Shown one piece after another: positions 1 to 64,000 of a stretch of 64,000 nt of DNA. The notes beneath the pieces are model-generated. The model ran no database searches and was not told the DNA's origin. It saw nothing but the letters and a program-made list of their open reading frames with translations. Numbering within the stretch: position 1 is the stretch's first letter; each line of letters starts with the position of its first letter. Source of the DNA: Candidatus Electrothrix aestuarii (lineage in GTDB: Bacteria > Desulfobacterota > Desulfobulbia > Desulfobulbales > Desulfobulbaceae). A program made the position numbers and the translations under genes. The stretch is taken from NCBI GenBank assembly GCA_032595685.2, contig CP159373.1:1199001-1263000 (forward strand). Direction: 5' to 3'.

Positions 1-185
1 TCTTGGGGTATGATGTTCCTGATGTTCCATTTCCGCATGCTAACAAAGGAATAAATAATCAAGTAGGGAAGAGGCGATTGCTGACAAATAAGTTGTTGAG
101 CAAAATAGATAGACAGGACAGTTGGTTAACTCAACAAATTATTGCACTGGTTCTTTACTCCGTTGCGCTTCGTAAGAAAAAGTGA
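1..185 (+). CDS. Sulfotransferase family protein, C-terminal end (start lies outside the window)
   Basis: Only about the last 60 codons are present and the frame is open to the left edge, so the TTG at position 3 is an internal Leu codon and not a start. The segment reads LGYDVPDVPFPHANKG and then runs into a basic tail with a short hydrophobic stretch. A 'LG.PVPD.PFPH.N' block near the C terminus is familiar from P-loop, PAPS-dependent sulfotransferase-family proteins. Two more sulfotransferases occur in the next 9 kb, which supports the call. The catalytic N-terminal part cannot be examined, so the assignment rests on this one block and on context. Confidence 0.5.
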   Translation, partial: LGYDVPDVPFPHANKGINNQVGKRRLLTNKLLSKIDRQDSWLTQQIIALVLYSVALRKKK

Positions 186-438
186 GTTCAAACGTTAGCC
201 GCATAACCTGACATTGAACTGATTGGGCTTGGTTCTAAGTTCGGCCAATCTCCTCTAAGCGGCCATAGCCAAATAATTCCTCGGACGTGGCGGATAGTCC
301 ATATTGTTCAAGAGGTGCTCAAAAAGATTCCCATGTTCGTCCTCGAAAAATCTCAAAGCAGGAGTCTATTATCTTCCCATTCGCTCACTTAAAATTAGGA
401 AAAATTAATTCTGAACAGGACTTGTAAAATTTCAAGCA
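186..438. other. Gene-free stretch before the first MITE-like element
   Basis: No convincing coding frame is visible on either strand. A short minus-strand reading frame around 235-350 could be the end of a decayed gene, but it is broken by stops and matches nothing I recognise. The stretch ends in the 9-bp target duplication of the element that follows. Confidence 0.4.
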
Positions 439-634
439 GAGCCTATTGGGCGCATTCCCTGATTCTTAATCGCTGAATAACTACTTGTAAAACCATTAGC
501 TATATTGGCCAAAAAACTTACCGGGGCTTATTTCCTCTCTATTTTTATAAAAAAATATCTCTCTTATCGTAATATTTGCAGTGTGTTGATGTGGTAGAAT
601 AAATTAATAAATAGGGAATGCTCCCGAGCCTATT
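439..634. mobile_element. MITE-like element 1 (448-625) with 9-bp target-site duplication
   Basis: The 178-bp element begins GGGCGCATTCCCT and ends AGGGAATGCTCCC, an imperfect 13-bp terminal inverted repeat. It is flanked by a perfect 9-bp direct repeat, GAGCCTATT, at 439-447 and 626-634, the signature of transposition. It has no coding capacity. About 50 bp at the left end and 25 bp at the right end are shared with a second copy at 1850-2044 lying in the opposite orientation, while the interiors differ. This is the expected structure of a non-autonomous element mobilised by a transposase that recognises only the ends. The parent IS is not in the window. Confidence 0.8.
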
Positions 635-728
635 TGGGTATGAAATTGAGCTGGAACTCTTTTTTTACATTTAACAGCTACCCGCCTAAAGGCGAGGGGG
701 TTTAACCTTGGAAAAGGACGAATAAATT

Positions 729-1733
729 TTGCAAAGACATACGCCTCCTACAAAATCAATTGCCGATCTTCCAGACATTAGGGAACGAATCATTTGTCCT
801 ATTTGCCAACATCATACCACTTACTCTACGACTTCTGTCAGATGTATGAATGTTGAATGTGAAACTGAATTTCCAGTGACAGGAGGAATACCTATTTTAA
901 TCAATGAATCAGAAAGCTTATTCACAATAGAAAAATTTTTAACTCATCAACAAAAAAAATATCAAGCTATAACTACTAAAAATAGCGCAACTACCAAAGT
1001 AAAACAGTTTGCCAAGCGTATGAGGGGCATGCTCCAACCCTCACTGAGTCTTAACTTGAGCTACAAACGCAACTTCAATATGTTGAATAGGTTATTATCG
1101 CACCAGAAAAATCCAAAAATTTTGATTATTGGAGGAGCAATTATTACAAGTGGAACAGAAATGCTCTTTGCCCCTGAACGAACTATTGTTGAAAGTGATA
1201 TTTATATTGGGCCGAGAACGCAAGTTATTATTGATGCTCACCACATTCCATTTGAAGATGAAACCTTTGACCTTGTCATATTTCAAGCTGTACTAGAGCA
1301 TGTTCTTGATCCGCCACAATGTGTTGCCGAAGCACATCGGGTACTTAAGAATGATGGAATTATATTTGCTACGACACCATTCATGCAGCAGGTCCATATG
1401 AAAGCATACGATTTTACGCGATATACGCAGTTAGGTCACAGGAGACTCTTTCGTGCTTTTGAACAAATGGACTCTGGAGTCATTGCGGGAACAGGCGTTG
1501 CTTTAGGATGGTCTATTCGCTATTTTTTAAATTCGTTGACAACAAATAAATATGCACGTTCTTCGTTGCTGTTGATAGCATCTTGGCTATTTTTCTGGTT
1601 AAAATATATTGATTATATCACTTATAAGAATAAAGCAACTATCAACGGTGCGTCAGGCTTTTATTTTATTGGGAAAAAAAGTATATGTATCTTGGACGAT
1701 AAAGAATTGATCAAGATGTATCGGGGGATATAA
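729..1733 (+). CDS. SAM-dependent methyltransferase with N-terminal Trm112-like zinc-binding segment
   Basis: 334 residues from a TTG start, chosen because AAAAGGA lies about ten bases upstream and no ATG fits the protein's N terminus. Residues 20-58 carry a C-x2-C...C-x4-C cluster (C23, C26, C39, C44) followed by FPVTGGIPIL, typical of a Trm112/zinc-ribbon segment. A class I methyltransferase domain covers about 128-235, with the glycine-rich ILIIGGA, an acidic residue in ESDIY, and the post-I motif FDLVIFQAVLEHV of the type 11 family. A C-terminal hydrophobic stretch (about 285-300) may touch the membrane. It probably methylates a sugar or lipid-linked glycan of this locus; the substrate is unknown. 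The gene stands alone between two oppositely oriented MITE-like elements. Confidence 0.75.
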   Translation: MQRHTPPTKSIADLPDIRERIICPICQHHTTYSTTSVRCMNVECETEFPVTGGIPILINESESLFTIEKFLTHQQKKYQAITTKNSATTKVKQFAKRMRGMLQPSLSLNLSYKRNFNMLNRLLSHQKNPKILIIGGAIITSGTEMLFAPERTIVESDIYIGPRTQVIIDAHHIPFEDETFDLVIFQAVLEHVLDPPQCVAEAHRVLKNDGIIFATTPFMQQVHMKAYDFTRYTQLGHRRLFRAFEQMDSGVIAGTGVALGWSIRYFLNSLTTNKYARSSLLLIASWLFFWLKYIDYITYKNKATINGASGFYFIGKKSICILDDKELIKMYRGI

Positions 1734-1745
1734 TAAACTGACACT

Positions 1746-2129
1746 ATGAACAAAAAAATAATTCTTATTCTTGGTGATTATGAAATTTTCCTGATGGTCA
1801 AAAATAAGTATCGATTCCGGGCCGGAATCGAGGCGACTATGTTACAATAGGGAGTATTCCCTATTTATTAATTTTTCGGCACAATGTTAATAGATTGTAA
1901 ACATTGATATATTCAGGTGTGTGTGGGGGGAGGGGGATCTGGTTTGTAAAAACAGGGGGCATTAAGCCCTGGTCGCTTTTGTATCAATTCAGCTAATGGT
2001 TTTACAGGTACTTATTCAACAATTAAGAATCAGGGAATGCTCCCGTTACAACATGATCGACGCACCAGGACCAGGCACCTTCGGGTACGGGGAGTGAAAG
2101 TAGTTCAGTTCGCAGCAACTAAAATTTAG
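1746..2129 (+). pseudogene. Decayed transposase C-terminal remnant, split by MITE-like element 2
   Basis: An open frame from ATG 1746 stops at a TAG whose G is the first base of MITE-like element 2. If the element and one target copy are removed, the frame continues to 2129 and reads RFRAGIEATM then HDRRT...RHLRVRGVKVVQFAAT. That resembles the C-terminal end of IS1182-type DDE transposases, where an 'R.RAGIEAT' block precedes 'LRVRG...VRF'. The first 18 or so codons do not obviously belong to the same family and may be the start of another broken gene. It is non-functional: no DDE core is present. The family call is from motif memory and is moderate. Confidence 0.5.
1841..2053. mobile_element. 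MITE-like element 2 (1850-2044), inverted relative to element 1
   Basis: This 195-bp non-coding element starts GGGAGTATTCCCT and ends AGGGAATGCTCCC. It is flanked by GTTACAATA (1841-1849) and GTTACAACA (2045-2053), a 9-bp target duplication with one mismatch. Read on the minus strand, its first ~50 bp match the left end of element 1 (448-502) with a handful of differences, and its last 25 bp match the right end of element 1 (601-625) at 24 of 25 positions. The interiors are unrelated. It sits inside a transposase relic. Confidence 0.8.
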
Positions 2130-2195
2130 GGCAATGTCACTGTCTAAATTTTTACCTGTCTAGAGTGGTCCATAAAACAAACAAAACACCTTCAA

Positions 2196-3212
2196 ATGAA
2201 ACAACTTAAAGTCCTGTTTAGCTTACTTGGTGATCAAAATAAGGCAAGTTCGAGAGTTCGAGGGTTCTGGATAGCTGAAGAGCTTGAAAAACAAGGAATA
2301 CAGTGCCGTATCCTACATGGCTCTATATTTAAAACGTCAACTCAACATCTAATAAAATTAAGACATTACGATATTATATACTTTCAAAAAAACTGCTCGA
2401 AATGGCATGTTATTCTTATGAAACTTGCTAACCGTTTAGGAAAAAAAACACTCTTCGATCTGGATGATTTTCCCTCTAAGGTTAACTCCCCTATTACCCT
2501 GTATAATGCAGGTCGTATGATGATGCAGGCATCTGCAGTGATGGCTGGAAGCCCGGCATTAGTAGAATATGCTCAGCAATATAATTCAAATGCTGTCTTG
2601 TTACCAACCAGTGTACAGTTAAAACATTATACTCCACTAAAAAAATCCACCTCCAAAAAGACTGTTTGCTTAGGATGGATTGGCAATGGGTTGCACTATG
2701 GAGATGATTTGGTGAATATTTTACTTAAGCCATTGCAGCGTCTCGGTACTCGCCAGCAGGTACAATTTAGAATAGTTGGAGCATGTGGAAATGCCCAACT
2801 CTATAATGCATTCTCACAGATACAGGGGGTTGAAACCATCTTTATTGATCAAATTGAATGGAATAATCCTGCTGCTATTCAAGAGCAGGTGGAAAAATTT
2901 GATATAGGACTATACCCCCTGTTGGACAATAATTTTAACCGATATAAATGTGGTTTTAAAGCACTAGAGTATATGGCGATTCATATTCCGGTAATAACGA
3001 GTCCTGTTGGCGTCATGTCCAATATAATAGAACATGATAAAGAGGGCTACCTAGCTTCAACAAACGATGAATGGACTAATGCTTTACAGTCATTAACAGC
3101 GAGTTCGACACTGAGAAAAAAAATGGGAATGGCAGGAAGAAAAAAAGTTGAAAATTATTATAATATAAAAAAAACTGCGCATCAACTTTTTGAGATGCTT
3201 CACTCTCTCTAG
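2196..3212 (+). CDS. Glycosyltransferase, GT4-like (GT-B fold)
   Basis: 338 residues. The N-terminal half (1-150) carries KASSRVRGFWIAEELEKQG, the opening of a GT-B acceptor domain, and FDLDDFP at about residue 88. The C-terminal half (about 155-320) has WIGNG, then FKALEYMA with the conserved glutamate, then TSPVGVMSNII, which together make up the nucleotide-sugar binding part of family 4 enzymes. It probably adds one sugar in the cytoplasm to a lipid-linked surface glycan. No Shine-Dalgarno sequence is evident before the ATG. It is followed 60 bases later by a sulfotransferase gene. Donor and linkage cannot be read from the sequence. Confidence 0.75.
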   Translation: MKQLKVLFSLLGDQNKASSRVRGFWIAEELEKQGIQCRILHGSIFKTSTQHLIKLRHYDIIYFQKNCSKWHVILMKLANRLGKKTLFDLDDFPSKVNSPITLYNAGRMMMQASAVMAGSPALVEYAQQYNSNAVLLPTSVQLKHYTPLKKSTSKKTVCLGWIGNGLHYGDDLVNILLKPLQRLGTRQQVQFRIVGACGNAQLYNAFSQIQGVETIFIDQIEWNNPAAIQEQVEKFDIGLYPLLDNNFNRYKCGFKALEYMAIHIPVITSPVGVMSNIIEHDKEGYLASTNDEWTNALQSLTASSTLRKKMGMAGRKKVENYYNIKKTAHQLFEMLHSL

Positions 3213-3272
3213 TGTATTACTCCTCACACCCTTCCATAACTAAAAACGTGAAGTAAACATGAGGCTTCTAGC

Positions 3273-4209
3273 ATGAAGGCTAATTTATTTTCAATAGGGG
3301 GAATGCGATGTGGTTCAACGACAATTTACCACCATTTGTCCAGTCATCCCCAAATTTATATGTCACCAGTGAAAGAGCCATATTTTTTTAGCGCTGAGTA
3401 CTGGAAAAAAAAAAGACAGCGATGTAAAGCTGTCGCAAAGAGAACTGACTCAAGCAAACAAAATAATACACTCCGGAAAATACCGAACTCCTAAAGCATA
3501 TCGGACCCTTTTTCAGGGTGTTGAAGATCAGCTATATGCTGGTGAAGCTTCTCATTATCTTTATCATCCTGGTACTGCTGAGCTTATTTACGAGTATAAT
3601 CCTTGTTCTAAAATTATTATTTCTTTACGAAATCCTGTTGATAGAATTTATTCCGAATATTTATTGTACGTGAGGCAACAAAGAATAACGATTTCTTTTG
3701 ATAAATTTATTACCTCCCAACTTACTTATAATAAGAAAGAAAAAATATGGGATCTTTTACCAGGAAATCGTTTAGTAAAAGGATTTTATTCGCAACTGAT
3801 ACCAAAGTGGCTAGAATACTTCGGGAAAGAAAATGTAATTATCGTATATTTTGATGATCTTGTACAGAATCCTGCGTTGTTTTGCCACCAGCTCTACACA
3901 TCGCTTGGAGTCGATACAACATTTCGAGCAACAAGCATTCATGCTCAAGCTGGAGGAAAAGTCACCTTCCCAAGCTTATTCAATATGATAGGAAGAAATT
4001 ATACAATAAAGCATATTATAAAACCTCTGCTACCTCGATTACTTCGTGTCAAAATGCGAGGTTATTTTTACCAATTTTTTCTGCAAAAAGAACCTATGAG
4101 TCCACAAACTCGTAAAATATTGCATGATGTTTATTTTGAAGAAATACTTCAATTAGAGCAGTTATTATTAAAAGACTTATCTCAATGGAAACACCCCAAC
4201 CAATCATAG
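3273..4209 (+). pseudogene. Sulfotransferase gene broken by a frameshift in an A10 run
   Basis: The first frame (3273-3494) begins with FSIGGMRCGSTTIYHHLSSH, the 5'-phosphosulfate-binding loop of PAPS-dependent sulfotransferases, and PVKEPYFF. After a run of ten A (3405-3414) the reading must shift by one base. It then continues without interruption as DSDVKLSQRE...YRTLFQG...YAGEAS and SKIIISLRNPVDRIYSEY, the 3'-phosphate-binding motif, through to the stop at 4209. With one base gained or lost in the A run the product would be about 311 residues, normal for the family. This may be a true pseudogene, a slip-strand phase-variable gene, or a sequencing error in a homopolymer; both halves look well preserved. 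Its 3' end overlaps the next gene remnant. Confidence 0.75.
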
Positions 4210-4328
4210 TAGCTTTCGGCTCCATTCCTAAGGATGGAGAGGCTCAATACAGCATTTGTATGTGTTCTGTTAGCATCAAAAATCTGCTAAACAGAAACCG
4301 CTTTTTTAAACAACACGTTTGCCAATAA
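4185..4328 (+). pseudogene. Truncated duplicate of the 5' end of the downstream glycosyltransferase
   Basis: An ATG inside the 3' end of the sulfotransferase opens a frame reading PIIVAFGSIPKDG. This is nearly the same as IIVAFGSIPKDG at the N terminus of the glycosyltransferase starting at 5168. Over about 36 bases (4203-4238 against 5186-5221) the DNA differs at only about two positions, then the similarity ends abruptly. The rest of the frame, to the stop at 4328, is unrelated. The copy overlaps its upstream gene, which suggests that the sulfotransferase and glycosyltransferase were once adjacent and that the methyltransferase gene now between them came in later. Confidence 0.75.
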
Positions 4329-4376
4329 TATTAGAACGTCAAACTAAGCACGATTAACATTTAGACTGAGGACTGT

Positions 4377-5171
4377 ATGAGCATACCATCCAATTATGAA
4401 TTTTTTCTCACCAAGGTGCCCGAGCTTTCTCCTGCTGGAGGACGTATTCTTGATTATGGTTGTGGTAAGGGCACGTTGGTGGAGGAAGGAATACGCCGGA
4501 AGATTGATTTTTGGGGATGTGAATTGTTCGGCTCAGGGAGTGGCACGGCCATCCGTCAGGAGCTTCGCCAGAAAGGATTACTTGATGAAAGAGTACGGGA
4601 GATTTCAGAAGGAACCATCCCTTTTCCTGACAGCTTCTTTGACTTGGTAGTTTCAAATCAAGTGTTTGAGCATGTCCCTTCCTTATCCGCTCCACTTGAG
4701 GAAATTGCCAGAACATTAAAACCATCCGGAAAATTACTGTGCGTTTTCCCTACGATGGAATGCTATCGTGACCATGCTGGTACTCTATTTGCTCATAAGT
4801 TTGCCCCCTATTCAAAAGCTCAGTACTATAATCTATTGTTCTTCAGGCTTCTCGGTTTTGGACGGCTGAAAAAAGGACGAGGAACTCCCCGCGAATGGAC
4901 CAACTTTTTTGTTAATTGGCTGGCGCAAAACACCTGGTATCGCTCGCACAATGAAATACATGAAGCTTTTAATAAATACTTTGTTACTTATCAGCATGTT
5001 GAAGAAGAATATCTTTCTTTCAGGCTTAAAGAAAAAGGGTGGAACCTGGCTGCTAACTTAGCCCACATCCCGTTTGGAAAATTGTTCTTCCGATGGGTAG
5101 TTACACGATGGGGTGGAGTAGTCCTGTTGGCGGAAAAATCATCAGGAAACGAGATAACGGTAGCGATATGA
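4377..5171 (+). CDS. Class I SAM-dependent methyltransferase
   Basis: 264 residues. Motif I is GGRILDYGCGKGTLVEEG at about 20-37, and the post-I region is IPFPDSFFDLVVSNQVFEHV at about 80-100, followed by LKPSGKLLCVFPT, the typical layout of Methyltransf_11/25 enzymes. The C-terminal third, with many aromatics, is likely the acceptor-binding part. Its stop overlaps the ATG of the following glycosyltransferase (ATGA at 5168-5171), so the two are translationally coupled. It probably caps or decorates a glycan. A fragment of the next gene lies just upstream of it, suggesting that this gene was inserted. Confidence 0.8.
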   Translation: MSIPSNYEFFLTKVPELSPAGGRILDYGCGKGTLVEEGIRRKIDFWGCELFGSGSGTAIRQELRQKGLLDERVREISEGTIPFPDSFFDLVVSNQVFEHVPSLSAPLEEIARTLKPSGKLLCVFPTMECYRDHAGTLFAHKFAPYSKAQYYNLLFFRLLGFGRLKKGRGTPREWTNFFVNWLAQNTWYRSHNEIHEAFNKYFVTYQHVEEEYLSFRLKEKGWNLAANLAHIPFGKLFFRWVVTRWGGVVLLAEKSSGNEITVAI

Positions 5172-6418
5172 CCATTAGCTCCTCTATTATAGTAGCTTTC
5201 GGCTCCATTCCCAAGGATGGGGGGACCTTTACATTTTATCGTAACCTCTGTCCTGCTCTGTTGAAATATGGCATTGATCTACGCTGTATTTCGATAGGAA
5301 AGCATGATGCAAACTTATGGGATACTGCATTTGTGGACGACGGGTGTGTTTTGTTGGCAAAGGATGAAACCTCTGTTAAGGCACAAGCTATAGCCTTTAG
5401 TGAATGGTGTGTTGCTCACCATGTTGATGTTGTTATTGGCATTAATTCACAAGCAATCTTATCAGCACTGCCACATTTACCCGGACATATCAGAGTAGTC
5501 TCTCGCTGCGCCAATGGCTTTGATCATGGTTATAAAATCACGCTTTCATGTTATGAACGTCTGGCACGTATCATTGCTCTTACTCCTCGCTTACAATCCG
5601 ACCTAACCAATCATTACGGAGCAGATGCAAACAAAATCACACTGATTCCGAACGGCATTGCACCAGATCGATTTCAAGGAATATCAGAATCCCTGCGAGG
5701 ACAGGAGAAAACACTACGTTTAGGATTTCTAGGTCGTCTCGAACATAATCAAAAGGGAGTGTTGTTTTTGCCAGAAATCATACAACATCTTGAAAAAAAA
5801 GAGATAGACTTTAAACTTCGCATAGCTGGTAAAGGAATTCATAAAAAAGCTTTGGAACGAAAACTCGCCTCTTCTATCAAAAAAGGACGTGTCATATTTG
5901 AAGGGGCTCTTTCACCAAATAGCGTCCTAGATTTTTTAGGAGAAACGGATATTTTTCTCTTCCCTTCTCAGTTTGAAGGCTGCCCCAATGTCTTATTGGA
6001 GGGAATGATGGCTGGATGTGTTCCTGTAACATTTCTTATTGAAGGGACCACTGATTTTATTGTAAAAAACGGTATTACAGGATTTGTCTGTCCCATGGGA
6101 GATTGTGAAGCCTTTGCTACAAATATTGCCGAGCTGTCCTCCAACCGAGACCGATTACGCCAAATGTCGGTCGCTGCTTCAGCTGATGCTCGGAAACGTT
6201 TTTCTCAAGAAAAGGCTGCTAAAGACTATGCCGGAGTATTTAAAGAAGTTATGAACTCTCCTCCACTGTCATGGACTCCATTACCTTGGTCTGCATTTCA
6301 ACCTGATCCCGCATTTGTACAGCGCAATAACTGGAAATCTCTTCTACCAGAACCTGTGAAGCGTATAGTCAAAAACGGATTATTTTATACCGGTCTGTCA
6401 GATCATTATTATGAATAA
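5168..6418 (+). CDS. Glycosyltransferase, family 4
   Basis: 416 residues from the ATG that overlaps the upstream stop. The open frame extends further upstream, to 5093, but that would lie wholly inside the methyltransferase gene. The C-terminal domain shows LGFLGRLEHNQKG, the middle GKGIHKKALE, and EGCPNVLLEGMMAGCVPV, the E-x7-E motif of retaining GT4 enzymes, then GITGFVCP. It is likely a cytoplasmic enzyme of lipid-linked polysaccharide assembly. Its 3' end overlaps the O-antigen polymerase/ligase gene by 8 bases, indicating one operon. A truncated copy of its 5' end lies at 4185. Confidence 0.85.
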   Translation: MTISSSIIVAFGSIPKDGGTFTFYRNLCPALLKYGIDLRCISIGKHDANLWDTAFVDDGCVLLAKDETSVKAQAIAFSEWCVAHHVDVVIGINSQAILSALPHLPGHIRVVSRCANGFDHGYKITLSCYERLARIIALTPRLQSDLTNHYGADANKITLIPNGIAPDRFQGISESLRGQEKTLRLGFLGRLEHNQKGVLFLPEIIQHLEKKEIDFKLRIAGKGIHKKALERKLASSIKKGRVIFEGALSPNSVLDFLGETDIFLFPSQFEGCPNVLLEGMMAGCVPVTFLIEGTTDFIVKNGITGFVCPMGDCEAFATNIAELSSNRDRLRQMSVAASADARKRFSQEKAAKDYAGVFKEVMNSPPLSWTPLPWSAFQPDPAFVQRNNWKSLLPEPVKRIVKNGLFYTGLSDHYYE

Positions 6419-7835
6419 TGCTGCTGAGGCTCCAATGAGCGACATACGAACCGACTATGCATTAGCAGAGCCTGCTGTGCCGAGTAAAAGCAAATCTGCT
6501 CGCTGGCTTGTCGTTTTTGCCTTTTTCATCCTGGCAGCACCTAAGTTACGAGCCACAGTTGGACCAATTCCCTTATATTTTCATAATATTCTTCTCAGTC
6601 TCCTCCTCATAAAAGCAACACAGATGCCAAGAATAAAGCCACTCAGGCCCTTGGCCGGTCTGGTTTCTTTGTATCTGTTCTTTATCTATCTCGGGGAACT
6701 GCACGCCATACTCATTTACGGGTCAGTTTTTGAGCCCATCTACATGATGGGAGAATTCACCCTGTCGCTTGCCTTATTCTTTCTTGTTCCCAGAGTAGTA
6801 AAAGACACGGAATCCGTAGCCATGGTGCTGAAAGCACTGACAGCAGGAATGCTCTGCGCATCTGCGGTCACCATTATGTATTCCCTCCCCTTCACTCGAC
6901 CGTTTGTGATGAAAACAATTCTTTCCTATGATTTCCTGGTTCCTGCTGCTGAAAGTTTGGCACGGAGGACGTTACAATTAGCAGGTGTAGATGGAGCTGC
7001 ACGGGGATATTCACTACTTGGTGTCTCAACCTTTACCACTGGTGTTTTGGGAATTGCTTGGGGCTACAGTTTTCTGGCTGCAAAGTGGCCTGGAATCTAC
7101 GGAAAATGGAAAATGTTGGCTCAGCTAGCCTCTATTGTGACTCCGGTGGCAATATTGATGACATACGGTCGTGCTGCCTGGCTGACCGTTATTGTTATCA
7201 GTGGAATAGCCCTGTTTTTTGGTTTTGCCGGAAGCCGACGTAACACCCTGCTTATGCTCACAGGATTAGCTATTACTGTCTCTTGGGTTGGTTGGGACTC
7301 GGAAGCACTCATGGTATCAAGAGTGGTGAACAAAACAAATCAGGCACTTGAAAATCCTAGTGAAGAGTCCAACCTGAACATTCGCATTCTGTCATATACC
7401 CAGCCGCTTTCGCACCTGTCAGATAATCCACTCTGGCTGTTTTTTGGTACAGGTCGATCCGGTTCAAAAATGCGTTCTCATGGAGATATTGGGGCAGAAT
7501 TGCGTGATCTTGCAGGTCTGTCGAAGCATTCAGCATTCGCGATGGCTTATTATAATTACGGACTATTTGCTGCAATCCTTCACGTATTTCTGATGTTGAC
7601 TGGACTTAGATTCATCTTGTCCCGCTTAAAAAAGTCTCCTCCCACTGGAGTGCATTATTATAAAATCACTTGGCAGGCTTTTCTGCTGAACTGGATTGGA
7701 TTATTAATGTGGTGGCTACCCGGCCATGCTGTTGTCTCTGACACACGCGGATCAATGCATATGTTTTTGTTTTACGGTCTGATGATGGCTTGTGATAGAA
7801 TATTTACGGAACAGACAGATGAGGAAAATCCATAA
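6411..7835 (+). CDS. O-antigen polymerase/ligase-like integral membrane protein (Wzy/WaaL type)
   Basis: 474 residues, mostly hydrophobic, with roughly ten to twelve membrane segments starting at about residue 30 (WLVVFAFFILAAP). Between about residues 300 and 385 lies the longest polar loop, with NIRILSYTQPL, FFGTGRSGSK and KHSAFAMAYYNYGLFAA. This is the position and character of the large periplasmic loop (Wzy_C region) in O-antigen polymerases and ligases. It would polymerise repeat units or transfer the polymer in the periplasm. Polymerase and ligase cannot be told apart here. It overlaps the genes on both sides by a few bases. Confidence 0.75.
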   Translation: MNNAAEAPMSDIRTDYALAEPAVPSKSKSARWLVVFAFFILAAPKLRATVGPIPLYFHNILLSLLLIKATQMPRIKPLRPLAGLVSLYLFFIYLGELHAILIYGSVFEPIYMMGEFTLSLALFFLVPRVVKDTESVAMVLKALTAGMLCASAVTIMYSLPFTRPFVMKTILSYDFLVPAAESLARRTLQLAGVDGAARGYSLLGVSTFTTGVLGIAWGYSFLAAKWPGIYGKWKMLAQLASIVTPVAILMTYGRAAWLTVIVISGIALFFGFAGSRRNTLLMLTGLAITVSWVGWDSEALMVSRVVNKTNQALENPSEESNLNIRILSYTQPLSHLSDNPLWLFFGTGRSGSKMRSHGDIGAELRDLAGLSKHSAFAMAYYNYGLFAAILHVFLMLTGLRFILSRLKKSPPTGVHYYKITWQAFLLNWIGLLMWWLPGHAVVSDTRGSMHMFLFYGLMMACDRIFTEQTDEENP

Positions 7836-8761
7836 TGAAGCCACTTGTAGTTATTCTTCTATCCGACAAACGTTCAGGCTCAACCATATTCGAAAAAGAA
7901 TTATGTAAGCACCCAAAGGTAAAACATGTTACCTATTCCTCACATACCTATTTCGAAACCCATCATTGGCTGAAAGCGGCTTGTATCCTTAACACGCCTA
8001 AGCAACTCTTTTACGGGCACAAGATGTATAAGGGCTACGGCTCTCGGACAGGAGCAAGACAATACCTTATTGACACTATTCGTGGTAATGTCCCAAATTT
8101 TATCGTCCCTGACAATGATGAATCACTTGTATTTGAGGGCTGGGAAGCCTTATGCCGTACTTTTGCTACCCCTATTTTTTTTGAAAAATCGCCGCAGTAT
8201 CTGAGCCAATGGGCAGCCTTAGACTTAATCCTGAAGTGGATGCAATGCACCGAATTTGATGTTCGCCTGATTGGATTGGTTCGTAATCCCATGGCTGTTA
8301 TGTACTCAGCGCAGAAACTTTTTTCAACCAATCCTAGTGAACGTCAGTTTGCATGGGCACAGAGCTATCGTAACATTTTAGCAATGCGTGATATAGTTGG
8401 GTACGAGCAGTTTCATATGGTTCGATATGAAGATCTGATTACTCAGCCCAAACAGACTTTTCGGAAAGTTTGTGAATATTTGGGCATAGAGCTATGCGAA
8501 GCCATAGGGGAAGGTGTTCATGCTAAGTCAGTGGCGCTATGGAGAGATGATCCAACTTTTACATTACAACTCCATGAGAGTGTAATGCGATTTGCCAAGC
8601 ATTTGGGCTACGGAGAAGAGGAGATGTATAATCCTCCAAAACCGAGTCTGGCAACATATGAACGAATTATCGGCACAACGCAAAAAACGATGAAGTTAAT
8701 GATGGCTAGGTTGTATTCCAGATTAATTAAGCCCATTTTTTTAACTATACAAAATAAATAA
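7835..8761 (+). CDS. PAPS-dependent sulfotransferase
   Basis: 308 residues; the start ATG shares one base with the upstream stop TAA. Residues 6-20 (VILLSDKRSGSTIFE) form the P-loop-like 5'-phosphosulfate-binding motif. IGLVRNPMAVMYSAQK at about 146-161 contains R150 and S158, the 3'-phosphate-binding pair. MVRYEDLITQP is the third family hallmark. It likely sulfates sugars of the exported glycan, using 3'-phosphoadenosine 5'-phosphosulfate. It is intact, unlike the copy at 3273. Sulfotransferases next to an O-antigen polymerase suggest that the surface polymer is sulfated. Confidence 0.85.
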   Translation: MKPLVVILLSDKRSGSTIFEKELCKHPKVKHVTYSSHTYFETHHWLKAACILNTPKQLFYGHKMYKGYGSRTGARQYLIDTIRGNVPNFIVPDNDESLVFEGWEALCRTFATPIFFEKSPQYLSQWAALDLILKWMQCTEFDVRLIGLVRNPMAVMYSAQKLFSTNPSERQFAWAQSYRNILAMRDIVGYEQFHMVRYEDLITQPKQTFRKVCEYLGIELCEAIGEGVHAKSVALWRDDPTFTLQLHESVMRFAKHLGYGEEEMYNPPKPSLATYERIIGTTQKTMKLMMARLYSRLIKPIFLTIQNK

Positions 8762-8765
8762 GAGC

Positions 8766-9644
8766 ATGCCGCAAAATTCCACAAGATGCGATACCTCTCC
8801 AACGCTGGGAGTTGTAGCGATCAGTTATAATGAGGAACAGAATCTCCCCGTTTTTATAGAGCATCTTCTCCCGTGGGTAAATGAGATTGTCATTATTGAC
8901 GATGGTTCTTCCGACCGGACAGCTGAAATCGCGATGAAGGGAGGCTCAAAGGTTAACTTTCTTGCTTCTCCGCGCAATGAAGGTGAGTATTTTAGTGATC
9001 AGCGTAATAAAGGGATTGCAGCCTCTACCAGCCACTGGCTTCTGCATATGGATATTGATGAGCGTGTGACACCTGCACTTGCTGATGAAATCAAAACAGT
9101 AATTCAGAACTCCGAGAAAGATGCATACAGGTTCAGACGATTGAATTTCTTTCTGCACCGGCCAATGAGGGGAGGCGGTTTACAAGGTTGGAATCTTATC
9201 CATTTGTCAAGACGGGATATATTAAAATTCGGTGGAATGTATCATGAAGAATGCATTGTTCAAGCATCTTCAGAGCGTATTGGACAGCTCAACGCACAAA
9301 TGTGGCATCTTAATGAGGATAGTTATGAAAAACGTATGAGTAAAAGCCTACTTTACTGTACAGAGCTTTCAAGTAAAATTAGCAAAAAAACATGTAAAAT
9401 ACATTGGTACTCGTTTTTCATACGACCGTTTATTGAATTTGTTAAACAATTCATCTTCAAGCACGGTTACCGAGATGGCATTCCTGGACTGATATGGGCG
9501 TTACATGCAGCAGATGCTACCTTCCGAAGTTATGCATTGGCTTGGGACCAACAATATCACATATCACGTCAGGAAATTGAATCAATATTTTCGGAATCTT
9601 GGAAAGAATACAATGAAAATATGAGGAAGATAAAAAATGACTGA
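8766..9644 (+). CDS. Glycosyltransferase family 2, WaaE/KdtX-like
   Basis: 292 residues. The GT-A nucleotide-binding core shows VAISYNEEQNLPVFIEHL, EIVIIDDGSSDRTAE, DQRNKGI and HMDIDERVTP, where the D-x-D acidic motif of family 2 is DID. The arrangement, with NEGEYFSDQRN and the late RDGIPGLIWAL...ATFRSYALAW, is that of the WaaE/KdtX branch, which glucosylates the lipopolysaccharide inner core. Four bases separate it from the sulfotransferase, and its 3' end overlaps the next gene by 8 bases. The acceptor is inferred only from the family. Confidence 0.8.
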   Translation: MPQNSTRCDTSPTLGVVAISYNEEQNLPVFIEHLLPWVNEIVIIDDGSSDRTAEIAMKGGSKVNFLASPRNEGEYFSDQRNKGIAASTSHWLLHMDIDERVTPALADEIKTVIQNSEKDAYRFRRLNFFLHRPMRGGGLQGWNLIHLSRRDILKFGGMYHEECIVQASSERIGQLNAQMWHLNEDSYEKRMSKSLLYCTELSSKISKKTCKIHWYSFFIRPFIEFVKQFIFKHGYRDGIPGLIWALHAADATFRSYALAWDQQYHISRQEIESIFSESWKEYNENMRKIKND

Positions 9645-10632
9645 CCAATGTAATAAGGAATCCTTAGTTACAGTAGTCGTCCCTGTATTCAATCGTTCAA
9701 AATTAATTTTATCTTCTTTGGAAAGTGTTCGTCACCAGTTGTTCCGTCCATTAGAGATTATTGTTGTGGACGATGGTTCTACAGATGACACAGTCAAGGT
9801 TGTCCAAAAATGGATAGAACAATTCAATATTCCAGGGAGATTTTCTACGAAATGTATTACACAAAAAAAAAATCAAGGAGCTAACGCTGCACGCAATAGG
9901 GGGATCGAGGAGGCAACAGGGGAATTTGTCGCTTTTTTAGATAGCGATGATCTTTGGATGCCCCAAAAATTGAAAAAACAAATTCCTGCACTGAAGTTGA
10001 ACCCTTCAATTGGTGGAATATACTGTGGATTGCGGCATTTCGATATTAATACCCAAAAAAGAGCAGAGGTTGGACCCAAAAACTATCCCGAAGGGTACTT
10101 ATTGCGACAACTTTTAATTCAAGATATCACGGAGCCAACTTCTTGCTGGGTTGTCAGGAAAGAATGTTTTAAGAAGACTGGACTATTTGATATCACACTC
10201 CCGGCCAGGCAGGATTGGGATATGTGGATCCGTCTGGCTACACATTTTCATATAGGCTCTATTCCAGAAATTTTAGTTGAACAAGGAGGGCATACGGGAG
10301 AACGGGTACGCTCAGACCCACAAAGAGAGATAGACGCTCATCAGACTATTTTTGAAAAATACGCATATCTTCGAACAAAATTTGCACCTTCAGTTTCCCT
10401 GGCCGCCCGCGCTGCAATGTATCGCAGACGTGGAAGGGTTTATTTTCATCGTGGTATATCGAAGAAATCTGCTCTCAAACTACAATGCTTAGCTATTATT
10501 ATCTGGCCATTCGCATTTGATTCTTATGCAGCGCTGGCGGGAATGTTTCTCCCGAAAAACTTCCGGCAGAATATGCATGTTGCCTGGAATCGTATCTTCG
10601 GAAAGACACGTTTCTCAATAAAAGCCCACTAA
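9637..10632 (+). CDS. Glycosyltransferase family 2
   Basis: 331 residues. The N terminus reads VTVVVPVFNRSKLILSSLES, then PLEIIVVDDGSTDDT, GANAARNRGIEEA and VAFLDSDDLWMPQKL, the full set of GT-A family 2 motifs with the catalytic metal-binding D-x-D in LDSDD. RQDWDMWIRLA at about 187 is the ED/QDWD block that holds the catalytic-base region. The C-terminal 80 residues are less conserved and partly hydrophobic. It likely builds the same surface polymer as its neighbours, with which it is closely packed. Confidence 0.85.
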   Translation: MTDQCNKESLVTVVVPVFNRSKLILSSLESVRHQLFRPLEIIVVDDGSTDDTVKVVQKWIEQFNIPGRFSTKCITQKKNQGANAARNRGIEEATGEFVAFLDSDDLWMPQKLKKQIPALKLNPSIGGIYCGLRHFDINTQKRAEVGPKNYPEGYLLRQLLIQDITEPTSCWVVRKECFKKTGLFDITLPARQDWDMWIRLATHFHIGSIPEILVEQGGHTGERVRSDPQREIDAHQTIFEKYAYLRTKFAPSVSLAARAAMYRRRGRVYFHRGISKKSALKLQCLAIIIWPFAFDSYAALAGMFLPKNFRQNMHVAWNRIFGKTRFSIKAH

Positions 10633-10648
10633 CTGCTTTGAAAAAATT

Positions 10649-11779
10649 ATGAATGTCGCCTACTTTTCTAATCAGTTTGCTGCTAATCAAGGGCATGGCA
10701 TAGCCCGATATGCACATCAACTTTTTGACGAATTAAGTCTTCTCCCTGAAATTTCTATCACACCGGTCGCAGCATGGAGCAATCATTCAGATGATAAGAA
10801 AAACGAATTAACTCAACAGACCGGTCTCCGTTTACTGCCATGGGGACGGTTGGGTACATCAGTGAGCTGGACATTTCTGAACTGGCCGCCGCTTGAATAC
10901 TGGATGCCTGAGGCAATTGACGTAGTCCATGCCGTATCCCTCGGGTATCCAATTTCGACAAATAAACCGTATGTCGTAACAATCCATGATCTTGGTCCTC
11001 TGACACATCCAGAATTTTTTTCCAATACTAATCCTTGGGTTATGAAACGCTGCTTACAGCAGGCTATTCGCAAAGCGGATGCCTTTATCTGTGTATCCCA
11101 AAGCAGTGCAGATGAATTGGAATCATATGTCGCTACTCGGATTGCTGAACGTATTCATGTTGTCCATGAAGGTGTGGATTCGCTTTTTTGGAGCAAGCCA
11201 GATAGGGATAGTTTTGGTACCATCATGGATTTACCTCAATCAGATGTGCCATATATTCTTACAGTAGGTAAAATCAGCCCGCGCAAAAATATTACGCGTG
11301 TTATTGAGGCATTCACAAAAATTATTGATACTATTCCACATCATTTGGTTTTAGTCGGCGGAAATGGATGGGATACAGATGAGGTGATGAAAAAAATATC
11401 TTGTTCCACTTCAATAAAAAAGCGAATACATTTAGCTGGATATGTGTCGGATATACAGTTACATGCTTTATATTCCTCAGCCAGTCTATATGTGCATCCT
11501 TCTTTATATGAAGGTTTTGGTCTTCCTGTTTTGGAGGCGATGGCGGCAGGATGCCCGGTCGTGACATCTGCGATGTCCTCTTTGCCTGAAGTTGCCGGAA
11601 ATGCTGCTTTATTTGTAGACCCTATTGACGTAAACGCAATAGCTGAACGAATCCAAGAAGTTTGTCAAAATTCTATTACAGCCTCAGAGCTTATTGAAAA
11701 AGGGCGACAACGTGCAGCATTATTCACTTGGGAACAGTGCGCCAAAAGAGTGGCAAGTGTTTATAAAGAAATTGTATAA
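10649..11779 (+). CDS. Glycosyltransferase family 4, mannosyltransferase-like
   Basis: 376 residues. The N-terminal domain carries GHGIARYAHQLFDEL and VVTIHDLGPLTHPEFF. The C-terminal domain carries ILTVGKISPRKNITRVIEAF, HLAGYVSDIQLHALYSSAS, and EGFGLPVLEAMAAGCPVV with the E-x7-E pair. TIHDL and the GK.SPRKN block are common in GDP-mannose-using MtfA/MtfB/WbaZ-type enzymes, so mannosyl transfer is a reasonable guess but unproven. The gene follows the preceding one after 16 bases, and the next begins one base after its stop. Confidence 0.85.
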   Translation: MNVAYFSNQFAANQGHGIARYAHQLFDELSLLPEISITPVAAWSNHSDDKKNELTQQTGLRLLPWGRLGTSVSWTFLNWPPLEYWMPEAIDVVHAVSLGYPISTNKPYVVTIHDLGPLTHPEFFSNTNPWVMKRCLQQAIRKADAFICVSQSSADELESYVATRIAERIHVVHEGVDSLFWSKPDRDSFGTIMDLPQSDVPYILTVGKISPRKNITRVIEAFTKIIDTIPHHLVLVGGNGWDTDEVMKKISCSTSIKKRIHLAGYVSDIQLHALYSSASLYVHPSLYEGFGLPVLEAMAAGCPVVTSAMSSLPEVAGNAALFVDPIDVNAIAERIQEVCQNSITASELIEKGRQRAALFTWEQCAKRVASVYKEIV

Positions 11780-11780
11780 T

Positions 11781-12860
11781 ATGAACTCCCTCAAAAACAC
11801 AACAATTCACCAGATTATAAACAATCTTGAGCGTGCTGGAGCTCAAATACTTGTGCGTCAACTTCATGAGGCTTTGCTATTCAACGGAATTGATTCCCGT
11901 CTAGTGTCCCTGACTGCCTTCTCGTCCTCTGAACCTATCACATACCAATCACTTGGTTTTTTTGAATGTTATAATCTTCGCGCAATTGCGGCATTGTATG
12001 CCTATATTAAGAATAACTGCAAACCCAATGACATTATTCATGTTCACTTGTTTCCTGCTATGCTTTATGTATCCCTTGCTGTACGCCTTACTGGTTGGCA
12101 AGGCACGCTTATTTGCACAGAGCATAACACTCATAATCGTAGGAGGAATAGGTACATAGGGAAAATTATTGATAGCATTTTGTACTCTCGATATAGAAAA
12201 ATTATTTGTATTAGCAAGGGGACAAAAGATGCTCTAGTCACTTGGATGCCATCCTTACGTCCAAAACTAAGCATAATCAGTAATGGCATTCCACTAACAT
12301 ATAATCGTTTTCCAATTCGTCAATTTCGCGAGAAGCCCATTATTATTTCTGTGGGGAGTTTGAGTAAACAAAAAAACTACGATATAGCTATCCGTGCGAT
12401 GCACCTGATCTCAGATATTGATTATGAGTATTGGATTGCCGGAGAAGGATCAGAGGAAGACAATTTAAAATCTCTCTGTAAATCTTTAAATCTTGATAAA
12501 AAAATTAGATTCCTCGGTCTTATTGAAGATGTGCCGTCACTTTTAAAGGAAGCAGATATATTTTTAATGCCTTCTCTCTGGGAAGGATTCGGCTTAGCGG
12601 CAGTTGAAGCTATGAATGCTGGCTTGCCACTTATAGTCAGCGATGTCCCCGGACTAAGAGAAATTGTAGCATCATTAGAAGAATGCGCACTCCTCGTTCC
12701 TCCAAATGAGCCTCATAGAATTTCGCAAGCCGTTAGGGAATTATTAATTAATCCTGACAAAAGGGTAATATTCGGGAAAAACGCATACCTACGCAGCTCA
12801 GCATTTTCTATAGAAGAAACGATAGAAAATCACATTAAATTCTACAGCACTATCCATTAA
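11781..12860 (+). CDS. Glycosyltransferase family 4
   Basis: 359 residues from the ATG at 11781, just after the upstream stop. An in-frame ATG at 11694 would lie inside the preceding gene and give a non-homologous extension. The N terminus reads HQIINNLERAGAQILVRQL, a common opening of bacterial GT4 enzymes, followed by IHVHLFPAMLY and ICTEHNTHNRRR. The donor-binding domain has VGSLSKQKNYDIAIRAM, WIAGEGSEE, FLGLIEDVPSLLKEADIF, and EGFGLAAVEAMNAGLPLI with E-x7-E. It is the last gene of this closely packed run; about 200 non-coding bases follow. Confidence 0.85.
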   Translation: MNSLKNTTIHQIINNLERAGAQILVRQLHEALLFNGIDSRLVSLTAFSSSEPITYQSLGFFECYNLRAIAALYAYIKNNCKPNDIIHVHLFPAMLYVSLAVRLTGWQGTLICTEHNTHNRRRNRYIGKIIDSILYSRYRKIICISKGTKDALVTWMPSLRPKLSIISNGIPLTYNRFPIRQFREKPIIISVGSLSKQKNYDIAIRAMHLISDIDYEYWIAGEGSEEDNLKSLCKSLNLDKKIRFLGLIEDVPSLLKEADIFLMPSLWEGFGLAAVEAMNAGLPLIVSDVPGLREIVASLEECALLVPPNEPHRISQAVRELLINPDKRVIFGKNAYLRSSAFSIEETIENHIKFYSTIH

Positions 12861-13056
12861 TAAATTAAATCAAACGGAGAATGGGCGCCCAAAGACCTTA
12901 GTTTTAAGTTCGGTCAGTTAATTTGCAACTGACAGTCAGTATGAGAAGAATGTCACATAAGCAGCATAATATCCGCATGGGCGTTGGATGCTTTAGCAAG
13001 GTGGCCGAAGTTAGCACTAAGCCCCATCCAAAATCCGTTGTTGACGAAAATTATTT

Positions 13057-14205
13057 ATGAAAAAAATAGCCCTTATAGGCGCATACCCAGCCTCGTTAAT
13101 TAACTTCCGAGGCGACCTCATCCGCACCCTTGTCCTATCAGGCCATCAAGTCACAGCGATGGCCGCACCTGCTTCTCAGGAAACTATTGCAAAAATACAT
13201 TCTCTCGGCGCTGATTTTCGCTCGTTCCCGATACATAGAACTGGCCTGAATCCTTGGAAAGATCTTCAGACATTTTTTTCTTTACGCAGGATATTCCGTC
13301 AGGAAAAGCCAGATGTTATTTTGGCCTATACAATTAAGCCTGTGATCTGGGGAGGGCTCGCAGCAAACTATTCATCGAGTAGTTCTCAATTTTATGCATT
13401 GATTTCAGGATTAGGCTTTGCTTTTGAAAATCAGAACATTCAAAGAAAGCTACTTAGAAAAACAGTATCATGGCTATATCATCTTGCTTTGAGGAAAGCT
13501 AATCGGGTTATTTTTCAAAATCAGGATGATGAAAAAGTTTTTTTCAGTCAAAACATTATCCCAGAGAATAACAGTGCTGTTGTCAATGGTACAGGTGTGC
13601 ATCTTCGACGTTTTCGAGAGACTAAAATTAAAAAAAATAAACCTGTTTTTTTACTCATAGCTCGCCTTCTCAGAGCAAAGGGAATCAGAGAATACATCTG
13701 CGCTGCCCGACAAATAAAAAAGATCTACCCTCATGTGATGTTTAATCTTATTGGCCCGGAAGACTCTTCACCTAATGGAATACCCATAATTGAACTAAAG
13801 CAATGGCATCATGAAGGGGTAATTCAATATTTAGGTGAAACTCACGATGTCCGGCCCTTTCTTACGGAGTGTAGTACATATGTGTTGCCATCGTATTATG
13901 GAGAAGGAATTCCCAGGTCCATCCTTGAAGCAATGGCAATCGGTCGTCCCATCCTAACGACTGATAACGTTGGATGTAAGGAAACAGTGGTACAAGGTGA
14001 AAATGGCTTTCTAGTTCCTATACGAAATACAGAAGCTCTTGCAGAACGTATGATCTGGTTTATTGAGCATCCAGAAGAATGGGAGCGTATGGGGAAAAGA
14101 AGTAGAGAGATAGCGGAAAATAAGTTTGATGTACGAAAAATCAATAAGGAGCTAATGGCAATTATGGGCCTTGAACAACCCAACACCAAGTCGGCTTTTT
14201 ATTAA
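13057..14205 (+). CDS. Glycosyltransferase family 4, PglA-like
   Basis: 382 residues. IGAYPASLINFRGDLIRTL and ILAYTIKPVIWGGLAA are the hallmarks of the PglA/WfbT-type branch, which adds N-acetylgalactosamine or a related sugar to a lipid-linked bacillosamine or QuiNAc. The C-terminal domain shows LLIARLLRAKGIREYI and EGIPRSILEAMAIGRPIL with E-x7-E. Its position upstream of PglC-, PglD- and PglE-like genes strengthens the assignment. In Campylobacter, PglA acts directly after PglC. About 200 bases upstream are gene-free, so it may start its own transcript. The sugar specificity is inferred. Confidence 0.75.
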   Translation: MKKIALIGAYPASLINFRGDLIRTLVLSGHQVTAMAAPASQETIAKIHSLGADFRSFPIHRTGLNPWKDLQTFFSLRRIFRQEKPDVILAYTIKPVIWGGLAANYSSSSSQFYALISGLGFAFENQNIQRKLLRKTVSWLYHLALRKANRVIFQNQDDEKVFFSQNIIPENNSAVVNGTGVHLRRFRETKIKKNKPVFLLIARLLRAKGIREYICAARQIKKIYPHVMFNLIGPEDSSPNGIPIIELKQWHHEGVIQYLGETHDVRPFLTECSTYVLPSYYGEGIPRSILEAMAIGRPILTTDNVGCKETVVQGENGFLVPIRNTEALAERMIWFIEHPEEWERMGKRSREIAENKFDVRKINKELMAIMGLEQPNTKSAFY

Positions 14206-14242
14206 AAAAATAAAAAAATAAGGAAGGTACAAGGGGATTTAG

Positions 14243-15622
14243 TTGTTGAACATTGAAAATCTCATAAAATCTGGAGAATCCCAGACCATCGAATTCAAAA
14301 AATCCTTTGGTCGTGAGACCATAGATACACTGGTGTCCTTTGCCAATGCTCAAGGCGGAACAGTGCTGATTGGCGTAGCAGATGACGGCACTCCCTGCGG
14401 TGTATCTGTGGGCAAAGAAACACTCAACGAATGGCTCGGCCAAATTAAGTCCGCTACAAGTCCGTCAATTATTCCAGATATAGAACTCGTTACCCTGCAT
14501 GATCAACCGATTGTCAGAATTCATATTGATGAGTACCCGGTAAAACCGGTCAACACCAAAGGGCGCTATTTTAAGCGAATCGCCACCTCAAATCATCAGC
14601 TCTCGTTAAGCGAGATCACAGACCTGTACCTTCAGTCATTACAGATTTCCTGGGATGCCCATGAAGCTCCGGGAGCATCACTGGATGCCTTGTCGCTGGA
14701 CAAAATTGAAAAATTTATCGCCCAAGTAAATCAAAGCGGTCGCTTCACCTTGGATCCCTCCCCTCTGCTGGCGTTAGAGAAACTCAAACTTGTTGCCTCA
14801 GGACAGCCGACCTGGGCCTCCCTGCTCTTATTTGCCGACGAACCGTTGCGCCATCATATTCATATCGGACGATTTAAAACATCCAGCATAATTATTGACG
14901 ACCGGCAGATCACCGACACCTTGTTCGAGGCTGTGGAACAGGCTATGAAATATATCATTGCCAATATCCGCGTTAGCTTTGAATTTGATGGTGGTTTGCA
15001 GCGGAAAGAACGGTTTGCATATCCTCTGGCAGCCTTGCGGGAAGTATTGCTCAACGCTGTTGTTCACAGAGATTATACCAACCCTTCTGATATCCAGATC
15101 AAAATCTTTGATAAAAGCATTACCTTTTTCAGTCCGGGAAAACTCTATGGTGATTTAACCCTTGCCGAACTGGAGACGGACAGTTATTCCTCGCACCTGC
15201 GCAATAAGATGATAGCCGAAGCATTTTATTTAACACGGAATATTGAGAAATACGGCAGTGGCTTTATCCGTATTCGCAAAGAATTGGCAGACTATCCTGG
15301 CCTACGCTTCCGTATTGAAGAAGCCGGTTCAGGACTGCTGGTCAGCTTTGAGCTAAGAGAAGACAGCCCCCCCAATCACCCCCCGATCACCCCCCGATCA
15401 CCCCCCGATCACCCCCCGATCACCGAACTTGAACAGAAAATTTTAGGGTTGCTGCAGGAAAACCCCAAAGCTACCGGCAGGGAACTTGCTGATCGACTGT
15501 CCATACGTCCTGATACGATCAAGGAATATTTCGGACGATTGAAAGCAAAAGGGGTGTTGAGGCGTGAAGGAAGTGCCCGTTCAGGGCAATGGATTGTTTT
15601 GCAGAATGTGGAGAGAAAATGA
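14243..15622 (+). CDS. AlbA_2 (Schlafen-like) / ATPase-fold putative regulator, copy 1
   Basis: 459 residues from a TTG start with AAGGGGA six bases upstream. Residues about 8-125 form an AlbA_2 domain (GESQTIEFKKSF, GGTVLIGVADDG, YPVKPVNTKGRYFKRI). Residues about 245-350 match the C-terminal ATP-binding region of these proteins (YPLAALREVLLNAVVHRDY, FFSPGKL, EKYGSGFIRI). The last 60 residues form a winged-helix domain (LLQENPKATGRELADRLSI). A Pro/His linker encoded by 11-bp repeats separates the last two. Such proteins are annotated as regulators or RecG-like, but their roles are poorly known. It sits between the PglA-like and PglC-like genes and overlaps the latter by four bases. Confidence 0.8.
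   Translation: MLNIENLIKSGESQTIEFKKSFGRETIDTLVSFANAQGGTVLIGVADDGTPCGVSVGKETLNEWLGQIKSATSPSIIPDIELVTLHDQPIVRIHIDEYPVKPVNTKGRYFKRIATSNHQLSLSEITDLYLQSLQISWDAHEAPGASLDALSLDKIEKFIAQVNQSGRFTLDPSPLLALEKLKLVASGQPTWASLLLFADEPLRHHIHIGRFKTSSIIIDDRQITDTLFEAVEQAMKYIIANIRVSFEFDGGLQRKERFAYPLAALREVLLNAVVHRDYTNPSDIQIKIFDKSITFFSPGKLYGDLTLAELETDSYSSHLRNKMIAEAFYLTRNIEKYGSGFIRIRKELADYPGLRFRIEEAGSGLLVSFELREDSPPNHPPITPRSPPDHPPITELEQKILGLLQENPKATGRELADRLSIRPDTIKEYFGRLKAKGVLRREGSARSGQWIVLQNVERK
15375..15424 (+). repeat. Tandem 11-bp repeat in the AlbA_2 protein linker
   Basis: Four complete copies of ATCACCCCCCG plus a partial fifth encode the proline-rich linker (HPPITPRSPPD, one 33-bp cycle). Because 11 is not a multiple of 3, gain or loss of one unit changes the frame and would detach the C-terminal winged helix. 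The second AlbA_2 gene has an in-frame 12-bp repeat at the corresponding place. Confidence 0.9.
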
Positions 15623-16221
15623 CCGTGACAAAACGTTTTTTTGACCTGCTCCTTACCCTTCCCGGTATCCTCTGTATTTCCCCGCTGTTCCTGTTGACTG
15701 CATTGTTGGTACGGATTAAGATCGGTAAACCAATTCTTTTTATCCAGAAACGTCCCGGTCTGCATGGCAAACCGTTTCGGATGTACAAATTTCGTACAAT
15801 GACTGATGAAAAAGATGCAGACGGTAACCTGCTCCCTGATGAAAAACGACTTGTGCCTTTTGGCCGTTTTTTGCGCAGTACCAGTCTGGATGAATTGCCA
15901 GAGCTGATTAATGTCATCAAAGGGGATATGAGTTTGGTTGGGCCAAGACCTTTGCTTATGGAGTACCTTGACCGATACACGCCGGAACAGGCCAGACGAC
16001 ATGATGTGTTGCCCGGCATTACCGGATGGGCCCAAGTAAACGGGAGAAATGGCCTCTCTTGGGAAGAAAAATTTGACAGGGATGTCTGGTATGTGGACAA
16101 TCGTTCGTTATGGCTAGATGCCAAAATACTCTGTATAACCTTTCTGAAAGTTTTCAGACGCGAGGGGATCAATCAGGAGGGGCAGGCAACCATGACATTT
16201 TTTACAGGGGGGAAAAAATGA
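15619..16221 (+). CDS. pglC: Undecaprenyl-phosphate sugar phosphotransferase, PglC-like
   Basis: 200 residues from the ATG that overlaps the upstream stop (ATGA). The in-frame ATG ten codons earlier lies inside the AlbA_2 gene. One N-terminal membrane or re-entrant helix (LLLTLPGILCISPLFLLTAL) is followed by the monotopic phosphoglycosyl transferase core: FIQKRPGLHGKPFRMYKFRT, RSTSLDELPELINVIKGD with the catalytic D91-E92 dyad, SLVGPRPLL, and GITGWAQVNGRN. This is the small PglC architecture without the large WbaP/WcaJ membrane domain. It transfers a sugar-1-phosphate, by family a bacillosamine-type UDP-sugar, to undecaprenyl phosphate at the inner membrane. Confidence 0.88.
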   Translation: MTVTKRFFDLLLTLPGILCISPLFLLTALLVRIKIGKPILFIQKRPGLHGKPFRMYKFRTMTDEKDADGNLLPDEKRLVPFGRFLRSTSLDELPELINVIKGDMSLVGPRPLLMEYLDRYTPEQARRHDVLPGITGWAQVNGRNGLSWEEKFDRDVWYVDNRSLWLDAKILCITFLKVFRREGINQEGQATMTFFTGGKK

Positions 16222-16889
16222 CACAACAGATTTATGCTGTTTACGGAGCCAGTGGTTTCGGTCGTGAAGTAATGCCTCTGGCCCGTCAACAGGTGTTACA
16301 GGAAGGCGGAACACCTGATCAGCTGCTATTTGTCGATGATAATCCAACGAGCAGTTTTATCAATGGACACAAGGTGGTGAGATACACTGAGCTAACCAGT
16401 ATGAAGGCATCAGCATTCTATGTGGCTATAGCAATAGCGGAGAGTCCAGTTCGCCAAAAAATATTTGAACACCTTATAGCTGATGGCATAAACGTATGGC
16501 AGATCAAAGCGGATAATGTGGTAATGCTGGACGATATAAAAATTGACTCAGGTGCAATATTAAGTCCGTTTGTCACTATTACCTCAAATATTACTATTGG
16601 TAAATCTTTTCACGCAAATCTTTATAGCTATGTCGCACATGACTGTCAGATTGGAGATTTTGTCACTTTTGCGCCGAGAGTTATGTGTAATGGAAATGTT
16701 GTCATAAAGGATCACGCATATATTGCAACCGGTGCCATTATACGACAGGGGAAACCTGGAAAACCGATTGTAATTGGAGAACGTGCTGTAGTTGGAATGG
16801 GCGCAGTAGTCACAAAAAATGTTCCTGACGGCACCACGGTGATAGGTAACCCTGCTGCTCCTCTGTCTAAAAAAGCTCTCCGAAGATAA
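16218..16889 (+). CDS. pglD: Sugar O/N-acetyltransferase, PglD-like (left-handed beta-helix)
   Basis: 223 residues from the ATG overlapping the pglC stop (ATGA). The frame is open upstream, but that would be inside pglC. The N-terminal Rossmann-like UDP-sugar domain begins YAVYGASGFGREV and includes FVDDNP. The C-terminal half is a hexapeptide-repeat beta-helix (SYVAHDCQIGDFVTFAPRVM, VGMGAVVTKNVPDGTTVIGNPA), with the His of VAHD in the catalytic position. The family acetylates UDP-4-amino sugars on the way to UDP-bacillosamine. A PglE-like aminotransferase follows downstream, but no PglF-like dehydratase is in the window. Confidence 0.85.
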   Translation: MTQQIYAVYGASGFGREVMPLARQQVLQEGGTPDQLLFVDDNPTSSFINGHKVVRYTELTSMKASAFYVAIAIAESPVRQKIFEHLIADGINVWQIKADNVVMLDDIKIDSGAILSPFVTITSNITIGKSFHANLYSYVAHDCQIGDFVTFAPRVMCNGNVVIKDHAYIATGAIIRQGKPGKPIVIGERAVVGMGAVVTKNVPDGTTVIGNPAAPLSKKALRR

Positions 16890-16914
16890 TCGCAACCAAC
16901 GAGAGGTATATGCA

Positions 16915-17337
16915 ATGTTTAACGAAGCTGATATTGATAAGGTAGAAGTCGGGATGAGTGCTTCTTATTCACAAACGATTACTGATGCGGATATAAAGTC
17001 ATTTGCTGGGATTTCAGGAGATCATAATCCTGTTCATATGAGTGACGGGTATGCTACCGAATCACGATATGGTAAAAGAATTGCTCATGGTTTTATATCA
17101 GCCAGTTTTTTTTCAGCACTTTTTGGGACGCAACTACCTGGCCCCGGCTGTGTTTACGCATCTCAGAACTTACAATTTAAACGACCTGTTTATATAAATG
17201 ACACCGTGCTTGCCACTGTAACGGTAAACGCAATAGACATAAAAAAGAAGAAGATCCTTTTTGATACAGTGTGTACTGTTCGAGGAAAAATTGTTATTCA
17301 AGGTACCGCAGAAATATTTATCCCTGGGAAAAAGTAA
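16915..17337 (+). CDS. MaoC-like (R)-specific enoyl-CoA hydratase
   Basis: 140 residues, the normal length of a single hot-dog MaoC dehydratase. The core FAGISGDHNPVHMSDGYA holds the D-x4-H catalytic pair, and GKRIAHGFISASFFSALFG is the central helix of the fold. It is preceded by GAGAGG five bases before the ATG region. Members hydrate trans-2-enoyl-CoA or enoyl-ACP. In a glycan locus it could supply a 3-hydroxyacyl group for an N-acylated amino sugar, but that is speculation. It is followed by a remnant of the pglE-like gene. Confidence 0.85.
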   Translation: MFNEADIDKVEVGMSASYSQTITDADIKSFAGISGDHNPVHMSDGYATESRYGKRIAHGFISASFFSALFGTQLPGPGCVYASQNLQFKRPVYINDTVLATVTVNAIDIKKKKILFDTVCTVRGKIVIQGTAEIFIPGKK

Positions 17338-17454
17338 AGCCAGCTTACTAAAGAATAGGCGATTACTGGCGACTATTCTTTATGGAAAATAAACAAATTT
17401 TCCTCTCCGTCCATAAGCCCCAGATTTTTTCCTACACTGGAATTGAACGGAACC

Positions 17455-17538
17455 AGTGCCCCCCACATGGGTGGCCAAAAACTTGATTTTATCCACGAAG
17501 CATTCGCCTCCAACTACATCGCTCCGGTCGGCCCCGGG
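17455..17538 (+). pseudogene. Truncated 5' remnant of the PglE-like aminotransferase gene
   Basis: The frame reads SAPHMGGQKLDFIHEAFASN then YIAPVGPG. The same residues, with only Q/K and Q/H type changes, open the intact aminotransferase at 19813 (SAPHMGGQELDFIQEAFASN). The DNA is about 80 percent identical over roughly 80 bases, by eye, and then stops. The AlbA_2 gene copy 2 begins 30 bases later. The remnant marks the old position of the aminotransferase directly after the MaoC gene, before the AlbA_2 gene was introduced. Confidence 0.85.
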
Positions 17539-18492
17539 ATAACCATCAAACGAAGTCTTAGTTACCCTTTATGCTTGCAACACATTTGGAATTGCCCGGC
17601 CTAATTGCCGCAGGCGAAAATGAACAAACAGAATTCAAACGCTCTTTTGACAGAGAAGCCGTTGAAACACTCAGTGCCTTTGCTAATACAAGCGGCGGTA
17701 ACCTGTTAATAGGAGTTGACGACAACGGAACTATCAAAGGAGTGGACATCGGAAAAGAAACTCTTCAAAATTGGAATAATACAATCAAACAGGCATGCTC
17801 ACCTTCAATCCTTCCAGAAAGTTCCATTATTTCCTATGAAGGCAAGAAGGTGGCCCTGCTTTTCATCCCTGAATATCCGGTTAAGCCGGTCAGCTGTAAA
17901 GGAAGGTATTTCAAGCGGGTCAACAATGCGAACCACCGGATGAGCATTACCGAGATCGCCGACCTGCATCTCAAAACCTTTAATACAAGCTGGGACCACT
18001 ATCCTGATCCGCGCCATACATTGGCTGAAATATCTCTCGACAAGGTCAACGAATTCATCACGCTTACCAACAAAAACCGTTCTCTTCCCCTTGACGATCC
18101 GCCTTTAACAGTGCTGCGAAAATATGAGCTGCTACAGGGGCACGATCAGATAACGAATGCCTGTTACTTGCTCTTTGCTGATGCGAAAACCATGCAGACG
18201 GCTGTTGACCTCGGTCGTTTTTCTAGAGAAACCATCATCAAAGACAGCCTCACTATCCGTTCTGATATTTTCAGCAGCGCCAACAAGGCATTAGAGTTTC
18301 TACAAAAACACATCAATAAAGGATACATTATTTCAGGTGCAGCGCAACGAACGGAACGCTGGGACTACCCGATGGATGCCCTGCGTGAAATCGTTATCAA
18401 CATGATCGTGCATCGGGATTATACCCATGCCTCCGAATCTGTCATAAAAATCTTTGATGATCATATACAATTCTATAATCCCGGAAAGTTAC

Positions 18493-19386
18493 TAAGAACC
18501 TGTTGAAAAACTATTTATACCTATTTAGCATCTTCCTGATTGATGCTATGTAAACCATAGTTTCGGCTGATTGCGCCTGTCGCTCGTAGTCGATCATCAG
18601 TCTTCGATCCCATTGGAACCAGCCGAAGGTCCTTTCAATAATCCAGCGTTTCGGCACCACTTGAAACCCTTTAGTCTTCAAGGTGGGAGCGATTTCCAAC
18701 CGGCACTGAAAGGCGCACCATAAATAGTCGGCCAAATCGCCTCGATAAGCGGCATCGGCCCAAACCATTTTAATGGAAGCAAACCACAAAAAAAGAGTTT
18801 GAAAGATAGAGATAGACTGCTTTCCATCTGACAGGTTGGCATCATGAACTTTGACAATTAGCGGAAAACCAAGGGTATCCGAAATTACATGGCGTTTTCG
18901 TCCTTTTACTTTCTTATTGCCGTCAAAGCCTCGGGTCTCAGCCATCTGTGCAGTTTTGACGGATTGACTATCAATCATAACCGCAGAAGGCTCAGCGTTT
19001 TTCCCTTGTTCCTCTCGCAGGTCCGTGTGAATTGCCTGCTTGACGAGAAACCAGGTTCCATCCCGCTTCCATTTACGAAAGTAATAGTAAACGCTGGTCC
19101 ACTTTGGGAAATCATGCGGAATTTCTCGCCATTGACACCCAGTGTGAACCAAGTAAAAAATTGCGTTGAGAATCTCTCTGAGAGCATAAGATCTTGGCCT
19201 GCCGGTTTTTGAAGGAGAGGGGAGAAATTTATTAATAATTTCAAATTGTATATCAGTGAGATCTGTGCTGTAGCTAGCTCGTTCCATGTTGTTTTTCCTT
19301 TCGCTGTTTGATATGGCTGAAAAGAAAATTATGCTATGAAACTGCTTCAGCAGTAAAGTCTCAAAAAGTTTTTAAACAGGCTCTAA
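18493..19386. mobile_element. IS5-family insertion sequence (18496-19383, 888 bp) with 3-bp target duplication
   Basis: The terminal inverted repeats are GAACCTGTTGAAAAACT (left) and, reverse complemented, GAGCCTGTTTAAAAACT (right), 15 of 17 identical. The element is bounded by TAA on both sides (18493-18495, 19384-19386), the TNA-type duplication of the IS1031/IS427 groups of IS5. It carries one intact transposase on the minus strand. It splits the AlbA_2 copy 2 gene and appears complete and potentially active. Confidence 0.93.
18511..19287 (-). CDS. IS5-family DDE transposase
   Basis: 258 residues, a complete transposase of the IS1031-like branch. The N-terminal helix-turn-helix region has DLTDIQFEIINKFLP and GRPRSYALREILNAIFYLV. 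The catalytic residues are D106 (MIDSQSVKTAQ), D178 (VWADAAYRGD) and E219 (RWIIERTFGW), each in its family context, and the GNKKVKGRKRHV block is present. The start ATG follows GGAAAAACAAC. Nothing suggests inactivation. It is transcribed against the surrounding glycan operon. Confidence 0.95.
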   Translation of the reverse strand: MERASYSTDLTDIQFEIINKFLPSPSKTGRPRSYALREILNAIFYLVHTGCQWREIPHDFPKWTSVYYYFRKWKRDGTWFLVKQAIHTDLREEQGKNAEPSAVMIDSQSVKTAQMAETRGFDGNKKVKGRKRHVISDTLGFPLIVKVHDANLSDGKQSISIFQTLFLWFASIKMVWADAAYRGDLADYLWCAFQCRLEIAPTLKTKGFQVVPKRWIIERTFGWFQWDRRLMIDYERQAQSAETMVYIASIRKMLNRYK

Positions 19387-19812
19387 GCGACTTGTCGATC
19401 TCTCGGCTTCTTGCCGGAAATTATACCTCGACCATTCGCAATAAACAGATTGCCGCTCTTTTTAAAGAAGCCGGTCTGATTGAACGATACGGCTCGGGTA
19501 TCAAAAGGATTTTGGAATCATTTACCGACTATGATCTTCCCCTGCCTCTTTTCGAGGAAGTACAGGAAGGGTTCCGGGTCACAGTTACCTGCACCACCCA
19601 GAAAACCACCCAGAAAACCACCCAGAAAACCACAACCAAAGAGCAGCTCCTGAAACTGGTACAAGAAAATCCACGTATCACCAGGTCAGAACTTACTGTA
19701 CAGCTCTCTAAAAGTGAGAGTACGGTAAAGGAGCACTTGGCTCAACTGAAAGCTCAGGGCAGATTACAACGAATCGGCAGCGATCGAAGCGGCTGCTGGC
19801 AGGTTATTGTTC

Positions 19813-20943
19813 ATGAGGAATAAACGAATATTTTTATCCGCCCCCCATATGGGCGGACAAGAGCTTGACTTTATCCAGGAGGCCTTTGCTTCCAACTATA
19901 TTGCTCCGGTCGGTCCCCAGCTCGACGCCTTTGAGCAGGAATTTGCCGAAAAGGTCGGTGCAAAGTATGCCGCAGCTGTTACTTCCGGCACAGCTGCCCT
20001 GCACCTGTTGTTGCGCTATGCAGGGGTTGGATTAGGAGATACGGTACTCTGTTCTACTTTCACCTTTGCTGCCAGTGCCAATCCTATTCTCTATCAGGGA
20101 GCCATACCTGTCTTTATCGATTCGGATCATTCCAGCTGGAACATGGACCCTGCACTACTGGCTTCAGAACTCGAACGACGTGCGAACCAGAATACCCTAC
20201 CAAAAGCCGTGGTGCTGGTGCATCTTTACGGTCAGCCTGCTGATATTGATCCCATCAAAGCTGCCTGTGACAAGTATGGAGTCCTACTAATCGAAGACGC
20301 AGCCGAGGCTCTTGGAGCGAAATATAAAGGTAAGGTGCCGGGAACCTTCGGCCTGGCCGGTTTTTACTCCTTTAACGGCAACAAAATCATTACCACGTCC
20401 GGCGGCGGCATGATTGTTTCCGATGATGAGGCATTGATCCGCAAGGTCAAATTCTGGGCCACCCAGGCCAGAGACAATGCTGTCCATTATCAACACACGG
20501 AAATGGGCTATAATTATCGGATGAGCAATGTGCTGGCCGCCATAGGCCGAGGGCAGTTGCAGGTGCTGAATGACCGTGTGCAGAGAAAGCGGGAAATTTT
20601 TGCCTCTTACCAAGCGCAGCTGGTGGACCTGCCCGGTCTCGCCTTTATGCCGGAACCGGATTTTGCCCGCTCCACCCGCTGGCTCACTTGCCTGACCATC
20701 AATCCTGAACAAGCCGGAATCAACCGTGATACCATTATTCAGGAGCTGGAAAACAACAACATTGAATCCCGCCCGACCTGGAAGCCTATGCATATGCAAC
20801 CCTTATATGCAGACTGTAACGTTGTAGGCGGACAGGTTGCCGAGGAGATTTTTCGTAACGGGCTTTGCCTTCCCTCCGGTACAGGCATGCACGACGAGGA
20901 CTTGAAGCGAATCGTGCATATCATCCGAACTTGCTGGCAGTAA
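19813..20943 (+). CDS. pglE: DegT/DnrJ/EryC1/StrS aminotransferase, PglE-like
   Basis: 376 residues from the ATG at 19813; a TTG two codons earlier is also possible. It is a fold-type I, PLP-dependent sugar aminotransferase: TSGTAALHLLLRYAGVGLGD, STFTFAASANPILYQGAIPV, D162 in IEDAAEALGA stacking with PLP, and the PLP Schiff-base lysine K191 in SFNGNKIITTSGGG. The NGNK context and the FTFAAS block match the PglE/LegC group acting on UDP-4-keto-6-deoxy-GlcNAc. Together with PglD it would make UDP-N,N'-diacetylbacillosamine. Its start overlaps the end of the disrupted AlbA_2 gene, and a remnant of its own 5' end lies at 17455. Confidence 0.87.
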   Translation: MRNKRIFLSAPHMGGQELDFIQEAFASNYIAPVGPQLDAFEQEFAEKVGAKYAAAVTSGTAALHLLLRYAGVGLGDTVLCSTFTFAASANPILYQGAIPVFIDSDHSSWNMDPALLASELERRANQNTLPKAVVLVHLYGQPADIDPIKAACDKYGVLLIEDAAEALGAKYKGKVPGTFGLAGFYSFNGNKIITTSGGGMIVSDDEALIRKVKFWATQARDNAVHYQHTEMGYNYRMSNVLAAIGRGQLQVLNDRVQRKREIFASYQAQLVDLPGLAFMPEPDFARSTRWLTCLTINPEQAGINRDTIIQELENNNIESRPTWKPMHMQPLYADCNVVGGQVAEEIFRNGLCLPSGTGMHDEDLKRIVHIIRTCWQ

Positions 20944-21155
20944 TACCAACCTCTGATTATCTCCTTTCCCTTTCCTCACCCAAAAAAAAGGCGTCATCCT
21001 TTTTAATTTCGAGTATAGTTCGCTCTATTCCCTCATACCGTTTTTTCAAAAAAAATAATTGGATCTCCGGGGATTTTCTGATAATCACAGAAGTGCTCCC
21101 AAAATACGGATACCTTCCCCGGAGTTGAGTACTATAAAGAACACGAGACAATACC

Positions 21156-21821
21156 ATGAAAAATCTCATGATAGCCCCCTCCATCCTCTCAGCAGACTTT
21201 TCCAAACTCGGTGATGAAATCCGGGCAGTTGAGGAAGCAGGTGCCGAGGTCATCCACATAGACGTAATGGACGGCCATTTTGTCCCCAATATTACTATCG
21301 GCCCGCTGGTGGTTGAGGCGGCACGAAAGGTCACAGATCTCCCCCTGGACGTCCACCTGATGATCACCGAACCGGATCGCTTCATCACAAATTTTGCCGA
21401 TGCCGGGGCCGACTGGATCACCGTGCATGTGGAGGCCTGTATCCACCTCCACCGCACCCTCAACTACATCCGCAGCTTAGGCAAAAAGGCAGGAGCCGTC
21501 CTGAACCCGGCAACCCCTCTTTCCACGCTGGATTATGTCCTGGAAGAGGTGGACCTGGTCATGCTGATGAGTGTGAACCCCGGCTTTGGCGGCCAGGGCT
21601 TCATCCCATCCACCTTAGAAAAATGCCGGACCCTGCGGGCCATGCTGGACAAGGTGAATCCAGACGCGGGCATAGAGATCGATGGCGGCATGAGCCCCAG
21701 GACCATCGGGGCAATGGCCGAGGCAGGGGCGAATATCTTTGTGGCCGGTTCTGCGGTCTATGGGCAGGAAGATTACAGGGCAGTGATCCGGGAAATGAAA
21801 GAACTGGCAGGGGCTGCCTGA
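21156..21821 (+). CDS. rpe: Ribulose-phosphate 3-epimerase
   Basis: 221 residues, the standard length. The TIM-barrel motifs are all present: APSILSADFSKLGDEIRAVE, HIDVMDGHFVPNITIGPLVV with the metal-binding HxDxMDGxFVPN, DVHLMITEPDRF, MSVNPGFGGQGFIPS, and IDGGMSPRT. It interconverts ribulose-5-phosphate and xylulose-5-phosphate in the pentose phosphate pathway. About 210 gene-free bases separate it from the glycan locus, and the base composition becomes more GC-rich here. An inverted repeat CTCCGGGG/CCCCGGAG (21065-21072, 21117-21124) precedes it and could structure the leader. Confidence 0.97.
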   Translation: MKNLMIAPSILSADFSKLGDEIRAVEEAGAEVIHIDVMDGHFVPNITIGPLVVEAARKVTDLPLDVHLMITEPDRFITNFADAGADWITVHVEACIHLHRTLNYIRSLGKKAGAVLNPATPLSTLDYVLEEVDLVMLMSVNPGFGGQGFIPSTLEKCRTLRAMLDKVNPDAGIEIDGGMSPRTIGAMAEAGANIFVAGSAVYGQEDYRAVIREMKELAGAA

Positions 21822-21854
21822 CAGCAGAACCCTGAAAAAAGAGGACAGGAGCCG

Positions 21855-22136
21855 ATGCGCCTTCTCCAACGATACCAAAATGCCGCTGTGGTGGTGATGC
21901 GGATCTTCCGCTGGGACCTGCAACTGCACTTTTTCTGGGGATTCATCCTGACCCTGCTGGGTGTGTACTGGTCCCCTCTCTATGCCTCGGGCATTGTGGT
22001 CACGCTGGTGAAGGAGGCCCTGGACCTGTGGAGCAAGGAACTGTGGAGCTGGGATGATGTCTGGCTGGGGATTATCGGTTCCCTGGTTTCGCTGGGGTAC
22101 CTCTTTTCGCAGGATCTTTTGCAGGTGAGTTTGTAG
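21855..22136 (+). CDS. Small integral membrane protein of unknown function
   Basis: 93 residues with two or three likely membrane helices (LQLHFFWGFILTLLGVYW, ASGIVVTLVKEAL, VWLGIIGSLVSLGYLFSQ) and a tryptophan-rich loop (LWSKELWSWDD). GAGGACAGGAG precedes the ATG. It lies 33 bases after rpe and 44 before pgi, so it probably belongs to the same transcript. I recognise no family; the layout loosely recalls small phage-holin-like or VanZ-like proteins, without real support. Confidence 0.6.
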   Translation: MRLLQRYQNAAVVVMRIFRWDLQLHFFWGFILTLLGVYWSPLYASGIVVTLVKEALDLWSKELWSWDDVWLGIIGSLVSLGYLFSQDLLQVSL

Positions 22137-22180
22137 GGCAGAAAAAATGTTTCCGGGCAGGACAGCCTATTCTTGAGGAG

Positions 22181-23797
22181 ATGAATATGGATTTTTTGAA
22201 GAATTTTGCAGAGATGAAGGCGACAAAAAAGCTGGAGCAGCTGGCTCGCACCCCCTATGACCTTCGTGCTCCGCAGGCCCTGTCCCCTGACCGACTTGCC
22301 GGGTACCGGCTTTCCGCCTGCGGCTTTGACCTGTTGTACGGTACCCAACGGGTTGATGAGCAGGTCCTGGAGGCGCTGCAGGAGCTTGCCGATGAGGCCC
22401 GCCTGGTTGAGCAGTTCCGGGCCATGAAGTCCGGCGCAGTGATGAACCGGATTATCGGGCACGAGAGCGAGGAACGGCAGGTCCTGCACACGGCCTGCCG
22501 GGATCTGTTCAGGGAGCAGCCCCTGGCCCCGGAGGCAACAGGCGAGGCCAGGCAGCAGCTCGACCGCCTGAAAGCCTTCCTGGATGACCTGGACCAGGGG
22601 ACCATCTGCAATAGCCAGGGAGAGCCCTTCAGCACGATGGTGCAGGTGGGTATCGGCGGTTCCGACCTGGGACCCCGTGCCCTGTACCTGGCCCTGCAAC
22701 GCTCTTGCCAGCCGGGGCGCAAGGCCTGCTTTATCGCCAATGTGGACCCGGACGACGCCGCAGCGGTCCTCTCCGGGCTGGACCTCTCCCGGACCCTGAT
22801 TAATGTGGTGTCCAAGAGCGGCACCACCCTGGAGACCCTGACCAATGAAGAGCTGGTCCGCTCCGCCCTGACAGCTGCCGGGCTTGATCCTGCGCGCCAT
22901 ATGGTGGCGGTCACCGGGGCGGGCAGCCCGATGGACGACCCGGAAAGGTACCTGACCGCCTTTCATATGTACGATTACATCGGGGGACGCTATTCCGCCA
23001 CCTCTATGGTCGGCGGGGTGACCCTGGCCTTTGCCCTGGGCTATGACAACTTTGTGGAGATCCTGCGGGGAGCGCATGCCGCTGATCTGGCCGGGGAGCA
23101 GGAGAACATCCGGGAAAACCTGCCCCTGCTCATGGCCCTGCTCGGCATCTGGAACCGGAATTTCCTCGGCTGCAATACGGTTGCAGTCCTGCCCTATAGC
23201 CAGGCCCTGCTCCGCTTCCCGGCCCATCTTCAGCAATGCGATATGGAAAGCAACGGCAAGCGGATCAACAGACTCGGCGAGCCAGTGCAGTGGCAAACCG
23301 GCCCCATAGTCTGGGGTGAGCCGGGCACCAATGGTCAGCATGCGTTTTACCAGCTCCTGCACCAGGGAACTGAGGTTGTGCCTGCCGAGTTTATCGGCTT
23401 CCGGGAGTCGCAATATCAAACGGATATCACCATCAAGGGCACGACCTCGCAGCAGAAGTTACTTGCTAATATGCTGGCCCAATCCCTGGCTCTGGCCCTG
23501 GGCAAAGACCACGAAAACCCCAACAAATCCTTTCCCGGCAATAGACCAAGCTCTGTGCTTCTCGCTGACCGGCTCACCCCGTACAGCATGGGAACCCTGC
23601 TGGCCCTGTATGAAAACAAGATCGCCTTTCAGGGCTTCTGCTGGAACATCAATTCCTTTGATCAGGAAGGGGTCCAGTTGGGGAAAATCCTGGCAAATCG
23701 CATCCTCGCCGAGATGACAGAGGTAAAAACAGGCGAACAACTTCCTCTGGACGCCCCAGAGCTTTCCCTGCTTCAGGCAGCCAGTCTTGCAACATAA
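22181..23797 (+). CDS. pgi: Glucose-6-phosphate isomerase
   Basis: 538 residues, preceded by TTGAGGAG. The double SIS-domain motifs of phosphoglucose isomerase are present: QVGIGGSDLGPRALYLAL, VVSKSGTTLETLTNEELV, GGRYSATSMVGG, MESNGKRIN, GEPGTNGQHAFYQLLHQG, and a late Q-G-V-Q-L-G-K block with the catalytic lysine. It interconverts glucose-6-phosphate and fructose-6-phosphate. Linkage with rpe puts two central sugar-phosphate enzymes beside the glycan locus. The gene is GC-rich and throws a long antisense open frame that is not a gene. Confidence 0.97.
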   Translation: MNMDFLKNFAEMKATKKLEQLARTPYDLRAPQALSPDRLAGYRLSACGFDLLYGTQRVDEQVLEALQELADEARLVEQFRAMKSGAVMNRIIGHESEERQVLHTACRDLFREQPLAPEATGEARQQLDRLKAFLDDLDQGTICNSQGEPFSTMVQVGIGGSDLGPRALYLALQRSCQPGRKACFIANVDPDDAAAVLSGLDLSRTLINVVSKSGTTLETLTNEELVRSALTAAGLDPARHMVAVTGAGSPMDDPERYLTAFHMYDYIGGRYSATSMVGGVTLAFALGYDNFVEILRGAHAADLAGEQENIRENLPLLMALLGIWNRNFLGCNTVAVLPYSQALLRFPAHLQQCDMESNGKRINRLGEPVQWQTGPIVWGEPGTNGQHAFYQLLHQGTEVVPAEFIGFRESQYQTDITIKGTTSQQKLLANMLAQSLALALGKDHENPNKSFPGNRPSSVLLADRLTPYSMGTLLALYENKIAFQGFCWNINSFDQEGVQLGKILANRILAEMTEVKTGEQLPLDAPELSLLQAASLAT

Positions 23798-24170
23798 GAA
23801 GCTTTCTCAAAAAAACAAAACCCAGTTCCGCCTCCACAAAGAGCCTAACACCGCCTTCTTCCTGTGACCTTTGCTCCCAGGAAGTGCGAAAAACATCGGG
23901 CTCTTCTTTCCATCCGTTGCACAGGGGCCAACATTATAGTAGAGTACCATATATCCAATGCATCTTGATCCGATGAAGTAAGGCGTTTTTTCTGTTCAGG
24001 ATGTACTGACTAGCTCCGAAAACATTCAGTACCAGCTGTCATTTCACTGTTCAATGGACAAGGGATAGAGCCCGCCCCCAACACAGCGGGATGTTAAACC
24101 CGAAGCTGCGTAAAACAATTCTGATGCTCTCTATGAGACCAAGCGGCACGGACTGTGACTGATTCTCCAC
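23798..24170. other. Gene-free 373-bp intergenic region
   Basis: Neither strand holds a convincing coding frame, RNA gene or long repeat. There is no clear intrinsic terminator after pgi; a plausible promoter for the sensor kinase must lie here but I cannot point to one with confidence. Confidence 0.4.
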
Positions 24171-25790
24171 ATGAGTGAAAAAAACACCCTCCTTATTATT
24201 GATGATATAGTCGATAACCTGATGCTCCTTGGGGAAGCTATGTCCCCTGAGTATAAAATCAAGGTTGCGACAAGTGGTGTGCAGGGACTGGAACTCGCTG
24301 TTCAGGAGCCCAAACCCGATCTCATCCTGCTGGATATCATGATGCCGGGTATTGATGGCTACGAAGTCTGCCGCCGTTTAAAGGCAGATACCCGGACCAA
24401 ACATATTCCGGTTATTTTTCTCAGCGCCTTGGACAAAGAAAGTGATGAACTGCAAGGGCTTGACGCAGGAGCTGTTGATTTCATTACCAAGCCCTTTAAA
24501 CTGGAAGTAGTCCGGGCCCGCATTAATACCCAGCTTGAACTCCTCCGGATGCGGGAACAACTACAGACAGCCCGCCTGAAAGCAGAAGCAGCCTCCCAGT
24601 CCAAATCAGTTTTTCTCGCTAACATGAGCCATGAGATCAGAACCCCGATGAGTGCCATCATGGGGATGACTGATCTCGCGCTGGAACGCGCCACGGATTC
24701 CCAGCAGCAGAGCTACCTGGAAACCGTCAAACTTTCCGCAGATGCCCTCCTGGCCCTGATTAATGATATCCTCGATTTCTCCAAAATCGAAGCCGGGCAA
24801 ATGGAGCTAGACGAGCACCCCTTCCTCCTTGCAGAGGCCATTGAGGCTGCCATGCGAACGGTCTCTATCCTCTTAAAAGAGAAAGGGCTTGAAATCACCT
24901 TGGAGATTGCCCCGGATGTTCCTGTGGCTGTGGCAGGCGACAGTCTTCGCTTTCGTCAGATCATTCTTAACCTGCTCAGCAATGCCATCAAATTTTCTGA
25001 AAAGGGTATTATCCGCATCAATGTTACTGCGGAACATGCCGGACCAGAAACCATCACCCTGCGTATTTCAGTTGCTGACCAAGGTATAGGCATTCAACAG
25101 GACAAGATAAGCTCTATCTTCAGCGCCTTTTCCCAGGCAGACAGTTCGGTTTCCAGAAAATTCGGTGGCACCGGCCTCGGTCTGGCCATCTGTCGCCAAC
25201 TTTGCGAGCTCATGGATGGCACCATCAGCGTAGAGAGCGAATACGGCCACGGAAGCACCTTTTCCTTCACAGCTATGTTCGGTTCCACCTCGCAAGACAA
25301 CATCGTACGACCAGAAACCACGGGCTCTGAGCTCTTGAATATTCGCCCCATTCGGGTGTTGCTAGTTGAAGATAACGCCGCAAACCGTTTCTTGATTCGG
25401 GTTGTCCTGGAAAAATTCAAGCACGAGGTTATTGAGGCTGTTGACGGCATTGAGGCTCTCACTATTATATTAGACGATCATTTTGACTTGATCCTCACAG
25501 ATGTTCAGATGCCAAAACTGGACGGCTACAGGTTCACTCAAATTATTCGGGCCTGCGAAGAGGGCAAGGAACTTGCTCCAGACCTTGCGGACAAACTGGA
25601 CAGCGATCTGGTCAGTAAACTCCGCCAGCAATTGCACGGCAAACATCGTCTGGTCATCTCTATGACAGCCAACGCCATGAGCGGTGATAAGGAAAAATGT
25701 TTCACTGCGGGTATGGATGATTATCTCACCAAGCCTCTGAATCAGGAGGAGCTGGCGCTCACCCTCAACCGCTGGCTTCCCAAGGAATAG
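24171..25790 (+). CDS. Hybrid sensor histidine kinase (REC-HisKA-HATPase-REC)
   Basis: 539 residues, soluble. An N-terminal receiver (about 5-120) has phosphoacceptor D55 in LILLDIMMPG and K in FITKPF. A short coiled coil (about 120-145) leads to a HisKA domain with H154 in NMSHEIRTPM. The HATPase domain shows LNLLSNAIKFSEKG, VADQGIGI and FGGTGLGLAI. A second receiver (about 395-535) has D444 in LILTDVQMPKLDG, with an acidic insert (about 463-490) before the SMTANAM block. With no membrane segment, the signal must arrive through the first receiver or a partner. It stands alone, with no response regulator beside it, so it may work by phosphorelay. Confidence 0.93.
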   Translation: MSEKNTLLIIDDIVDNLMLLGEAMSPEYKIKVATSGVQGLELAVQEPKPDLILLDIMMPGIDGYEVCRRLKADTRTKHIPVIFLSALDKESDELQGLDAGAVDFITKPFKLEVVRARINTQLELLRMREQLQTARLKAEAASQSKSVFLANMSHEIRTPMSAIMGMTDLALERATDSQQQSYLETVKLSADALLALINDILDFSKIEAGQMELDEHPFLLAEAIEAAMRTVSILLKEKGLEITLEIAPDVPVAVAGDSLRFRQIILNLLSNAIKFSEKGIIRINVTAEHAGPETITLRISVADQGIGIQQDKISSIFSAFSQADSSVSRKFGGTGLGLAICRQLCELMDGTISVESEYGHGSTFSFTAMFGSTSQDNIVRPETTGSELLNIRPIRVLLVEDNAANRFLIRVVLEKFKHEVIEAVDGIEALTIILDDHFDLILTDVQMPKLDGYRFTQIIRACEEGKELAPDLADKLDSDLVSKLRQQLHGKHRLVISMTANAMSGDKEKCFTAGMDDYLTKPLNQEELALTLNRWLPKE

Positions 25791-25918
25791 GCAAAGCACG
25801 CGAAGATACAACAATTTTCCCCAAGCGAATTATATACACAAGACTCATGGGCTTTCTGCTCCGAAACGCCGTTGTGAGTGACTAAAGAGTAACTGAAACA
25901 AATCCATCTGGAGACATA

Positions 25919-26929
25919 ATGGCAAACGAGAACCTGCCCGATTTCATTTCAGCCCTGTTACAGGAAAAACAAGCAAGCTGTCCAGCGGACACTGTCCAAC
26001 TGGTTCAGACCCATATCTCCTTTGTTCTTCTTGCAGGAGAGCATGTGTATAAATTCAAGAAACCTGTTAATTTTGGTTTCCTGGATTTTTCTACTCTGGA
26101 AAAAAGACAGCATTGCTGTGAGCAGGAACTCCTGCTCAACCGCCGCCTCTGCCCGGATATCTATCTTGATCTGGTCAAGGTGACCCGTGAGGGTGACAGC
26201 TATACTCTGAACGGGGACGGTGAAACTGTGGAGTATGCGGTGAAGATGGTCAGGATGCCGGAAGAAAAGATGATGGGAAATCTCATTCAGGCAGGCAAAC
26301 TTGATCAGGTGCATATAGATACCCTTGTTGATAAGTTGACCCCGTTTTATCAGCAGGCAGATCGCACCCCGGAAATCGATGGATACGGCACTACCGAATC
26401 TGTTGCGGTCAATGTCCTGGAAAATTTTGAACAGACCAAGGGATTTATCGGCAACGGTGCCATCACACAGGAACAATTCGACAAAATCTCCTCCTGGGCC
26501 AGGGACTTTCTCACCAAAGAAGAACTGTTTAAGCAGCGCATCAAAGAAGGAAATATCCGCGACTGCCACGGCGACCTGTATTCAGCCAATATCTGCCTTG
26601 CAGATAAGGTCTACATCTACGACTGCATCGAGTTTAACCGTCGTTTCCGGTATTGTGATGTAGCAAGTGATATCGGCTTCCTGGCGATGGATCTGGACTT
26701 CCACGGCCTTCAGGAGCTCTCAGCATATTGCATAGACCAGTTTTGCCAGCACTCCGGTGATAGCAGTTTGAAAGAAATGCTGAATTTTTATAAATGCTAC
26801 CGTGCCTATGTCCGGGGAAAGATAGGCCTGTTTACCGCCTCTGACCCGGCGGTGGACGAGGCGGTGAAGAAGAGCTGCCTGGAAGCTGCGGCCAAGTACT
26901 TTGCCCTGGCTGAGAGCTACACGAACTAG
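25919..26929 (+). CDS. Aminoglycoside phosphotransferase-like (APH) family protein
   Basis: 336 residues; GGAGACATA precedes the ATG. It has the protein-kinase-like fold of the APH family: VQTHISFVLLAGEHVYKFKK with the ATP-binding Lys, the catalytic loop RDCHGDLYSANICL at about 214-228, and the metal-binding YDCIEFNRRFRYCDVASDIG. In many bacteria this domain is fused to a P-loop kinase in one protein of unknown substrate. Here the partner is encoded separately just downstream. It is not expected to be a drug-resistance gene; its role is unknown. Confidence 0.8.
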   Translation: MANENLPDFISALLQEKQASCPADTVQLVQTHISFVLLAGEHVYKFKKPVNFGFLDFSTLEKRQHCCEQELLLNRRLCPDIYLDLVKVTREGDSYTLNGDGETVEYAVKMVRMPEEKMMGNLIQAGKLDQVHIDTLVDKLTPFYQQADRTPEIDGYGTTESVAVNVLENFEQTKGFIGNGAITQEQFDKISSWARDFLTKEELFKQRIKEGNIRDCHGDLYSANICLADKVYIYDCIEFNRRFRYCDVASDIGFLAMDLDFHGLQELSAYCIDQFCQHSGDSSLKEMLNFYKCYRAYVRGKIGLFTASDPAVDEAVKKSCLEAAAKYFALAESYTN

Positions 26930-27002
26930 CTACCGAATTCATGGAGCAGAGTCATACATTACCCCACCCCAAGGGGTGGGGGAGCAAATCGGGAGCTTCG
27001 CA

Positions 27003-27572
27003 ATGACGGACAGAAAAAAAATGGAGCAGCCCACCCTTTACGTCTTCTTCGGCCTGATCGCCTCAGGAAAATCAACCTTAGCAGAGCTCTTTGCAGCGCA
27101 ACAAGGCTTACCGTATTATAATACGGACAGAGTACGCAAAGAACTGGCCGGTCTTGCGGCAAATGAGCGCCGACCGGACGGCATGGGCCAGGGGATCTAC
27201 ACACCTGAGTTTACTGAAAAGACCTATCAAACCATGCTGGACCGAGCAAACGAGGATCTCCAGCAAGGCAAAACAGGGGTGGTCCTTGATGGGTCCTACA
27301 GCAAGGCAACAGATCGCCATAAGGTCAACGAGCTGGCACAGACCTTACAGGTCAATGCTCTTTTCTTTCTCTGCTCTTGTTCCGAACAGGAAACCCAGCG
27401 CCGCCTTGCCCTGCGTGCCCAGGATCCCAATGCGGTTTCCGATGGACGTTGGGAGATTTTTGTTCAGCAAAGGGCAAAGTTTGAGCAGCCGGATGAGCTG
27501 CCTTTGCAACAGCTTTCACGTATCGACACTGAAGCGGATCCACAAGAATTACTAGGTCTATTAACAAGCTGA
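27003..27572 (+). CDS. P-loop kinase (AAA_33 type), partner of the APH-like protein
   Basis: 189 residues from ATG 27003; an ATG six codons later is the alternative, and the upstream open frame reads through a GC-rich hairpin and is unlikely to be translated. Walker A is FFGLIASGKSTLAELF. YNTDRVRKELAG and VVLDGSYSKATDR follow as in gluconate-kinase-like and zeta-toxin-like kinases. A Cys pair lies in LCSCSEQET. It corresponds to the C-terminal half of the widespread fused APH/ATP-binding proteins. The intergenic hairpin CCCCACCCC/GGGGTGGGG (26962-26981) between the two genes may tune expression. Confidence 0.75.
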   Translation: MTDRKKMEQPTLYVFFGLIASGKSTLAELFAAQQGLPYYNTDRVRKELAGLAANERRPDGMGQGIYTPEFTEKTYQTMLDRANEDLQQGKTGVVLDGSYSKATDRHKVNELAQTLQVNALFFLCSCSEQETQRRLALRAQDPNAVSDGRWEIFVQQRAKFEQPDELPLQQLSRIDTEADPQELLGLLTS

Positions 27573-27671
27573 TCTTAGAGAAGCGGTCCGATCAGTTCTC
27601 AGGGACTTGGATCTGGACACTGGCTATGGAGCTTCGCAGGAAGCTCCTCAACCATCACACACATCGGGACA

Positions 27672-28106
27672 ATGACCAGAATATACCTCCTCCGTTATCC
27701 GAAAGACACCTCAAATCAACCTATTATTTGCCACCTGGTGCAACGCTATGAAGTGGAATTCAATATCCTGAAAGCGGATATCCGCCCCCAGCGGGATGGC
27801 ATCATGGTACTGGAAATGAAGGGACAGAAAGAAAAAGTCGTTGATGCCCTGGATTACCTAAAAAGTTTGGGCGTGAAGGCAGAACGTCTTGCGGGTAAAG
27901 TGCATCGAGATGAAAGCAAATGCTTCCAGTGCGGGGCCTGCACAGGTATCTGTCCGGTCGGTGCCTTATACATCGAAAAACCATCAATGGAAGTCACCTT
28001 TGAGGTGGAAAAATGCACCGCTTGTGGTCTCTGTGTACCAGGTTGCCCGGTCCGGGCTATGAATATTTCTTTTGATCCCGCGACCAAGACCGGAACCCCA
28101 GCATAA
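27672..28106 (+). CDS. NIL-domain ferredoxin with two [4Fe-4S] clusters
   Basis: 144 residues. The N-terminal 75 residues form a NIL domain (IYLLRYPKDTSNQPIICHLV), an ACT-like ligand-binding module also found in methionine transporters. The rest is a bicluster ferredoxin: CFQCGACTGICPVGALY and CTACGLCVPGCPVRAM, two complete C-x2-C-x2-C-x3-CP motifs. Proteins of this type are common in anaerobes, including those linked to homocysteine or sulfur insertion, where a ferredoxin delivers electrons or sulfur. It is monocistronic and convergent with pstC. Confidence 0.92.
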   Translation: MTRIYLLRYPKDTSNQPIICHLVQRYEVEFNILKADIRPQRDGIMVLEMKGQKEKVVDALDYLKSLGVKAERLAGKVHRDESKCFQCGACTGICPVGALYIEKPSMEVTFEVEKCTACGLCVPGCPVRAMNISFDPATKTGTPA

Positions 28107-28126
28107 TTTCAGCATAATACATCCAG

Positions 28127-28166
28127 AAAAAAAAAAGGAAAGAGACAGGGCTCCACCTGCCTCTTT
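28127..28166 (-). terminator. Rho-independent terminator of the phoU-pstC transcript
   Basis: A hairpin with arms AAAGAGACAGG and CCTGCCTCTTT (one mismatch) lies between the convergent ferredoxin and pstC genes. Read on the minus strand it is followed shortly by ten T, the normal form of an intrinsic terminator. It may also slow transcription from the ferredoxin side, but no T run follows there. Confidence 0.75.
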
Positions 28167-28214
28167 CTCCCCTCCTCCTTTCCTGTTGTATTCCTCCCCC
28201 CGTTTTAATGCGTC

Positions 28215-29609
28215 TTACTCATACTCCTCGCGATATTTCCGCACAATATGCAGGGCAATCACGTTCAGAATCAAGGTCACGATAAAGAGTAAAAGACCTA
28301 AGGCAAAGGCCGCCATAGTCTTGGGGCTATCAAATTCCTGATCGCCCACCAGCAGGGTCACGATCTGCACGGTCACGGTGGTCACAGCATCGAGGGGATT
28401 GGCCGTGAGACGAGCTGAAAGTCCGGCAGCCATAACCACGATCATGGTCTCACCTATGGCGCGGGACACAGCAAGCAGGACACCACCCACAATGCCGGGC
28501 AGAGCCGCAGGCAGGACCACTTGCATGATGGTCTCATTCTTGGTAGCACCCAACCCATAAGATCCATCCCGTAGGGACTGGGGCACAGCATTGATAACGT
28601 CATCAGAAAGGGAAGAGACAAAGGGAATAATCATAATCCCCATAACCAAACCAGCTGCCAAAGCGCTTTCCGAGGACACGTTCAGACCGATAAAGGTTCC
28701 TGCATCGCGAAGAAAAGGGGCCACAATAAGAGCTGCAAAAAATCCGTACACAACGGTGGGAATTCCGGCCAGGATCTCCAACAGCGGTTTGACAACATTG
28801 CGAAAGGTATTGCCGGCATACTCTGATAAATAGACCGCAGAAAGGAGACCTATCGGAACAGCAACAAACATGGCAATAGCGGTGATCATGAAGGTACCAG
28901 CCATAACCGGGATGGCACCAAAACTGCCGGAGCTTCCCGCCTGATCGGCCCGCATAGCCATCTGAGGGCTCCACTTCAGGCCGAAGAGAAAGTCAGGGAC
29001 AGAAATATACTGAAAGAATCGGATGGACTCAAAAAGGACGGAAAGAACAATGCCCACCGTGCAGAAGACCGCTAAGGTCGAACAGCCGATAAGTGTATAG
29101 CGAATAATGGTTTCCACATGATTACGGGCCCGTAAGGATGGCCGAATACGGCGATAGACCAAGGAAAAAGCTATGATAGAGGCAGCCAGAATAACCACAG
29201 CCAAGGCTACAGAACCGATGGCCTCCATGCGATGGTAAAAATCAACCGCAGTCTGCATGGCCGGATCAACATCTCCGGCTGCTATATGACCGGCAACAAG
29301 GTTATGCAGGTCATTGAGGAGCAGATTCAGCTTATCGTCCGGCAGGTTCTGCATCTGCTCCGGGAGAGTATGCAGGGCAAATCGGGTCAGGAGCCAGTCA
29401 GAACTTGTCATCCAGAACAGATATAAGAGCACCCCGGGAATACCACACCAAAATGCGGTTAATAACCCATAATAGGTTGGCCGGGAATGCAATCGGGTTC
29501 CCTTCCCTTCCCGTGCCTTAGAGCTCAGAGCAAAGGCTTTTTCTCGCCCCTGCCAGTACGCCAGAGAGCTCAGCATTAGTAATACTGCTGGTAAATAAAT
29601 GAGTAACAT
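28215..29609 (-). CDS. pstC: Phosphate ABC transporter permease PstC
   Basis: 464 residues, longer than the usual 300-320 because of an N-terminal extension with about three extra membrane segments and a polar periplasmic part (residues 1-160). The permease domain shows VAVPIGLLSAVYLSEYAG, LEILAGIPTVVYGFFAAL, and the EAA loop GLGATKNETIMQVVLPAALPG, followed by SRAIGETMIV. It forms part of the high-affinity phosphate importer in the inner membrane. It is cotranscribed after phoU, with 50 bases between. No pstA, pstB or pstS is in the window. Confidence 0.88.
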   Translation of the reverse strand: MLLIYLPAVLLMLSSLAYWQGREKAFALSSKAREGKGTRLHSRPTYYGLLTAFWCGIPGVLLYLFWMTSSDWLLTRFALHTLPEQMQNLPDDKLNLLLNDLHNLVAGHIAAGDVDPAMQTAVDFYHRMEAIGSVALAVVILAASIIAFSLVYRRIRPSLRARNHVETIIRYTLIGCSTLAVFCTVGIVLSVLFESIRFFQYISVPDFLFGLKWSPQMAMRADQAGSSGSFGAIPVMAGTFMITAIAMFVAVPIGLLSAVYLSEYAGNTFRNVVKPLLEILAGIPTVVYGFFAALIVAPFLRDAGTFIGLNVSSESALAAGLVMGIMIIPFVSSLSDDVINAVPQSLRDGSYGLGATKNETIMQVVLPAALPGIVGGVLLAVSRAIGETMIVVMAAGLSARLTANPLDAVTTVTVQIVTLLVGDQEFDSPKTMAAFALGLLLFIVTLILNVIALHIVRKYREEYE

Positions 29610-29659
29610 ATCGTCCTGCGTCCGTATCGTGCGTTGTGTTCAGCTGAAGAAAAAAAGTC

Positions 29660-30328
29660 CTATTCGTTCCTGACGATATCCCCTTCAACAAGATAAATGA
29701 CCTCTTCTGCAATGTTGCAGGCCCGGTCGCCGATACGTTCCAGATGGCGTGAAAGTAGGTACATGTTCAGAAGAGCAGCAGCATGGCCGGTATCAGAATC
29801 AAGTTCCTTAACCACGGCCTTATAGGCCTTATTTCGCAGGGCATCCACTTCTTCATCGTCATGAAATATCCTGCGGGCGAAATCTGCGTTTTCGGTCACT
29901 AAGGCATCCAGGCTCATCTTGATCATACCCAGGACCTTAACCGCCATCGGCATGTAATCGACGGCAAAGGAGGTTCCGCCTTTTTTATTGATGATCTGAA
30001 CCCGCCGGGCAATACCGACTGCCATATCGCCGACCCGCTCCAGCTCATTATTAATTTTAATAATGGCGACAATCAGGCGCAGATCACTGGCCACAGGCTG
30101 ATGCAGAGCCAGCACCTTGAGGCACTCCTCCTCTATCTGCACCTCCATATGATCAATCTCGTTATCAGTGCGGATAATTTCTTCCGCCAAGTCATCGTCA
30201 CTGGTTTCAAGGACAATACAGGCCTTGCGCAGGCGATCTTCCACCAATGCTCCCAGATCGATAAACATCTTCTTGAGCAAATCAATTTCCCGATGCAGCG
30301 TTCGGTTGATCATTTTTTTATCAGGCAC
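29660..30328 (-). CDS. phoU: Phosphate transport regulator PhoU
   Basis: 222 residues from GTG 30328, chosen because GGAG lies about six bases upstream and the protein then begins as PhoU should (NRTLHREIDLLKKMFIDLGA). The longer open frame to 30409 lacks homology and a ribosome site. Two three-helix repeats carry the metal-binding E/D-x3-D motifs IKINNELERVGDMAVGIAR and LSRHLERIGDRACNIAEEV. PhoU represses PhoR signalling when phosphate import is active. phoB-phoR lie 2 kb away on the other strand, and pstC follows directly. Confidence 0.93.
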   Translation of the reverse strand: MPDKKMINRTLHREIDLLKKMFIDLGALVEDRLRKACIVLETSDDDLAEEIIRTDNEIDHMEVQIEEECLKVLALHQPVASDLRLIVAIIKINNELERVGDMAVGIARRVQIINKKGGTSFAVDYMPMAVKVLGMIKMSLDALVTENADFARRIFHDDEEVDALRNKAYKAVVKELDSDTGHAAALLNMYLLSRHLERIGDRACNIAEEVIYLVEGDIVRNE

Positions 30329-30428
30329 ATTTTTCTCCAAAATCCTGCTGTAAAGGCAAGTTGTCCATGAATCCTTTGTTTTCCTTTTCATTTCCTCACA
30401 CAAATTCAAATGATAATACCGAGGGCCA

Positions 30429-30460
30429 ATTATAGCTTAGTTAGCGTATTGTTAAATTTT
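30429..30460 (-). promoter_or_regulatory. Candidate promoter of phoU-pstC
   Basis: On the minus strand a perfect TATAAT (30434-30429) lies about 100 bases before the phoU start. The region 16-18 bases further upstream (TTTAAC/ATTTAA) is a poor -35 box. A weak -35 is typical of activator-dependent promoters such as PhoB targets, but I do not see a clear pair of pho-box direct repeats. Confidence 0.4.
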
Positions 30461-30648
30461 CATTAGCTATTTTTTCGCAATAATTTCTTTTTGATAAAAC
30501 ATCATTAATCGTATTTTAACGATTCAATAACCCGAGAATAACAGCCAGAATTTAATGTATAACGCACTTAACGATCACCATGATTTTTCGCAACAGGTTA
30601 GCAACCTCAACACAGGTAAATACAGTGCAGGAGAATAGTGAAAAGAAA

Positions 30649-30810
30649 ATGGAAATCGCCCTGGAAAAGGCCGCAAAGATGATTTGCGACCTCAAGTCCG
30701 GCCTCTGTCCCATGCGTGAAAAACGCTTTTCGGGCTGCCCCTGGGCATGTACGGAAAACACGCGCCCCTGGCAGTGCTGGGTCGCCTATCTCAGAGACTC
30801 CACCACATAA
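30649..30810 (+). CDS. Possible small cysteine-rich protein
   Basis: 53 residues if started at ATG 30649; a GTG at 30625 is possible. Five Cys are spaced as C-x6-C-x9-C-x3-C-x8-C (MICDLKSGLC, SGCPWACTEN, PWQCW), with tryptophans near the last two, which suggests a small metal-binding or disulfide-bonded protein. The ribosome site is weak and its 3' end overlaps the minus-strand small membrane gene, so translation is uncertain. I recognise no family. Confidence 0.35.
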   Translation: MEIALEKAAKMICDLKSGLCPMREKRFSGCPWACTENTRPWQCWVAYLRDSTT

Positions 30811-31009
30811 ACCTTATTTTTCCGCGTCCCCTCGCGGGAAGCACAATCTCGTCTTCAGCCTCTGCGCTGTCCCCTTGGACCATATTCCAGGCATCAATAA
30901 CCAACCGTACGTTGGCCGGAACCTCTATAGACTTGAGAGAGACGAAAAAAAAGACCGTCACGCCGCTCAGCAGAGCAAGACTGAGCACGACAAAGACATA
31001 AATCATCAC
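30791..31009 (-). CDS. Small single-pass membrane protein of unknown function
   Basis: 72 residues. AAAGGAG lies eight bases before the ATG, a strong ribosome site. A single N-terminal membrane helix (YVFVVLSLALLSGVTVFFF) is followed by a short soluble domain with an acidic middle (DSAEAEDE) and a basic end (ARGRGK). It lies upstream of, and on the same strand as, phoU, about 360 bases away. Function unknown; it could be a small regulator or accessory of the phosphate system, but nothing in the sequence shows that. Confidence 0.55.
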   Translation of the reverse strand: MMIYVFVVLSLALLSGVTVFFFVSLKSIEVPANVRLVIDAWNMVQGDSAEAEDEIVLPARGRGKIRFMWWSL

Positions 31010-31356
31010 ACCACTCCTTTATTCAAAAAGACCAAGCATGGCCGAAAATATAAAAGTGCTGTGTTATGGTCATATTCAAAAAAGATTAGTTTTCGATCTC
31101 CCTTCCCAGTTAGTCCCGTTTCCTATAAAGACGATCATAATCTCCCGCTACCGGTGACACTCTGCTTTCTCCTTGACAGGGATCGACTCTGCTTCAAGAG
31201 CGGGGTGATTCAGAATCCTCAGCTGACTGCATTTCACGCCCGTTGAATTTGCTGAAGAATTATAATATACTCAACGAAACTTCAACTGAGAAGAGTCTGC
31301 CATCATAACGATTTTATTGAACAACACATCAACTAAAATCTACCCCCGCTTTTATC
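31010..31356. other. Gene-free 347-bp intergenic region
   Basis: Divergent upstream region of the small membrane protein (minus) and the Rpn nuclease (plus). I see no RNA gene, repeat or clear promoter; several short open frames here look accidental. Confidence 0.35.
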
Positions 31357-32214
31357 ATGGATCGCTACATAAATTTATTTACCGATTACGGCTTCAAAAA
31401 GGTATTCGGTGAAGAACCAAACAAAGATCTCCTCATTGCCTTTCTCAACGAGCTCCTTGGAGAAAGAGACAGGGTCCAGGACCTGACCTATCTGAACAGC
31501 GAACGCATGGGAAAAACAGCCCGGGAACGAAGCGCTGTCTTTGACCTCTACTGCACCAACGAGCAAGGGGAAAAATTCATCGTTGAAATCCAAAGGGTAA
31601 AACAAAAGTTTTTCAAAGATCGAAGTGTCTATTATTCTTCCTTCGCTATACAGGAACAGGCCGCCAAGGGTAAGGACTGGAAATACGAGCTTAAGAGCGT
31701 CTACACTATTGGTATTTTAGATTTCTGTTTTGAAGATTCCAATGAAGAAAAATTTCATCATCAGGTAAAATTGATGGAAGAGGAGACCAAAGAGGTCTTC
31801 TATGACAAGCTGACATTCATCTACTTGGAAGTCCCTAAGTTCAAAAAAGATATTCATGAGCTCACCTCAGATTATGAACGCTGGCTCTATGCCTTTAAAA
31901 ACCTCCACCGGTTGAAAAACCACCCAGAAGAACTGAAGGCAGGCATTTTCAAACGCCTGATTGAAATCGCCGAAATCGCTCGCTATAACGAAGCAGAGCA
32001 ACGGGATTACCAGGAAAGTCTAAAAGATTACTGGGACCTGAAAAGTGCAATAGATACCTATTACGAGGAAGGGAAAGCCGAAGGGCTACAGGAAAAAACA
32101 CGGGAAATAGTCATCAACGGTCTGCAACAGGGCGTTGCCATCACAATGCTCGCCGCTTTAACAGGATTATCAGAGGAGGAGATCGTGAAAATACAGGAGG
32201 AAGGTAAGAAGTAA
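31357..32214 (+). CDS. Rpn family recombination-promoting nuclease / PD-(D/E)XK transposase-like protein
   Basis: 285 residues. The start LFTDYGFKKVFGEEPNKDLL and FLNELLG are the signature of the PDDEXK_2 (Rpn/YhgA-like) family. The catalytic core is seen in RSAVFDLYCTNEQGEKFIVE then IQR, giving the D...E-x-Q pattern. ELKSVYTIGILDF follows. The C-terminal EGKAEGLQEKTREIVINGL is the typical helical tail. RpnA-type proteins nick or cut DNA and promote RecA-independent recombination; some act in phage defence. These genes are often mobile and present in many copies. It stands alone between the phosphate genes. Confidence 0.88.
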   Translation: MDRYINLFTDYGFKKVFGEEPNKDLLIAFLNELLGERDRVQDLTYLNSERMGKTARERSAVFDLYCTNEQGEKFIVEIQRVKQKFFKDRSVYYSSFAIQEQAAKGKDWKYELKSVYTIGILDFCFEDSNEEKFHHQVKLMEEETKEVFYDKLTFIYLEVPKFKKDIHELTSDYERWLYAFKNLHRLKNHPEELKAGIFKRLIEIAEIARYNEAEQRDYQESLKDYWDLKSAIDTYYEEGKAEGLQEKTREIVINGLQQGVAITMLAALTGLSEEEIVKIQEEGKK

Positions 32215-32412
32215 AACCCTGAACCGGGTAACACCTTGTGCCCTCTGACAATGATCCCTTTTCGCCCTTCGGAGCAGCTGCCTCCCCTTCCCCTCTTTTA
32301 CGACTCCATCACGTTCCTGTTAGGATCGTGTTAGCCGCCTGTTTCTGTTTGCAAGAATCGCAGGAACTGCGTACTTATATTCCCATGAACCGACAAACAA
32401 GAGAGGGTATCT

Positions 32413-33108
32413 GTGAGTAAGGCAAACATCTTAGTAGTAGAGGATGACATGGATATCCAGCAGCTGGTCAGTTATCACCTGATCAGGGCTGGCTATAATG
32501 TCAGTTGTGCAGACAGTGGCGAGCAGGGGCTTCAGATCCTGGAAAAGGAGAAATTTTCCGCCGTGATCCTGGACCTGATGCTGCCCGGAAAAAACGGCTT
32601 GGAAGTCTGCTCAACCATCAGAGAGAACAAACAAAACCAGCATATTCCCGTTATTATGCTAACGGCTCTGGGAGAAGAAGACGATATCGTGGCTGGTCTG
32701 GATGGCGGTGCTGATGATTACGTCACTAAACCCTTCAGTCCCAAGGTCCTTATGGCCAGGGTCGAAGCGGTCTTGCGAAGAGACACGAAGAATAGGAAAG
32801 CTGATGCTGAAGACGAAGAGGTTGTCGCGATCCATGATCTTCGCATCACACCGCAGCGGCATGAGGTCCTTGTTGCCGATAAACCTGTCCAACTGACCAC
32901 GACCGAATTCACTATCCTGCTCCTGCTTGCCCGCAGACCAGGTTGGGTCTTCAGCAGACAACAGATTATTGATCAGGTCCGGGGCTATGATTATTCCGTC
33001 ACCCCCAGAGCAGTTGATGTCCAGATTTTCGGTCTGCGCAAGAAGCTGGGAAAAACCGGAAAAAATATTGAAACCGTCCGAGGCATCGGGTATCGGCTGA
33101 AGGAGTAG
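32413..33108 (+). CDS. phoB: Phosphate regulon response regulator PhoB
   Basis: 231 residues from a GTG start preceded by AGAGAGGG. An OmpR-family regulator: receiver with D54 in VILDLMLPGKNG, T in IPVIMLTAL and K in YVTKPFSP, then a winged-helix DNA-binding domain (LTTTEFTILLLLARRPGWVF, RAVDVQIFGLRKKLGKTG, TVRGIGYRL). The one-base gap to the kinase gene and the nearby phoU and pstC identify it as PhoB rather than another OmpR homologue. It activates the Pho regulon under phosphate limitation. Confidence 0.9.
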   Translation: MSKANILVVEDDMDIQQLVSYHLIRAGYNVSCADSGEQGLQILEKEKFSAVILDLMLPGKNGLEVCSTIRENKQNQHIPVIMLTALGEEDDIVAGLDGGADDYVTKPFSPKVLMARVEAVLRRDTKNRKADAEDEEVVAIHDLRITPQRHEVLVADKPVQLTTTEFTILLLLARRPGWVFSRQQIIDQVRGYDYSVTPRAVDVQIFGLRKKLGKTGKNIETVRGIGYRLKE

Positions 33109-33109
33109 C

Positions 33110-34915
33110 ATGACACGGCGACGCCCCCTTTTTTGGCAGATCTTTCCGGTCAGCCTGCTGATCATTCTCAGTACAGTCCTGGCGGTCAGCTGGTTTGCAA
33201 CCACGACCTTTAAACAATTCTATTATGATCAGATGGCCGAGGACATTGAAGCCCGGGCCTTATTGCTGGAGCAAAAAGTCCTGGACCTGATCATGGAGTC
33301 AACTGATGCGCTTCAGGATTTCTGTCGTCAGGCCGGACGACGTGCCCATACCCGCATCACCGTGGTTGCCCCGGATGGGGTGGTGCTGGCGGATTCTAAC
33401 GAAGATCCCCAGCTCATGGAACGGCACGGAATGAGGCCTGAGATCACCTGGGCCTATAGCGGACGCACCGGTTCCTCCCTGCGCTTTTCCAAAACTCTGC
33501 ACCAGGACATGCTCTATGTAGCCATTCCTCTTCGGCTCAACTCAGCCAGTAAACCGGGTGCATTGCGGCTCTCTGTTCCGGCCACAGCCCTGAATACGGT
33601 GCTGGCAACCATCCGCACCCGTATCATTCTCGCTTCCCTCCTGATTATCCTGCTGGCCACCATCTTTTCCCGCCAACTGGCCCTGCGTATCAGCCGTCCT
33701 CTGGAAGAAATAAAGCACGGAGCAGAACAGCTCTCTTCCGGCGCCAAGACCCGGCTCGTTAATATTCATGAACATGGCCTCTCACTGGAAATGAGCGGCC
33801 TTATAACCTCTCTGAACAGAATGGCGGAGCAGCTTATGGAAAGGGTTCTCCTGACCCGTCGCCAGCATAACGAGCTGGAGGCTGTGTTTTCCTCCATGAC
33901 CGAGGCCGTGCTTGCGGTGGATGCTGAAGAGTGCGTGATCCGAATGAACCGTGCTGCTGGCAGTCTTTTTCGCATTGATCCCAAAATCAGCAAAGACAAA
34001 TCTGTGCAGGGCGTGCTACGCAATCCGGAACTGATGGAGATGATCCGTGGCACCCTAAGCAGCAACAACTCCACAGACTCTGAGATAGAACTCTTTGACG
34101 GCCAAAAGCGAACAATTCTCGAAGTTCGAGTCGTTCCTTTGCAGGATAGCGCTCAACAACCCATCGGTGCCCTGATGGTGATGAATGACGTCACCCGAAT
34201 CAATCGCCTGGAAAATGTCCGCCGGGATTTTGTCGCCAATGTCTCCCATGAGCTGAAAACCCCGATAACCGTGATCAAGGGCTATGTGGAGACCCTGCTG
34301 GATGGTGGGCTGGATGCCCATGCAGACGGCAATAAGTTTCTTCAGATCGTCCTGCGGCAGGCCGGACGCCTGGATGCCATTATTGATGATCTGCTGAGTC
34401 TTTCCCGCATTGAGAATAAGACCAAGAACAAAGAGACTGCTCTGGATCTGACCCTGGATGCACTGACTCCGACCCTGCAAGCGGCCTTACAGACCTGCGA
34501 ACTCAAGGCTGAGGAAAAACAGGTCGGCCTGGAGCTCCATTGCCCTGCGGATCTCAAGGCTATCCACAACCCGGCCCTGCTGGAAGAAGCGGTGATCAAC
34601 CTCCTCAGCAATGCGATTACCTATAGCCCGGCAGGCTCTTCAGTGGTTGTTCGGGCTACATCGTATCAGGAGAGTGCCAAGAAGAAATGGGTGAAGATCG
34701 CTGTTGAGGATAAGGGATGCGGCATTCAGCGGGAACATCTGGACCGAATCTTTGAGCGCTTTTATCGCTGCGATAAAGCACGGAGCCGGGAAAATGGAGG
34801 AACGGGCTTGGGACTGTCTATCGTCAAGCATATCGCCCAAACCCACGGCGGTAGCGTTGAGGTGGAAAGTCAGTTCGGCAAAGGCTCGACCTTTACTCTG
34901 AAGCTGCCGGGTTGA
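33110..34915 (+). CDS. phoR: Phosphate regulon sensor kinase PhoR
   Basis: 601 residues. Two membrane helices (about 8-28 and 172-192) enclose a periplasmic sensor segment. A HAMP region (about 190-245), a PAS domain (about 255-365), a HisKA domain with H380 in FVANVSHELKTPITVI, and a HATPase domain (NLLSNAITYSPAGS, DKGCGIQREHLDRIFERFYR, GGTGLGLSIV) follow. The periplasmic domain makes it longer than the enterobacterial PhoR (about 430 residues), as is common in other phyla. It follows phoB after one base and is translationally coupled. Confidence 0.9.
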   Translation: MTRRRPLFWQIFPVSLLIILSTVLAVSWFATTTFKQFYYDQMAEDIEARALLLEQKVLDLIMESTDALQDFCRQAGRRAHTRITVVAPDGVVLADSNEDPQLMERHGMRPEITWAYSGRTGSSLRFSKTLHQDMLYVAIPLRLNSASKPGALRLSVPATALNTVLATIRTRIILASLLIILLATIFSRQLALRISRPLEEIKHGAEQLSSGAKTRLVNIHEHGLSLEMSGLITSLNRMAEQLMERVLLTRRQHNELEAVFSSMTEAVLAVDAEECVIRMNRAAGSLFRIDPKISKDKSVQGVLRNPELMEMIRGTLSSNNSTDSEIELFDGQKRTILEVRVVPLQDSAQQPIGALMVMNDVTRINRLENVRRDFVANVSHELKTPITVIKGYVETLLDGGLDAHADGNKFLQIVLRQAGRLDAIIDDLLSLSRIENKTKNKETALDLTLDALTPTLQAALQTCELKAEEKQVGLELHCPADLKAIHNPALLEEAVINLLSNAITYSPAGSSVVVRATSYQESAKKKWVKIAVEDKGCGIQREHLDRIFERFYRCDKARSRENGGTGLGLSIVKHIAQTHGGSVEVESQFGKGSTFTLKLPG

Positions 34916-34950
34916 GTTGAATTACCCTCATTTCCTGTCCAGTAGATGAG

Positions 34951-35019
34951 ACCGAGGGACTTACCTATATGGTACCGGCGGACTTACCTGTATGGTACCG
35001 AGGGAGATAAGGGGATGGA
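34951..35019. repeat. Short 23-bp-period repeat array (two good units and a weak third)
   Basis: Units 34951-34973 and 34974-34996 read ACCG-x4-ACTTACCT-x-TATGGT and differ at about three positions; the third, 34997-35019, keeps only the first ACCGAGGGA. The period and the placement of ACCG...ACTT match the longer array at 60774-61003. It lies after phoR, between convergent genes. No spacer-like variation or coding frame is present. Confidence 0.7.
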
Positions 35020-35135
35020 AGATGAAGTCAAACGAGCGCATAAGATACAGCTGAACTTATAATTTCAAAAATAACGGACTGTTCAAAGAAATTGTACTTT
35101 TATACCCGCCCCCGGCACCAGCAAGGTTAGCTGGC

Positions 35136-35939
35136 CTAGTCACCAGTACATCTCCAAGTTATCTTCCGTGCATTGTCACCTTCACCCAGTGTGATCTCAA
35201 CGTCAATAGGGTTCTCAGATGTCGCATCGAACACGTTCTTGTGCGGAAGTTTGATACCCTTTGGTTGAAATGCAACAAAAAACTCCGCACGCGAATAGAA
35301 CGTCATGACCATGGGTGTCATGCCGAACTGATCAACCGGCCCAATCTGATACGTGAAAATACGAGGATTGGTGCCATGCGTCACCCAGTCAGTACGATTC
35401 TGATCAATCATCCGCTGTGCGAGCAACTGAACGATACTCATTATCTTGCCGGGAGGAAACTTCACGAATGACGGAATGACTGTAACCTTACCCTTAAATC
35501 GCGAGCCGTTCGCGTAAAAATAGAGGCCACGTGCGACCGCCTGCAGCGAGCGACAGAGACGTTCCATGTCAGGGCTACCGACCAATACAGGGAAGGTCGT
35601 TCCGCTCGGTGCAACGAGGTTAAGGGGACGCGCATCGCGAATCGTATCCTTGATCAGATGGGGATTTCGTGCGAGAGATCGAGCCAACTTCGTGTTTGTA
35701 TGGAGGAAGCCTGTACCGTTGTTACCGACCACAGGTGCAAGACAAAACATCAAAAATTCGTCATCGTGCGACTTTGCTGAGTTGTGTTTTTCACACGACG
35801 GGACGGTGATAAGATTCTTGCGGTAGTCTTCGTCAGCTAGGTCTTTCTGTTCTGGAAAGATGCACTTAGGCGGGACGTGCTCCGATGACGTTGCGGGCTT
35901 GCCGCAGAAGTAACATCTCTCGCTTTGTTTTGTGCGCAC
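35136..35939 (-). CDS. HNH-like zinc-binding protein, possible nuclease
   Basis: 267 residues. The N terminus has RCYFCGKPATSSEHVPPKC (C9, C12, H21) followed at about 48-53 by SCEKHNSAKS (C49, H52). This order of Cys pair, E-H, and C-x2-H-N is that of HNH endonuclease domains. The rest (60-267) is a hydrophilic domain that I do not recognise. It could be a nuclease of a defence or mobile element, since a toxin-antitoxin pair lies next to it and the base composition and neighbours differ from the housekeeping genes. Activity is inferred only from the motif. Confidence 0.55.
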   Translation of the reverse strand: MRTKQSERCYFCGKPATSSEHVPPKCIFPEQKDLADEDYRKNLITVPSCEKHNSAKSHDDEFLMFCLAPVVGNNGTGFLHTNTKLARSLARNPHLIKDTIRDARPLNLVAPSGTTFPVLVGSPDMERLCRSLQAVARGLYFYANGSRFKGKVTVIPSFVKFPPGKIMSIVQLLAQRMIDQNRTDWVTHGTNPRIFTYQIGPVDQFGMTPMVMTFYSRAEFFVAFQPKGIKLPHKNVFDATSENPIDVEITLGEGDNARKITWRCTGD

Positions 35940-36164
35940 TTCGCACCTCCAATGTTTATAGACAATGACATGAAGAATCCCATATTATATGGACTTATAC
36001 GGTAACAGCAACGAAACCGCATTGTCAACAGACAGCTGCATGAAATCAGAAGAGGCGCAGTTCAGAAAGGCAAAAGAATACCCCAGCCGCAAGACAACGA
36101 CAGGGGCACGGTACATCTTTCAATGTATCCTCAGAACATTGGCTGCATGAGGTGCTGCCCAGTG

Positions 36165-36431
36165 CTATGGAAAATATCTGTAAATCTCACGTCGGTGCAT
36201 GACCAATTTCACCACCACCTTCTCCTGTTGTTTATGCAATCCAACCCGATATGAACCGAACCGGACTTTATAAAAACTTTTATACCCTGACATCTTCTCG
36301 ACTTTTCCGCTTTCCGCGAACGAATCGAGTCGAGGCAATTCATCAAAGACAAAGCTCTCTATTTTTGCTCTGACCCCGGAAGGCAACACAGCCAACTGTT
36401 TCAGAAATTTCTTGCTATATCCGACGTTCAC
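36165..36431 (-). CDS. RelE/ParE-family toxin
   Basis: 88 residues. The fold signature is clear: YSKKFLKQLAVLPSGVRAKI at the start, then KVEKMSGYKSFYKVRFGSYR with the basic central strand, and VVVKLVMHRREIYRYFP at the end, the usual RelE-type C terminus with R/Y residues used to cut ribosome-bound mRNA. It overlaps its antitoxin gene by four bases (ATGA). Some ParE proteins with this fold inhibit gyrase instead, and the choice cannot be made here. Confidence 0.87.
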   Translation of the reverse strand: MNVGYSKKFLKQLAVLPSGVRAKIESFVFDELPRLDSFAESGKVEKMSGYKSFYKVRFGSYRVGLHKQQEKVVVKLVMHRREIYRYFP

Positions 36432-36631
36432 TGATCTTTGACCAGGGTTTTGTAATATTCCAGAGCATCATCCGATTCAAGAACCTCATCATCTTCACCC
36501 TTCTCCTCCATCAGGCGGTAAAGAGCATAATTCTCAATAACCTCCTCCATCTTCTCAAATGTTTCAATGTCAAGCAGAACGGCTGTTCTCCGATCCTGTT
36601 CGTTGACTATATACTGACGTGCGATCCGCAT
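36428..36631 (-). CDS. Antitoxin of the RelE-type module
   Basis: 67 residues. The N terminus RIARQYIVNEQDRRTAVLLD followed by IETFEKMEEVIENYALYRLM is the Phd/YefM or RelB-like pattern: a beta-strand DNA-binding part, then a helix, then an acidic toxin-binding tail (EEKGEDDEVLESDDALEYYK). It precedes and overlaps the toxin, as usual for type II modules, and probably autoregulates their shared promoter just upstream (36632-36680). Confidence 0.83.
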   Translation of the reverse strand: MRIARQYIVNEQDRRTAVLLDIETFEKMEEVIENYALYRLMEEKGEDDEVLESDDALEYYKTLVKDQ

Positions 36632-36682
36632 GATAATCCCTCCTTACTCTGCAAATAATCGTATGTATTTGTACAATAGCAG

Positions 36683-37591
36683 TTATAAAATCGTATTGTC
36701 AAATATATCCTCCTTCTGCCGCAACAGCACCATCTCACCATCCCCTTTGAGAAAACCCGGCGCAAAGCCCTGCCGCTCACTGAGATGAAGGGCCACTTGA
36801 CTGCATTTCACAGTAAAGAGGAAAAAGATCGGAGCCGACACCTCGGACAGGGTCTCGAAATTCCCCATGCCCTTGCTGATAATCAGGTCCGCTTCCTTGA
36901 ACTGCTCTTGAAACTCCGCGCTACAGGATTCCAGCGGCGTACCAGGGCAACGGGTTCCATTACTGATGACGGTACAAATCTCATCCAGCCCACAGGCACG
37001 GGCATCCGCCAAGGTTGCATCATTGATGATAGGCTGATCCCGGACCACCGCTGTTACCTGACAGCCTAAGCTCTTCAGCTGCTTGATCAGCAGGCTATCG
37101 AAAACAATCTCCCCGCAATTATCGCACAGATAGAGCACCTTGGGCTTGCCTTGCAGGGCCTCAAGCAAGGTGGGATAATCATCCCAAACAAATTCGCGAT
37201 CAAAACATTCCTGGATGGTCTTTGCCACATCAAAACTATGCAGGGCTCCATAATCAATGATGTTGCCGCCGATAGCGACCCGCACTGCTGCCCGCAAAGG
37301 ATCCTCTGTCGCCAGAACTCGTTGCTCAACCTTATCCAGGATGCTCAGGGCAAAACTATTCCCCTCCTCTTTTACCCTGGCAAAGGGATCATCCTCCCCC
37401 AGAATTTCCCCAAAAAGGGCATAAAGACCCACCGCATTCTCAGGAGGAGAGAGTTCCGTGTCCACTTGCTCCATGTATCGGCCTGCTCCGTCCAGGAGTT
37501 GCCGTTGCAGCACAAGATCTTCTGTGGCAAGCAGGCCGGTGGATCTGGCCTGGCGCATAAAACAGACTATGCAATCAAGGGTGGTTCGCAT
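36683..37591 (-). CDS. DUF89 / ARMT1-like metal-dependent phosphatase
   Basis: 302 residues. MRTTLDCIVCFMRQARSTGL at the N terminus is the typical C-x2-C start of prokaryotic DUF89 proteins. YLCDNCGEIVFDSLLI at about 155 carries the D-N-x-G-E metal site, and VRDQPIINDATL and IISKGMGNFETL complete the active site. The family hydrolyses phosphate from damaged or excess sugar phosphates and related metabolites (damage control). The downstream toxin-antitoxin pair is unrelated. Together with ttcA it forms a minus-strand run. Confidence 0.88.
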   Translation of the reverse strand: MRTTLDCIVCFMRQARSTGLLATEDLVLQRQLLDGAGRYMEQVDTELSPPENAVGLYALFGEILGEDDPFARVKEEGNSFALSILDKVEQRVLATEDPLRAAVRVAIGGNIIDYGALHSFDVAKTIQECFDREFVWDDYPTLLEALQGKPKVLYLCDNCGEIVFDSLLIKQLKSLGCQVTAVVRDQPIINDATLADARACGLDEICTVISNGTRCPGTPLESCSAEFQEQFKEADLIISKGMGNFETLSEVSAPIFFLFTVKCSQVALHLSERQGFAPGFLKGDGEMVLLRQKEDIFDNTIL

Positions 37592-37608
37592 ACGTTTCCT
37601 TTTGTGGT

Positions 37609-38406
37609 TTACTGTTCCGCTTTGGGGGATTCTTGAAGAAGGAGGTAATCCTGACGAACATTCCCCAACGCGGCAAAGATATGCTCCTGGCTGCCGGGAA
37701 TATACTCATAAATATGTTCCAGCAGTCCTCGGATATCTTGCCGACGGGTCTGCTCGGAGAGGGGGCAATCAGAGGCCACCGGTTCCAAGCCAAGCCGCTT
37801 GCCAATGGCCCGGATCTCTTCTTTCACCAAATAGGCCAGCGGCCGGATAAGGGAAAGGCGACCAGAAAAGAGCACCTGTTTGGGCCGCATGGTGCTGATA
37901 TTGCCGCTACAGGTGAGGTTAATGAAAAAGGTCTCCACGATGTCATCCCGATGATGCCCCAGAGCAATTGTCGCAAAGCCCTGCTCACGGGCATGCTCAA
38001 AGAGAAGGCGACGGCGGTTGCGGGCGCATTGAAAACAGATACCAGCAGTATCAGCAGGGGTATCAACACCATCCTTTTCCTGCTGCGTATCTGGGAGAGC
38101 AGGCAGTTCTCCAGGTACGATCTGACATGAAAGCCCCAAGGCCGTAAGTCGGTCACGGATAAGGCCAGCCCGCTCTCCTGCCCCAGTTTCCGGCGTACCT
38201 GCTGGCCGCATGTCCACATACACAGGCTGGACCTCATAATCAATAGGGGCCTTCCTCCGCCAAGTGTGCAGCACCCATGCCAGAACCAAGGAGTCAATAC
38301 CACCGGAAACCGCAACCAGCACCTTATCCCCATCGGCCAGCATGGAATAATCCAGCATGGCCTTGGCAATGCGCCGATTTTCGCTGGCTGTCAGGATGTT
38401 CTTCAT
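37609..38406 (-). CDS. ttcA: TtcA-family tRNA 2-thiocytidine synthetase-like protein
   Basis: 265 residues. The N-type ATP-PPase loop is VAVSGGIDSLVLAWVL at about residue 31, with a GHHRDDIVETFFINL block at about 150 and C-x2-C in GICFQCARNRRR. In TtcA a [4Fe-4S] cluster is held by such cysteines and a third, here possibly in VASDCPLSEQ. The enzyme thiolates cytidine 32 of certain tRNAs. Some related proteins in anaerobes modify other positions, so the exact target is not certain. It is closely packed between the DUF89 and lipoprotein genes. Confidence 0.8.
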   Translation of the reverse strand: MKNILTASENRRIAKAMLDYSMLADGDKVLVAVSGGIDSLVLAWVLHTWRRKAPIDYEVQPVYVDMRPAGTPETGAGERAGLIRDRLTALGLSCQIVPGELPALPDTQQEKDGVDTPADTAGICFQCARNRRRLLFEHAREQGFATIALGHHRDDIVETFFINLTCSGNISTMRPKQVLFSGRLSLIRPLAYLVKEEIRAIGKRLGLEPVASDCPLSEQTRRQDIRGLLEHIYEYIPGSQEHIFAALGNVRQDYLLLQESPKAEQ

Positions 38407-38418
38407 GGACGAAGAGGG

Positions 38419-39072
38419 CTATTCTTCTTCAACCAGAAAAGGACATTTTTCCAGCCTCTTCAGCAAGCCCTTATTCATAAAGTCCTTGGCAGAAAGCCAG
38501 GTCAGGGAGCCGCCGGTTCCTTCGCGAAAGCTGAGCAGGTTTTCCATCAGGGATTGTTGTTCCGCATCAAAACTATCCTGGCAGAGCATCTGGCCATCCG
38601 GCATCCCCAGCAGACGATACTCAAAGGCAACAGAAGCAGGATCTTTGGCGGTCATCTCCCCCCCAACCCTCTCCTTATAGCGGTGCAGAGTGGTTTCCAG
38701 CACGGCATTACAGCTGAGCTTATCTGCATAGGCCTTGGCCCGCTCCAGGGACTGTCTTTCTGAAGAGCTCTCGATATCCCCGAACTGACCATCACTGAAC
38801 AACCGCACGTCCTTCCTGCTGAGAAAATGTTTTTTCAGCAATTTATTCATATAGTAGAGCCCATCGTCCAGTTCTTTCCTTTCGATTTCAGAAAGCAATT
38901 CGCTGTCCAGGGGCGTGGCACTGGTTGCCGGAGCAACCGCAATACAGGTTATCGCAAAATCAGGAACCTGCGCTGCACTTCTTGCCTTTTTCTTGCTGCA
39001 TCCACTGTTCAGGAGCGACACAGCAAGCATCCCGATCAAGGTAATTCCGATACAGCATCTTTTCATAATCAT
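38419..39072 (-). CDS. Predicted lipoprotein of unknown function
   Basis: 217 residues. A signal peptide (MKRCCIGITLIGMLAVSLL) ends at the lipobox LNSGC (Cys at about 25), so the mature protein should be lipid-anchored. GAGGAAA precedes the start. The mature part resembles lipoproteins with a TolB-N or GNA1162-like fold (ITCIAVAPATSATPLDSELL; KAYADKLSCNAVLETTLHRY), where a strand, a nucleotide-like loop and an 'A..A' helix repeat. No family is certain. It sits between hisB and ttcA on the same strand. Confidence 0.65.
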   Translation of the reverse strand: MIMKRCCIGITLIGMLAVSLLNSGCSKKKARSAAQVPDFAITCIAVAPATSATPLDSELLSEIERKELDDGLYYMNKLLKKHFLSRKDVRLFSDGQFGDIESSSERQSLERAKAYADKLSCNAVLETTLHRYKERVGGEMTAKDPASVAFEYRLLGMPDGQMLCQDSFDAEQQSLMENLLSFREGTGGSLTWLSAKDFMNKGLLKRLEKCPFLVEEE

Positions 39073-39162
39073 TATGTTTCCTCACGATAATAATCAGGGG
39101 TTTTCCCGGAAAAAGGTTTCCTTATTTTCTCCAGTCCCAATCCACCCTACCCTACAACTACT

Positions 39163-39774
39163 CTACAACGATCCCTTAGAGGAAAGGGTACCGACCAAGC
39201 CCTGCCGGAGCGATGCACCCTCTCCCATAGCCCGCCCCAGGGCCTTAAACACCGCCTCAATAATATGATGGGCATTTTCTCCATGCAGAAGATCCACATG
39301 CAGGGTTATCCCCGCATACTGGGCCACAGCCCGCAGGAACTCCAGGACAAGGGCCGTATCAAAGTTCCCTACCTTTTGATCCCGGATGGCTACGTCGTAA
39401 TGGAGAAAGGGACGGTTAGAAAAATCAAGGCAGACCCGGGCCAGAGTTTCATCCATCGGCACATAGGCGTGGGCATAGCGATGAATACCAGCCTTATTTC
39501 CCAGGGCCTGGGCAAAGGCCTGACCAAGACAGATGCCGATATCCTCCACAGTATGGTGATCATCCACGTAGGTATCCCCTTTTGCCTGCACAGAGAGGTC
39601 AAAAAAACCATGCACAGTAAAAAGGGTCAGCATATGGTCGAGAAAGCCAACACCGGTGCTGATATCAGCCTTTCCAGAGCCGTCTATATTCAGCTGGAGA
39701 GCAATCTGGGTTTCCAGGGTTTCCCGTTCTATGGTGCTTTCACGCGGGGAAATGGTCGTCGTGGGTTCAGTCAT
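39163..39774 (-). CDS. hisB: Imidazoleglycerol-phosphate dehydratase
   Basis: 203 residues from ATG 39774 (MTEPTTTISPRES). The open frame extends another 57 codons upstream, but that extension is encoded by the dispersed double-hairpin repeat at 39833-39893 and is not homologous. Both metal sites are present: GFLDHMLTLFTVHGF, DDHHTVEDIGICLGQA, and HADLL-like DLLHGENAHHIIEAVFKALG. It performs the sixth step of histidine synthesis. This is the monofunctional enzyme without a phosphatase domain. No other his gene is in the window. Confidence 0.95.
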   Translation of the reverse strand: MTEPTTTISPRESTIERETLETQIALQLNIDGSGKADISTGVGFLDHMLTLFTVHGFFDLSVQAKGDTYVDDHHTVEDIGICLGQAFAQALGNKAGIHRYAHAYVPMDETLARVCLDFSNRPFLHYDVAIRDQKVGNFDTALVLEFLRAVAQYAGITLHVDLLHGENAHHIIEAVFKALGRAMGEGASLRQGLVGTLSSKGSL

Positions 39775-39832
39775 AATATAATCTACTCCGGCAAACCGCA
39801 AGGGCTGCCCCTCCCCCGTTATGCAGGGTGCC

Positions 39833-39893
39833 GTAGGGGCGAACCGCTGTGTTCGCCCTTTTCTACCGGGCAGACACACAGGTCTGCCCCTAC
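39833..39893. repeat. Dispersed double-hairpin repeat, copy 1
   Basis: Two adjacent inverted repeats: GGGCGAAC/GTTCGCCC and GGGCAGAC/GTCTGCCC, bounded by GTAGGGG and CCCCTAC so that the whole is itself roughly palindromic. A second copy lies at 59295-59355. This type of GTAGGGGCGAAC...TCTGCCCCTAC repeat is a familiar intergenic REP-like element in several phyla. It lies upstream of hisB. Confidence 0.8.
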
Positions 39894-40123
39894 ATTCCTG
39901 CGCCTGAAAAGGGGATGTTATTTTTAAGAATCCCTTACGGGTCAATGAATGCGAATATACTATTCTGCCTGCCGGAGATTGGCAACCGGATATTACCTAT
40001 CTTTCCCATTTTCTCCTTCCTTGCGGAACAGGGCGCCATCTGCTATCCTGCAACGAGGTCGTTCATATTTTTCCCTAAAATACCTAACTTCCATCTCGGC
40101 CCTTCGGACTGAAACAAGCAAAC

Positions 40124-40663
40124 ATGAAATTCGACGCAGCAAAAATCCCTGTCTACCTTGTCTGTACGATCTGGGCAATCTATCTCCTGGACCTGATCCT
40201 TCCAATCCGACTCAATGCCTATGGGATCGTCCCCCGTACAACTGGAGGCCTGCTCGGCATCCCACTTACCAACTTTCTCCACGCTAATCTCAAGCACCTT
40301 ATCAGCAACACGGTTCCTCTCTTTGTCCTGAGCTTGCTCCTCACCCTGTTTTACCGGAAAATCTTCTTCGACGTCATTATTATTATCATCGGCTGCGGAG
40401 GAAGCCTGGTCTGGCTCTTTGCCCGCTCAGCCAATCATATCGGGGCCAGTATGCTGATTTACGGCCTGGCAGCCTTTCTGATCAGCTACGGCCTGCTGAA
40501 ACGGGAGCTTGTCCCGGTTATTATTTCTGTCCTTGTAGCGCTGATCTATGGCTTAGGAATGCTCGGCGGCATGCTTCCTTTTCATGGATTCATTTCATGG
40601 GAGGGGCATCTCTTCGGAGCTGTGGGTGGGGTTGTTGCGGCGCGAATTTTGAGGAAGAGGTAG
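40124..40663 (+). CDS. Rhomboid-family intramembrane protease
   Basis: 179 residues with about six membrane helices. LTNFLHANLKHLISNTVPLF contains the conserved H-x4-H-x2-N of helix 2, ANHIGASMLIYGLAAFLISY the nucleophile serine of helix 4 (GAS followed by Y-G), and ISWEGHLFGAVGGVVAARIL the catalytic histidine of helix 6. It should cleave single-pass membrane proteins within the bilayer. The nucleophile motif reads GASM rather than the usual GASG/GxSG, a minor departure. The gene is monocistronic. Confidence 0.87.
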   Translation: MKFDAAKIPVYLVCTIWAIYLLDLILPIRLNAYGIVPRTTGGLLGIPLTNFLHANLKHLISNTVPLFVLSLLLTLFYRKIFFDVIIIIIGCGGSLVWLFARSANHIGASMLIYGLAAFLISYGLLKRELVPVIISVLVALIYGLGMLGGMLPFHGFISWEGHLFGAVGGVVAARILRKR

Positions 40664-40680
40664 TTTGTGCTTTCTGAATA

Positions 40681-41006
40681 TCAATTTCCTATAGAGTTGT
40701 CAGGAAAATATGACTGATATGGTCCCCATTCAATGACACTCCCATCCTTTACAACAACAATATAATGGCTTCTATTACTGAAATACTTAGCAGCTTGGTT
40801 TTCGAATAGACGAAATAAATAATACTCTCTATCTCCTGATTTTATGATTTCAGATTCCTTGCCTGCAAATTTTCTCACCTCGTCAACTGACATACCATTT
40901 TTAACCCCATAAAGGACTCCTACAGTTTCTGCTGCACAAGCACTCAACAAAAAAACAGCGACAAAACAACTATTCTCGACCAAACAACCATATATTTTAT
41001 ATTCAT
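40681..41006 (-). pseudogene. Small lipoprotein gene with a frameshift in a T7 run inside the signal peptide
   Basis: A well-placed start (ATG 41006 with GGGGAG about eight bases upstream) reads MNIKYMVVWSRIVVLSLFF and then stops. The downstream frame reads LLSACAAETVGVLYGVKNGM on to the stop at 40681. The two join into a perfect lipoprotein signal (positively charged N terminus, hydrophobic core, lipobox LLSAC) if one T is added to the seven-T run (40955-40949 on the minus strand). The mature part ends DGSVIEWGPYQSYF. So either the gene is switched off by slippage, or it is a base-call error. The mature region looks conserved in composition and not decayed. Confidence 0.7.
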
Positions 41007-41084
41007 ATCGAATCTCCCCTGGACCAAATCAAAAAACCGGGCAACGTAACAAAAGCACGCGCCCGGCAAAATGGCATAAAAAAA

Positions 41085-41109
41085 CCCCGATTCTGATCAG
41101 AAATCGGGG
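41085..41109 (-). terminator. Intrinsic terminator after tRNA-Met
   Basis: Arms CCCCGATT and AATCGGGG around an 8-9-base loop; on the minus strand it is followed by seven T. It lies 36 bases beyond the 3' end of the tRNA gene. Confidence 0.85.
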
Positions 41110-41144
41110 TATATATAGTAAACCGGTCAAGCCGGGGTATTTTG

Positions 41145-41221
41145 TGGTGGCGATGCAGGGACTTGAACCCCGGACACCACGGATATGAGCCGTGCGCTCT
41201 AACCAGCTGAGCTACATCGCC
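41145..41221 (-). tRNA. tRNA-Met (anticodon CAU), elongator type
   Basis: The 77-nt sequence folds into a complete cloverleaf: acceptor stem GGCGATG/CATCGCC, D stem GCTC/GAGC, anticodon stem CACGG/CCGTG with loop CTCATAT (anticodon CAT), T arm with TTCAAGT, and an encoded CCA end. The first pair is G-C and the anticodon stem lacks three G-C pairs, so it is not the initiator. A CAT anticodon can also belong to the lysidine-modified Ile tRNA; the body resembles elongator Met more. Confidence 0.9.
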
Positions 41222-41417
41222 ATGTGTAAAACGCTATAGCGTTTAGGCGGCATATATTGCCTTATTTTCGTTTCTCTGTCAAGAAAAAAACCATACTTAA
41301 CAAAAAAAATGTCAGATAGAACAAAGCGACATCATCCCACCCCAAAAAAAGGAGAATGATGCCGCTGAATCCGTACGATCTACGGATAGACAGGTACTAC
41401 TTGGCTGGAGGGCCTTC

Positions 41418-43082
41418 TTACATCATTCCGCCCATTCCACCCATTCCACCCATGCCGCCCATGCCACCAGGCATACCGCCCATAGCAGCGCCTGCACCAG
41501 CGTCATCCTTATCAGGCTCATCAGCGATCATGCACTCGGTGGTCAGCAGCATACCGGATACAGAAGCTGCGTTCTGCAACGCTGTACGAGAAACCTTGGT
41601 CGGGTCAATAACACCGGCCGCAATGAGGTCACCATACTCTTCAAGGGCAGCATTGAAACCGTTAGCACCTTCCATCCCCTTGACTTTCTCGACAACCACA
41701 GAGCCTTCCATACCGGCGTTGGCTGCAATCTGACGAACCGGCTCTTCCAGGGCACGCATAATGATCTGACGACCAAGATCCTGCTCTCCGACCAGCTTCA
41801 GGGACTCCAGAGCCTTGATGCAACGCAGGAAGGCCACGCCGCCGCCAGGAACAACACCCTCTTCCACAGCAGCGCGAGTAGCATTGAGCGCATCCTCAAC
41901 ACGGGCTTTTTTCTCTTTCATTTCAATCTCGGTGGCGGCACCGACATTGATGACAGCAACACCGCCGATCAATTTTGCCAGACGCTCCTGGAGCTTCTCA
42001 CGATCATAGTCAGAGGTGGAATCCTCGGCTTGGGTGCGGATTTGTTTAACGCGGGCAGCCAGCTTATCCTTGTCACCAGCACCGTCGATAACAGTGGTGT
42101 TGTCTTTATCAACAACAATACGCTTAGCTGTTCCGAGATCATTAACAGTAATGTTCTCCAGCTTGATCCCCAGATCCTCGGTGATAACCTGACCACCGGT
42201 GAGGATAGCGATATCTTCCAGCATAGCCTTACGACGATCACCAAAGCCCGGAGCCTTTACAGCAGCGATGTTCAGGGTACCGCGCAGCTTATTGACAACC
42301 AAGGTTGCCAGTGCTTCGCCATCAACATCTTCAGCAATGATGAACAGCGGCTTACCCATTTTAGCAACAGCCTCAAGGATAGGCAGCAGGTCCTTCATAT
42401 TGGAGATCTTTTTCTCGTTGATCAGGATCAGCGGATCTTCCATGTTGACTTCCATACGATCAGGATCGGTCACAAAATACGGAGAAAGATAGCCGCGATC
42501 AAACTGCATACCTTCAACAACGTCCAGAGAGGTCTCCATGGACTTTGCCTCTTCCACGGTGATAACCCCTTCCTTGCCTACTTTATCCATTGCCTCAGCA
42601 ATGATGCTGCCGATGGTGGTGTCGTTGTTGGCGGAAATGGTACCAACCTGAGCAATCTCGCTCTGCTCTTTGGTGGGTTGAGAAATCGTGGACAGCTCGG
42701 CAACAACCGTTGCAACAGAAGCATCGATACCGCGTTTGATCTCCATAGGATTGGAGCCAGCAGCAACCATCTTGGCACCTTCGCGGTAGATGGCCTGGGC
42801 CAGAACAGTTGCGGTGGTGGTTCCGTCGCCAGCAACATCAGAGGTCTTGGAAGCAACCTCTTTGACCATCTGAGCGCCCATGTTTTTAAACTTATCTTTG
42901 ATCTCAATCTCTTTGGCAACAGTCACACCGTCTTTGGTGATAACCGGCGCGCCGAAAGATTTCTCAATCAGAACATTGCGTCCCTTAGGTCCGAGGGTAA
43001 CCTTTACTGCATCAGCCAAGCAATTTACACCGGCAAGCATTGCCTCGCGGGCTTTGCCGCTGTAATATAATTCTTTGGACAT
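41418..43082 (-). CDS. groL: Chaperonin GroEL
   Basis: 554 residues. All family blocks are present: [52 protein letters not shown] (nucleotide-binding DGTTT), [20 protein letters not shown], and [13 protein letters not shown]. It ends in a Gly-Gly-Met repeat tail ([12 protein letters not shown]), as in most bacterial GroEL. It is a cytosolic double-ring folding chamber working with GroES, which is encoded 70 bases upstream on the same strand. Confidence 0.99.
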
Positions 43083-43152
43083 TGTATCTAACTCCTTAAA
43101 TATCTTTTAACGTCTGAATAAAAAACAGGTTGCTTTGAAAAAAACGTATCCT

Positions 43153-43443
43153 CTACGCTACGAGTACACCAAGGATATCATCTTCCCGCATGATCAGGTA
43201 GTCCTGTCCGTCGAATTTTACATCCGTTCCGCCGTACTTAGAGAACAGAACCTTGTCACCGGTCTGCACATCCATAGCAACACGCTCACCGGCCTTATTC
43301 ATCTTTCCGGGACCAACAGCAATGATCTCGCCTTCAGCTGGCTTCTCTTTGGCAGAATCAGGAATAATGATACCACCTGCTGTTTTCTCTTCCTGCTCCA
43401 GTCGCTTGACCAGAATACGGTCATTCAATGGACGAATGTTCAT
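43153..43443 (-). CDS. groS: Co-chaperonin GroES
   Basis: 96 residues, with the GroES blocks [20 protein letters not shown], the mobile loop [31 protein letters not shown] and [13 protein letters not shown]. It caps the GroEL ring. It is the first gene of the groESL operon. Confidence 0.98.
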
Positions 43444-43582
43444 GGATAAATCCTCCTCTAATGAGATTGTTTTTTTATTGGTGTCAAAGCCGGACGACTG
43501 TAATGTATTCTGTCCGGCCTTACCTGTTTTTCAGGAACAGGAGCTTTAGTTTTTCAGCTCCCGTCATTTTGATGCGAGAAAC

Positions 43583-43609
43583 AATAGGGATGGATTTTGA
43601 AAAATCAAG
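43583..43609 (-). promoter_or_regulatory. Candidate sigma-32-type heat-shock promoter of groESL
   Basis: On the minus strand CTTGATT is followed after 13 bases by CCCTATT, close to the sigma-32 pattern (CTTGAA, 13-15 bases, CCCCAT-T), about 140 bases before groES. I looked for a CIRCE operator (TTAGCACTC-N9-GAGTGCTAA) and found none, so heat control by HrcA is not indicated here. Confidence 0.45.
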
Positions 43610-43673
43610 GGGCAAAGTCTAAAAAAAATCACCCCTCAATTATTTGATATAAAAAAAGAAGAGAAAAAAGCAC

Positions 43674-44753
43674 TTATTTCACCCTGACGATCCACTCATG
43701 CATATCCGGGGTAGCGCCGCGTTGCAAGTCCTGAATGCCATCAAAAAAACGCTGGGCAAGCGGGCCGGTCTCCCCATGGTTGACCGCGATACTATTTCCC
43801 TGATATCCGAATTCACCAATGGGAGAAATAACAGCCGCTGTTCCAGAGCCAAAGGCCTCGGTTAGCGAACCATCCTCCACAGCAGCAATAACCTCGTCAA
43901 TGGTAATCCGGCGCTCACTGGTAGGGATTTCCCAGTCTTTGGCCAGCTGCAAAACAGTATCCCGGGTAATACCGGGCAGAATGGTTCCTCCCAAGGGAGG
44001 AGTAACCAGTTCTCCATTAATAACAAAGAAAATATTGGAGGTACCAACCTCTTCGATGTATTTGCGCTCAACCGCATCCAACCACAAAACCTGGGTATAT
44101 CCCTTACGCTGGGATGTGGTATGCGCTTTGATAGAAGCGGCATAATTACCGCCGGTCTTTACATTGCCCACCCCACCGGGAACGGCGCGAACATATTCAT
44201 CTTCCACGTAGATCTTGGTCGGATTAAATCCCTCAGCATAATAGGCCCCGACCGGGCTGCAAATAACAAAAAACAGGTACTCATTGGCAGGGCGAACACC
44301 CAGTGCTGCTTCACTGGCAATCATAGCAGGTCGGATGTACAGGGCTCCGCCTTCGACTTTGGGAATCCACTCTCGCTCCAGATAAATCAGACCCTTCAGG
44401 GCCTGAAGGACCTTTTCCGCCGGAATGCGGGGCATACACATGCGGTCGGCAGAGTCATTAAAACGATTGAGGTTATCCATAGGACGGAACAGAAGAACTG
44501 CATCATCAACTCCACGATAGGCCTTCAGCCCCTCAAAAATCTCCTGACTATAATGCAAAACCATTGCAGCGGGATCAAGGCTGAAGTTCGCGTAGGGCCT
44601 GATCTCCGCATCATGCCAACCCTGCTCCTTATCCCAGCGCATAGTGAGCATGTGATCAGTAAAATGTTTACCGAATCCCAGTTGGCTTTGATCCGGCTTT
44701 TCTTTCAAGGTCTCTGCCCTAAGCAGAGTAACATCAAGTTCGTTTTTCAGCAT
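43674..44753 (-). CDS. ilvE: Branched-chain amino acid aminotransferase
   Basis: 359 residues, the length of the longer, eukaryote-like class of fold-type IV enzymes. MRWDKEQGWHDAEIRPYANF, HYSQEIFEGLKAYRG, the PLP lysine in GNVKTGGNYAASI, EVGTSNIFFVINGELVTPPL and ILPGITRDTVLQLA are all diagnostic. It transaminates leucine, isoleucine and valine. It has its own upstream region and no obvious cotranscribed partner. Confidence 0.96.
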   Translation of the reverse strand: MLKNELDVTLLRAETLKEKPDQSQLGFGKHFTDHMLTMRWDKEQGWHDAEIRPYANFSLDPAAMVLHYSQEIFEGLKAYRGVDDAVLLFRPMDNLNRFNDSADRMCMPRIPAEKVLQALKGLIYLEREWIPKVEGGALYIRPAMIASEAALGVRPANEYLFFVICSPVGAYYAEGFNPTKIYVEDEYVRAVPGGVGNVKTGGNYAASIKAHTTSQRKGYTQVLWLDAVERKYIEEVGTSNIFFVINGELVTPPLGGTILPGITRDTVLQLAKDWEIPTSERRITIDEVIAAVEDGSLTEAFGSGTAAVISPIGEFGYQGNSIAVNHGETGPLAQRFFDGIQDLQRGATPDMHEWIVRVK

Positions 44754-44864
44754 TTTTCTTTCCTTTAGAACTCACTACATATATTTTGTATTTTTCTTAA
44801 ATCCTTACCAAGGACGAGCGAGGGCAAATGTATTGTCGTTCGTTTGTTCGTACCTGGATGATCA

Positions 44865-45209
44865 TTACATGAGATTATAATTCATCACGCCAAACAGGGC
44901 GGTAAGGGCTATAAAATAATTTTGGAAGAGCGCCCCAGAGAGAGGTGCTAAAATGACTGCTGCTATAAAGCCCATAAAAGGCCCAAGCACGACCCCAGCC
45001 GTTAAAAAAACGAGAGGAAACATTACAATAGCAGTAATAGGCAGATAGAAAAACACCATCGGTCCAATGAAAAAGTTATAAACAAACCTATCAATCAAAC
45101 AACACAGCAACGGAAAGAGAAGCATCAACAAGATGACCAATCCGTTTATAATGAGAACTTCTGTGCAGCTGAAGTTATTTCCTGGGTGCTTTACCGCGTC
45201 TGTTTTCAT
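44865..45209 (-). CDS. Small multi-pass membrane protein of unknown function
   Basis: 114 residues with three or four hydrophobic segments (EVLIINGLVILLMLLFPLLC, FFIGPMVFFYLPITAIVMFP, LGPFMGFIAAVILAP), rich in Phe, Leu and Pro. The layout is reminiscent of small ECF-transporter-like or 'QueT/BioY-like' membrane proteins, but it is too short to assign. It lies between ilvE and a terminator. Confidence 0.5.
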   Translation of the reverse strand: MKTDAVKHPGNNFSCTEVLIINGLVILLMLLFPLLCCLIDRFVYNFFIGPMVFFYLPITAIVMFPLVFLTAGVVLGPFMGFIAAVILAPLSGALFQNYFIALTALFGVMNYNLM

Positions 45210-45882
45210 TCCATTCCGCCCTCAAACATGCGTGAGAATTCGCTCTAGGAGGCATAGGCAAGTGCAGCGGTGGTTTCCATCAACGTTTTTCCATATCTCT
45301 GGCGCAAATATTTCTTATAACAGCCAACCCTCACGAAGTAAAGCCCATTCCATTGCGGCTCCCAGCTCAAATAAAAAAAGGCCGTCCCCTCATGTTAGGG
45401 ACGACCTTTTAAAATACAACGTGATGATAAAGCAGAGAGCTACAGCACTGACCTTTGTGCGGCAGGTTAAAGTGGACCCCATCGTCAAATATTAATAAAA
45501 CGACTATATCTCCGTAACATATTATTCTGACAAATAGTTTAGGTACACTCGATAATTTTTTCAGGAAATAACGTGTTGTAACGAGTACGAGGAAGAGAGA
45601 TGGAAGCTACCAGATTCAAAGCGAGTTTTAATTTTCGGCTGTGAAAGCAGGGTGGGTACTTTTTTGCATGCCTTTTAAGAAAATTGGATTTTGAGTTCTT
45701 ATTATGCTGTAATAACATTCAATTGTGATCTTTTCCTGAGCAATACAAGGTCACAATATTAACGTTATATGACTATTAACTTGCATTTTTCACCATGCTT
45801 AAATATTTTCATGTAAGAATAGTTAGTTCTCATTTTTTCAGTTGTTTTATGACTGAACTCAACGTCTTCTTGAGGAAGAGTT
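45210..45882. other. Gene-free 673-bp region with a terminator and an inverted repeat
   Basis: No convincing gene. It holds the hairpin at 45375-45410 and an inverted repeat ATTGTGATC/GGTCACAAT (45722-45730, 45749-45757; one mismatch, about 18 bases apart) located about 130 bases before the lipoprotein gene, which could be an operator. The right half is AT-rich, as is the following gene. Confidence 0.45.
45375..45410. terminator. Bidirectional-looking intrinsic terminator, relative of the one after atpC
   Basis: Arms AAAAGGCCGTCCC and GGGACGACCTTTT (one mismatch) with A and T runs on both sides. The stem sequence is nearly that of the terminator at 46484-46515. No gene ends directly before it on either strand, so it may be a displaced duplicate. 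Confidence 0.7.
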
Positions 45883-46350
45883 ATGAAATGGTTCATCATC
45901 TCTGTTCTTTTGACTTGTTTGTTAACCTGTTCTGGCTGTGATAATTTGTCAGAGCAATCTCAAGAACATCAGGAATCCAAAGAAGCTCAGGAGTCACAAG
46001 CCCCCCCGGGAACTGCTCTTATACATATATCACCGAGACAAATTAAAAGGGATAGTGATCAGAATTGCAATGAGCCCGAGTTTTGTAATCAAGTTCATTG
46101 CTATGAACTCTATATTGATCGTAAGCTAGTGTATAGAAGTCGTCTGAGAGATGTAAATGAAGATGACGATTCGACCAAGTGGCAACTCACTCTTGGTCAA
46201 CATCAACTCCGAGTTTCTGCTGACGGGTTTAACTCTTTTGATAAGCCGATTGAGGTTCTTGAGAAAACTAAGTATTCAAGCATTCAGCGATTTGAAATGA
46301 TTCTTCATTGGGATAAACAAGCTAAAGATAAAAAGGCAGGGGCCCCTTAG
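45883..46350 (+). CDS. Predicted lipoprotein with a PEGA-like segment
   Basis: 155 residues. The signal peptide MKWFIISVLLTCLL ends in the lipobox LTCSGC (Cys at 19), followed by a Gln/Glu/Ser-rich linker (QSQEHQESKEAQESQ). The body has YELYIDRKLVYRSRL...WQLTLGQHQLRVSADGF, the pattern of PEGA or carboxypeptidase-regulatory-like beta sandwiches that end in 'G.H.l.v...Gy'. GAGGAAGAG precedes the ATG. It is AT-rich compared with the flanking genes and lies between two related terminators, opposite in direction to the ATP synthase operon. Function unknown; probably acquired. Confidence 0.65.
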   Translation: MKWFIISVLLTCLLTCSGCDNLSEQSQEHQESKEAQESQAPPGTALIHISPRQIKRDSDQNCNEPEFCNQVHCYELYIDRKLVYRSRLRDVNEDDDSTKWQLTLGQHQLRVSADGFNSFDKPIEVLEKTKYSSIQRFEMILHWDKQAKDKKAGAP

Positions 46351-46483
46351 AATGCCTCGGCATGATGCCCGTTTTTTTCTTCTACGGGATATAAACTTGC
46401 GCGTTACCTCCCTCCACTATAAGTAACGGAACCTCAGCTCCTGGACGCAGAACACCGTCTTCCTAACCCGGTACTGCGAAACA

Positions 46484-46515
46484 AAAAAGGGCCGTCCCTA
46501 AGGACGGCCCTTTTA
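46484..46515. terminator. Intrinsic terminator of the ATP synthase operon
   Basis: Perfect hairpin with arms AAAAGGGCCGTCC and GGACGGCCCTTTT and a short loop, 35 bases beyond the atpC stop. A and T runs on both sides allow it to act in both directions, so it can also end the convergent lipoprotein gene. Confidence 0.9.
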
Positions 46516-46549
46516 AAACAACCTGCGTGAGAAACGGAGAATCCAGGAA

Positions 46550-46966
46550 TTACAATTTTTTCCGTTGCGCAGCAGCTAAACGGGCAACGGCTCGTTGAAG
46601 AGCAGCCTCGGCCCGGATTCGATCAAGGTCATCAGCATGGGCGATATCTCTTGCCAAACGTTTTTCCGCCCGCTCTTTCGCTTCCAGAGCACGATCCACA
46701 TCGATATCATGCCCGAACTCTGCGGTTTCCACCAAAAAAGTGGCTTTATTATTTGAAACCTCGGCAAAGCCGCTACTGACCATCAGAAACTTTTCCCGGT
46801 TATCCTGTTTAAAGACCAAGGTACCTGTTTTAATCGCGCTCAGAAACGGAGCATGATTTGCCAGCACACCAAACTCTCCCTCGACACCAGGTGCGGTGAC
46901 AATGTCCACATTCTCACTGACAACCGGTCCTTTCGGAGTGACTACTTCAAGATGTATCTGTGCCAT
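46550..46966 (-). CDS. atpC: ATP synthase F1 epsilon subunit
   Basis: 138 residues. [40 protein letters not shown] and [20 protein letters not shown] make up the N-terminal beta sandwich. The C-terminal helical hairpin ([20 protein letters not shown] ... [18 protein letters not shown]) is complete. It sits at the central stalk and can inhibit ATP hydrolysis. It is the last gene of the operon, 30 bases after atpD. Confidence 0.97.
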
Positions 46967-46996
46967 TGTTTTCTACCTCAGGTTCGCTTGCACGAA

Positions 46997-48460
<1,464 letters not shown>

Positions 48461-48472
48461 TCATATTTCGTA

Positions 48473-48700
48473 TCAGCCCTTCAGTGCCTCAGCACCACCG
48501 ACGATATCCATGAGATCACCGGTAATGGCCGCCTGGCGAGCCTTATTGTACAGTTGCGTCAAATCGTTGATAATATCTCCGCATGCCTTGGTCGCATTAT
48601 CCATAGCTGCCATCCGGGCTGCAACCTATAGACCTGAAATTCAGATGGTGGGGAAAAACGTCCATAATCCATGTAGAACTATATTCAAGATATACTCCAC
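48473..48700 (-). pseudogene. Relic duplicate of the atpG 3' end
   Basis: Bases 48477-48606 are identical, by reading, to 50121-50250, the last 130 bases of the intact atpG. The frame is kept ([20 protein letters not shown] ... GGAEALKG) and ends in a new TGA at 48475-48473. Upstream of that the similarity continues in a decayed form: [10 protein letters not shown] here against VAAGEHAARMTAMDN in atpG, then scattered matches to about 48700. The relic lies directly before atpD, where the real atpG would be expected. The mixture of a perfect block and a diverged block suggests recombination or gene conversion between an old and a newer copy. Confidence 0.9.
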
Positions 48701-48757
48701 ATCAGTCTTGTGCTTTTCCTATCTCCACAGGTTAGGATCAACAATTTCTATCATATT

Positions 48758-49309
48758 TTACTCAACCGGAATAGTGTCGTAGTCACACTCTTTAATTATC
48801 TTAACATTGTTAGAAGAATCCCCATCAATAATATTGACATTTTTGGGAGTTATTTCTGCACGAATGCCTTTTGATTTTTTTATCAACACAGGGATATCAA
48901 CAATGAGTACGTTAAGGTACCAATATTCATCGCCGTCGTTTGGCATTTTAGGTAAGGTCTTGATAATTTCTACTTCTTTATGTTTAAGCAAATCATAATA
49001 TGTCACCTTCAATACTGATTCAACATTTATATGCTTGCCATCGCTACACGGATAGTTAGTAACATGCACTTTGATTTTTTCCATATAAAACGCATTCACA
49101 CCCTTGAGGTCACACTCTTCGCTCGGACAACAGTAAAATCCACAAAAAATTTTATCCACCCGTAAATCTGTTTTTGGCAGTCCTATTCTCGTAACTGATG
49201 GATTCCTAAGCCCTATCACACCATTATTTGAACGGTCTTGAGCTTCAGCTTGAGCCGCAGTCATCACAAGACATACTATTAACAATACATAATAACGTAA
49301 CTGTTTCAT
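48758..49309 (-). CDS. Predicted secreted protein, paralogue B (inserted in atp operon)
   Basis: 183 residues from ATG 49309, with AGAGG seven bases upstream; an in-frame ATG ten codons earlier lacks a ribosome site. The signal peptide MKQLRYYVLLIVCLVMTAAQ ends at AEAQ. The mature part carries a cysteine-rich start (KIFCGFYCCPSEECDLKG), then VNAFYMEKIKVHVTNYP, VLKVTYYDLLKHKEVEI, VLIKKSKGIRAEI and DSSNNVKIIKECD. About half of these positions recur in the neighbouring paralogue A. Cysteines and a probable beta-sandwich suggest an exported, disulfide- or metal-bearing protein. I recognise no family. AT-rich compared with the atp genes. Confidence 0.7.
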   Translation of the reverse strand: MKQLRYYVLLIVCLVMTAAQAEAQDRSNNGVIGLRNPSVTRIGLPKTDLRVDKIFCGFYCCPSEECDLKGVNAFYMEKIKVHVTNYPCSDGKHINVESVLKVTYYDLLKHKEVEIIKTLPKMPNDGDEYWYLNVLIVDIPVLIKKSKGIRAEITPKNVNIIDGDSSNNVKIIKECDYDTIPVE

Positions 49310-49469
49310 TTCTATACCTCTAACGCCAGAATTATTCATACATTGTGATCAATTTTCCGATACATCGGACGAAAGTTACTCATACATGATGTTTTTATAG
49401 ATACACCTTGTAGCACCACCGATCTTTCCCATATCTCCACTGGTTAGAATCAATACTTTCTATCATGAT

Positions 49470-50039
49470 TTACTCAAGTGGAATACAGCTGCACTTATTA
49501 ATTGTCCTAACATTATTAGAAGAGTCCCTGTCGACAGTGTTGCCATTTATTGGTGCTATTTCTGCCCGAATGCCTTTCGATTTTTTTACCAACACAGGTG
49601 ATTTAACAACGTCTTCGTAAAGATTCCAATGTCCATTATATAATTTTGACATTTTAGGCATTTTTTTAACAACTGTTACCTCCTGATTTTTCGTCAAGTC
49701 ATAATATGTCAGCGTCAATACTGATGGTATATTTACATGACCTCCATTGCTGGACGGATAATTAGAAATGCTCACGCTAATTTGCTCCATATAAAAAGCA
49801 TCCACACCTTTGAGCGGATCTTCGCCATTATTGTAGCGGTCACGGCAGACACAGCACCCCCCGCAGCTGCCTATATTGCAATATATTGAAGATACACGTA
49901 AATCTGTTTCAAATGGCTCTGCACGCAGACGCCCTGCTAACTCCCCTCCTATAAGCCGACGACCTTGAGCCTCAGCTTGAGCCGCTGTAGCCGTCACAAC
50001 CAAAAATATTGCTAACGCCATATAAAGTAACCGTTTCAT
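49470..50039 (-). CDS. Predicted secreted protein, paralogue A (inserted in atp operon)
   Basis: 189 residues from ATG 50039, with GGGAGG seven bases upstream; the ATG two codons earlier is too close to that site. The signal peptide MKRLLYMALAIFLVVTATAA ends at AQAEAQ. The mature part has IYCNIGSCGGCCVCRDRYNN, a dense cysteine cluster, then VDAFYMEQISVSISNYP, VLTLTYYDLTKNQEVTV, VLVKKSKGIRAEIAP and DSSNNVRTINKCS, all parallel to paralogue B. Even the 3' flanks of the two genes are similar, so the pair arose by tandem duplication. It starts 77 bases after the atpG stop and is read in the same direction, so it is probably expressed with the ATP synthase. Confidence 0.72.
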   Translation of the reverse strand: MKRLLYMALAIFLVVTATAAQAEAQGRRLIGGELAGRLRAEPFETDLRVSSIYCNIGSCGGCCVCRDRYNNGEDPLKGVDAFYMEQISVSISNYPSSNGGHVNIPSVLTLTYYDLTKNQEVTVVKKMPKMSKLYNGHWNLYEDVVKSPVLVKKSKGIRAEIAPINGNTVDRDSSNNVRTINKCSCIPLE

Positions 50040-50116
50040 CCGCATACCTCCCTCAAAAAAGTTAAATGTAACAAATGAAACAAATATCAATGACCTTGCT
50101 TCACCATTTAAGATAG

Positions 50117-50983
50117 TTACCCCTTCAGTGCCTCAGCACCACCGACGATATCCATGAGATCACCGGTAATGGCCGCCTGGCGAGCCTTATTGTACAGTTG
50201 CGTCAAATCGTTGATAATATCTCCGCATGCCTTGGTCGCATTATCCATAGCCGTCATGCGTGCCGCATGTTCACCAGCCGCAACCTCAATCATAGCATGA
50301 TAGACCTGTACATTCAGATGGAGAGGAAGCAACACCTCCATAATCTGGGCAGGATCAGGCTCGTAGATATATTCTACAGTCGTTCCGGTAGCCTCCTCTC
50401 CCTGCTCAACAGGCTTAATGGGCAACAGCATTGTTTCTGTTGCGTGCTGTTTGGCCATAGAGAGAAAACGGGCATAAACAATCCGTACCTCATCAACCTC
50501 TCCCGAGAGAAAATTCGTCGCGGCATTCTGGGATATATCCCGGGCATGAAACATCTGAAAGGTCCCCATGATGTCCTTGTGCTCTTCCCGAATCTTACCG
50601 GAGCGTCGGAATGCCTGGGCCGCCTTATTGCCCACCGTAATGAGGCTGACTTTTTTCCCTTCTGCCTCAAATTGCTTGATGAGCTTTTGCGCCTTAGAGA
50701 TGATATTGGCGTTATAACTTCCGCAAAGTCCACGGTCCGAAGTGACGACAATAAGTTCTACTCCGTAAACATCACGGACTTCCATCAGAGGCTGCTTTTC
50801 GCTGTCCCCACTGGACAGATCCTTCATAGCCTCGGCGAATTTTTCCGCATAAGGCCGAAAGGTCTCCATTCGTTCCTGGGCACCGCGCAGTTTCGCAGAG
50901 GCGACCATGTTCATAGCCTTGGTGATCTGCGAGGTCTTTGAGACACCTTCTATTTTATTTTTAACATCCTTTAATCCAGGCAT
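50117..50983 (-). CDS. atpG: ATP synthase F1 gamma subunit
   Basis: 288 residues. LKDVKNKIEGVSKTSQITKA then MNMVASAKLRGAQ open the protein; ELIVVTSDRGLCGSYNANII and the C-terminal [20 protein letters not shown] then [12 protein letters not shown] close it. It is the rotating shaft of F1. The gene is intact and follows atpA after 64 bases. Its last 130 bases are exactly repeated before atpD. Confidence 0.98.
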   Translation of the reverse strand: MPGLKDVKNKIEGVSKTSQITKAMNMVASAKLRGAQERMETFRPYAEKFAEAMKDLSSGDSEKQPLMEVRDVYGVELIVVTSDRGLCGSYNANIISKAQKLIKQFEAEGKKVSLITVGNKAAQAFRRSGKIREEHKDIMGTFQMFHARDISQNAATNFLSGEVDEVRIVYARFLSMAKQHATETMLLPIKPVEQGEEATGTTVEYIYEPDPAQIMEVLLPLHLNVQVYHAMIEVAAGEHAARMTAMDNATKACGDIINDLTQLYNKARQAAITGDLMDIVGGAEALKG

Positions 50984-51047
50984 GTGATCAATTCCTTGCT
51001 ATTTCTTCGAGCTCTTCAAGCTTCGTGCGCACCTTTCAGGTTCAGCT

Positions 51048-52571
51048 TTAGTTCAGATCCTTGGTCGCTTTAAACGCCTCACCGAAAGCGGTCAGGGTTT
51101 TTCTCATCTTCTCATCCAGCTCGCTTGAGATTGCTTCCTGTTCCTGTAGCTCGGTAAAAATTGAGGGCTCATTTGTCTCAATATAGCTGTACAGCTCCTG
51201 CTCGTAATCAGCAAGCATATCTACCGGAAATTTATCCAAGAAGCCCTTGGTACCGGCAAAGATGATAGTCACCTGTTTTTCCATAGGCAGGGGCTGGTAC
51301 TGTGGTTGTTTCAGGATCTCAACCAGACGCTCACCACGGGTCAGCTGGGCCTGGGTGGCTGCATCCAAATCCGAACCAAAGCCAGCAAAGGCGGCCAACT
51401 CACGATACTGGGCCAGATCAAGACGAAGAGTGCCTGCAACCTGCTTCATAGCTTTCACCTGGGCTGCACCACCAACACGGGAAACTGAGATACCAACGTT
51501 GATCGCCGGACGAACACCGGCAAAGAACAGACTCGGCTCCAGGAAGACCTGGCCGTCAGTAATAGAGATAACATTGGTAGGAATAAAGGCGGAAACGTCA
51601 CCGGCCTGGGTTTCGATGATGGGCAAAGCAGTCATGGAACCAGCACCGAGCTCGTCACTCACCTTGGCGGAACGCTCCAGCAGACGAGAATGGTTAAAGA
51701 AGATGTCGCCAGGATAAGCCTCACGTCCCGGTGGACGACGGAGCAACAGGGACAGCTCACGGTAGGCAACAGCCTGCTTGGAAAGATCATCATATATAAT
51801 CAGGGAATGCTGACCATTATCCCGAAAATACTCAGCCATTGCGCAACCAACCATCGCAGAAACATACTGCATCGGCGCAGGATCAGAGGCACAGGCTGCA
51901 ACCACGGTGGTGTACTCCATAGCACCGTGCTTACGCAGGGCCTCAACAACGAGAGCAACTGTGGATTTTTTCTGGCCCGTGGCAACGTACACACAATGTA
52001 TACCGCTGTTTTTCTGGGCGATGATAGCATCAACGCAGAGAGCAGTCTTGCCGATCTGGCGGTCACCGATAACCAACTCACGCTGTCCGCGACCAACCGG
52101 AGTCATGGCATCAACCGCCTTATAGCCGGTATAGCAGGGCTCATGCACACCTTTACGGGCGATAACACCGGGAGCCAGGACTTCCATCTTTCGAGTTTCT
52201 TTGGCTTCAATCGGTCCCTTCCCATCAATGGGCTGCCCAATACCGTCAACAACGCGACCTTCCAGTTCCGGTCCAACAGGAACCTCAGCGATCTTGCCGG
52301 TCCGTTTAACGATGTCGCCTTCCTTAATATGACGGACATCACCCATGACCGCAACACCGACATTATCCTCTTCCAGGTTCAGAGCGAGTCCCATGATATC
52401 GCCAGGGAACTCAAGCAGCTCCATGGCCTGACAATTTTCCACACCGTACACACGGGCAATACCGTCACCAACTGAAAGAACTGTTCCGGTTTCTTTCAGA
52501 TCAATATCACTGGCATAACCAGCAATCTGATCCTTGATGATCCGACTGATTTCTGAGGCTTTGATCTGCAT
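51048..52571 (-). CDS. atpA: ATP synthase F1 alpha subunit
   Basis: 507 residues. It shows [36 protein letters not shown], the P-loop [40 protein letters not shown], and [20 protein letters not shown]. The C terminus [12 protein letters not shown] is complete. It forms the non-catalytic nucleotide-binding subunit. Only four bases separate it from atpH. Confidence 0.99.
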
Positions 52572-52575
52572 TTGA

Positions 52576-53124
52576 CTATTCTCTCCCCTTGATAGATTCT
52601 TTTAATCCATTAAGTTGTGTTCGTATACTTCCGTCTAACACCAGATCTCCGACTCTGGCAATCATGCCACCGATAATCGAGGGATCAACCTGTGTTTCAA
52701 GAATTACCTTGCGTCCTGTAAGTTCTTCCAGCTTTGCCTGAATTTTACCGAGCAACATATCATCAAGCTCTATTGCCGAGGTGACACGACCGTGACTGAT
52801 ATTCTTTTCAAGATCAAGCATGCCGCGAACCTGCTCAACAACTTCCTTGAGCACATCAATCCGCTTTCGCTCCACTAACAGATTGAGAAAGGCTGTCACC
52901 AGGGCATCAGCGCCCACAGCTTCCGCAATCGCAGTCATAACCTTATATCTGGCTTCAAGTGGATACAGGGGATTAACAAGTGTTTCCGCAACTTCCAACT
53001 CAGGATCATCAAAGAGATCCGCAATGCTGCTGAGCGTTTCTGCATAGCTTTCAATAAGCCCCTGCTCCTGCCCCAGCCTGAAGATCGCCCTGGCATACCG
53101 CTTTGCTATAATTGTCTGTTTCAC
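52576..53124 (-). CDS. atpH: ATP synthase F1 delta subunit
   Basis: 182 residues. [20 protein letters not shown] at the N terminus, [20 protein letters not shown] in the middle, and [20 protein letters not shown] with [13 protein letters not shown] at the end are the OSCP/delta signature. It joins the peripheral stalk to the top of F1. Its start overlaps the atpF stop by four bases. Confidence 0.96.
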
Positions 53125-53906
53125 TGTACCGCACCCACACGTTCAAGATACTTCTCAGTGATCGCTATCTGATCCTCTGGGGTCAAATTTTGTACGATCA
53201 ACTCCTCAGCCAGCACAACAGCCTGCTCGGCAATCTCCGCCTGTAGCCTTTCTGTTGCCTGAGCAAGAGCACCCTGTACCGCAGATTCAGCCTGATGCCG
53301 CATTTCCTCTGCTGCGACCTCAGCCTCAGCAATAATCCGGCCCTTTTCCTCTTCGGCTTTTGCCTTGGCTCTTGCCACGAGTTTCTCCATTTCCCCTTCC
53401 ATACCAGCCAAACGCGACTCAAAGTCCTTATAGGCCCTTTCCGCTTCATCACGTTTTTCCTGCATAGTCTCCAGCTCATCTTTAATCTGGCGACGTCTGC
53501 CTCCCAAGCTTGTTGCTAGAGGTCTGGCAAGAAATTTTACAAGAAGATAGACAAGGGCGGCAAAATTCAGGGCCCTCCACAGGAGATCTTTCAACTTTGC
53601 TGCGGTCAGCATCGGGGCATTATGTTCGCCATGCCCTTCTTCGTGTCCAGCAGCATGCTCGTCATGCCCCCCGGTTTCAGAGATATATTCATCTCCGAGC
53701 ATCTCCATAGCTTCGTGGTCACTATGGGGTTCAATAACTGGAGATTCGGCAATGTGATGTTCCCCATGCTGCTCATGCATAGTCGTCTGCTCAACAGGAT
53801 GTCCGTCTTTGCCGTGTTCCTGGGCAAAGGAGACAGCGTGTATCCCCCCGCACAAGCCGACAGCAAGTAGTATCGGAACAATCTTTTTCATACTTCGAGC
53901 GTTCAT
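53121..53906 (-). CDS. atpF: ATP synthase F0 b subunit with signal peptide and His-rich extension
   Basis: 261 residues, about 100 more than the usual 155-170. A cleavable-looking signal peptide (MKKIVPILLAVGLCGGIHAV, cut near SFAQ) precedes an acidic, His-rich stretch of about 70 residues with 13 His (for example MHEQHGEHHIAES, GGHDEHAAGHEEGHGEHN). Next come the membrane helix (LLWRALNFAALVYLLVKFLA) and the long charged coiled coil of the peripheral stalk. The signal peptide places the extension in the periplasm. Signal peptides on AtpF are known from delta-type proteobacteria; the His density is notable and could bind metal. It overlaps atpF' and atpH by four bases. Confidence 0.93.
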   Translation of the reverse strand: MNARSMKKIVPILLAVGLCGGIHAVSFAQEHGKDGHPVEQTTMHEQHGEHHIAESPVIEPHSDHEAMEMLGDEYISETGGHDEHAAGHEEGHGEHNAPMLTAAKLKDLLWRALNFAALVYLLVKFLARPLATSLGGRRRQIKDELETMQEKRDEAERAYKDFESRLAGMEGEMEKLVARAKAKAEEEKGRIIAEAEVAAEEMRHQAESAVQGALAQATERLQAEIAEQAVVLAEELIVQNLTPEDQIAITEKYLERVGAVQ

Positions 53907-54334
53907 GCTTCCAGACTCCTTCCCAGTATTTTTGAGGCCATCTCCTGGGCAAATACATCTAAATTGCCCAATAATTTTTCGCGGGTTTCCTCAAACTCGG
54001 CCTGCACTTTAACAAGCTGTTTTTCCCTTTCACCCTCTGCTTCCTGGCGAACAACAGCCAGCTTGGCAGCTGCGGCCTTGGTCGCCTCACCTCTTGCCGC
54101 ATCAAGCGTTTCTTTAGCTTTGGCTGAAGCCTCCCGCATTTTTTTATCGAGTTCCGCCTGGCGATCTTTGGCGTTACGCTCGTATTTTTCGACGTTATCG
54201 CTCAAGGTATCCAAGGCATCCTGCCTCTTTTCCATGATCTCAATGATAGGTTTGTACAGGACCTTATTCAGTATGAGCATTAAAGCGATCATATTAATGA
54301 TGTGAATGAACACGGTGCTATCGACTGAAATCAT
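53903..54334 (-). CDS. atpF': ATP synthase F0 b' subunit
   Basis: 143 residues. An N-terminal membrane helix (FIHIINMIALMLILNKVLYK) is followed by KPIIEIMEKRQDALDTLSDN and a continuous Ala/Lys/Glu coiled coil. GAGGAG lies seven bases before the ATG. Together with AtpF it makes a b/b' heterodimeric stalk. It is the first gene of this operon; the a and c subunits (atpB, atpE) are not in the window and must be encoded elsewhere. Confidence 0.92.
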   Translation of the reverse strand: MISVDSTVFIHIINMIALMLILNKVLYKPIIEIMEKRQDALDTLSDNVEKYERNAKDRQAELDKKMREASAKAKETLDAARGEATKAAAAKLAVVRQEAEGEREKQLVKVQAEFEETREKLLGNLDVFAQEMASKILGRSLEA

Positions 54335-54749
54335 AGAACACTCCTCATGATGACGCTTGAAATGAAAGTCTAATTTTAGATAAAATTGAAAGTATTTCTA
54401 TTAACCTGCAACTTAATATTAAAAATTTTTATAATTAAAAATGCAAAAAAAATCAAGCCCTTACAAGCAAAGGCAGTTGCAAATAAAATTCGCCAGATTA
54501 AATAATAAAGACATGAGCTTTACATAAATTACAATCTTCTGTCAAATATTTTTCTTTCGGCCTTCTTCTCTTCTTTCTTGAGATAAGTATTTTTTTTTAA
54601 CTTTTTTGTCGCTTTCCCCTTAAAAAGGGGAAACATTTCTTCTATGCCCCAAAAAAACACACCCATTAACACAACGAATAGAAAAAAAAGCAAGTAAAAA
54701 AACGCTACCACAATTTAATTTCAGTCACTCTAAGTACTCAACCATATAT

Positions 54750-54815
54750 AATCGACACTCCTATTTAGCTCTTAAGCTGACCTGTAGGCAGGTTGCACTA
54801 CAATAAGTGTCGATT
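54750..54815. repeat. Nested inverted repeat (cruciform-like)
   Basis: Outer arms AATCGACACT (54750-54759) and AGTGTCGATT (54806-54815) are perfect complements. Between them lies a second hairpin, ACCTGTAGGCAGGT (54780-54793). Further out GTCAC and GTGAC (54724, 54823) also pair, so the structure may extend to about 100 bases. No gene lies in it. Confidence 0.7.
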
Positions 54816-54973
54816 ATTCAAAGTGACCTACTTACTACCAACCAAAAAAAACTAAAAAAAAGAAAATTGGAAGGGGATTACAGAAAATACCCCTTGATAG
54901 GTTGAGAAAAATCGAGAAAAGGTACCATCTGCTGGTCTGTTCTATATGAGGGGAAAATGAGGAGAAAGGCATT

Positions 54974-54992
54974 CCCCGTCCGAAAGACGGGG
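54974..54992 (-). terminator. Hairpin after ptsN, possible terminator
   Basis: Arms CCCCGTC and GACGGGG with a 5-base loop, about 35 bases beyond the ptsN stop on the minus strand. The T run that would make it a textbook terminator is weak (CCTTTCTCC). Confidence 0.5.
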
Positions 54993-55024
54993 AGGTGCCA
55001 CAAGGGAGGGGAATTTATCATAAG

Positions 55025-55465
55025 CTATGATGCACTAAATAGCTGTTGAATATTTTCTCTACTTTTGGCCTGAAGAAATTTATTTCTGTTCTCTTCATTA
55101 TTCATCAGCCTACTCACCTTGGCCAAGGTTTGCAGGTATTCTCCCGCCATCCCGACGGGCGAGAGAATCATCACAACAAGGTGAACCGGCTTGTTATCCT
55201 TTGCTTCAAAGCTGATCCCTTTTGCTGATCGCCCGAAACAGACCAGACATTGCTGTAATTCATGTAATTTTCCATGCGGTATTGCAACTCCATTCCCGAC
55301 ACCCGTTGAGCCAATCTGCTCCCGCTCCATCAAGACCTGCTGGATGGACTTGGAATTTAACTCAGGGAATCTTTTCTGAGCTGCCTCAGCCATTTCCCCA
55401 AGAAGCTCTTCTTTATTTGTCGATTCTAAATCAAGGACTATGCATTGCTCTGAGAGTTCTATCAT
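55025..55465 (-). CDS. ptsN: Nitrogen-type PTS enzyme IIA (EIIANtr)
   Basis: 146 residues, a single EIIA domain. The phosphorylated histidine is H64 in GVGNGVAIPHGKLHELQQ. VVMILSPVGMAGEYLQTLAK is the second conserved block. It relays phosphate in the regulatory PTS that influences nitrogen, potassium and sigma-54 related functions. It lies 100 bases downstream of rpoN in the classic lpt-rpoN-ptsN order. The hibernation factor gene hpf, usually between rpoN and ptsN, is absent. Confidence 0.92.
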   Translation of the reverse strand: MIELSEQCIVLDLESTNKEELLGEMAEAAQKRFPELNSKSIQQVLMEREQIGSTGVGNGVAIPHGKLHELQQCLVCFGRSAKGISFEAKDNKPVHLVVMILSPVGMAGEYLQTLAKVSRLMNNEENRNKFLQAKSRENIQQLFSAS

Positions 55466-55567
55466 CTTTCTGCCAAATTTTCCTTCCCCACAGGGATAGC
55501 CAAATTTTTCTCAATATTACACTAAAAAAAATCTCCCAACCCCAAGGGGATGAGAGGAAAAGTTTTT

Positions 55568-57013
55568 TCAACGACTTTTACGACGATGTTTAACTGGAAG
55601 AATTTTCATTTGATCCCTATATTTTGCCACTGTTCTCCGGGCAACATTGACCCCCTCTTCCTTTAACATTTCAGAAATAAGATTATCACTAAGCGGCTTT
55701 TCCGGGGGCTCCTGCTGGATAAGCTGCCTGATCCGATTTTTTATTACTTCGGATGCCACCAAATTTCCATCAGTTGTCGTGACTGCGCTGGAAAAGAAGA
55801 ACTTCAACTCATACAGCCCTTGAGGCGTATGCACATATTTATTCGAGGTAATGCGACTGACAGTGGATTCATGAAGACCGATGTCCTGTGCTACATCATT
55901 CAACACCAGAGGCTTCAGATGTCCCGGCCCTTGTTCAAAAAAATCATGTTGGAATTTGAGCAGGCTCTTCATGACCTTATAAATAGAATTCTGCCGATAA
56001 TGAACCGAATTGATAAAATTCTGTGCGTTTCGCTTCTGCTCGGTCAAATATCCCTTGGAATCTGTTCCTGCCTTGTCCTTCATCAGCTCCTGATACTCCG
56101 CAGAAAGCTGCAACTGCGGCATCCCGTCGTTATTCAACTGAATAATGAATTCACCATCTAACCTATGCAAATATACATCAGGAACAACATAATTGGTCTG
56201 CTCATTACTATATTCATTCCCTGGATATGGATTTAATGAGGTAATAACACTAAAAGCGTTGCGGACTTCACGGGCAGTATAATCAATCTTAGCAGCAATC
56301 TTAGTGAAATTATGGGTTTGTAGTTCATCCAGGTGATCAGCAACAAGCAGGTAGGCCAAGTCATCTTCCATCCCCTCCCTCTCCAACTGCAAGAGCAGAG
56401 ATTCGCGTAGATCCCTGGCCGCTACCCCTGGCGGGTCAAGGCTTTGCACCAGACGTAACATCCCTTCGGCCTCTTCTATACTGCAACCTGCATAATCACA
56501 TATATCCTCGATTGAGGCCTCGAAGAAACCATGCCCATTGATACTCCCCAGGATAAATCGGGCGATATCTTCATCTTTTTCGTCAAGCTTAAGATGGGAA
56601 AGTTGCCATTCTAAGAACGAAATGAGACCGGGAGCAGCAGAGATAAAATCAAACTGCGATGGAGCATCACTTGGAGGGGCTTCTCTGGAAAAGGAAAAGT
56701 CGGAATCAAAATTGTTGGAATAATCCTCCCAATCCACCTCGGCCACGGTTTTCGGGTCATCACCCGCGACCTGTGAGGAGGCTGCCAACTCCACAGAATC
56801 CTGGGCCTCTTCAGCTGATAATGATTCGGGATTACTCACTGTTTCCTGAACACCAACAACTTCCTCCAACATGGGATTCTGGGCCATCTCTTCGTGCAGA
56901 GCATTGGTCAATTCCAAGCGGTTCAGCTGCAGAAGCTTAATGGCTTGACGCAATTGCTGCGTCATAACCAGTTTTTGAGTAAGTTTTACTTGCTGTCGGA
57001 GTTCAAGACTCAT
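55568..57013 (-). CDS. rpoN: RNA polymerase sigma-54 factor
   Basis: 481 residues. Region I at the N terminus is Q/L-rich (LTQKLVMTQQLRQAIKLLQL). An acidic region II follows (about 55-110), then the core-binding domain. The DNA-binding helix-turn-helix near 385 (DIGLHESTVSRITSNKYVHT) is followed by the C-terminal RpoN box ARRTVAKYRDQMKI. It directs transcription from -24/-12 promoters with enhancer-binding activators. The operon continues from lptB. Confidence 0.97.
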   Translation of the reverse strand: MSLELRQQVKLTQKLVMTQQLRQAIKLLQLNRLELTNALHEEMAQNPMLEEVVGVQETVSNPESLSAEEAQDSVELAASSQVAGDDPKTVAEVDWEDYSNNFDSDFSFSREAPPSDAPSQFDFISAAPGLISFLEWQLSHLKLDEKDEDIARFILGSINGHGFFEASIEDICDYAGCSIEEAEGMLRLVQSLDPPGVAARDLRESLLLQLEREGMEDDLAYLLVADHLDELQTHNFTKIAAKIDYTAREVRNAFSVITSLNPYPGNEYSNEQTNYVVPDVYLHRLDGEFIIQLNNDGMPQLQLSAEYQELMKDKAGTDSKGYLTEQKRNAQNFINSVHYRQNSIYKVMKSLLKFQHDFFEQGPGHLKPLVLNDVAQDIGLHESTVSRITSNKYVHTPQGLYELKFFFSSAVTTTDGNLVASEVIKNRIRQLIQQEPPEKPLSDNLISEMLKEEGVNVARRTVAKYRDQMKILPVKHRRKSR

Positions 57014-57064
57014 TGATCAAAAAACATAAAATGTATGCCGTTACAGCGGCCCGCCTTGTATGTG

Positions 57065-57796
57065 TCACATTGTGAAATTTTCACCAAGATACATTTTCTT
57101 AGCTAATTCACTCTGAATAATATCATCGGCTGCACCGCTGGTAAGAATTTGCCCTGCATTCATTATATAGGCAAAATCGCATACCTGCAATGTTTCTCGA
57201 ACATTATGATCTGAAATTAAAACTCCCAGGCCTTTCTCCTTCAATCCTCGGATAATTTGCTGTAAATCAGCAACAGATAAGGGATCAACCCCGGCAAAGG
57301 GTTCGTCCAACAGGATAAAGCGAGGCCGAGTTGCCAAGGCACGCATGATTTCCACCCTTCTTCGTTCACCACCGGAGAGTGCATGCCCTTTATTTTTTGC
57401 CAAATACTCTATCTTGAGTTCAGCCATTAACTCGCTGATGCGATTATTAATTTCATTACGGGTCAGGCCCAGGGGCTCCAGAACAATCCGGACATTTTCT
57501 TCAACCGTCAATTTTTTAAAAACCGATGGTTCCTGCGCCAGATAGGTAATACCCCGGGAGGCACGACGGTGAATAGGAAGCCCCTGAATTTCCCTGTTAT
57601 CGAGGAAAATAGCCCCTGCTGTGGGTCGAATAAAACCGACTATTGAATAAAAAGTCGTGGTCTTGCCAGCACCGTTCGGCCCTAACAGACCAACAATGGA
57701 GCCATTCTGCACCTTCAGGTTGACTTGGTCCACTACCCGACGGGCACGATATTCCTTAACCAGATTCCTGGTTTCCAGGATAGAGACAGGTTCCAT
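57065..57796 (-). CDS. lptB: LPS export ABC transporter ATPase LptB
   Basis: 243 residues. Walker A is GLLGPNGAGKTTTFYSIVG, the signature is HALSGGERRRVEIMRALAT, and Walker B is RFILLDEPFAGVDPLS followed by GVLISDHNVRETL with the switch histidine. The protein matches LptB along its whole length. It powers extraction of lipopolysaccharide from the inner membrane through LptFG. It follows lptA after six bases. Confidence 0.97.
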   Translation of the reverse strand: MEPVSILETRNLVKEYRARRVVDQVNLKVQNGSIVGLLGPNGAGKTTTFYSIVGFIRPTAGAIFLDNREIQGLPIHRRASRGITYLAQEPSVFKKLTVEENVRIVLEPLGLTRNEINNRISELMAELKIEYLAKNKGHALSGGERRRVEIMRALATRPRFILLDEPFAGVDPLSVADLQQIIRGLKEKGLGVLISDHNVRETLQVCDFAYIMNAGQILTSGAADDIIQSELAKKMYLGENFTM

Positions 57797-57802
57797 TCTT
57801 TA

Positions 57803-58366
57803 CTACTTATCCGAGTTCGGTACAATAACCGCCTTAATGCGCTCCGGCTTCTTACCTTTTCCCTTACCACCTTTGCCAACAACGGCCTCAGAGCGCTCAA
57901 CAACAGACCGTTTTTCATCAAGAAAATAGGTAATCGTTTTACCAGAGACCATATTCTTCCCCTGCCAAGCCTTTGCATGACCGTGCAAAATTACCTTGCG
58001 GGCATCAGCAAAATAATCCATCCGATCTCCTGTACCCAACCAGTCTTCCTGGGTGACTTTTACATTGCCCACACAGATCATTTTATCTACCTGCCGGGAT
58101 TGGTCCTTTGGCTTCTTGGGATCATTGGGCTGGTAATAGATCGTCATCTCATCGGTGCGGATGGTCACTTTACCCTGGCTGGCGTCAACATTCCCGATAA
58201 AAACCACAGAATTTTTTTCTTCCTGGGAAATCATCCGGTCTGCTTCAATATTAATAGGCTTGTCATCTTTTTGACAAAATCCAGAGCTCGCCACCAACAA
58301 AAGAGCACCACAAAGGATCACTGACTGGAGAAGAGTTCGAGCGGATGGCAGAAAAAAACGCATCAT
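57803..58366 (-). CDS. lptA: LPS transport periplasmic protein LptA
   Basis: 187 residues from ATG 58366, with AGAGG six bases upstream. The frame is open a further 69 codons, but that part has no ribosome site and no signal peptide and overlaps the metV-like gene. A signal peptide (LLQSVILCGALLLVASSGFC) precedes the OstA-like beta-jellyroll (INIEADRMISQEEKNSVVFI, MICVGNVKVTQEDWLGTGDR, YFADARKVILHGHAKAWQ). It ends in a Gly/Lys tail (GKGGKGKGKK). LptA bridges the periplasm for lipopolysaccharide. lptC and kdsC, often upstream, are absent here. Confidence 0.92.
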   Translation of the reverse strand: MMRFFLPSARTLLQSVILCGALLLVASSGFCQKDDKPINIEADRMISQEEKNSVVFIGNVDASQGKVTIRTDEMTIYYQPNDPKKPKDQSRQVDKMICVGNVKVTQEDWLGTGDRMDYFADARKVILHGHAKAWQGKNMVSGKTITYFLDEKRSVVERSEAVVGKGGKGKGKKPERIKAVIVPNSDK

Positions 58367-58512
58367 TTTATACCTCTGAAGAGTTTTCCTTTCAAATCGG
58401 TCAAGATATACTCTGTATCTTAACTTCAGTTTTGCTGAAACAAAAAAAACAGGAATCTTTCCGTTATGCCGGAATGATCCCTGTTTGTCAACAAAATTCC
58501 CTGAAAGTGCTG

Positions 58513-59181
58513 CTACACTGTGAGGTCCTCTCGCACCCGTTTGCGCGGTCCGCCATGCCTGGAGGTTGACCAATCACGAATAGGGGCAGATGCTGTTAAC
58601 TCCTCCTGACGGTCCAAACGTCCCATCCGATCATAGATCATCTGCCAAACACAATCCACTTCAGGATGTATCTCACAACGCCCGTTGACAGAACCGCCAC
58701 AAGGACCGTTCATCAGACTTTTTGCGCAACGGGCCACCGGACAGTGCCCTCCGGTAAAATGCAGGACACAATGACCGCAACCAGCACATTGTTCAGTCCA
58801 GACACCCTGCTCAGGGGAGCCACCAAAAAAGGTGGTGTTCAAGGCTGGAAAAACATTATCGTTAGGACGCAAATTAGCTATAAAATTTACGCCTACGCCA
58901 CAAGCTGTGGAGACAATCGCGTCGTACTGCCCTTCAAATTGATCAATGCTGTCTATATATTCTTTATCGCATTGACGAACCAAAGATGCATCAAAGACCT
59001 CTGCACTTTTCCCTGCCTTTTTCAGACCAAGCCGAATGAGCGATGCCAGAATCTCAGCCTCTCGCTCTCCGCCTGCTGAGCAAACAGTGACGCACCCCCG
59101 ACAAGCCAGCACCAGAATCTTTTTACAATCCTGAACCATTTTTATTATTTCAGCCAAAGGCTTCCGTTCAGCAATAATCAT
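58513..59181 (-). CDS. metV: MetV-like zinc/iron-sulfur protein (MTHFR C-terminal domain family)
   Basis: 222 residues. Cys motifs run along the protein: LACRGCVTVCSAGGEREAEI near the start, STACGVGVNFIA in the middle, and EQCAGCGHCVLHFTGGHCPV with RCAKSLMNGPCGGSVNGRCE near the end, the hallmark of the methylenetetrahydrofolate reductase C-terminal (MetV) family. In acetogens MetV binds MetF and links it to the HdrABC-MvhD electron-bifurcating complex. Here mvhD and a hdrC-like gene lie just upstream. No metF is in the window. Confidence 0.82.
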   Translation of the reverse strand: MIIAERKPLAEIIKMVQDCKKILVLACRGCVTVCSAGGEREAEILASLIRLGLKKAGKSAEVFDASLVRQCDKEYIDSIDQFEGQYDAIVSTACGVGVNFIANLRPNDNVFPALNTTFFGGSPEQGVWTEQCAGCGHCVLHFTGGHCPVARCAKSLMNGPCGGSVNGRCEIHPEVDCVWQMIYDRMGRLDRQEELTASAPIRDWSTSRHGGPRKRVREDLTV

Positions 59182-59294
59182 ATGGAACTCCCGAAAAAGC
59201 AGGGTTTAGTAAAAGCAAAGCAAATTTCTTGTTGCGAAACAGCAGCTCTCCTGAGGAATTTAACAAGAAAGATCTTACCCATTATGCGAGTGTC

Positions 59295-59355
59295 GTAGGG
59301 GCCGCCCCCCTGTGTTCGCCCTTGTCTATCGGGCAAGCACAGAGGCCTGCCCCTA
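59295..59355. repeat. Dispersed double-hairpin repeat, copy 2
   Basis: Shares GTAGGGG, TGTGTTCGCCCTT, TCTA-CGGGCA and CTGCCCCTA with copy 1 at 39833-39893, in the same order and spacing, though its left hairpin is partly decayed. It lies between metV and mvhD, in what looks like an operon, and lengthens the spacer to 213 bases. Confidence 0.75.
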
Positions 59356-59394
59356 ATATCCAAAATAGAGAGGGTATTTTTGGGAAAGCCCTTA

Positions 59395-59802
59395 TCAAAA
59401 AGGTGACGGCCCCATTTCTGTAACCAAGGCATTCACTTCCTGAGCGACATCAACAAATTCAGGATGCAGCCCACGCGGCAGAAAGAACATCTTAGCCCGA
59501 TCCTTTTCCACTCCAAGTTCACTGAGGGCTGAGCGTACAGACTCAACACGCTTAGCAGCCCGTTGACTTCCCTTAACATTATGACATCCATCCGCAGGGC
59601 AACCTACCACATATACGCCATCTGCCCCATCTTCAAAGGCCTTGAGCAGCGTAACCTCCTCCAGTTTTCCAGTGCAGACAACACGAGTCATCTTAACATT
59701 TTTTGGAAAATCTAATTGCTGCAACCCACGTCCTTCGTCGGCGCAGGTCTGCTGGGAGGTATAATGACAACTGAACAAACGTATGTCCGGTGTAAAACTC
59801 AT
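59395..59802 (-). CDS. mvhD: Hydrogenase/heterodisulfide reductase iron-sulfur subunit MvhD
   Basis: 135 residues. LFSCHYTSQQTCADEGRGLQ, TRVVCTGKLEEVTLLKAFED, VYVVGCPADGCHNVKGSQRA and FFLPRGLHPEFVDVAQ are the MvhD family blocks; four conserved cysteines (in SCH, VCTG, GCPADGC) bind a [2Fe-2S] cluster. It passes electrons between a donor and HdrA. It lies 18 bases after the hdrC-like gene. Confidence 0.9.
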   Translation of the reverse strand: MSFTPDIRLFSCHYTSQQTCADEGRGLQQLDFPKNVKMTRVVCTGKLEEVTLLKAFEDGADGVYVVGCPADGCHNVKGSQRAAKRVESVRSALSELGVEKDRAKMFFLPRGLHPEFVDVAQEVNALVTEMGPSPF

Positions 59803-59820
59803 CGAATCTGCTCCACAATA

Positions 59821-60387
59821 TTATTGGTTGGTTCCACAGGCGGCGATCAACCGCTCGTCTTCGGATTCATTCAGGATAATAGCCTGGGCAGGGCATTCAG
59901 AAACACAGATACCACAGGCTTTACAATCCGTCACGTTAATTGTGGCGAGCCCACCCTCATCAATTTTGGGTACCTCCCACGGGCAGACCCGAACACAGGT
60001 GAGACAGGACACACAAAGGTCACGTTGCACCTGGGCTGCCTTCCCTTTTTCCACCAGTTTCTCTTCAGTAATATAGCCTTTTTTCATGGCCAGCTTGGCC
60101 AGAGTCCCCATAATATCGGCAAAACTTACATCCTGGGGGCAAACAAAGACACAGCTACGGCATCCTGAACAATACCAAAGCAAATCAGAGCTCAATAAAC
60201 GCTCTTCCATGCCCATACGAACCATGTGGATGATCTTGCGGGGATCAAAATCTGGAACAGCCTGACTCACCGGGCAGGCACCAGAGCAAGCACCGCAGGA
60301 AAAACAGGAGTTCAGATGCTGGCCACCGGGTTCCGCAACCACCTCGGCACTGAATCCGGGATTAATTTCAAATGTTTTCTTTGACAT
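59821..60387 (-). CDS. HdrC-like iron-sulfur protein with extra ferredoxin domain
   Basis: 188 residues. The N-terminal half has two cluster motifs, CFSCGACSGACPV and CSGCRSCVFVCPQDVSFAD, which is the HdrC pattern. The C-terminal half is a bicluster ferredoxin, CVSCLTCVRVCPWEVPKI and CKACGICVSECPAQAI. The four [4Fe-4S] motifs could form an electron wire. Plain HdrC is mostly the first half; fused versions occur in sulfate reducers. With mvhD and metV it suggests a folate- or heterodisulfide-linked redox complex. hdrA and hdrB are not in the window. Confidence 0.85.
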   Translation of the reverse strand: MSKKTFEINPGFSAEVVAEPGGQHLNSCFSCGACSGACPVSQAVPDFDPRKIIHMVRMGMEERLLSSDLLWYCSGCRSCVFVCPQDVSFADIMGTLAKLAMKKGYITEEKLVEKGKAAQVQRDLCVSCLTCVRVCPWEVPKIDEGGLATINVTDCKACGICVSECPAQAIILNESEDERLIAACGTNQ

Positions 60388-60773
60388 ACCATCACCACAA
60401 TGAGCATTTATATTCTCTGATCGTTATGTTCCAGCAAACCCGAGCGAGCATTGAATCAGAAAACAGTAAATCTACTGACTGACAATTGAAGCAAGAAACG
60501 CTGAGACACTAACGAGCTCTGCCACACGTTAGGCAAATAGAAATATCCCATTTTTGTCATTTTGTCAACGGAACCGTTCAGAATAGTAAAATTTCGGGAA
60601 AGAAAGGTCGTTGCCCACAGCTCTGCCAGCGCGTTGCAATAATATCTTCTTTGTAATGATCGTAGCGGGTTAGTGAGAATGACAACCGGGGGTGAAAGCG
60701 GAGAGTGATGAGGCGAAATAAAGGGGGAGGGACAGGATAGGGTTGCAGACAGTTTGTCTTAATACCCTCTCCA
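60388..60773. other. Gene-free upstream region of the hdrC-mvhD-metV operon
   Basis: No convincing coding frame. It holds the promoter region of the redox operon (near 60388-60560, AT-rich) but I cannot place the boxes. The 23-bp repeat array follows. Confidence 0.4.
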
Positions 60774-61003
60774 TCGAGGATGCCCCGAACCATTCATCGA
60801 GTATGGTTCGATCCGTCCAACGAGTATGCCCCTGACAATTTAACGGGTGTACTTCAGATCAAACTACGGTAGTACTTTGGATAAAACTACCAGGGTACTT
60901 CAGACCAAACTACGGTAGTACTTTGAATCAAAGTACCGTAGTACTTTAGAGCAAACTACTACGGTACTTTTTAAAAAAGAACGGGAGTGTTTTTTCCGGG
61001 ATA
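60774..61003. repeat. Array of about ten degenerate 23-bp tandem repeats
   Basis: Units start at 60774, 60797, 60820, 60843, 60866, 60889, 60912, 60935, 60958 and 60981, each exactly 23 bases, with the pattern ACGG(T/G)AGTACTT-x4-ATCAAACT best kept in units 4 to 8; the first three and the last are diverged. The units are contiguous with no spacers, so this is not a CRISPR array. The period is not a multiple of three, and no frame is open through it. It lies between the 3' end of purB and the upstream side of the redox operon. A related short array is at 34951-35019. Confidence 0.85.
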
Positions 61004-61021
61004 CAGCCGTACCCGCTTCTC

Positions 61022-62476
61022 TTACCCCACCGCCCCGCATAGACACCCTTCCAGCTCCGTACACAAAGAACAACGGGTCGCATCATCCGCCGGTGTTTCC
61101 TTGCCCTGCATCCGGGTTTCCACGTAGGCAATGGTCTTCTCGGTGAGCTCCCGAGACATACCCACATGTCGTTCCGGGGCGATAGCCCGCTCGATCTCCT
61201 CCCGACTGAAATTCCCTGCTATCTTTGCATCCTCCATCAGGATATCCAGCACCGGCTTGCCGGTTTCCACAGATTGCATAGAGGCCTCATAGACCAGGGT
61301 GTGGGCATTTTGCTTGCCGATGGTATCTCCCAGAAAAAACATCAGGGCCTCGGTAGAAATCAGCGGGGCCGCCTTGAGTACATTGTCGCGAACCCTCTGT
61401 TCATGGACTGTCATATCAGCCAAAATTTCCTTCATCAGGGCTAGCAGACCACAGGTATAAAGGGAGCTGTCCGTGAGAGCGGCCCACTCCAGACGGACTG
61501 AACGATAATCCCGCTCATGCTCACAAATCAGTCCTTCATAACCTAAAAGCACATTGGAGGTAATGAGTTTGGACAAGACCACCACCTGCTCACAAAGCTC
61601 AGGATTGCGCTTATGAGGCATGGTACTGCTGCCAATCTTACCCATATGAAAGGGTTCTTCCATCTCATGAATCTCGTTGCGGGCTAGACAGCGAATTTCA
61701 TCAGCAATACGAGCCAAGGAGCCACCGATCATCGCCAACAGGGATAGGAATTCGGCAAAACGGTCACGGGAGGCATGCCAGGCCACATTGGGCACCGCAA
61801 GCCCCAGCTTGGCGGAAAATTTCTCTACTAAGGGAAAGGCCTGCTCGCCTAAGGCATCCATTGTCCCGACACCACCAAAGAGCTCACTGACCAAAAGGCG
61901 TTCCCGCACCTGCTCCAGCCGCTCCACACCACGCCAGACCTCATCAAGCCAGCCCGCTATTTTCAACCCGATGGTCATGGGCAGGGCATGCTGGGAATGG
62001 GTCCGCCCGATGGTCACCAGATCACGGTATTGCCGGGCCCGCTGCATGAGCAGACTGATGATCTTGTGCAGGTCGCGCTCCACAACCAGCAGGACATTAC
62101 GGAGCTCCAGGACCTGGGCCGTGTCCTGAATATCCTGGGTCGTGGCCCCGAAATGGATGAACTGTCCTGCTTCTTCATCACAGACCTTGCGCAGAGCCTC
62201 AAGCAGAGGCATCAGGGAATGATTGGTGAGCTGTAAGCCCTGTCGGATGCCATCAAGATCCAGCAGACAGATCCGGGCATTTTGCTGGATATTATCCGCA
62301 GCCTCCTGCGGGATGACCCCTAATTCTGCCTGGGCCGAAGCCAAGGCCACCTCCACATCAAGCCAGTGCTGGTAGCGGCGAAGGTCACAAAAAATTCGAC
62401 GGGCCTCAAGGGTTGTATAACCGCCGCTGTAAAATCTGGAATCAACAATGTGGCTGTTCGGTGTGCAGGTGTTCAT
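61022..62476 (-). CDS. purB: Adenylosuccinate lyase, with a cysteine-rich tail
   Basis: 484 residues, slightly longer than usual. The fumarase/aspartase superfamily motifs are GATTQDIQDTAQVLELR, TIGRTHSQHALPMTIGLKIA with the catalytic His, and GSSTMPHKRNPELCEQVV with the mobile catalytic Ser loop. These fit PurB, which acts twice in purine synthesis; PcaB-type cycloisomerases share the last motif but are less likely. The last 20 residues (RCSLCTELEGCLCG) contain four Cys in a C-x2-C...C-x-C arrangement, not usual in PurB and possibly a metal site. Confidence 0.85.
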   Translation of the reverse strand: MNTCTPNSHIVDSRFYSGGYTTLEARRIFCDLRRYQHWLDVEVALASAQAELGVIPQEAADNIQQNARICLLDLDGIRQGLQLTNHSLMPLLEALRKVCDEEAGQFIHFGATTQDIQDTAQVLELRNVLLVVERDLHKIISLLMQRARQYRDLVTIGRTHSQHALPMTIGLKIAGWLDEVWRGVERLEQVRERLLVSELFGGVGTMDALGEQAFPLVEKFSAKLGLAVPNVAWHASRDRFAEFLSLLAMIGGSLARIADEIRCLARNEIHEMEEPFHMGKIGSSTMPHKRNPELCEQVVVLSKLITSNVLLGYEGLICEHERDYRSVRLEWAALTDSSLYTCGLLALMKEILADMTVHEQRVRDNVLKAAPLISTEALMFFLGDTIGKQNAHTLVYEASMQSVETGKPVLDILMEDAKIAGNFSREEIERAIAPERHVGMSRELTEKTIAYVETRMQGKETPADDATRCSLCTELEGCLCGAVG

Positions 62477-62528
62477 ATCTTTCTTCTTCTCTTCCTTTTC
62501 TGTCCCATATTCTATGGTTTATATGGTT

Positions 62529-63416
62529 TTATTGTATTTCCTTACCAATCCTGTCCCACCTGATGGAACTCCAACGACGAGCTGAAAGGAGGGGTTCTTT
62601 AAGATCCCATGACCAGTAAAAGCTCATGGCTTTTCCTTTTATTGTGCTTTCATCAACAAAGCCCCAAAAACGACTATCAAAGCTATTATCCCGGTTGTCT
62701 CCAAGGACAAAGACAGCATGCTCAGGCACAGTCACCGGACCAAAATTATCTCTTGGGTCTTCAGAGCGAGGATGTATTGTGTTATCCTTATGTACTGTCG
62801 GATAGGCATCTTGAGGAACTCCATCAACAAAAAGCCTTTTATCCCGGAGCTCAACCACATCTCCGGCCACCGCAACTATACGTTTTATGTAGTCTAGCGA
62901 AGGATCTCTCGGGTACTCGAAAACAATGATATCGCCTCGCTCCGGTTGACGCTGCTTGTATATAAACCTATTCACCAGGAGATGATCACCGACCAGTAAG
63001 GTCGGAAGCATTGATCCAGCCGGGATCTTGTAGGCCTTGATGAAATGTTCTTTGACCAATGCTCCGGCAAGTGATTGCAAGACAATATTTGCCAGAAAGA
63101 GGTAGAGAAGATAGAAATACCATTTATTAAACTTCCGCATCTCGTAAGAGGCCGAGCTTTTTTTCGCAGCTCTCACAGAATCAAAAAAATAAAAGAGGAA
63201 ATAAACGACACCAGCGACCAGGGCAACCAGTAGACCGAGCCGGTCCGGTCGAATAAAGAGTAGGAACAGGAGCATCGCCAGAAGCAGCCCCCGTCCCAGG
63301 TAGAAGAGTATGCCTCTTTTTAATTCCCCTGCGTAGACATGCCCTAGCCCACAACTCAAAAGTGACAGCAAAGCGGCAACACATGGCTTCCTTGGCTTAT
63401 CCATAGAATTATTCAT
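62529..63416 (-). CDS. lepB: Signal peptidase I with N-terminal membrane domain
   Basis: 295 residues; AAGGAA precedes the ATG by seven bases. The peptidase part has the catalytic S135 in YKIPAGSMLPTLLVGDHLLV and K178 in YIKRIVAVAGDVVELRDKRL, then VLGDNRDNSFDSRFWGF. The N-terminal 80 residues add a small membrane domain (AALLSLLSCGLGHVYAGELK, RGLLLAMLLFLLF) of the type found in some signal peptidases and TM2-like proteins. It cleaves signal peptides of exported proteins, such as AtpF and the secreted proteins in the atp locus. Confidence 0.93.
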   Translation of the reverse strand: MNNSMDKPRKPCVAALLSLLSCGLGHVYAGELKRGILFYLGRGLLLAMLLFLLFIRPDRLGLLVALVAGVVYFLFYFFDSVRAAKKSSASYEMRKFNKWYFYLLYLFLANIVLQSLAGALVKEHFIKAYKIPAGSMLPTLLVGDHLLVNRFIYKQRQPERGDIIVFEYPRDPSLDYIKRIVAVAGDVVELRDKRLFVDGVPQDAYPTVHKDNTIHPRSEDPRDNFGPVTVPEHAVFVLGDNRDNSFDSRFWGFVDESTIKGKAMSFYWSWDLKEPLLSARRWSSIRWDRIGKEIQ

Positions 63417-63602
63417 AGAAGATTCCTTAAATATAACATGCTGAATTATGAACTTTCCTTCCGGCGAAGGAAACGAAATAGGTATTTTTTACTCACCCAC
63501 AATACTTGAACGTACCTCATGAATTACGCAAATTGCAATCTATTCGTTTGAAAATGTCTCTTTAACTCAGCTCACTAAAACACTCCAGCAGCACGTCTAA
63601 TC

Positions 63603-64000
63603 ATGAAGCAACAAGAAAAAGCACAGCAAAAAGTTCCAACCAGAACATTCGGCAAAACCGGCTTAGAAATGCCTGTGCTCTCCCTCGGCATGATGCGTTC
63701 CAGATATTCTCCCCAGGATATCCCCCTGGAACAGATCCCGGAGCATGGTCAGCAGGATATGTCCAACCTGGTAGACAAAGCCCTTTCTCTGGGCATGAAT
63801 CATATTGAAACGGCGCGCAATTACGGCACCTCAGAACGCCAGCTGGCCGAAATTCTTGACCAGCATGAACGCAGCTCCCTTATCCTCCAAACCAAGGTCA
63901 AGCCAGAGGATGATCCTGAGCTATTTACTGCTCATGTACTCGACTCACTTGATCGCATGGGACAAAAAAAAGTTGATATGCTGGCCCTACATGGCCTGAA
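63603..64000 (+). CDS. Aldo/keto reductase, N-terminal part (continues beyond the window)
   Basis: About 132 residues are visible. The TIM-barrel start RTFGKTGLEMPVLSLGMM, the cofactor-region HIETARNYGTSERQLAEIL with the catalytic tyrosine, and VDMLALHGL are the aldo/keto reductase pattern. The catalytic Asp-x4-Tyr is seen as E-T-A-x2-Y, a small variation (Asp to Glu). The family reduces aldehydes and ketones with NADPH; many in anaerobes carry a C-terminal ferredoxin domain, which would lie outside the window. Confidence 0.87.
   Translation, partial: MKQQEKAQQKVPTRTFGKTGLEMPVLSLGMMRSRYSPQDIPLEQIPEHGQQDMSNLVDKALSLGMNHIETARNYGTSERQLAEILDQHERSSLILQTKVKPEDDPELFTAHVLDSLDRMGQKKVDMLALHGL

Follow-up and report, generated by a model that had tools for sequence, protein, structure and literature searches.

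The 11-bp direct repeats in the linker-coding part of an AlbA_2 (Schlafen-like) gene in the window, that is, the whole stretch of 64,000 nucleotides analysed here, probably represent the DNA-binding site of the winged helix of the very protein whose gene carries them, with one helical turn per unit. Sequence comparison across the family suggests that such a site is kept in the linker of most relatives, and that a frame switch is possible as an additional property of some of them. The recognition helix varies together with the bases of a unit whose length is one turn of the DNA helix, and on this basis we infer that the protein's own target is the array.

The window gene (Table 1) encodes a putative RNase of the Schlafen (AlbA_2) type that also contains a GHKL ATPase, and the order of its domains (SLFN_AlbA_2, GHKL ATPase, winged helix), derived from Pfam, AlphaFold2 and Foldseek, is that of bacterial Schlafens. 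The AlphaFold2 model has a mean pLDDT of 85.8, with the linker residues 375–389 below 50, and its winged helix comprises helices at 395–406, 412–419 and 423–435 and strands at 439–442 and 449–452. Foldseek matches this model to 3lmm, a C. diphtheriae protein that is uncharacterised (E 8e-22); SLFN12 and SLFN11 match with E 1e-4 to 1e-3, and weaker matches (E 0.003–0.02) include the SAMD9 tRNase domain, histidine-kinase ATPases and the PcaV and ArsR repressors. In the 231 relatives with a near-complete core, E12 is conserved in 224, E17 in 207, K19 in 228 and D47 in 175, and the ATPase residue N271 is present in all. According to the available part of PMC5862951, the acidic active-site residues of Schlafen13 are E205, E210 and D248, and its related domain cuts tRNA and rRNA; judged by sequence spacing, the distance of five from E12 to E17 equals that from E205 to E210. 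With the window protein, PADLOC matched pAgo/SIR2-associated and CARF models only in part, and no NCBIfam model matched.

Table 1. Coordinates of the regulator gene, its repeat array, the flanking genes and the interrupted paralogue in the window.
Feature	Position	Strand	Remark
GT4 glycosyltransferase (PglA-like), upstream	13057..14205	+	
AlbA_2 (Schlafen-like) / GHKL ATPase / winged-helix gene	14243..15622	+	459 aa, TTG start
SLFN_AlbA_2 domain, residues 12–120	14276..14602	+	Pfam E 2.3e-22; carries E12, E17, D47
HATPase_c_4 (GHKL), C-terminal part, residues 283–368	15089..15346	+	Pfam E 4e-16
11-bp direct-repeat array, unit CCCCCCGATCA	15368..15424	+	4 perfect copies, 1 imperfect, 2 bases over; linker-coding
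Winged helix, residues 393–459	15419..15619	+	HTH_24 (395–440) E 7.8e-9
Recognition helix, residues 423–435	15509..15547	+	D424, K427, E428: top columns covarying with repeat-unit DNA
ATGA, regulator stop overlapping likely PglC-like start	15619..15622	+	Possible translational coupling
Bac_transf sugar-phosphate transferase (PglC-like), downstream	15619..16221	+	If the start is the ATGA overlap
Paralogue, first part: AlbA_2 and start of ATPase, interrupted by insertion	17571..18506	+	
DDE transposase gene, IS4/5-type, inside paralogue	18511..19287	-	
Paralogue, second part: remaining ATPase, then linker and winged helix	19308..19823	+	Open frame begins in inserted sequence
Paralogue 12-bp array, ACCACCCAGAAA x3.4	19593..19633	+	In frame

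An earlier note on this DNA had placed four 11-bp units in the linker, and Tandem Repeats Finder agrees, reporting period 11, 5.2 copies and a 97% match; the perfect copies begin at 15379, 15390, 15401 and 15412 and are preceded by one with a single change, the DNA of the array being rich in C. The same note had held that one unit more or less would remove the winged helix, and scripted changes of unit number bear this out, since a gain or loss of one, two or four units gives a protein ending at 381–415 aa without the winged helix (392–404 aa for one or two units), and three units more or fewer retain it. Because the unit has 11 letters, gain or loss of copies can also turn the DNA-binding head off. 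Two tandem units with up to three mismatches are found at no other place in the 5.1-Mb genome, and the tandem unit of the paralogue has one three-mismatch place in this genome. The array is not a product of chance: the same repeat search on 238,874 bp of core sequence from 266 relatives returned 5 arrays with a score of at least 50.

The regulator gene lies, as previously claimed, between a PglA-like and a PglC-like gene, and an ATGA or TRATG occurs at the stop codon in 76 of 202 relatives. Glycan synthesis or export genes account for 13 of 20 downstream genes, which were hand-picked, mostly longer ones, from the 43 that could be had behind 56 GTDB array genes; they encode PglD (two), UDP-glucose dehydrogenase (two), NeuB, DegT (three), GDP-mannose dehydratase/epimerase (two) and ABC/Wzt (three, the L052 ABC gene lacking a match to the Wzt domain). 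The other seven comprise one HsdS, one DEAD helicase and five with another or no match, and ten upstream genes include four of glycan type, with HsdM also among them. Restriction operons host family genes at L146 and L144, and the L019 gene stands beside a likely type III methylase (sequence read by eye). This class of genes is found mostly in surface-glycan operons and in some restriction operons. Between 12800 and 16000, promoter and terminator signals were no more frequent than in the shuffled background. At L009:2850–3000, directly behind a relative 84% identical to the window gene, the place of the PglC-like gene is taken by what may be a small mobile element, an inverted repeat (GGAGTTACGCAGTTG ... 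CAACTGCGTAACTCC).

Relatives were taken from whole genomes, GTDB contigs (the best 80 of at least 585 matches), viral contigs and plasmids (three used of 134 matching records; the P. distasonis plasmid gene had a single record). For 266 distinct ATPase cores, the best linker repeat has a period of 12 bp in 161, 11 bp in 22 and another value in 5, the rest having a tail of at least 45 aa in which no array was found (61), no tail (9) or an end cut by the contig (8). Among 206 non-redundant genes with a core and a recognisable winged helix on the same strand, 168 carry a 12-bp array, 25 an 11-bp array, 3 another period and 10 none, a count that favours arrays because its winged-helix models were made from array genes. 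A period of 11 or 12 bp prevails irrespective of reading frame. In-frame periods of 9 and 15 bp are rare in the family (2 and 1 genes), one of 18 bp was not seen, and copies are few (2–7 in the 206-gene set). The units are diverse (e.g., GAGGGAGTAAAT, AAAACCACCCAG, GTTACCCCGCAT and AAAAGTTCGGAG), and nine genes of one class, the GGGACCAAGTC type, are of 11 bp and in frame. No stop triplet arises in tandem in 16 of 18 11-bp consensus units, compared with 53 of 117 12-bp units. In L144, the E. coli IncC plasmid member, the protein stops behind the ATPase and an array is absent.

A second winged-helix type brought in 30 loci, six of which encode Fic proteins, five of them (L303, L304, L306, L307 and L331) assigned by the HPFxxGNGR motif and L311, from the window's own genome, by likeness. 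Their arrays are short (1.9–3.2 copies, some with a 78–87% match) and of the TPQV, TPEV or SDQV type, and the unit CCCCCCAAGTCA is common to the Fic gene L304 and the AlbA_2 gene L305. That units resembling those of AlbA_2 genes stand before the same type of winged helix in Fic proteins supports the reading of the array as a binding site. Two further arrangements were observed in the survey: another ATPase-type gene (L060:2371–3948) has about 17 copies of a 12-bp linker repeat, changing between VDTQ and NAPV types along the array, and one open frame (L046:4001–5502) holds a duplicated linker array plus winged helix. An apparently inverted cassette at L105 was rejected, being a 2.4-kb, 100% palindrome that looks like an assembly artefact.

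The DNA of the unit follows the winged helix rather than the core. In 135 non-redundant genes (999 permutations), the similarity of units correlates with that of winged helices (r 0.389; partial 0.388 given the core, p 0.001), and the partial correlation with core similarity, the winged helix being held constant, is -0.048 (p 0.995). Among 370 pairs with close cores (at least 0.6), the unit is shared by 2 of the 232 with different winged helices (<0.4), 26 of the 96 in between and 39 of the 42 with similar ones (at least 0.6); L028 and L020, for instance, have near-identical cores (0.98), winged helices alike at 0.16, and units that agree at 5 of 12 places. In bins of winged-helix identity from 0.2 upward, sharing amounts to 12/1181, 41/1129, 68/379, 32/68, 5/6, 1/2, 4/4 and 1/1, with the bins limited to alignments of at least 50 residues since shorter ones (1–10 residues) had distorted the top of the series. 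At L079, two genes whose cores are 0.95 alike differ in their array-plus-head ends and are followed by an orphan array-plus-head frame, in what looks like cassette exchange of DNA specificity; the sequence (L079:1–5700), with its AlbA_2 genes in tandem, belongs to a MAG labelled Porphyromonas cangingivalis. Because the array occupies the disordered linker immediately ahead of the winged helix, protein and site would be inherited and exchanged as one piece.

Conservation of the unit lies at the level of its DNA. At identical amino acids, codon identity is 0.67–0.82 in the units versus 0.38–0.42 in the winged helices of the same pairs, the comparison being made in pairs with at least three quarters of their unit residues alike, of which 163 of 168 have a winged-helix identity below 0.8; the five closer pairs gave 1.00 and 0.73. 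In the 11-bp arrays each copy is read in a different frame, and the 11-mers resemble the 12-mers, less one base, of related winged helices above those of others (partial r 0.28, permutation p 0.001, 18 x 117 genes). This effect is modest, with a mean of 7.5 of 11 places for the nearest winged helix against 6.4 overall and many single units without a close match. The window unit agrees at 10 of 11 places with that of L100, its nearest winged-helix neighbour among the 12-bp genes, and the encoded peptide differs. As judged from these comparisons, the repeat unit belongs to the winged helix and is conserved at the DNA level, synonymous bases included.

The columns of the winged helix that explain unit similarity beyond overall similarity were sought in 104 class-A winged helices, and the three leading ones, K427 (z 14.9), E428 (9.7) and D424 (8.6), all lie in the recognition helix, as do the weaker G431, Y429 and T425; the hydrophobic recognition-helix positions 426 and 430 show no covariation with the unit in this set. 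Columns outside the recognition helix also covary, namely K409 (z 6.3), G412 (4.7), R446 in the wing (4.1), R422 (4.0) and Q398 (3.6). In the second class of winged helix (31 genes), the top columns are the residue adjacent to the array, a trivial effect, and the Asp that starts the recognition helix (z 6.3). With Glu at 427, the unit contains GGA in 26 of 35 genes, GGG in 22 of 35 and CCC in none of the 35; with Lys, it contains CCC in 20 of 32, GGA in 1 of 32 and GGG in none of the 32. When one gene is taken per winged-helix cluster, the association of Glu with GGA or GGG and of Lys with CCC holds at 84, 69, 50, 31 and 21 clusters, with p running from 2e-11 to 0.015 for Glu (1e-6 at 50 clusters) and from 8e-7 to 0.047 for Lys (3e-4 at 50 clusters); these values are optimistic because the sequences are related, and they weaken with clustering. 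The orientation of the unit relative to the gene does not flip between the Glu427 and Lys427 classes, which could be explained by common descent or by mRNA binding, and binding to double-stranded DNA does not demand a flip.

The proposed picture is a row of sites spaced by one helical turn, which the winged helix encoded just behind them would occupy, and a protein bound to its own gene would most likely limit its own transcription and that of the downstream genes of the operon. In most relatives the unit has 12 bp, and gaining or losing whole units would not disturb the reading frame. Where the unit has 11 bp, as in the window gene, one or two units more or fewer would separate the protein from its DNA-binding head and leave it OFF for DNA binding, and the PglC-like gene may then lose its translational coupling. 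This scheme predicts physical binding, autoregulation, RNase activity and polarity on the next gene. Near matches to the units outside the arrays of the loci examined number 182, versus 41.8 for shuffled units. Five loci, at places within or next to further arrays, account for 147 of these; operator copies in promoters were rejected as a candidate, the 35 near matches outside the five loci being no excess.

If the array is indeed the site of its own protein, hundreds of genes in many phyla print the DNA word of their winged helix only bases before it, and together they would form a natural table of recognition-helix residue against DNA target (Lys and Glu against CCC and GGA) from which winged-helix specificity could be read in the sequence. 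For a family of putative RNases a DNA target would be predicted that is open to a simple binding test, the 11- or 12-bp units of coding repeats in the AlbA_2 family would be explained, and the 11-bp subset would show a binding array that doubles as a frame switch.

The earlier note had read the array as a contingency switch coupled to glycan synthesis. In such a reading the 11-bp tract exists to be unstable, slipped-strand mutation toggling the winged helix and so varying the expression of the glycan operon. Part of that proposal stands, in view of the non-triplet unit, the ON/OFF arithmetic of the window array, the ATGA overlap with the next gene and the glycan-operon setting of most of the hand-picked downstream genes, and a natural frame difference also speaks for it. 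In the window's own genome, the AlbA_2 gene L290 (= L007; G000:C1:4679917–4681254) has its winged helix out of frame and is 22 bp, exactly two 11-bp units, shorter than the sister-species orthologue L291, whose winged helix is in frame; the two are 97% identical over residues 1–434 and agree at 498 of 501 aligned bases outside the gap, and another relative, L293 (92%), is in frame. In this genus, the frame of the head hence changes with the gain or loss of 11-bp units, and the cause may be reversible switching, decay or a collapse of the repeat during assembly. For the window gene itself, the one close relative, L009, has a degenerate linker array with its winged helix in frame. The out-of-frame rate is 2/25 (L007 and L324) for 11-bp arrays versus 2/168 (L030 and L312) for 12-bp arrays (Fisher p 0.08); L324, in which only the last part of the core is in frame, may be decayed. 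L030 was rejected as an array switch because its fault lies upstream of the array, and L312 has a long C-run in its 12-bp array and one unit with an extra base, so that homopolymer slippage can act too. L309 was likewise rejected, for stop codons and decay, and L321 was left uncounted as 3' fragments without a core match. A difference of three 12-bp units between the viral contigs L118 and L120, identical at 322 of 334 bases, is in line with unstable copy number. As the main meaning of the array, nevertheless, such switching is unlikely. Since the 12-bp arrays, which whole-unit changes cannot switch, outnumber the 11-bp ones by 168 to 25, the array, on this sequence evidence, is not mainly a slippage tract, and slippage does not explain the conservation of synonymous sites or the tracking of the recognition helix by the unit. 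Moreover, 23 of 25 11-bp genes are in frame (166 of 168 for 12 bp), the nine genes of the GGGACCAAGTC class are in frame as well, and copies are few.

Even less probable is that the repeats are merely a flexible four-residue spacer whose length is set by slippage, with frame-keeping as the reason for the 12-bp unit. The disorder of the linker in the AlphaFold2 model, the location of arrays in the linker with hardly any in the cores, and the in-frame length change between L118 and L120 fit such a spacer; the 11-bp arrays, the kept synonymous bases, the dependence of the unit on the winged helix rather than the core and the Lys/Glu 427 pattern are left unexplained by it, and the scarcity of other in-frame periods also speaks against it. 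The least likely of these explanations, and a very improbable one, is that the protein binds the array in its own transcript and controls translation: the unit covaries with the recognition helix of a winged helix, and this winged helix weakly resembles in structure the MarR- and ArsR-type repressors, whose usual target is double-stranded DNA. The fixed orientation of the unit relative to the gene would suit binding to the transcript, and so would the RNA cleavage reported for the related Schlafen13 domain (available part of PMC5862951). An improbable extension is that the array acts as an antidote, being the only tandem site of the head of a Schlafen-type RNase and located in its own gene, so that an intact locus would hold the enzyme in check and loss, replacement or degradation of the locus would free it. 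If this were true, allele exchange of the glycan or restriction operon or phage breakdown of host DNA would release the enzyme, exchangeable surface-glycan and restriction loci would be guarded without an antitoxin protein, and array-plus-head cassettes, swapped as one unit, would give new, non-cross-reacting versions.

The placement of a binding site inside the gene of its own binder, as proposed here for the AlbA_2 arrays, has a known counterpart in phage lambda, where the iterons encode the part between the two domains of the O protein. The O gene holds four 18-bp iterons (ori-lambda), direct repeats bound by O itself, as described in the available part of PMC3349717. The likeness consists in direct repeats at a domain boundary within the binder's own gene, with site and binder inherited together, binding being predicted in the present case. 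Lambda O, however, is a replication initiator with 18-bp units, whereas the window protein is of the Schlafen type with a GHKL ATPase and the unit has 11–12 bp; unlike the lambda iterons, the AlbA_2 arrays occur across phyla in operons, and in many classes the recognition helix and the unit vary together. The closest description found for the protein is that of bacterial Schlafens of the same AlbA_2-GHKL-wHTH order, which occur in BREX neighbourhoods and are possible anti-phage RNases; the available part of that source (PMC12839542) does not mention a linker array, and the members surveyed here lie largely in surface-glycan operons.

In phase-variable contingency genes, too, the number of copies of a non-triplet repeat in the coding sequence determines the frame, and the natural frame difference in the paralogue L290 extends the likeness. 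The window gene differs from them in the link between its unit and the recognition helix and in the frame-neutral 12-bp units of most of its relatives. A 12-bp x4 intragenic repeat is present in Legionella LPG2559, which carries the annotation RecG, according to the available part of PMC2639597; this candidate member has in common with the family a 12-bp coding array and a name often given to AlbA_2 proteins. In the same part of that source, LPG2559 is absent from the seven genes whose repeat number is compared between strain groups, and none of 26 arrays changed over three months of passage. The position of LPG2559, if it is a family member, outside the seven compared genes counts against fast switching, as do the few copies of the family arrays. 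With the exception of this one possible case (PMC2639597), none of the titles and abstract beginnings among the open-licence papers matched deals with linker arrays in the AlbA_2 family.

The paralogue 3 kb away had been described as carrying an in-frame 12-bp repeat at the same place; the array is there, but the gene is not intact, a DDE transposase gene lying between its two frames. The ends of the insertion (18505–19387) resemble GARCCTGTTNAAAAAC inverted repeats with a possible CTAA target duplication (by eye), which we take to be IS5-type traits. Upstream of the broken paralogue stands a decayed copy of the 5' end of a DegT aminotransferase gene (17381–17570 versus 19807–19930; peptide PHMGGQKLDFIHEAFASNYIAPVGP), the intact DegT gene standing downstream, and the paralogue may have been brought in together with a DegT copy or inserted into one. 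Elsewhere in the window, more than one full copy of the paralogue's 12-bp unit is matched at 31915–31931, and a separate 23/46-bp tandem repeat array lies at 60849–60959.
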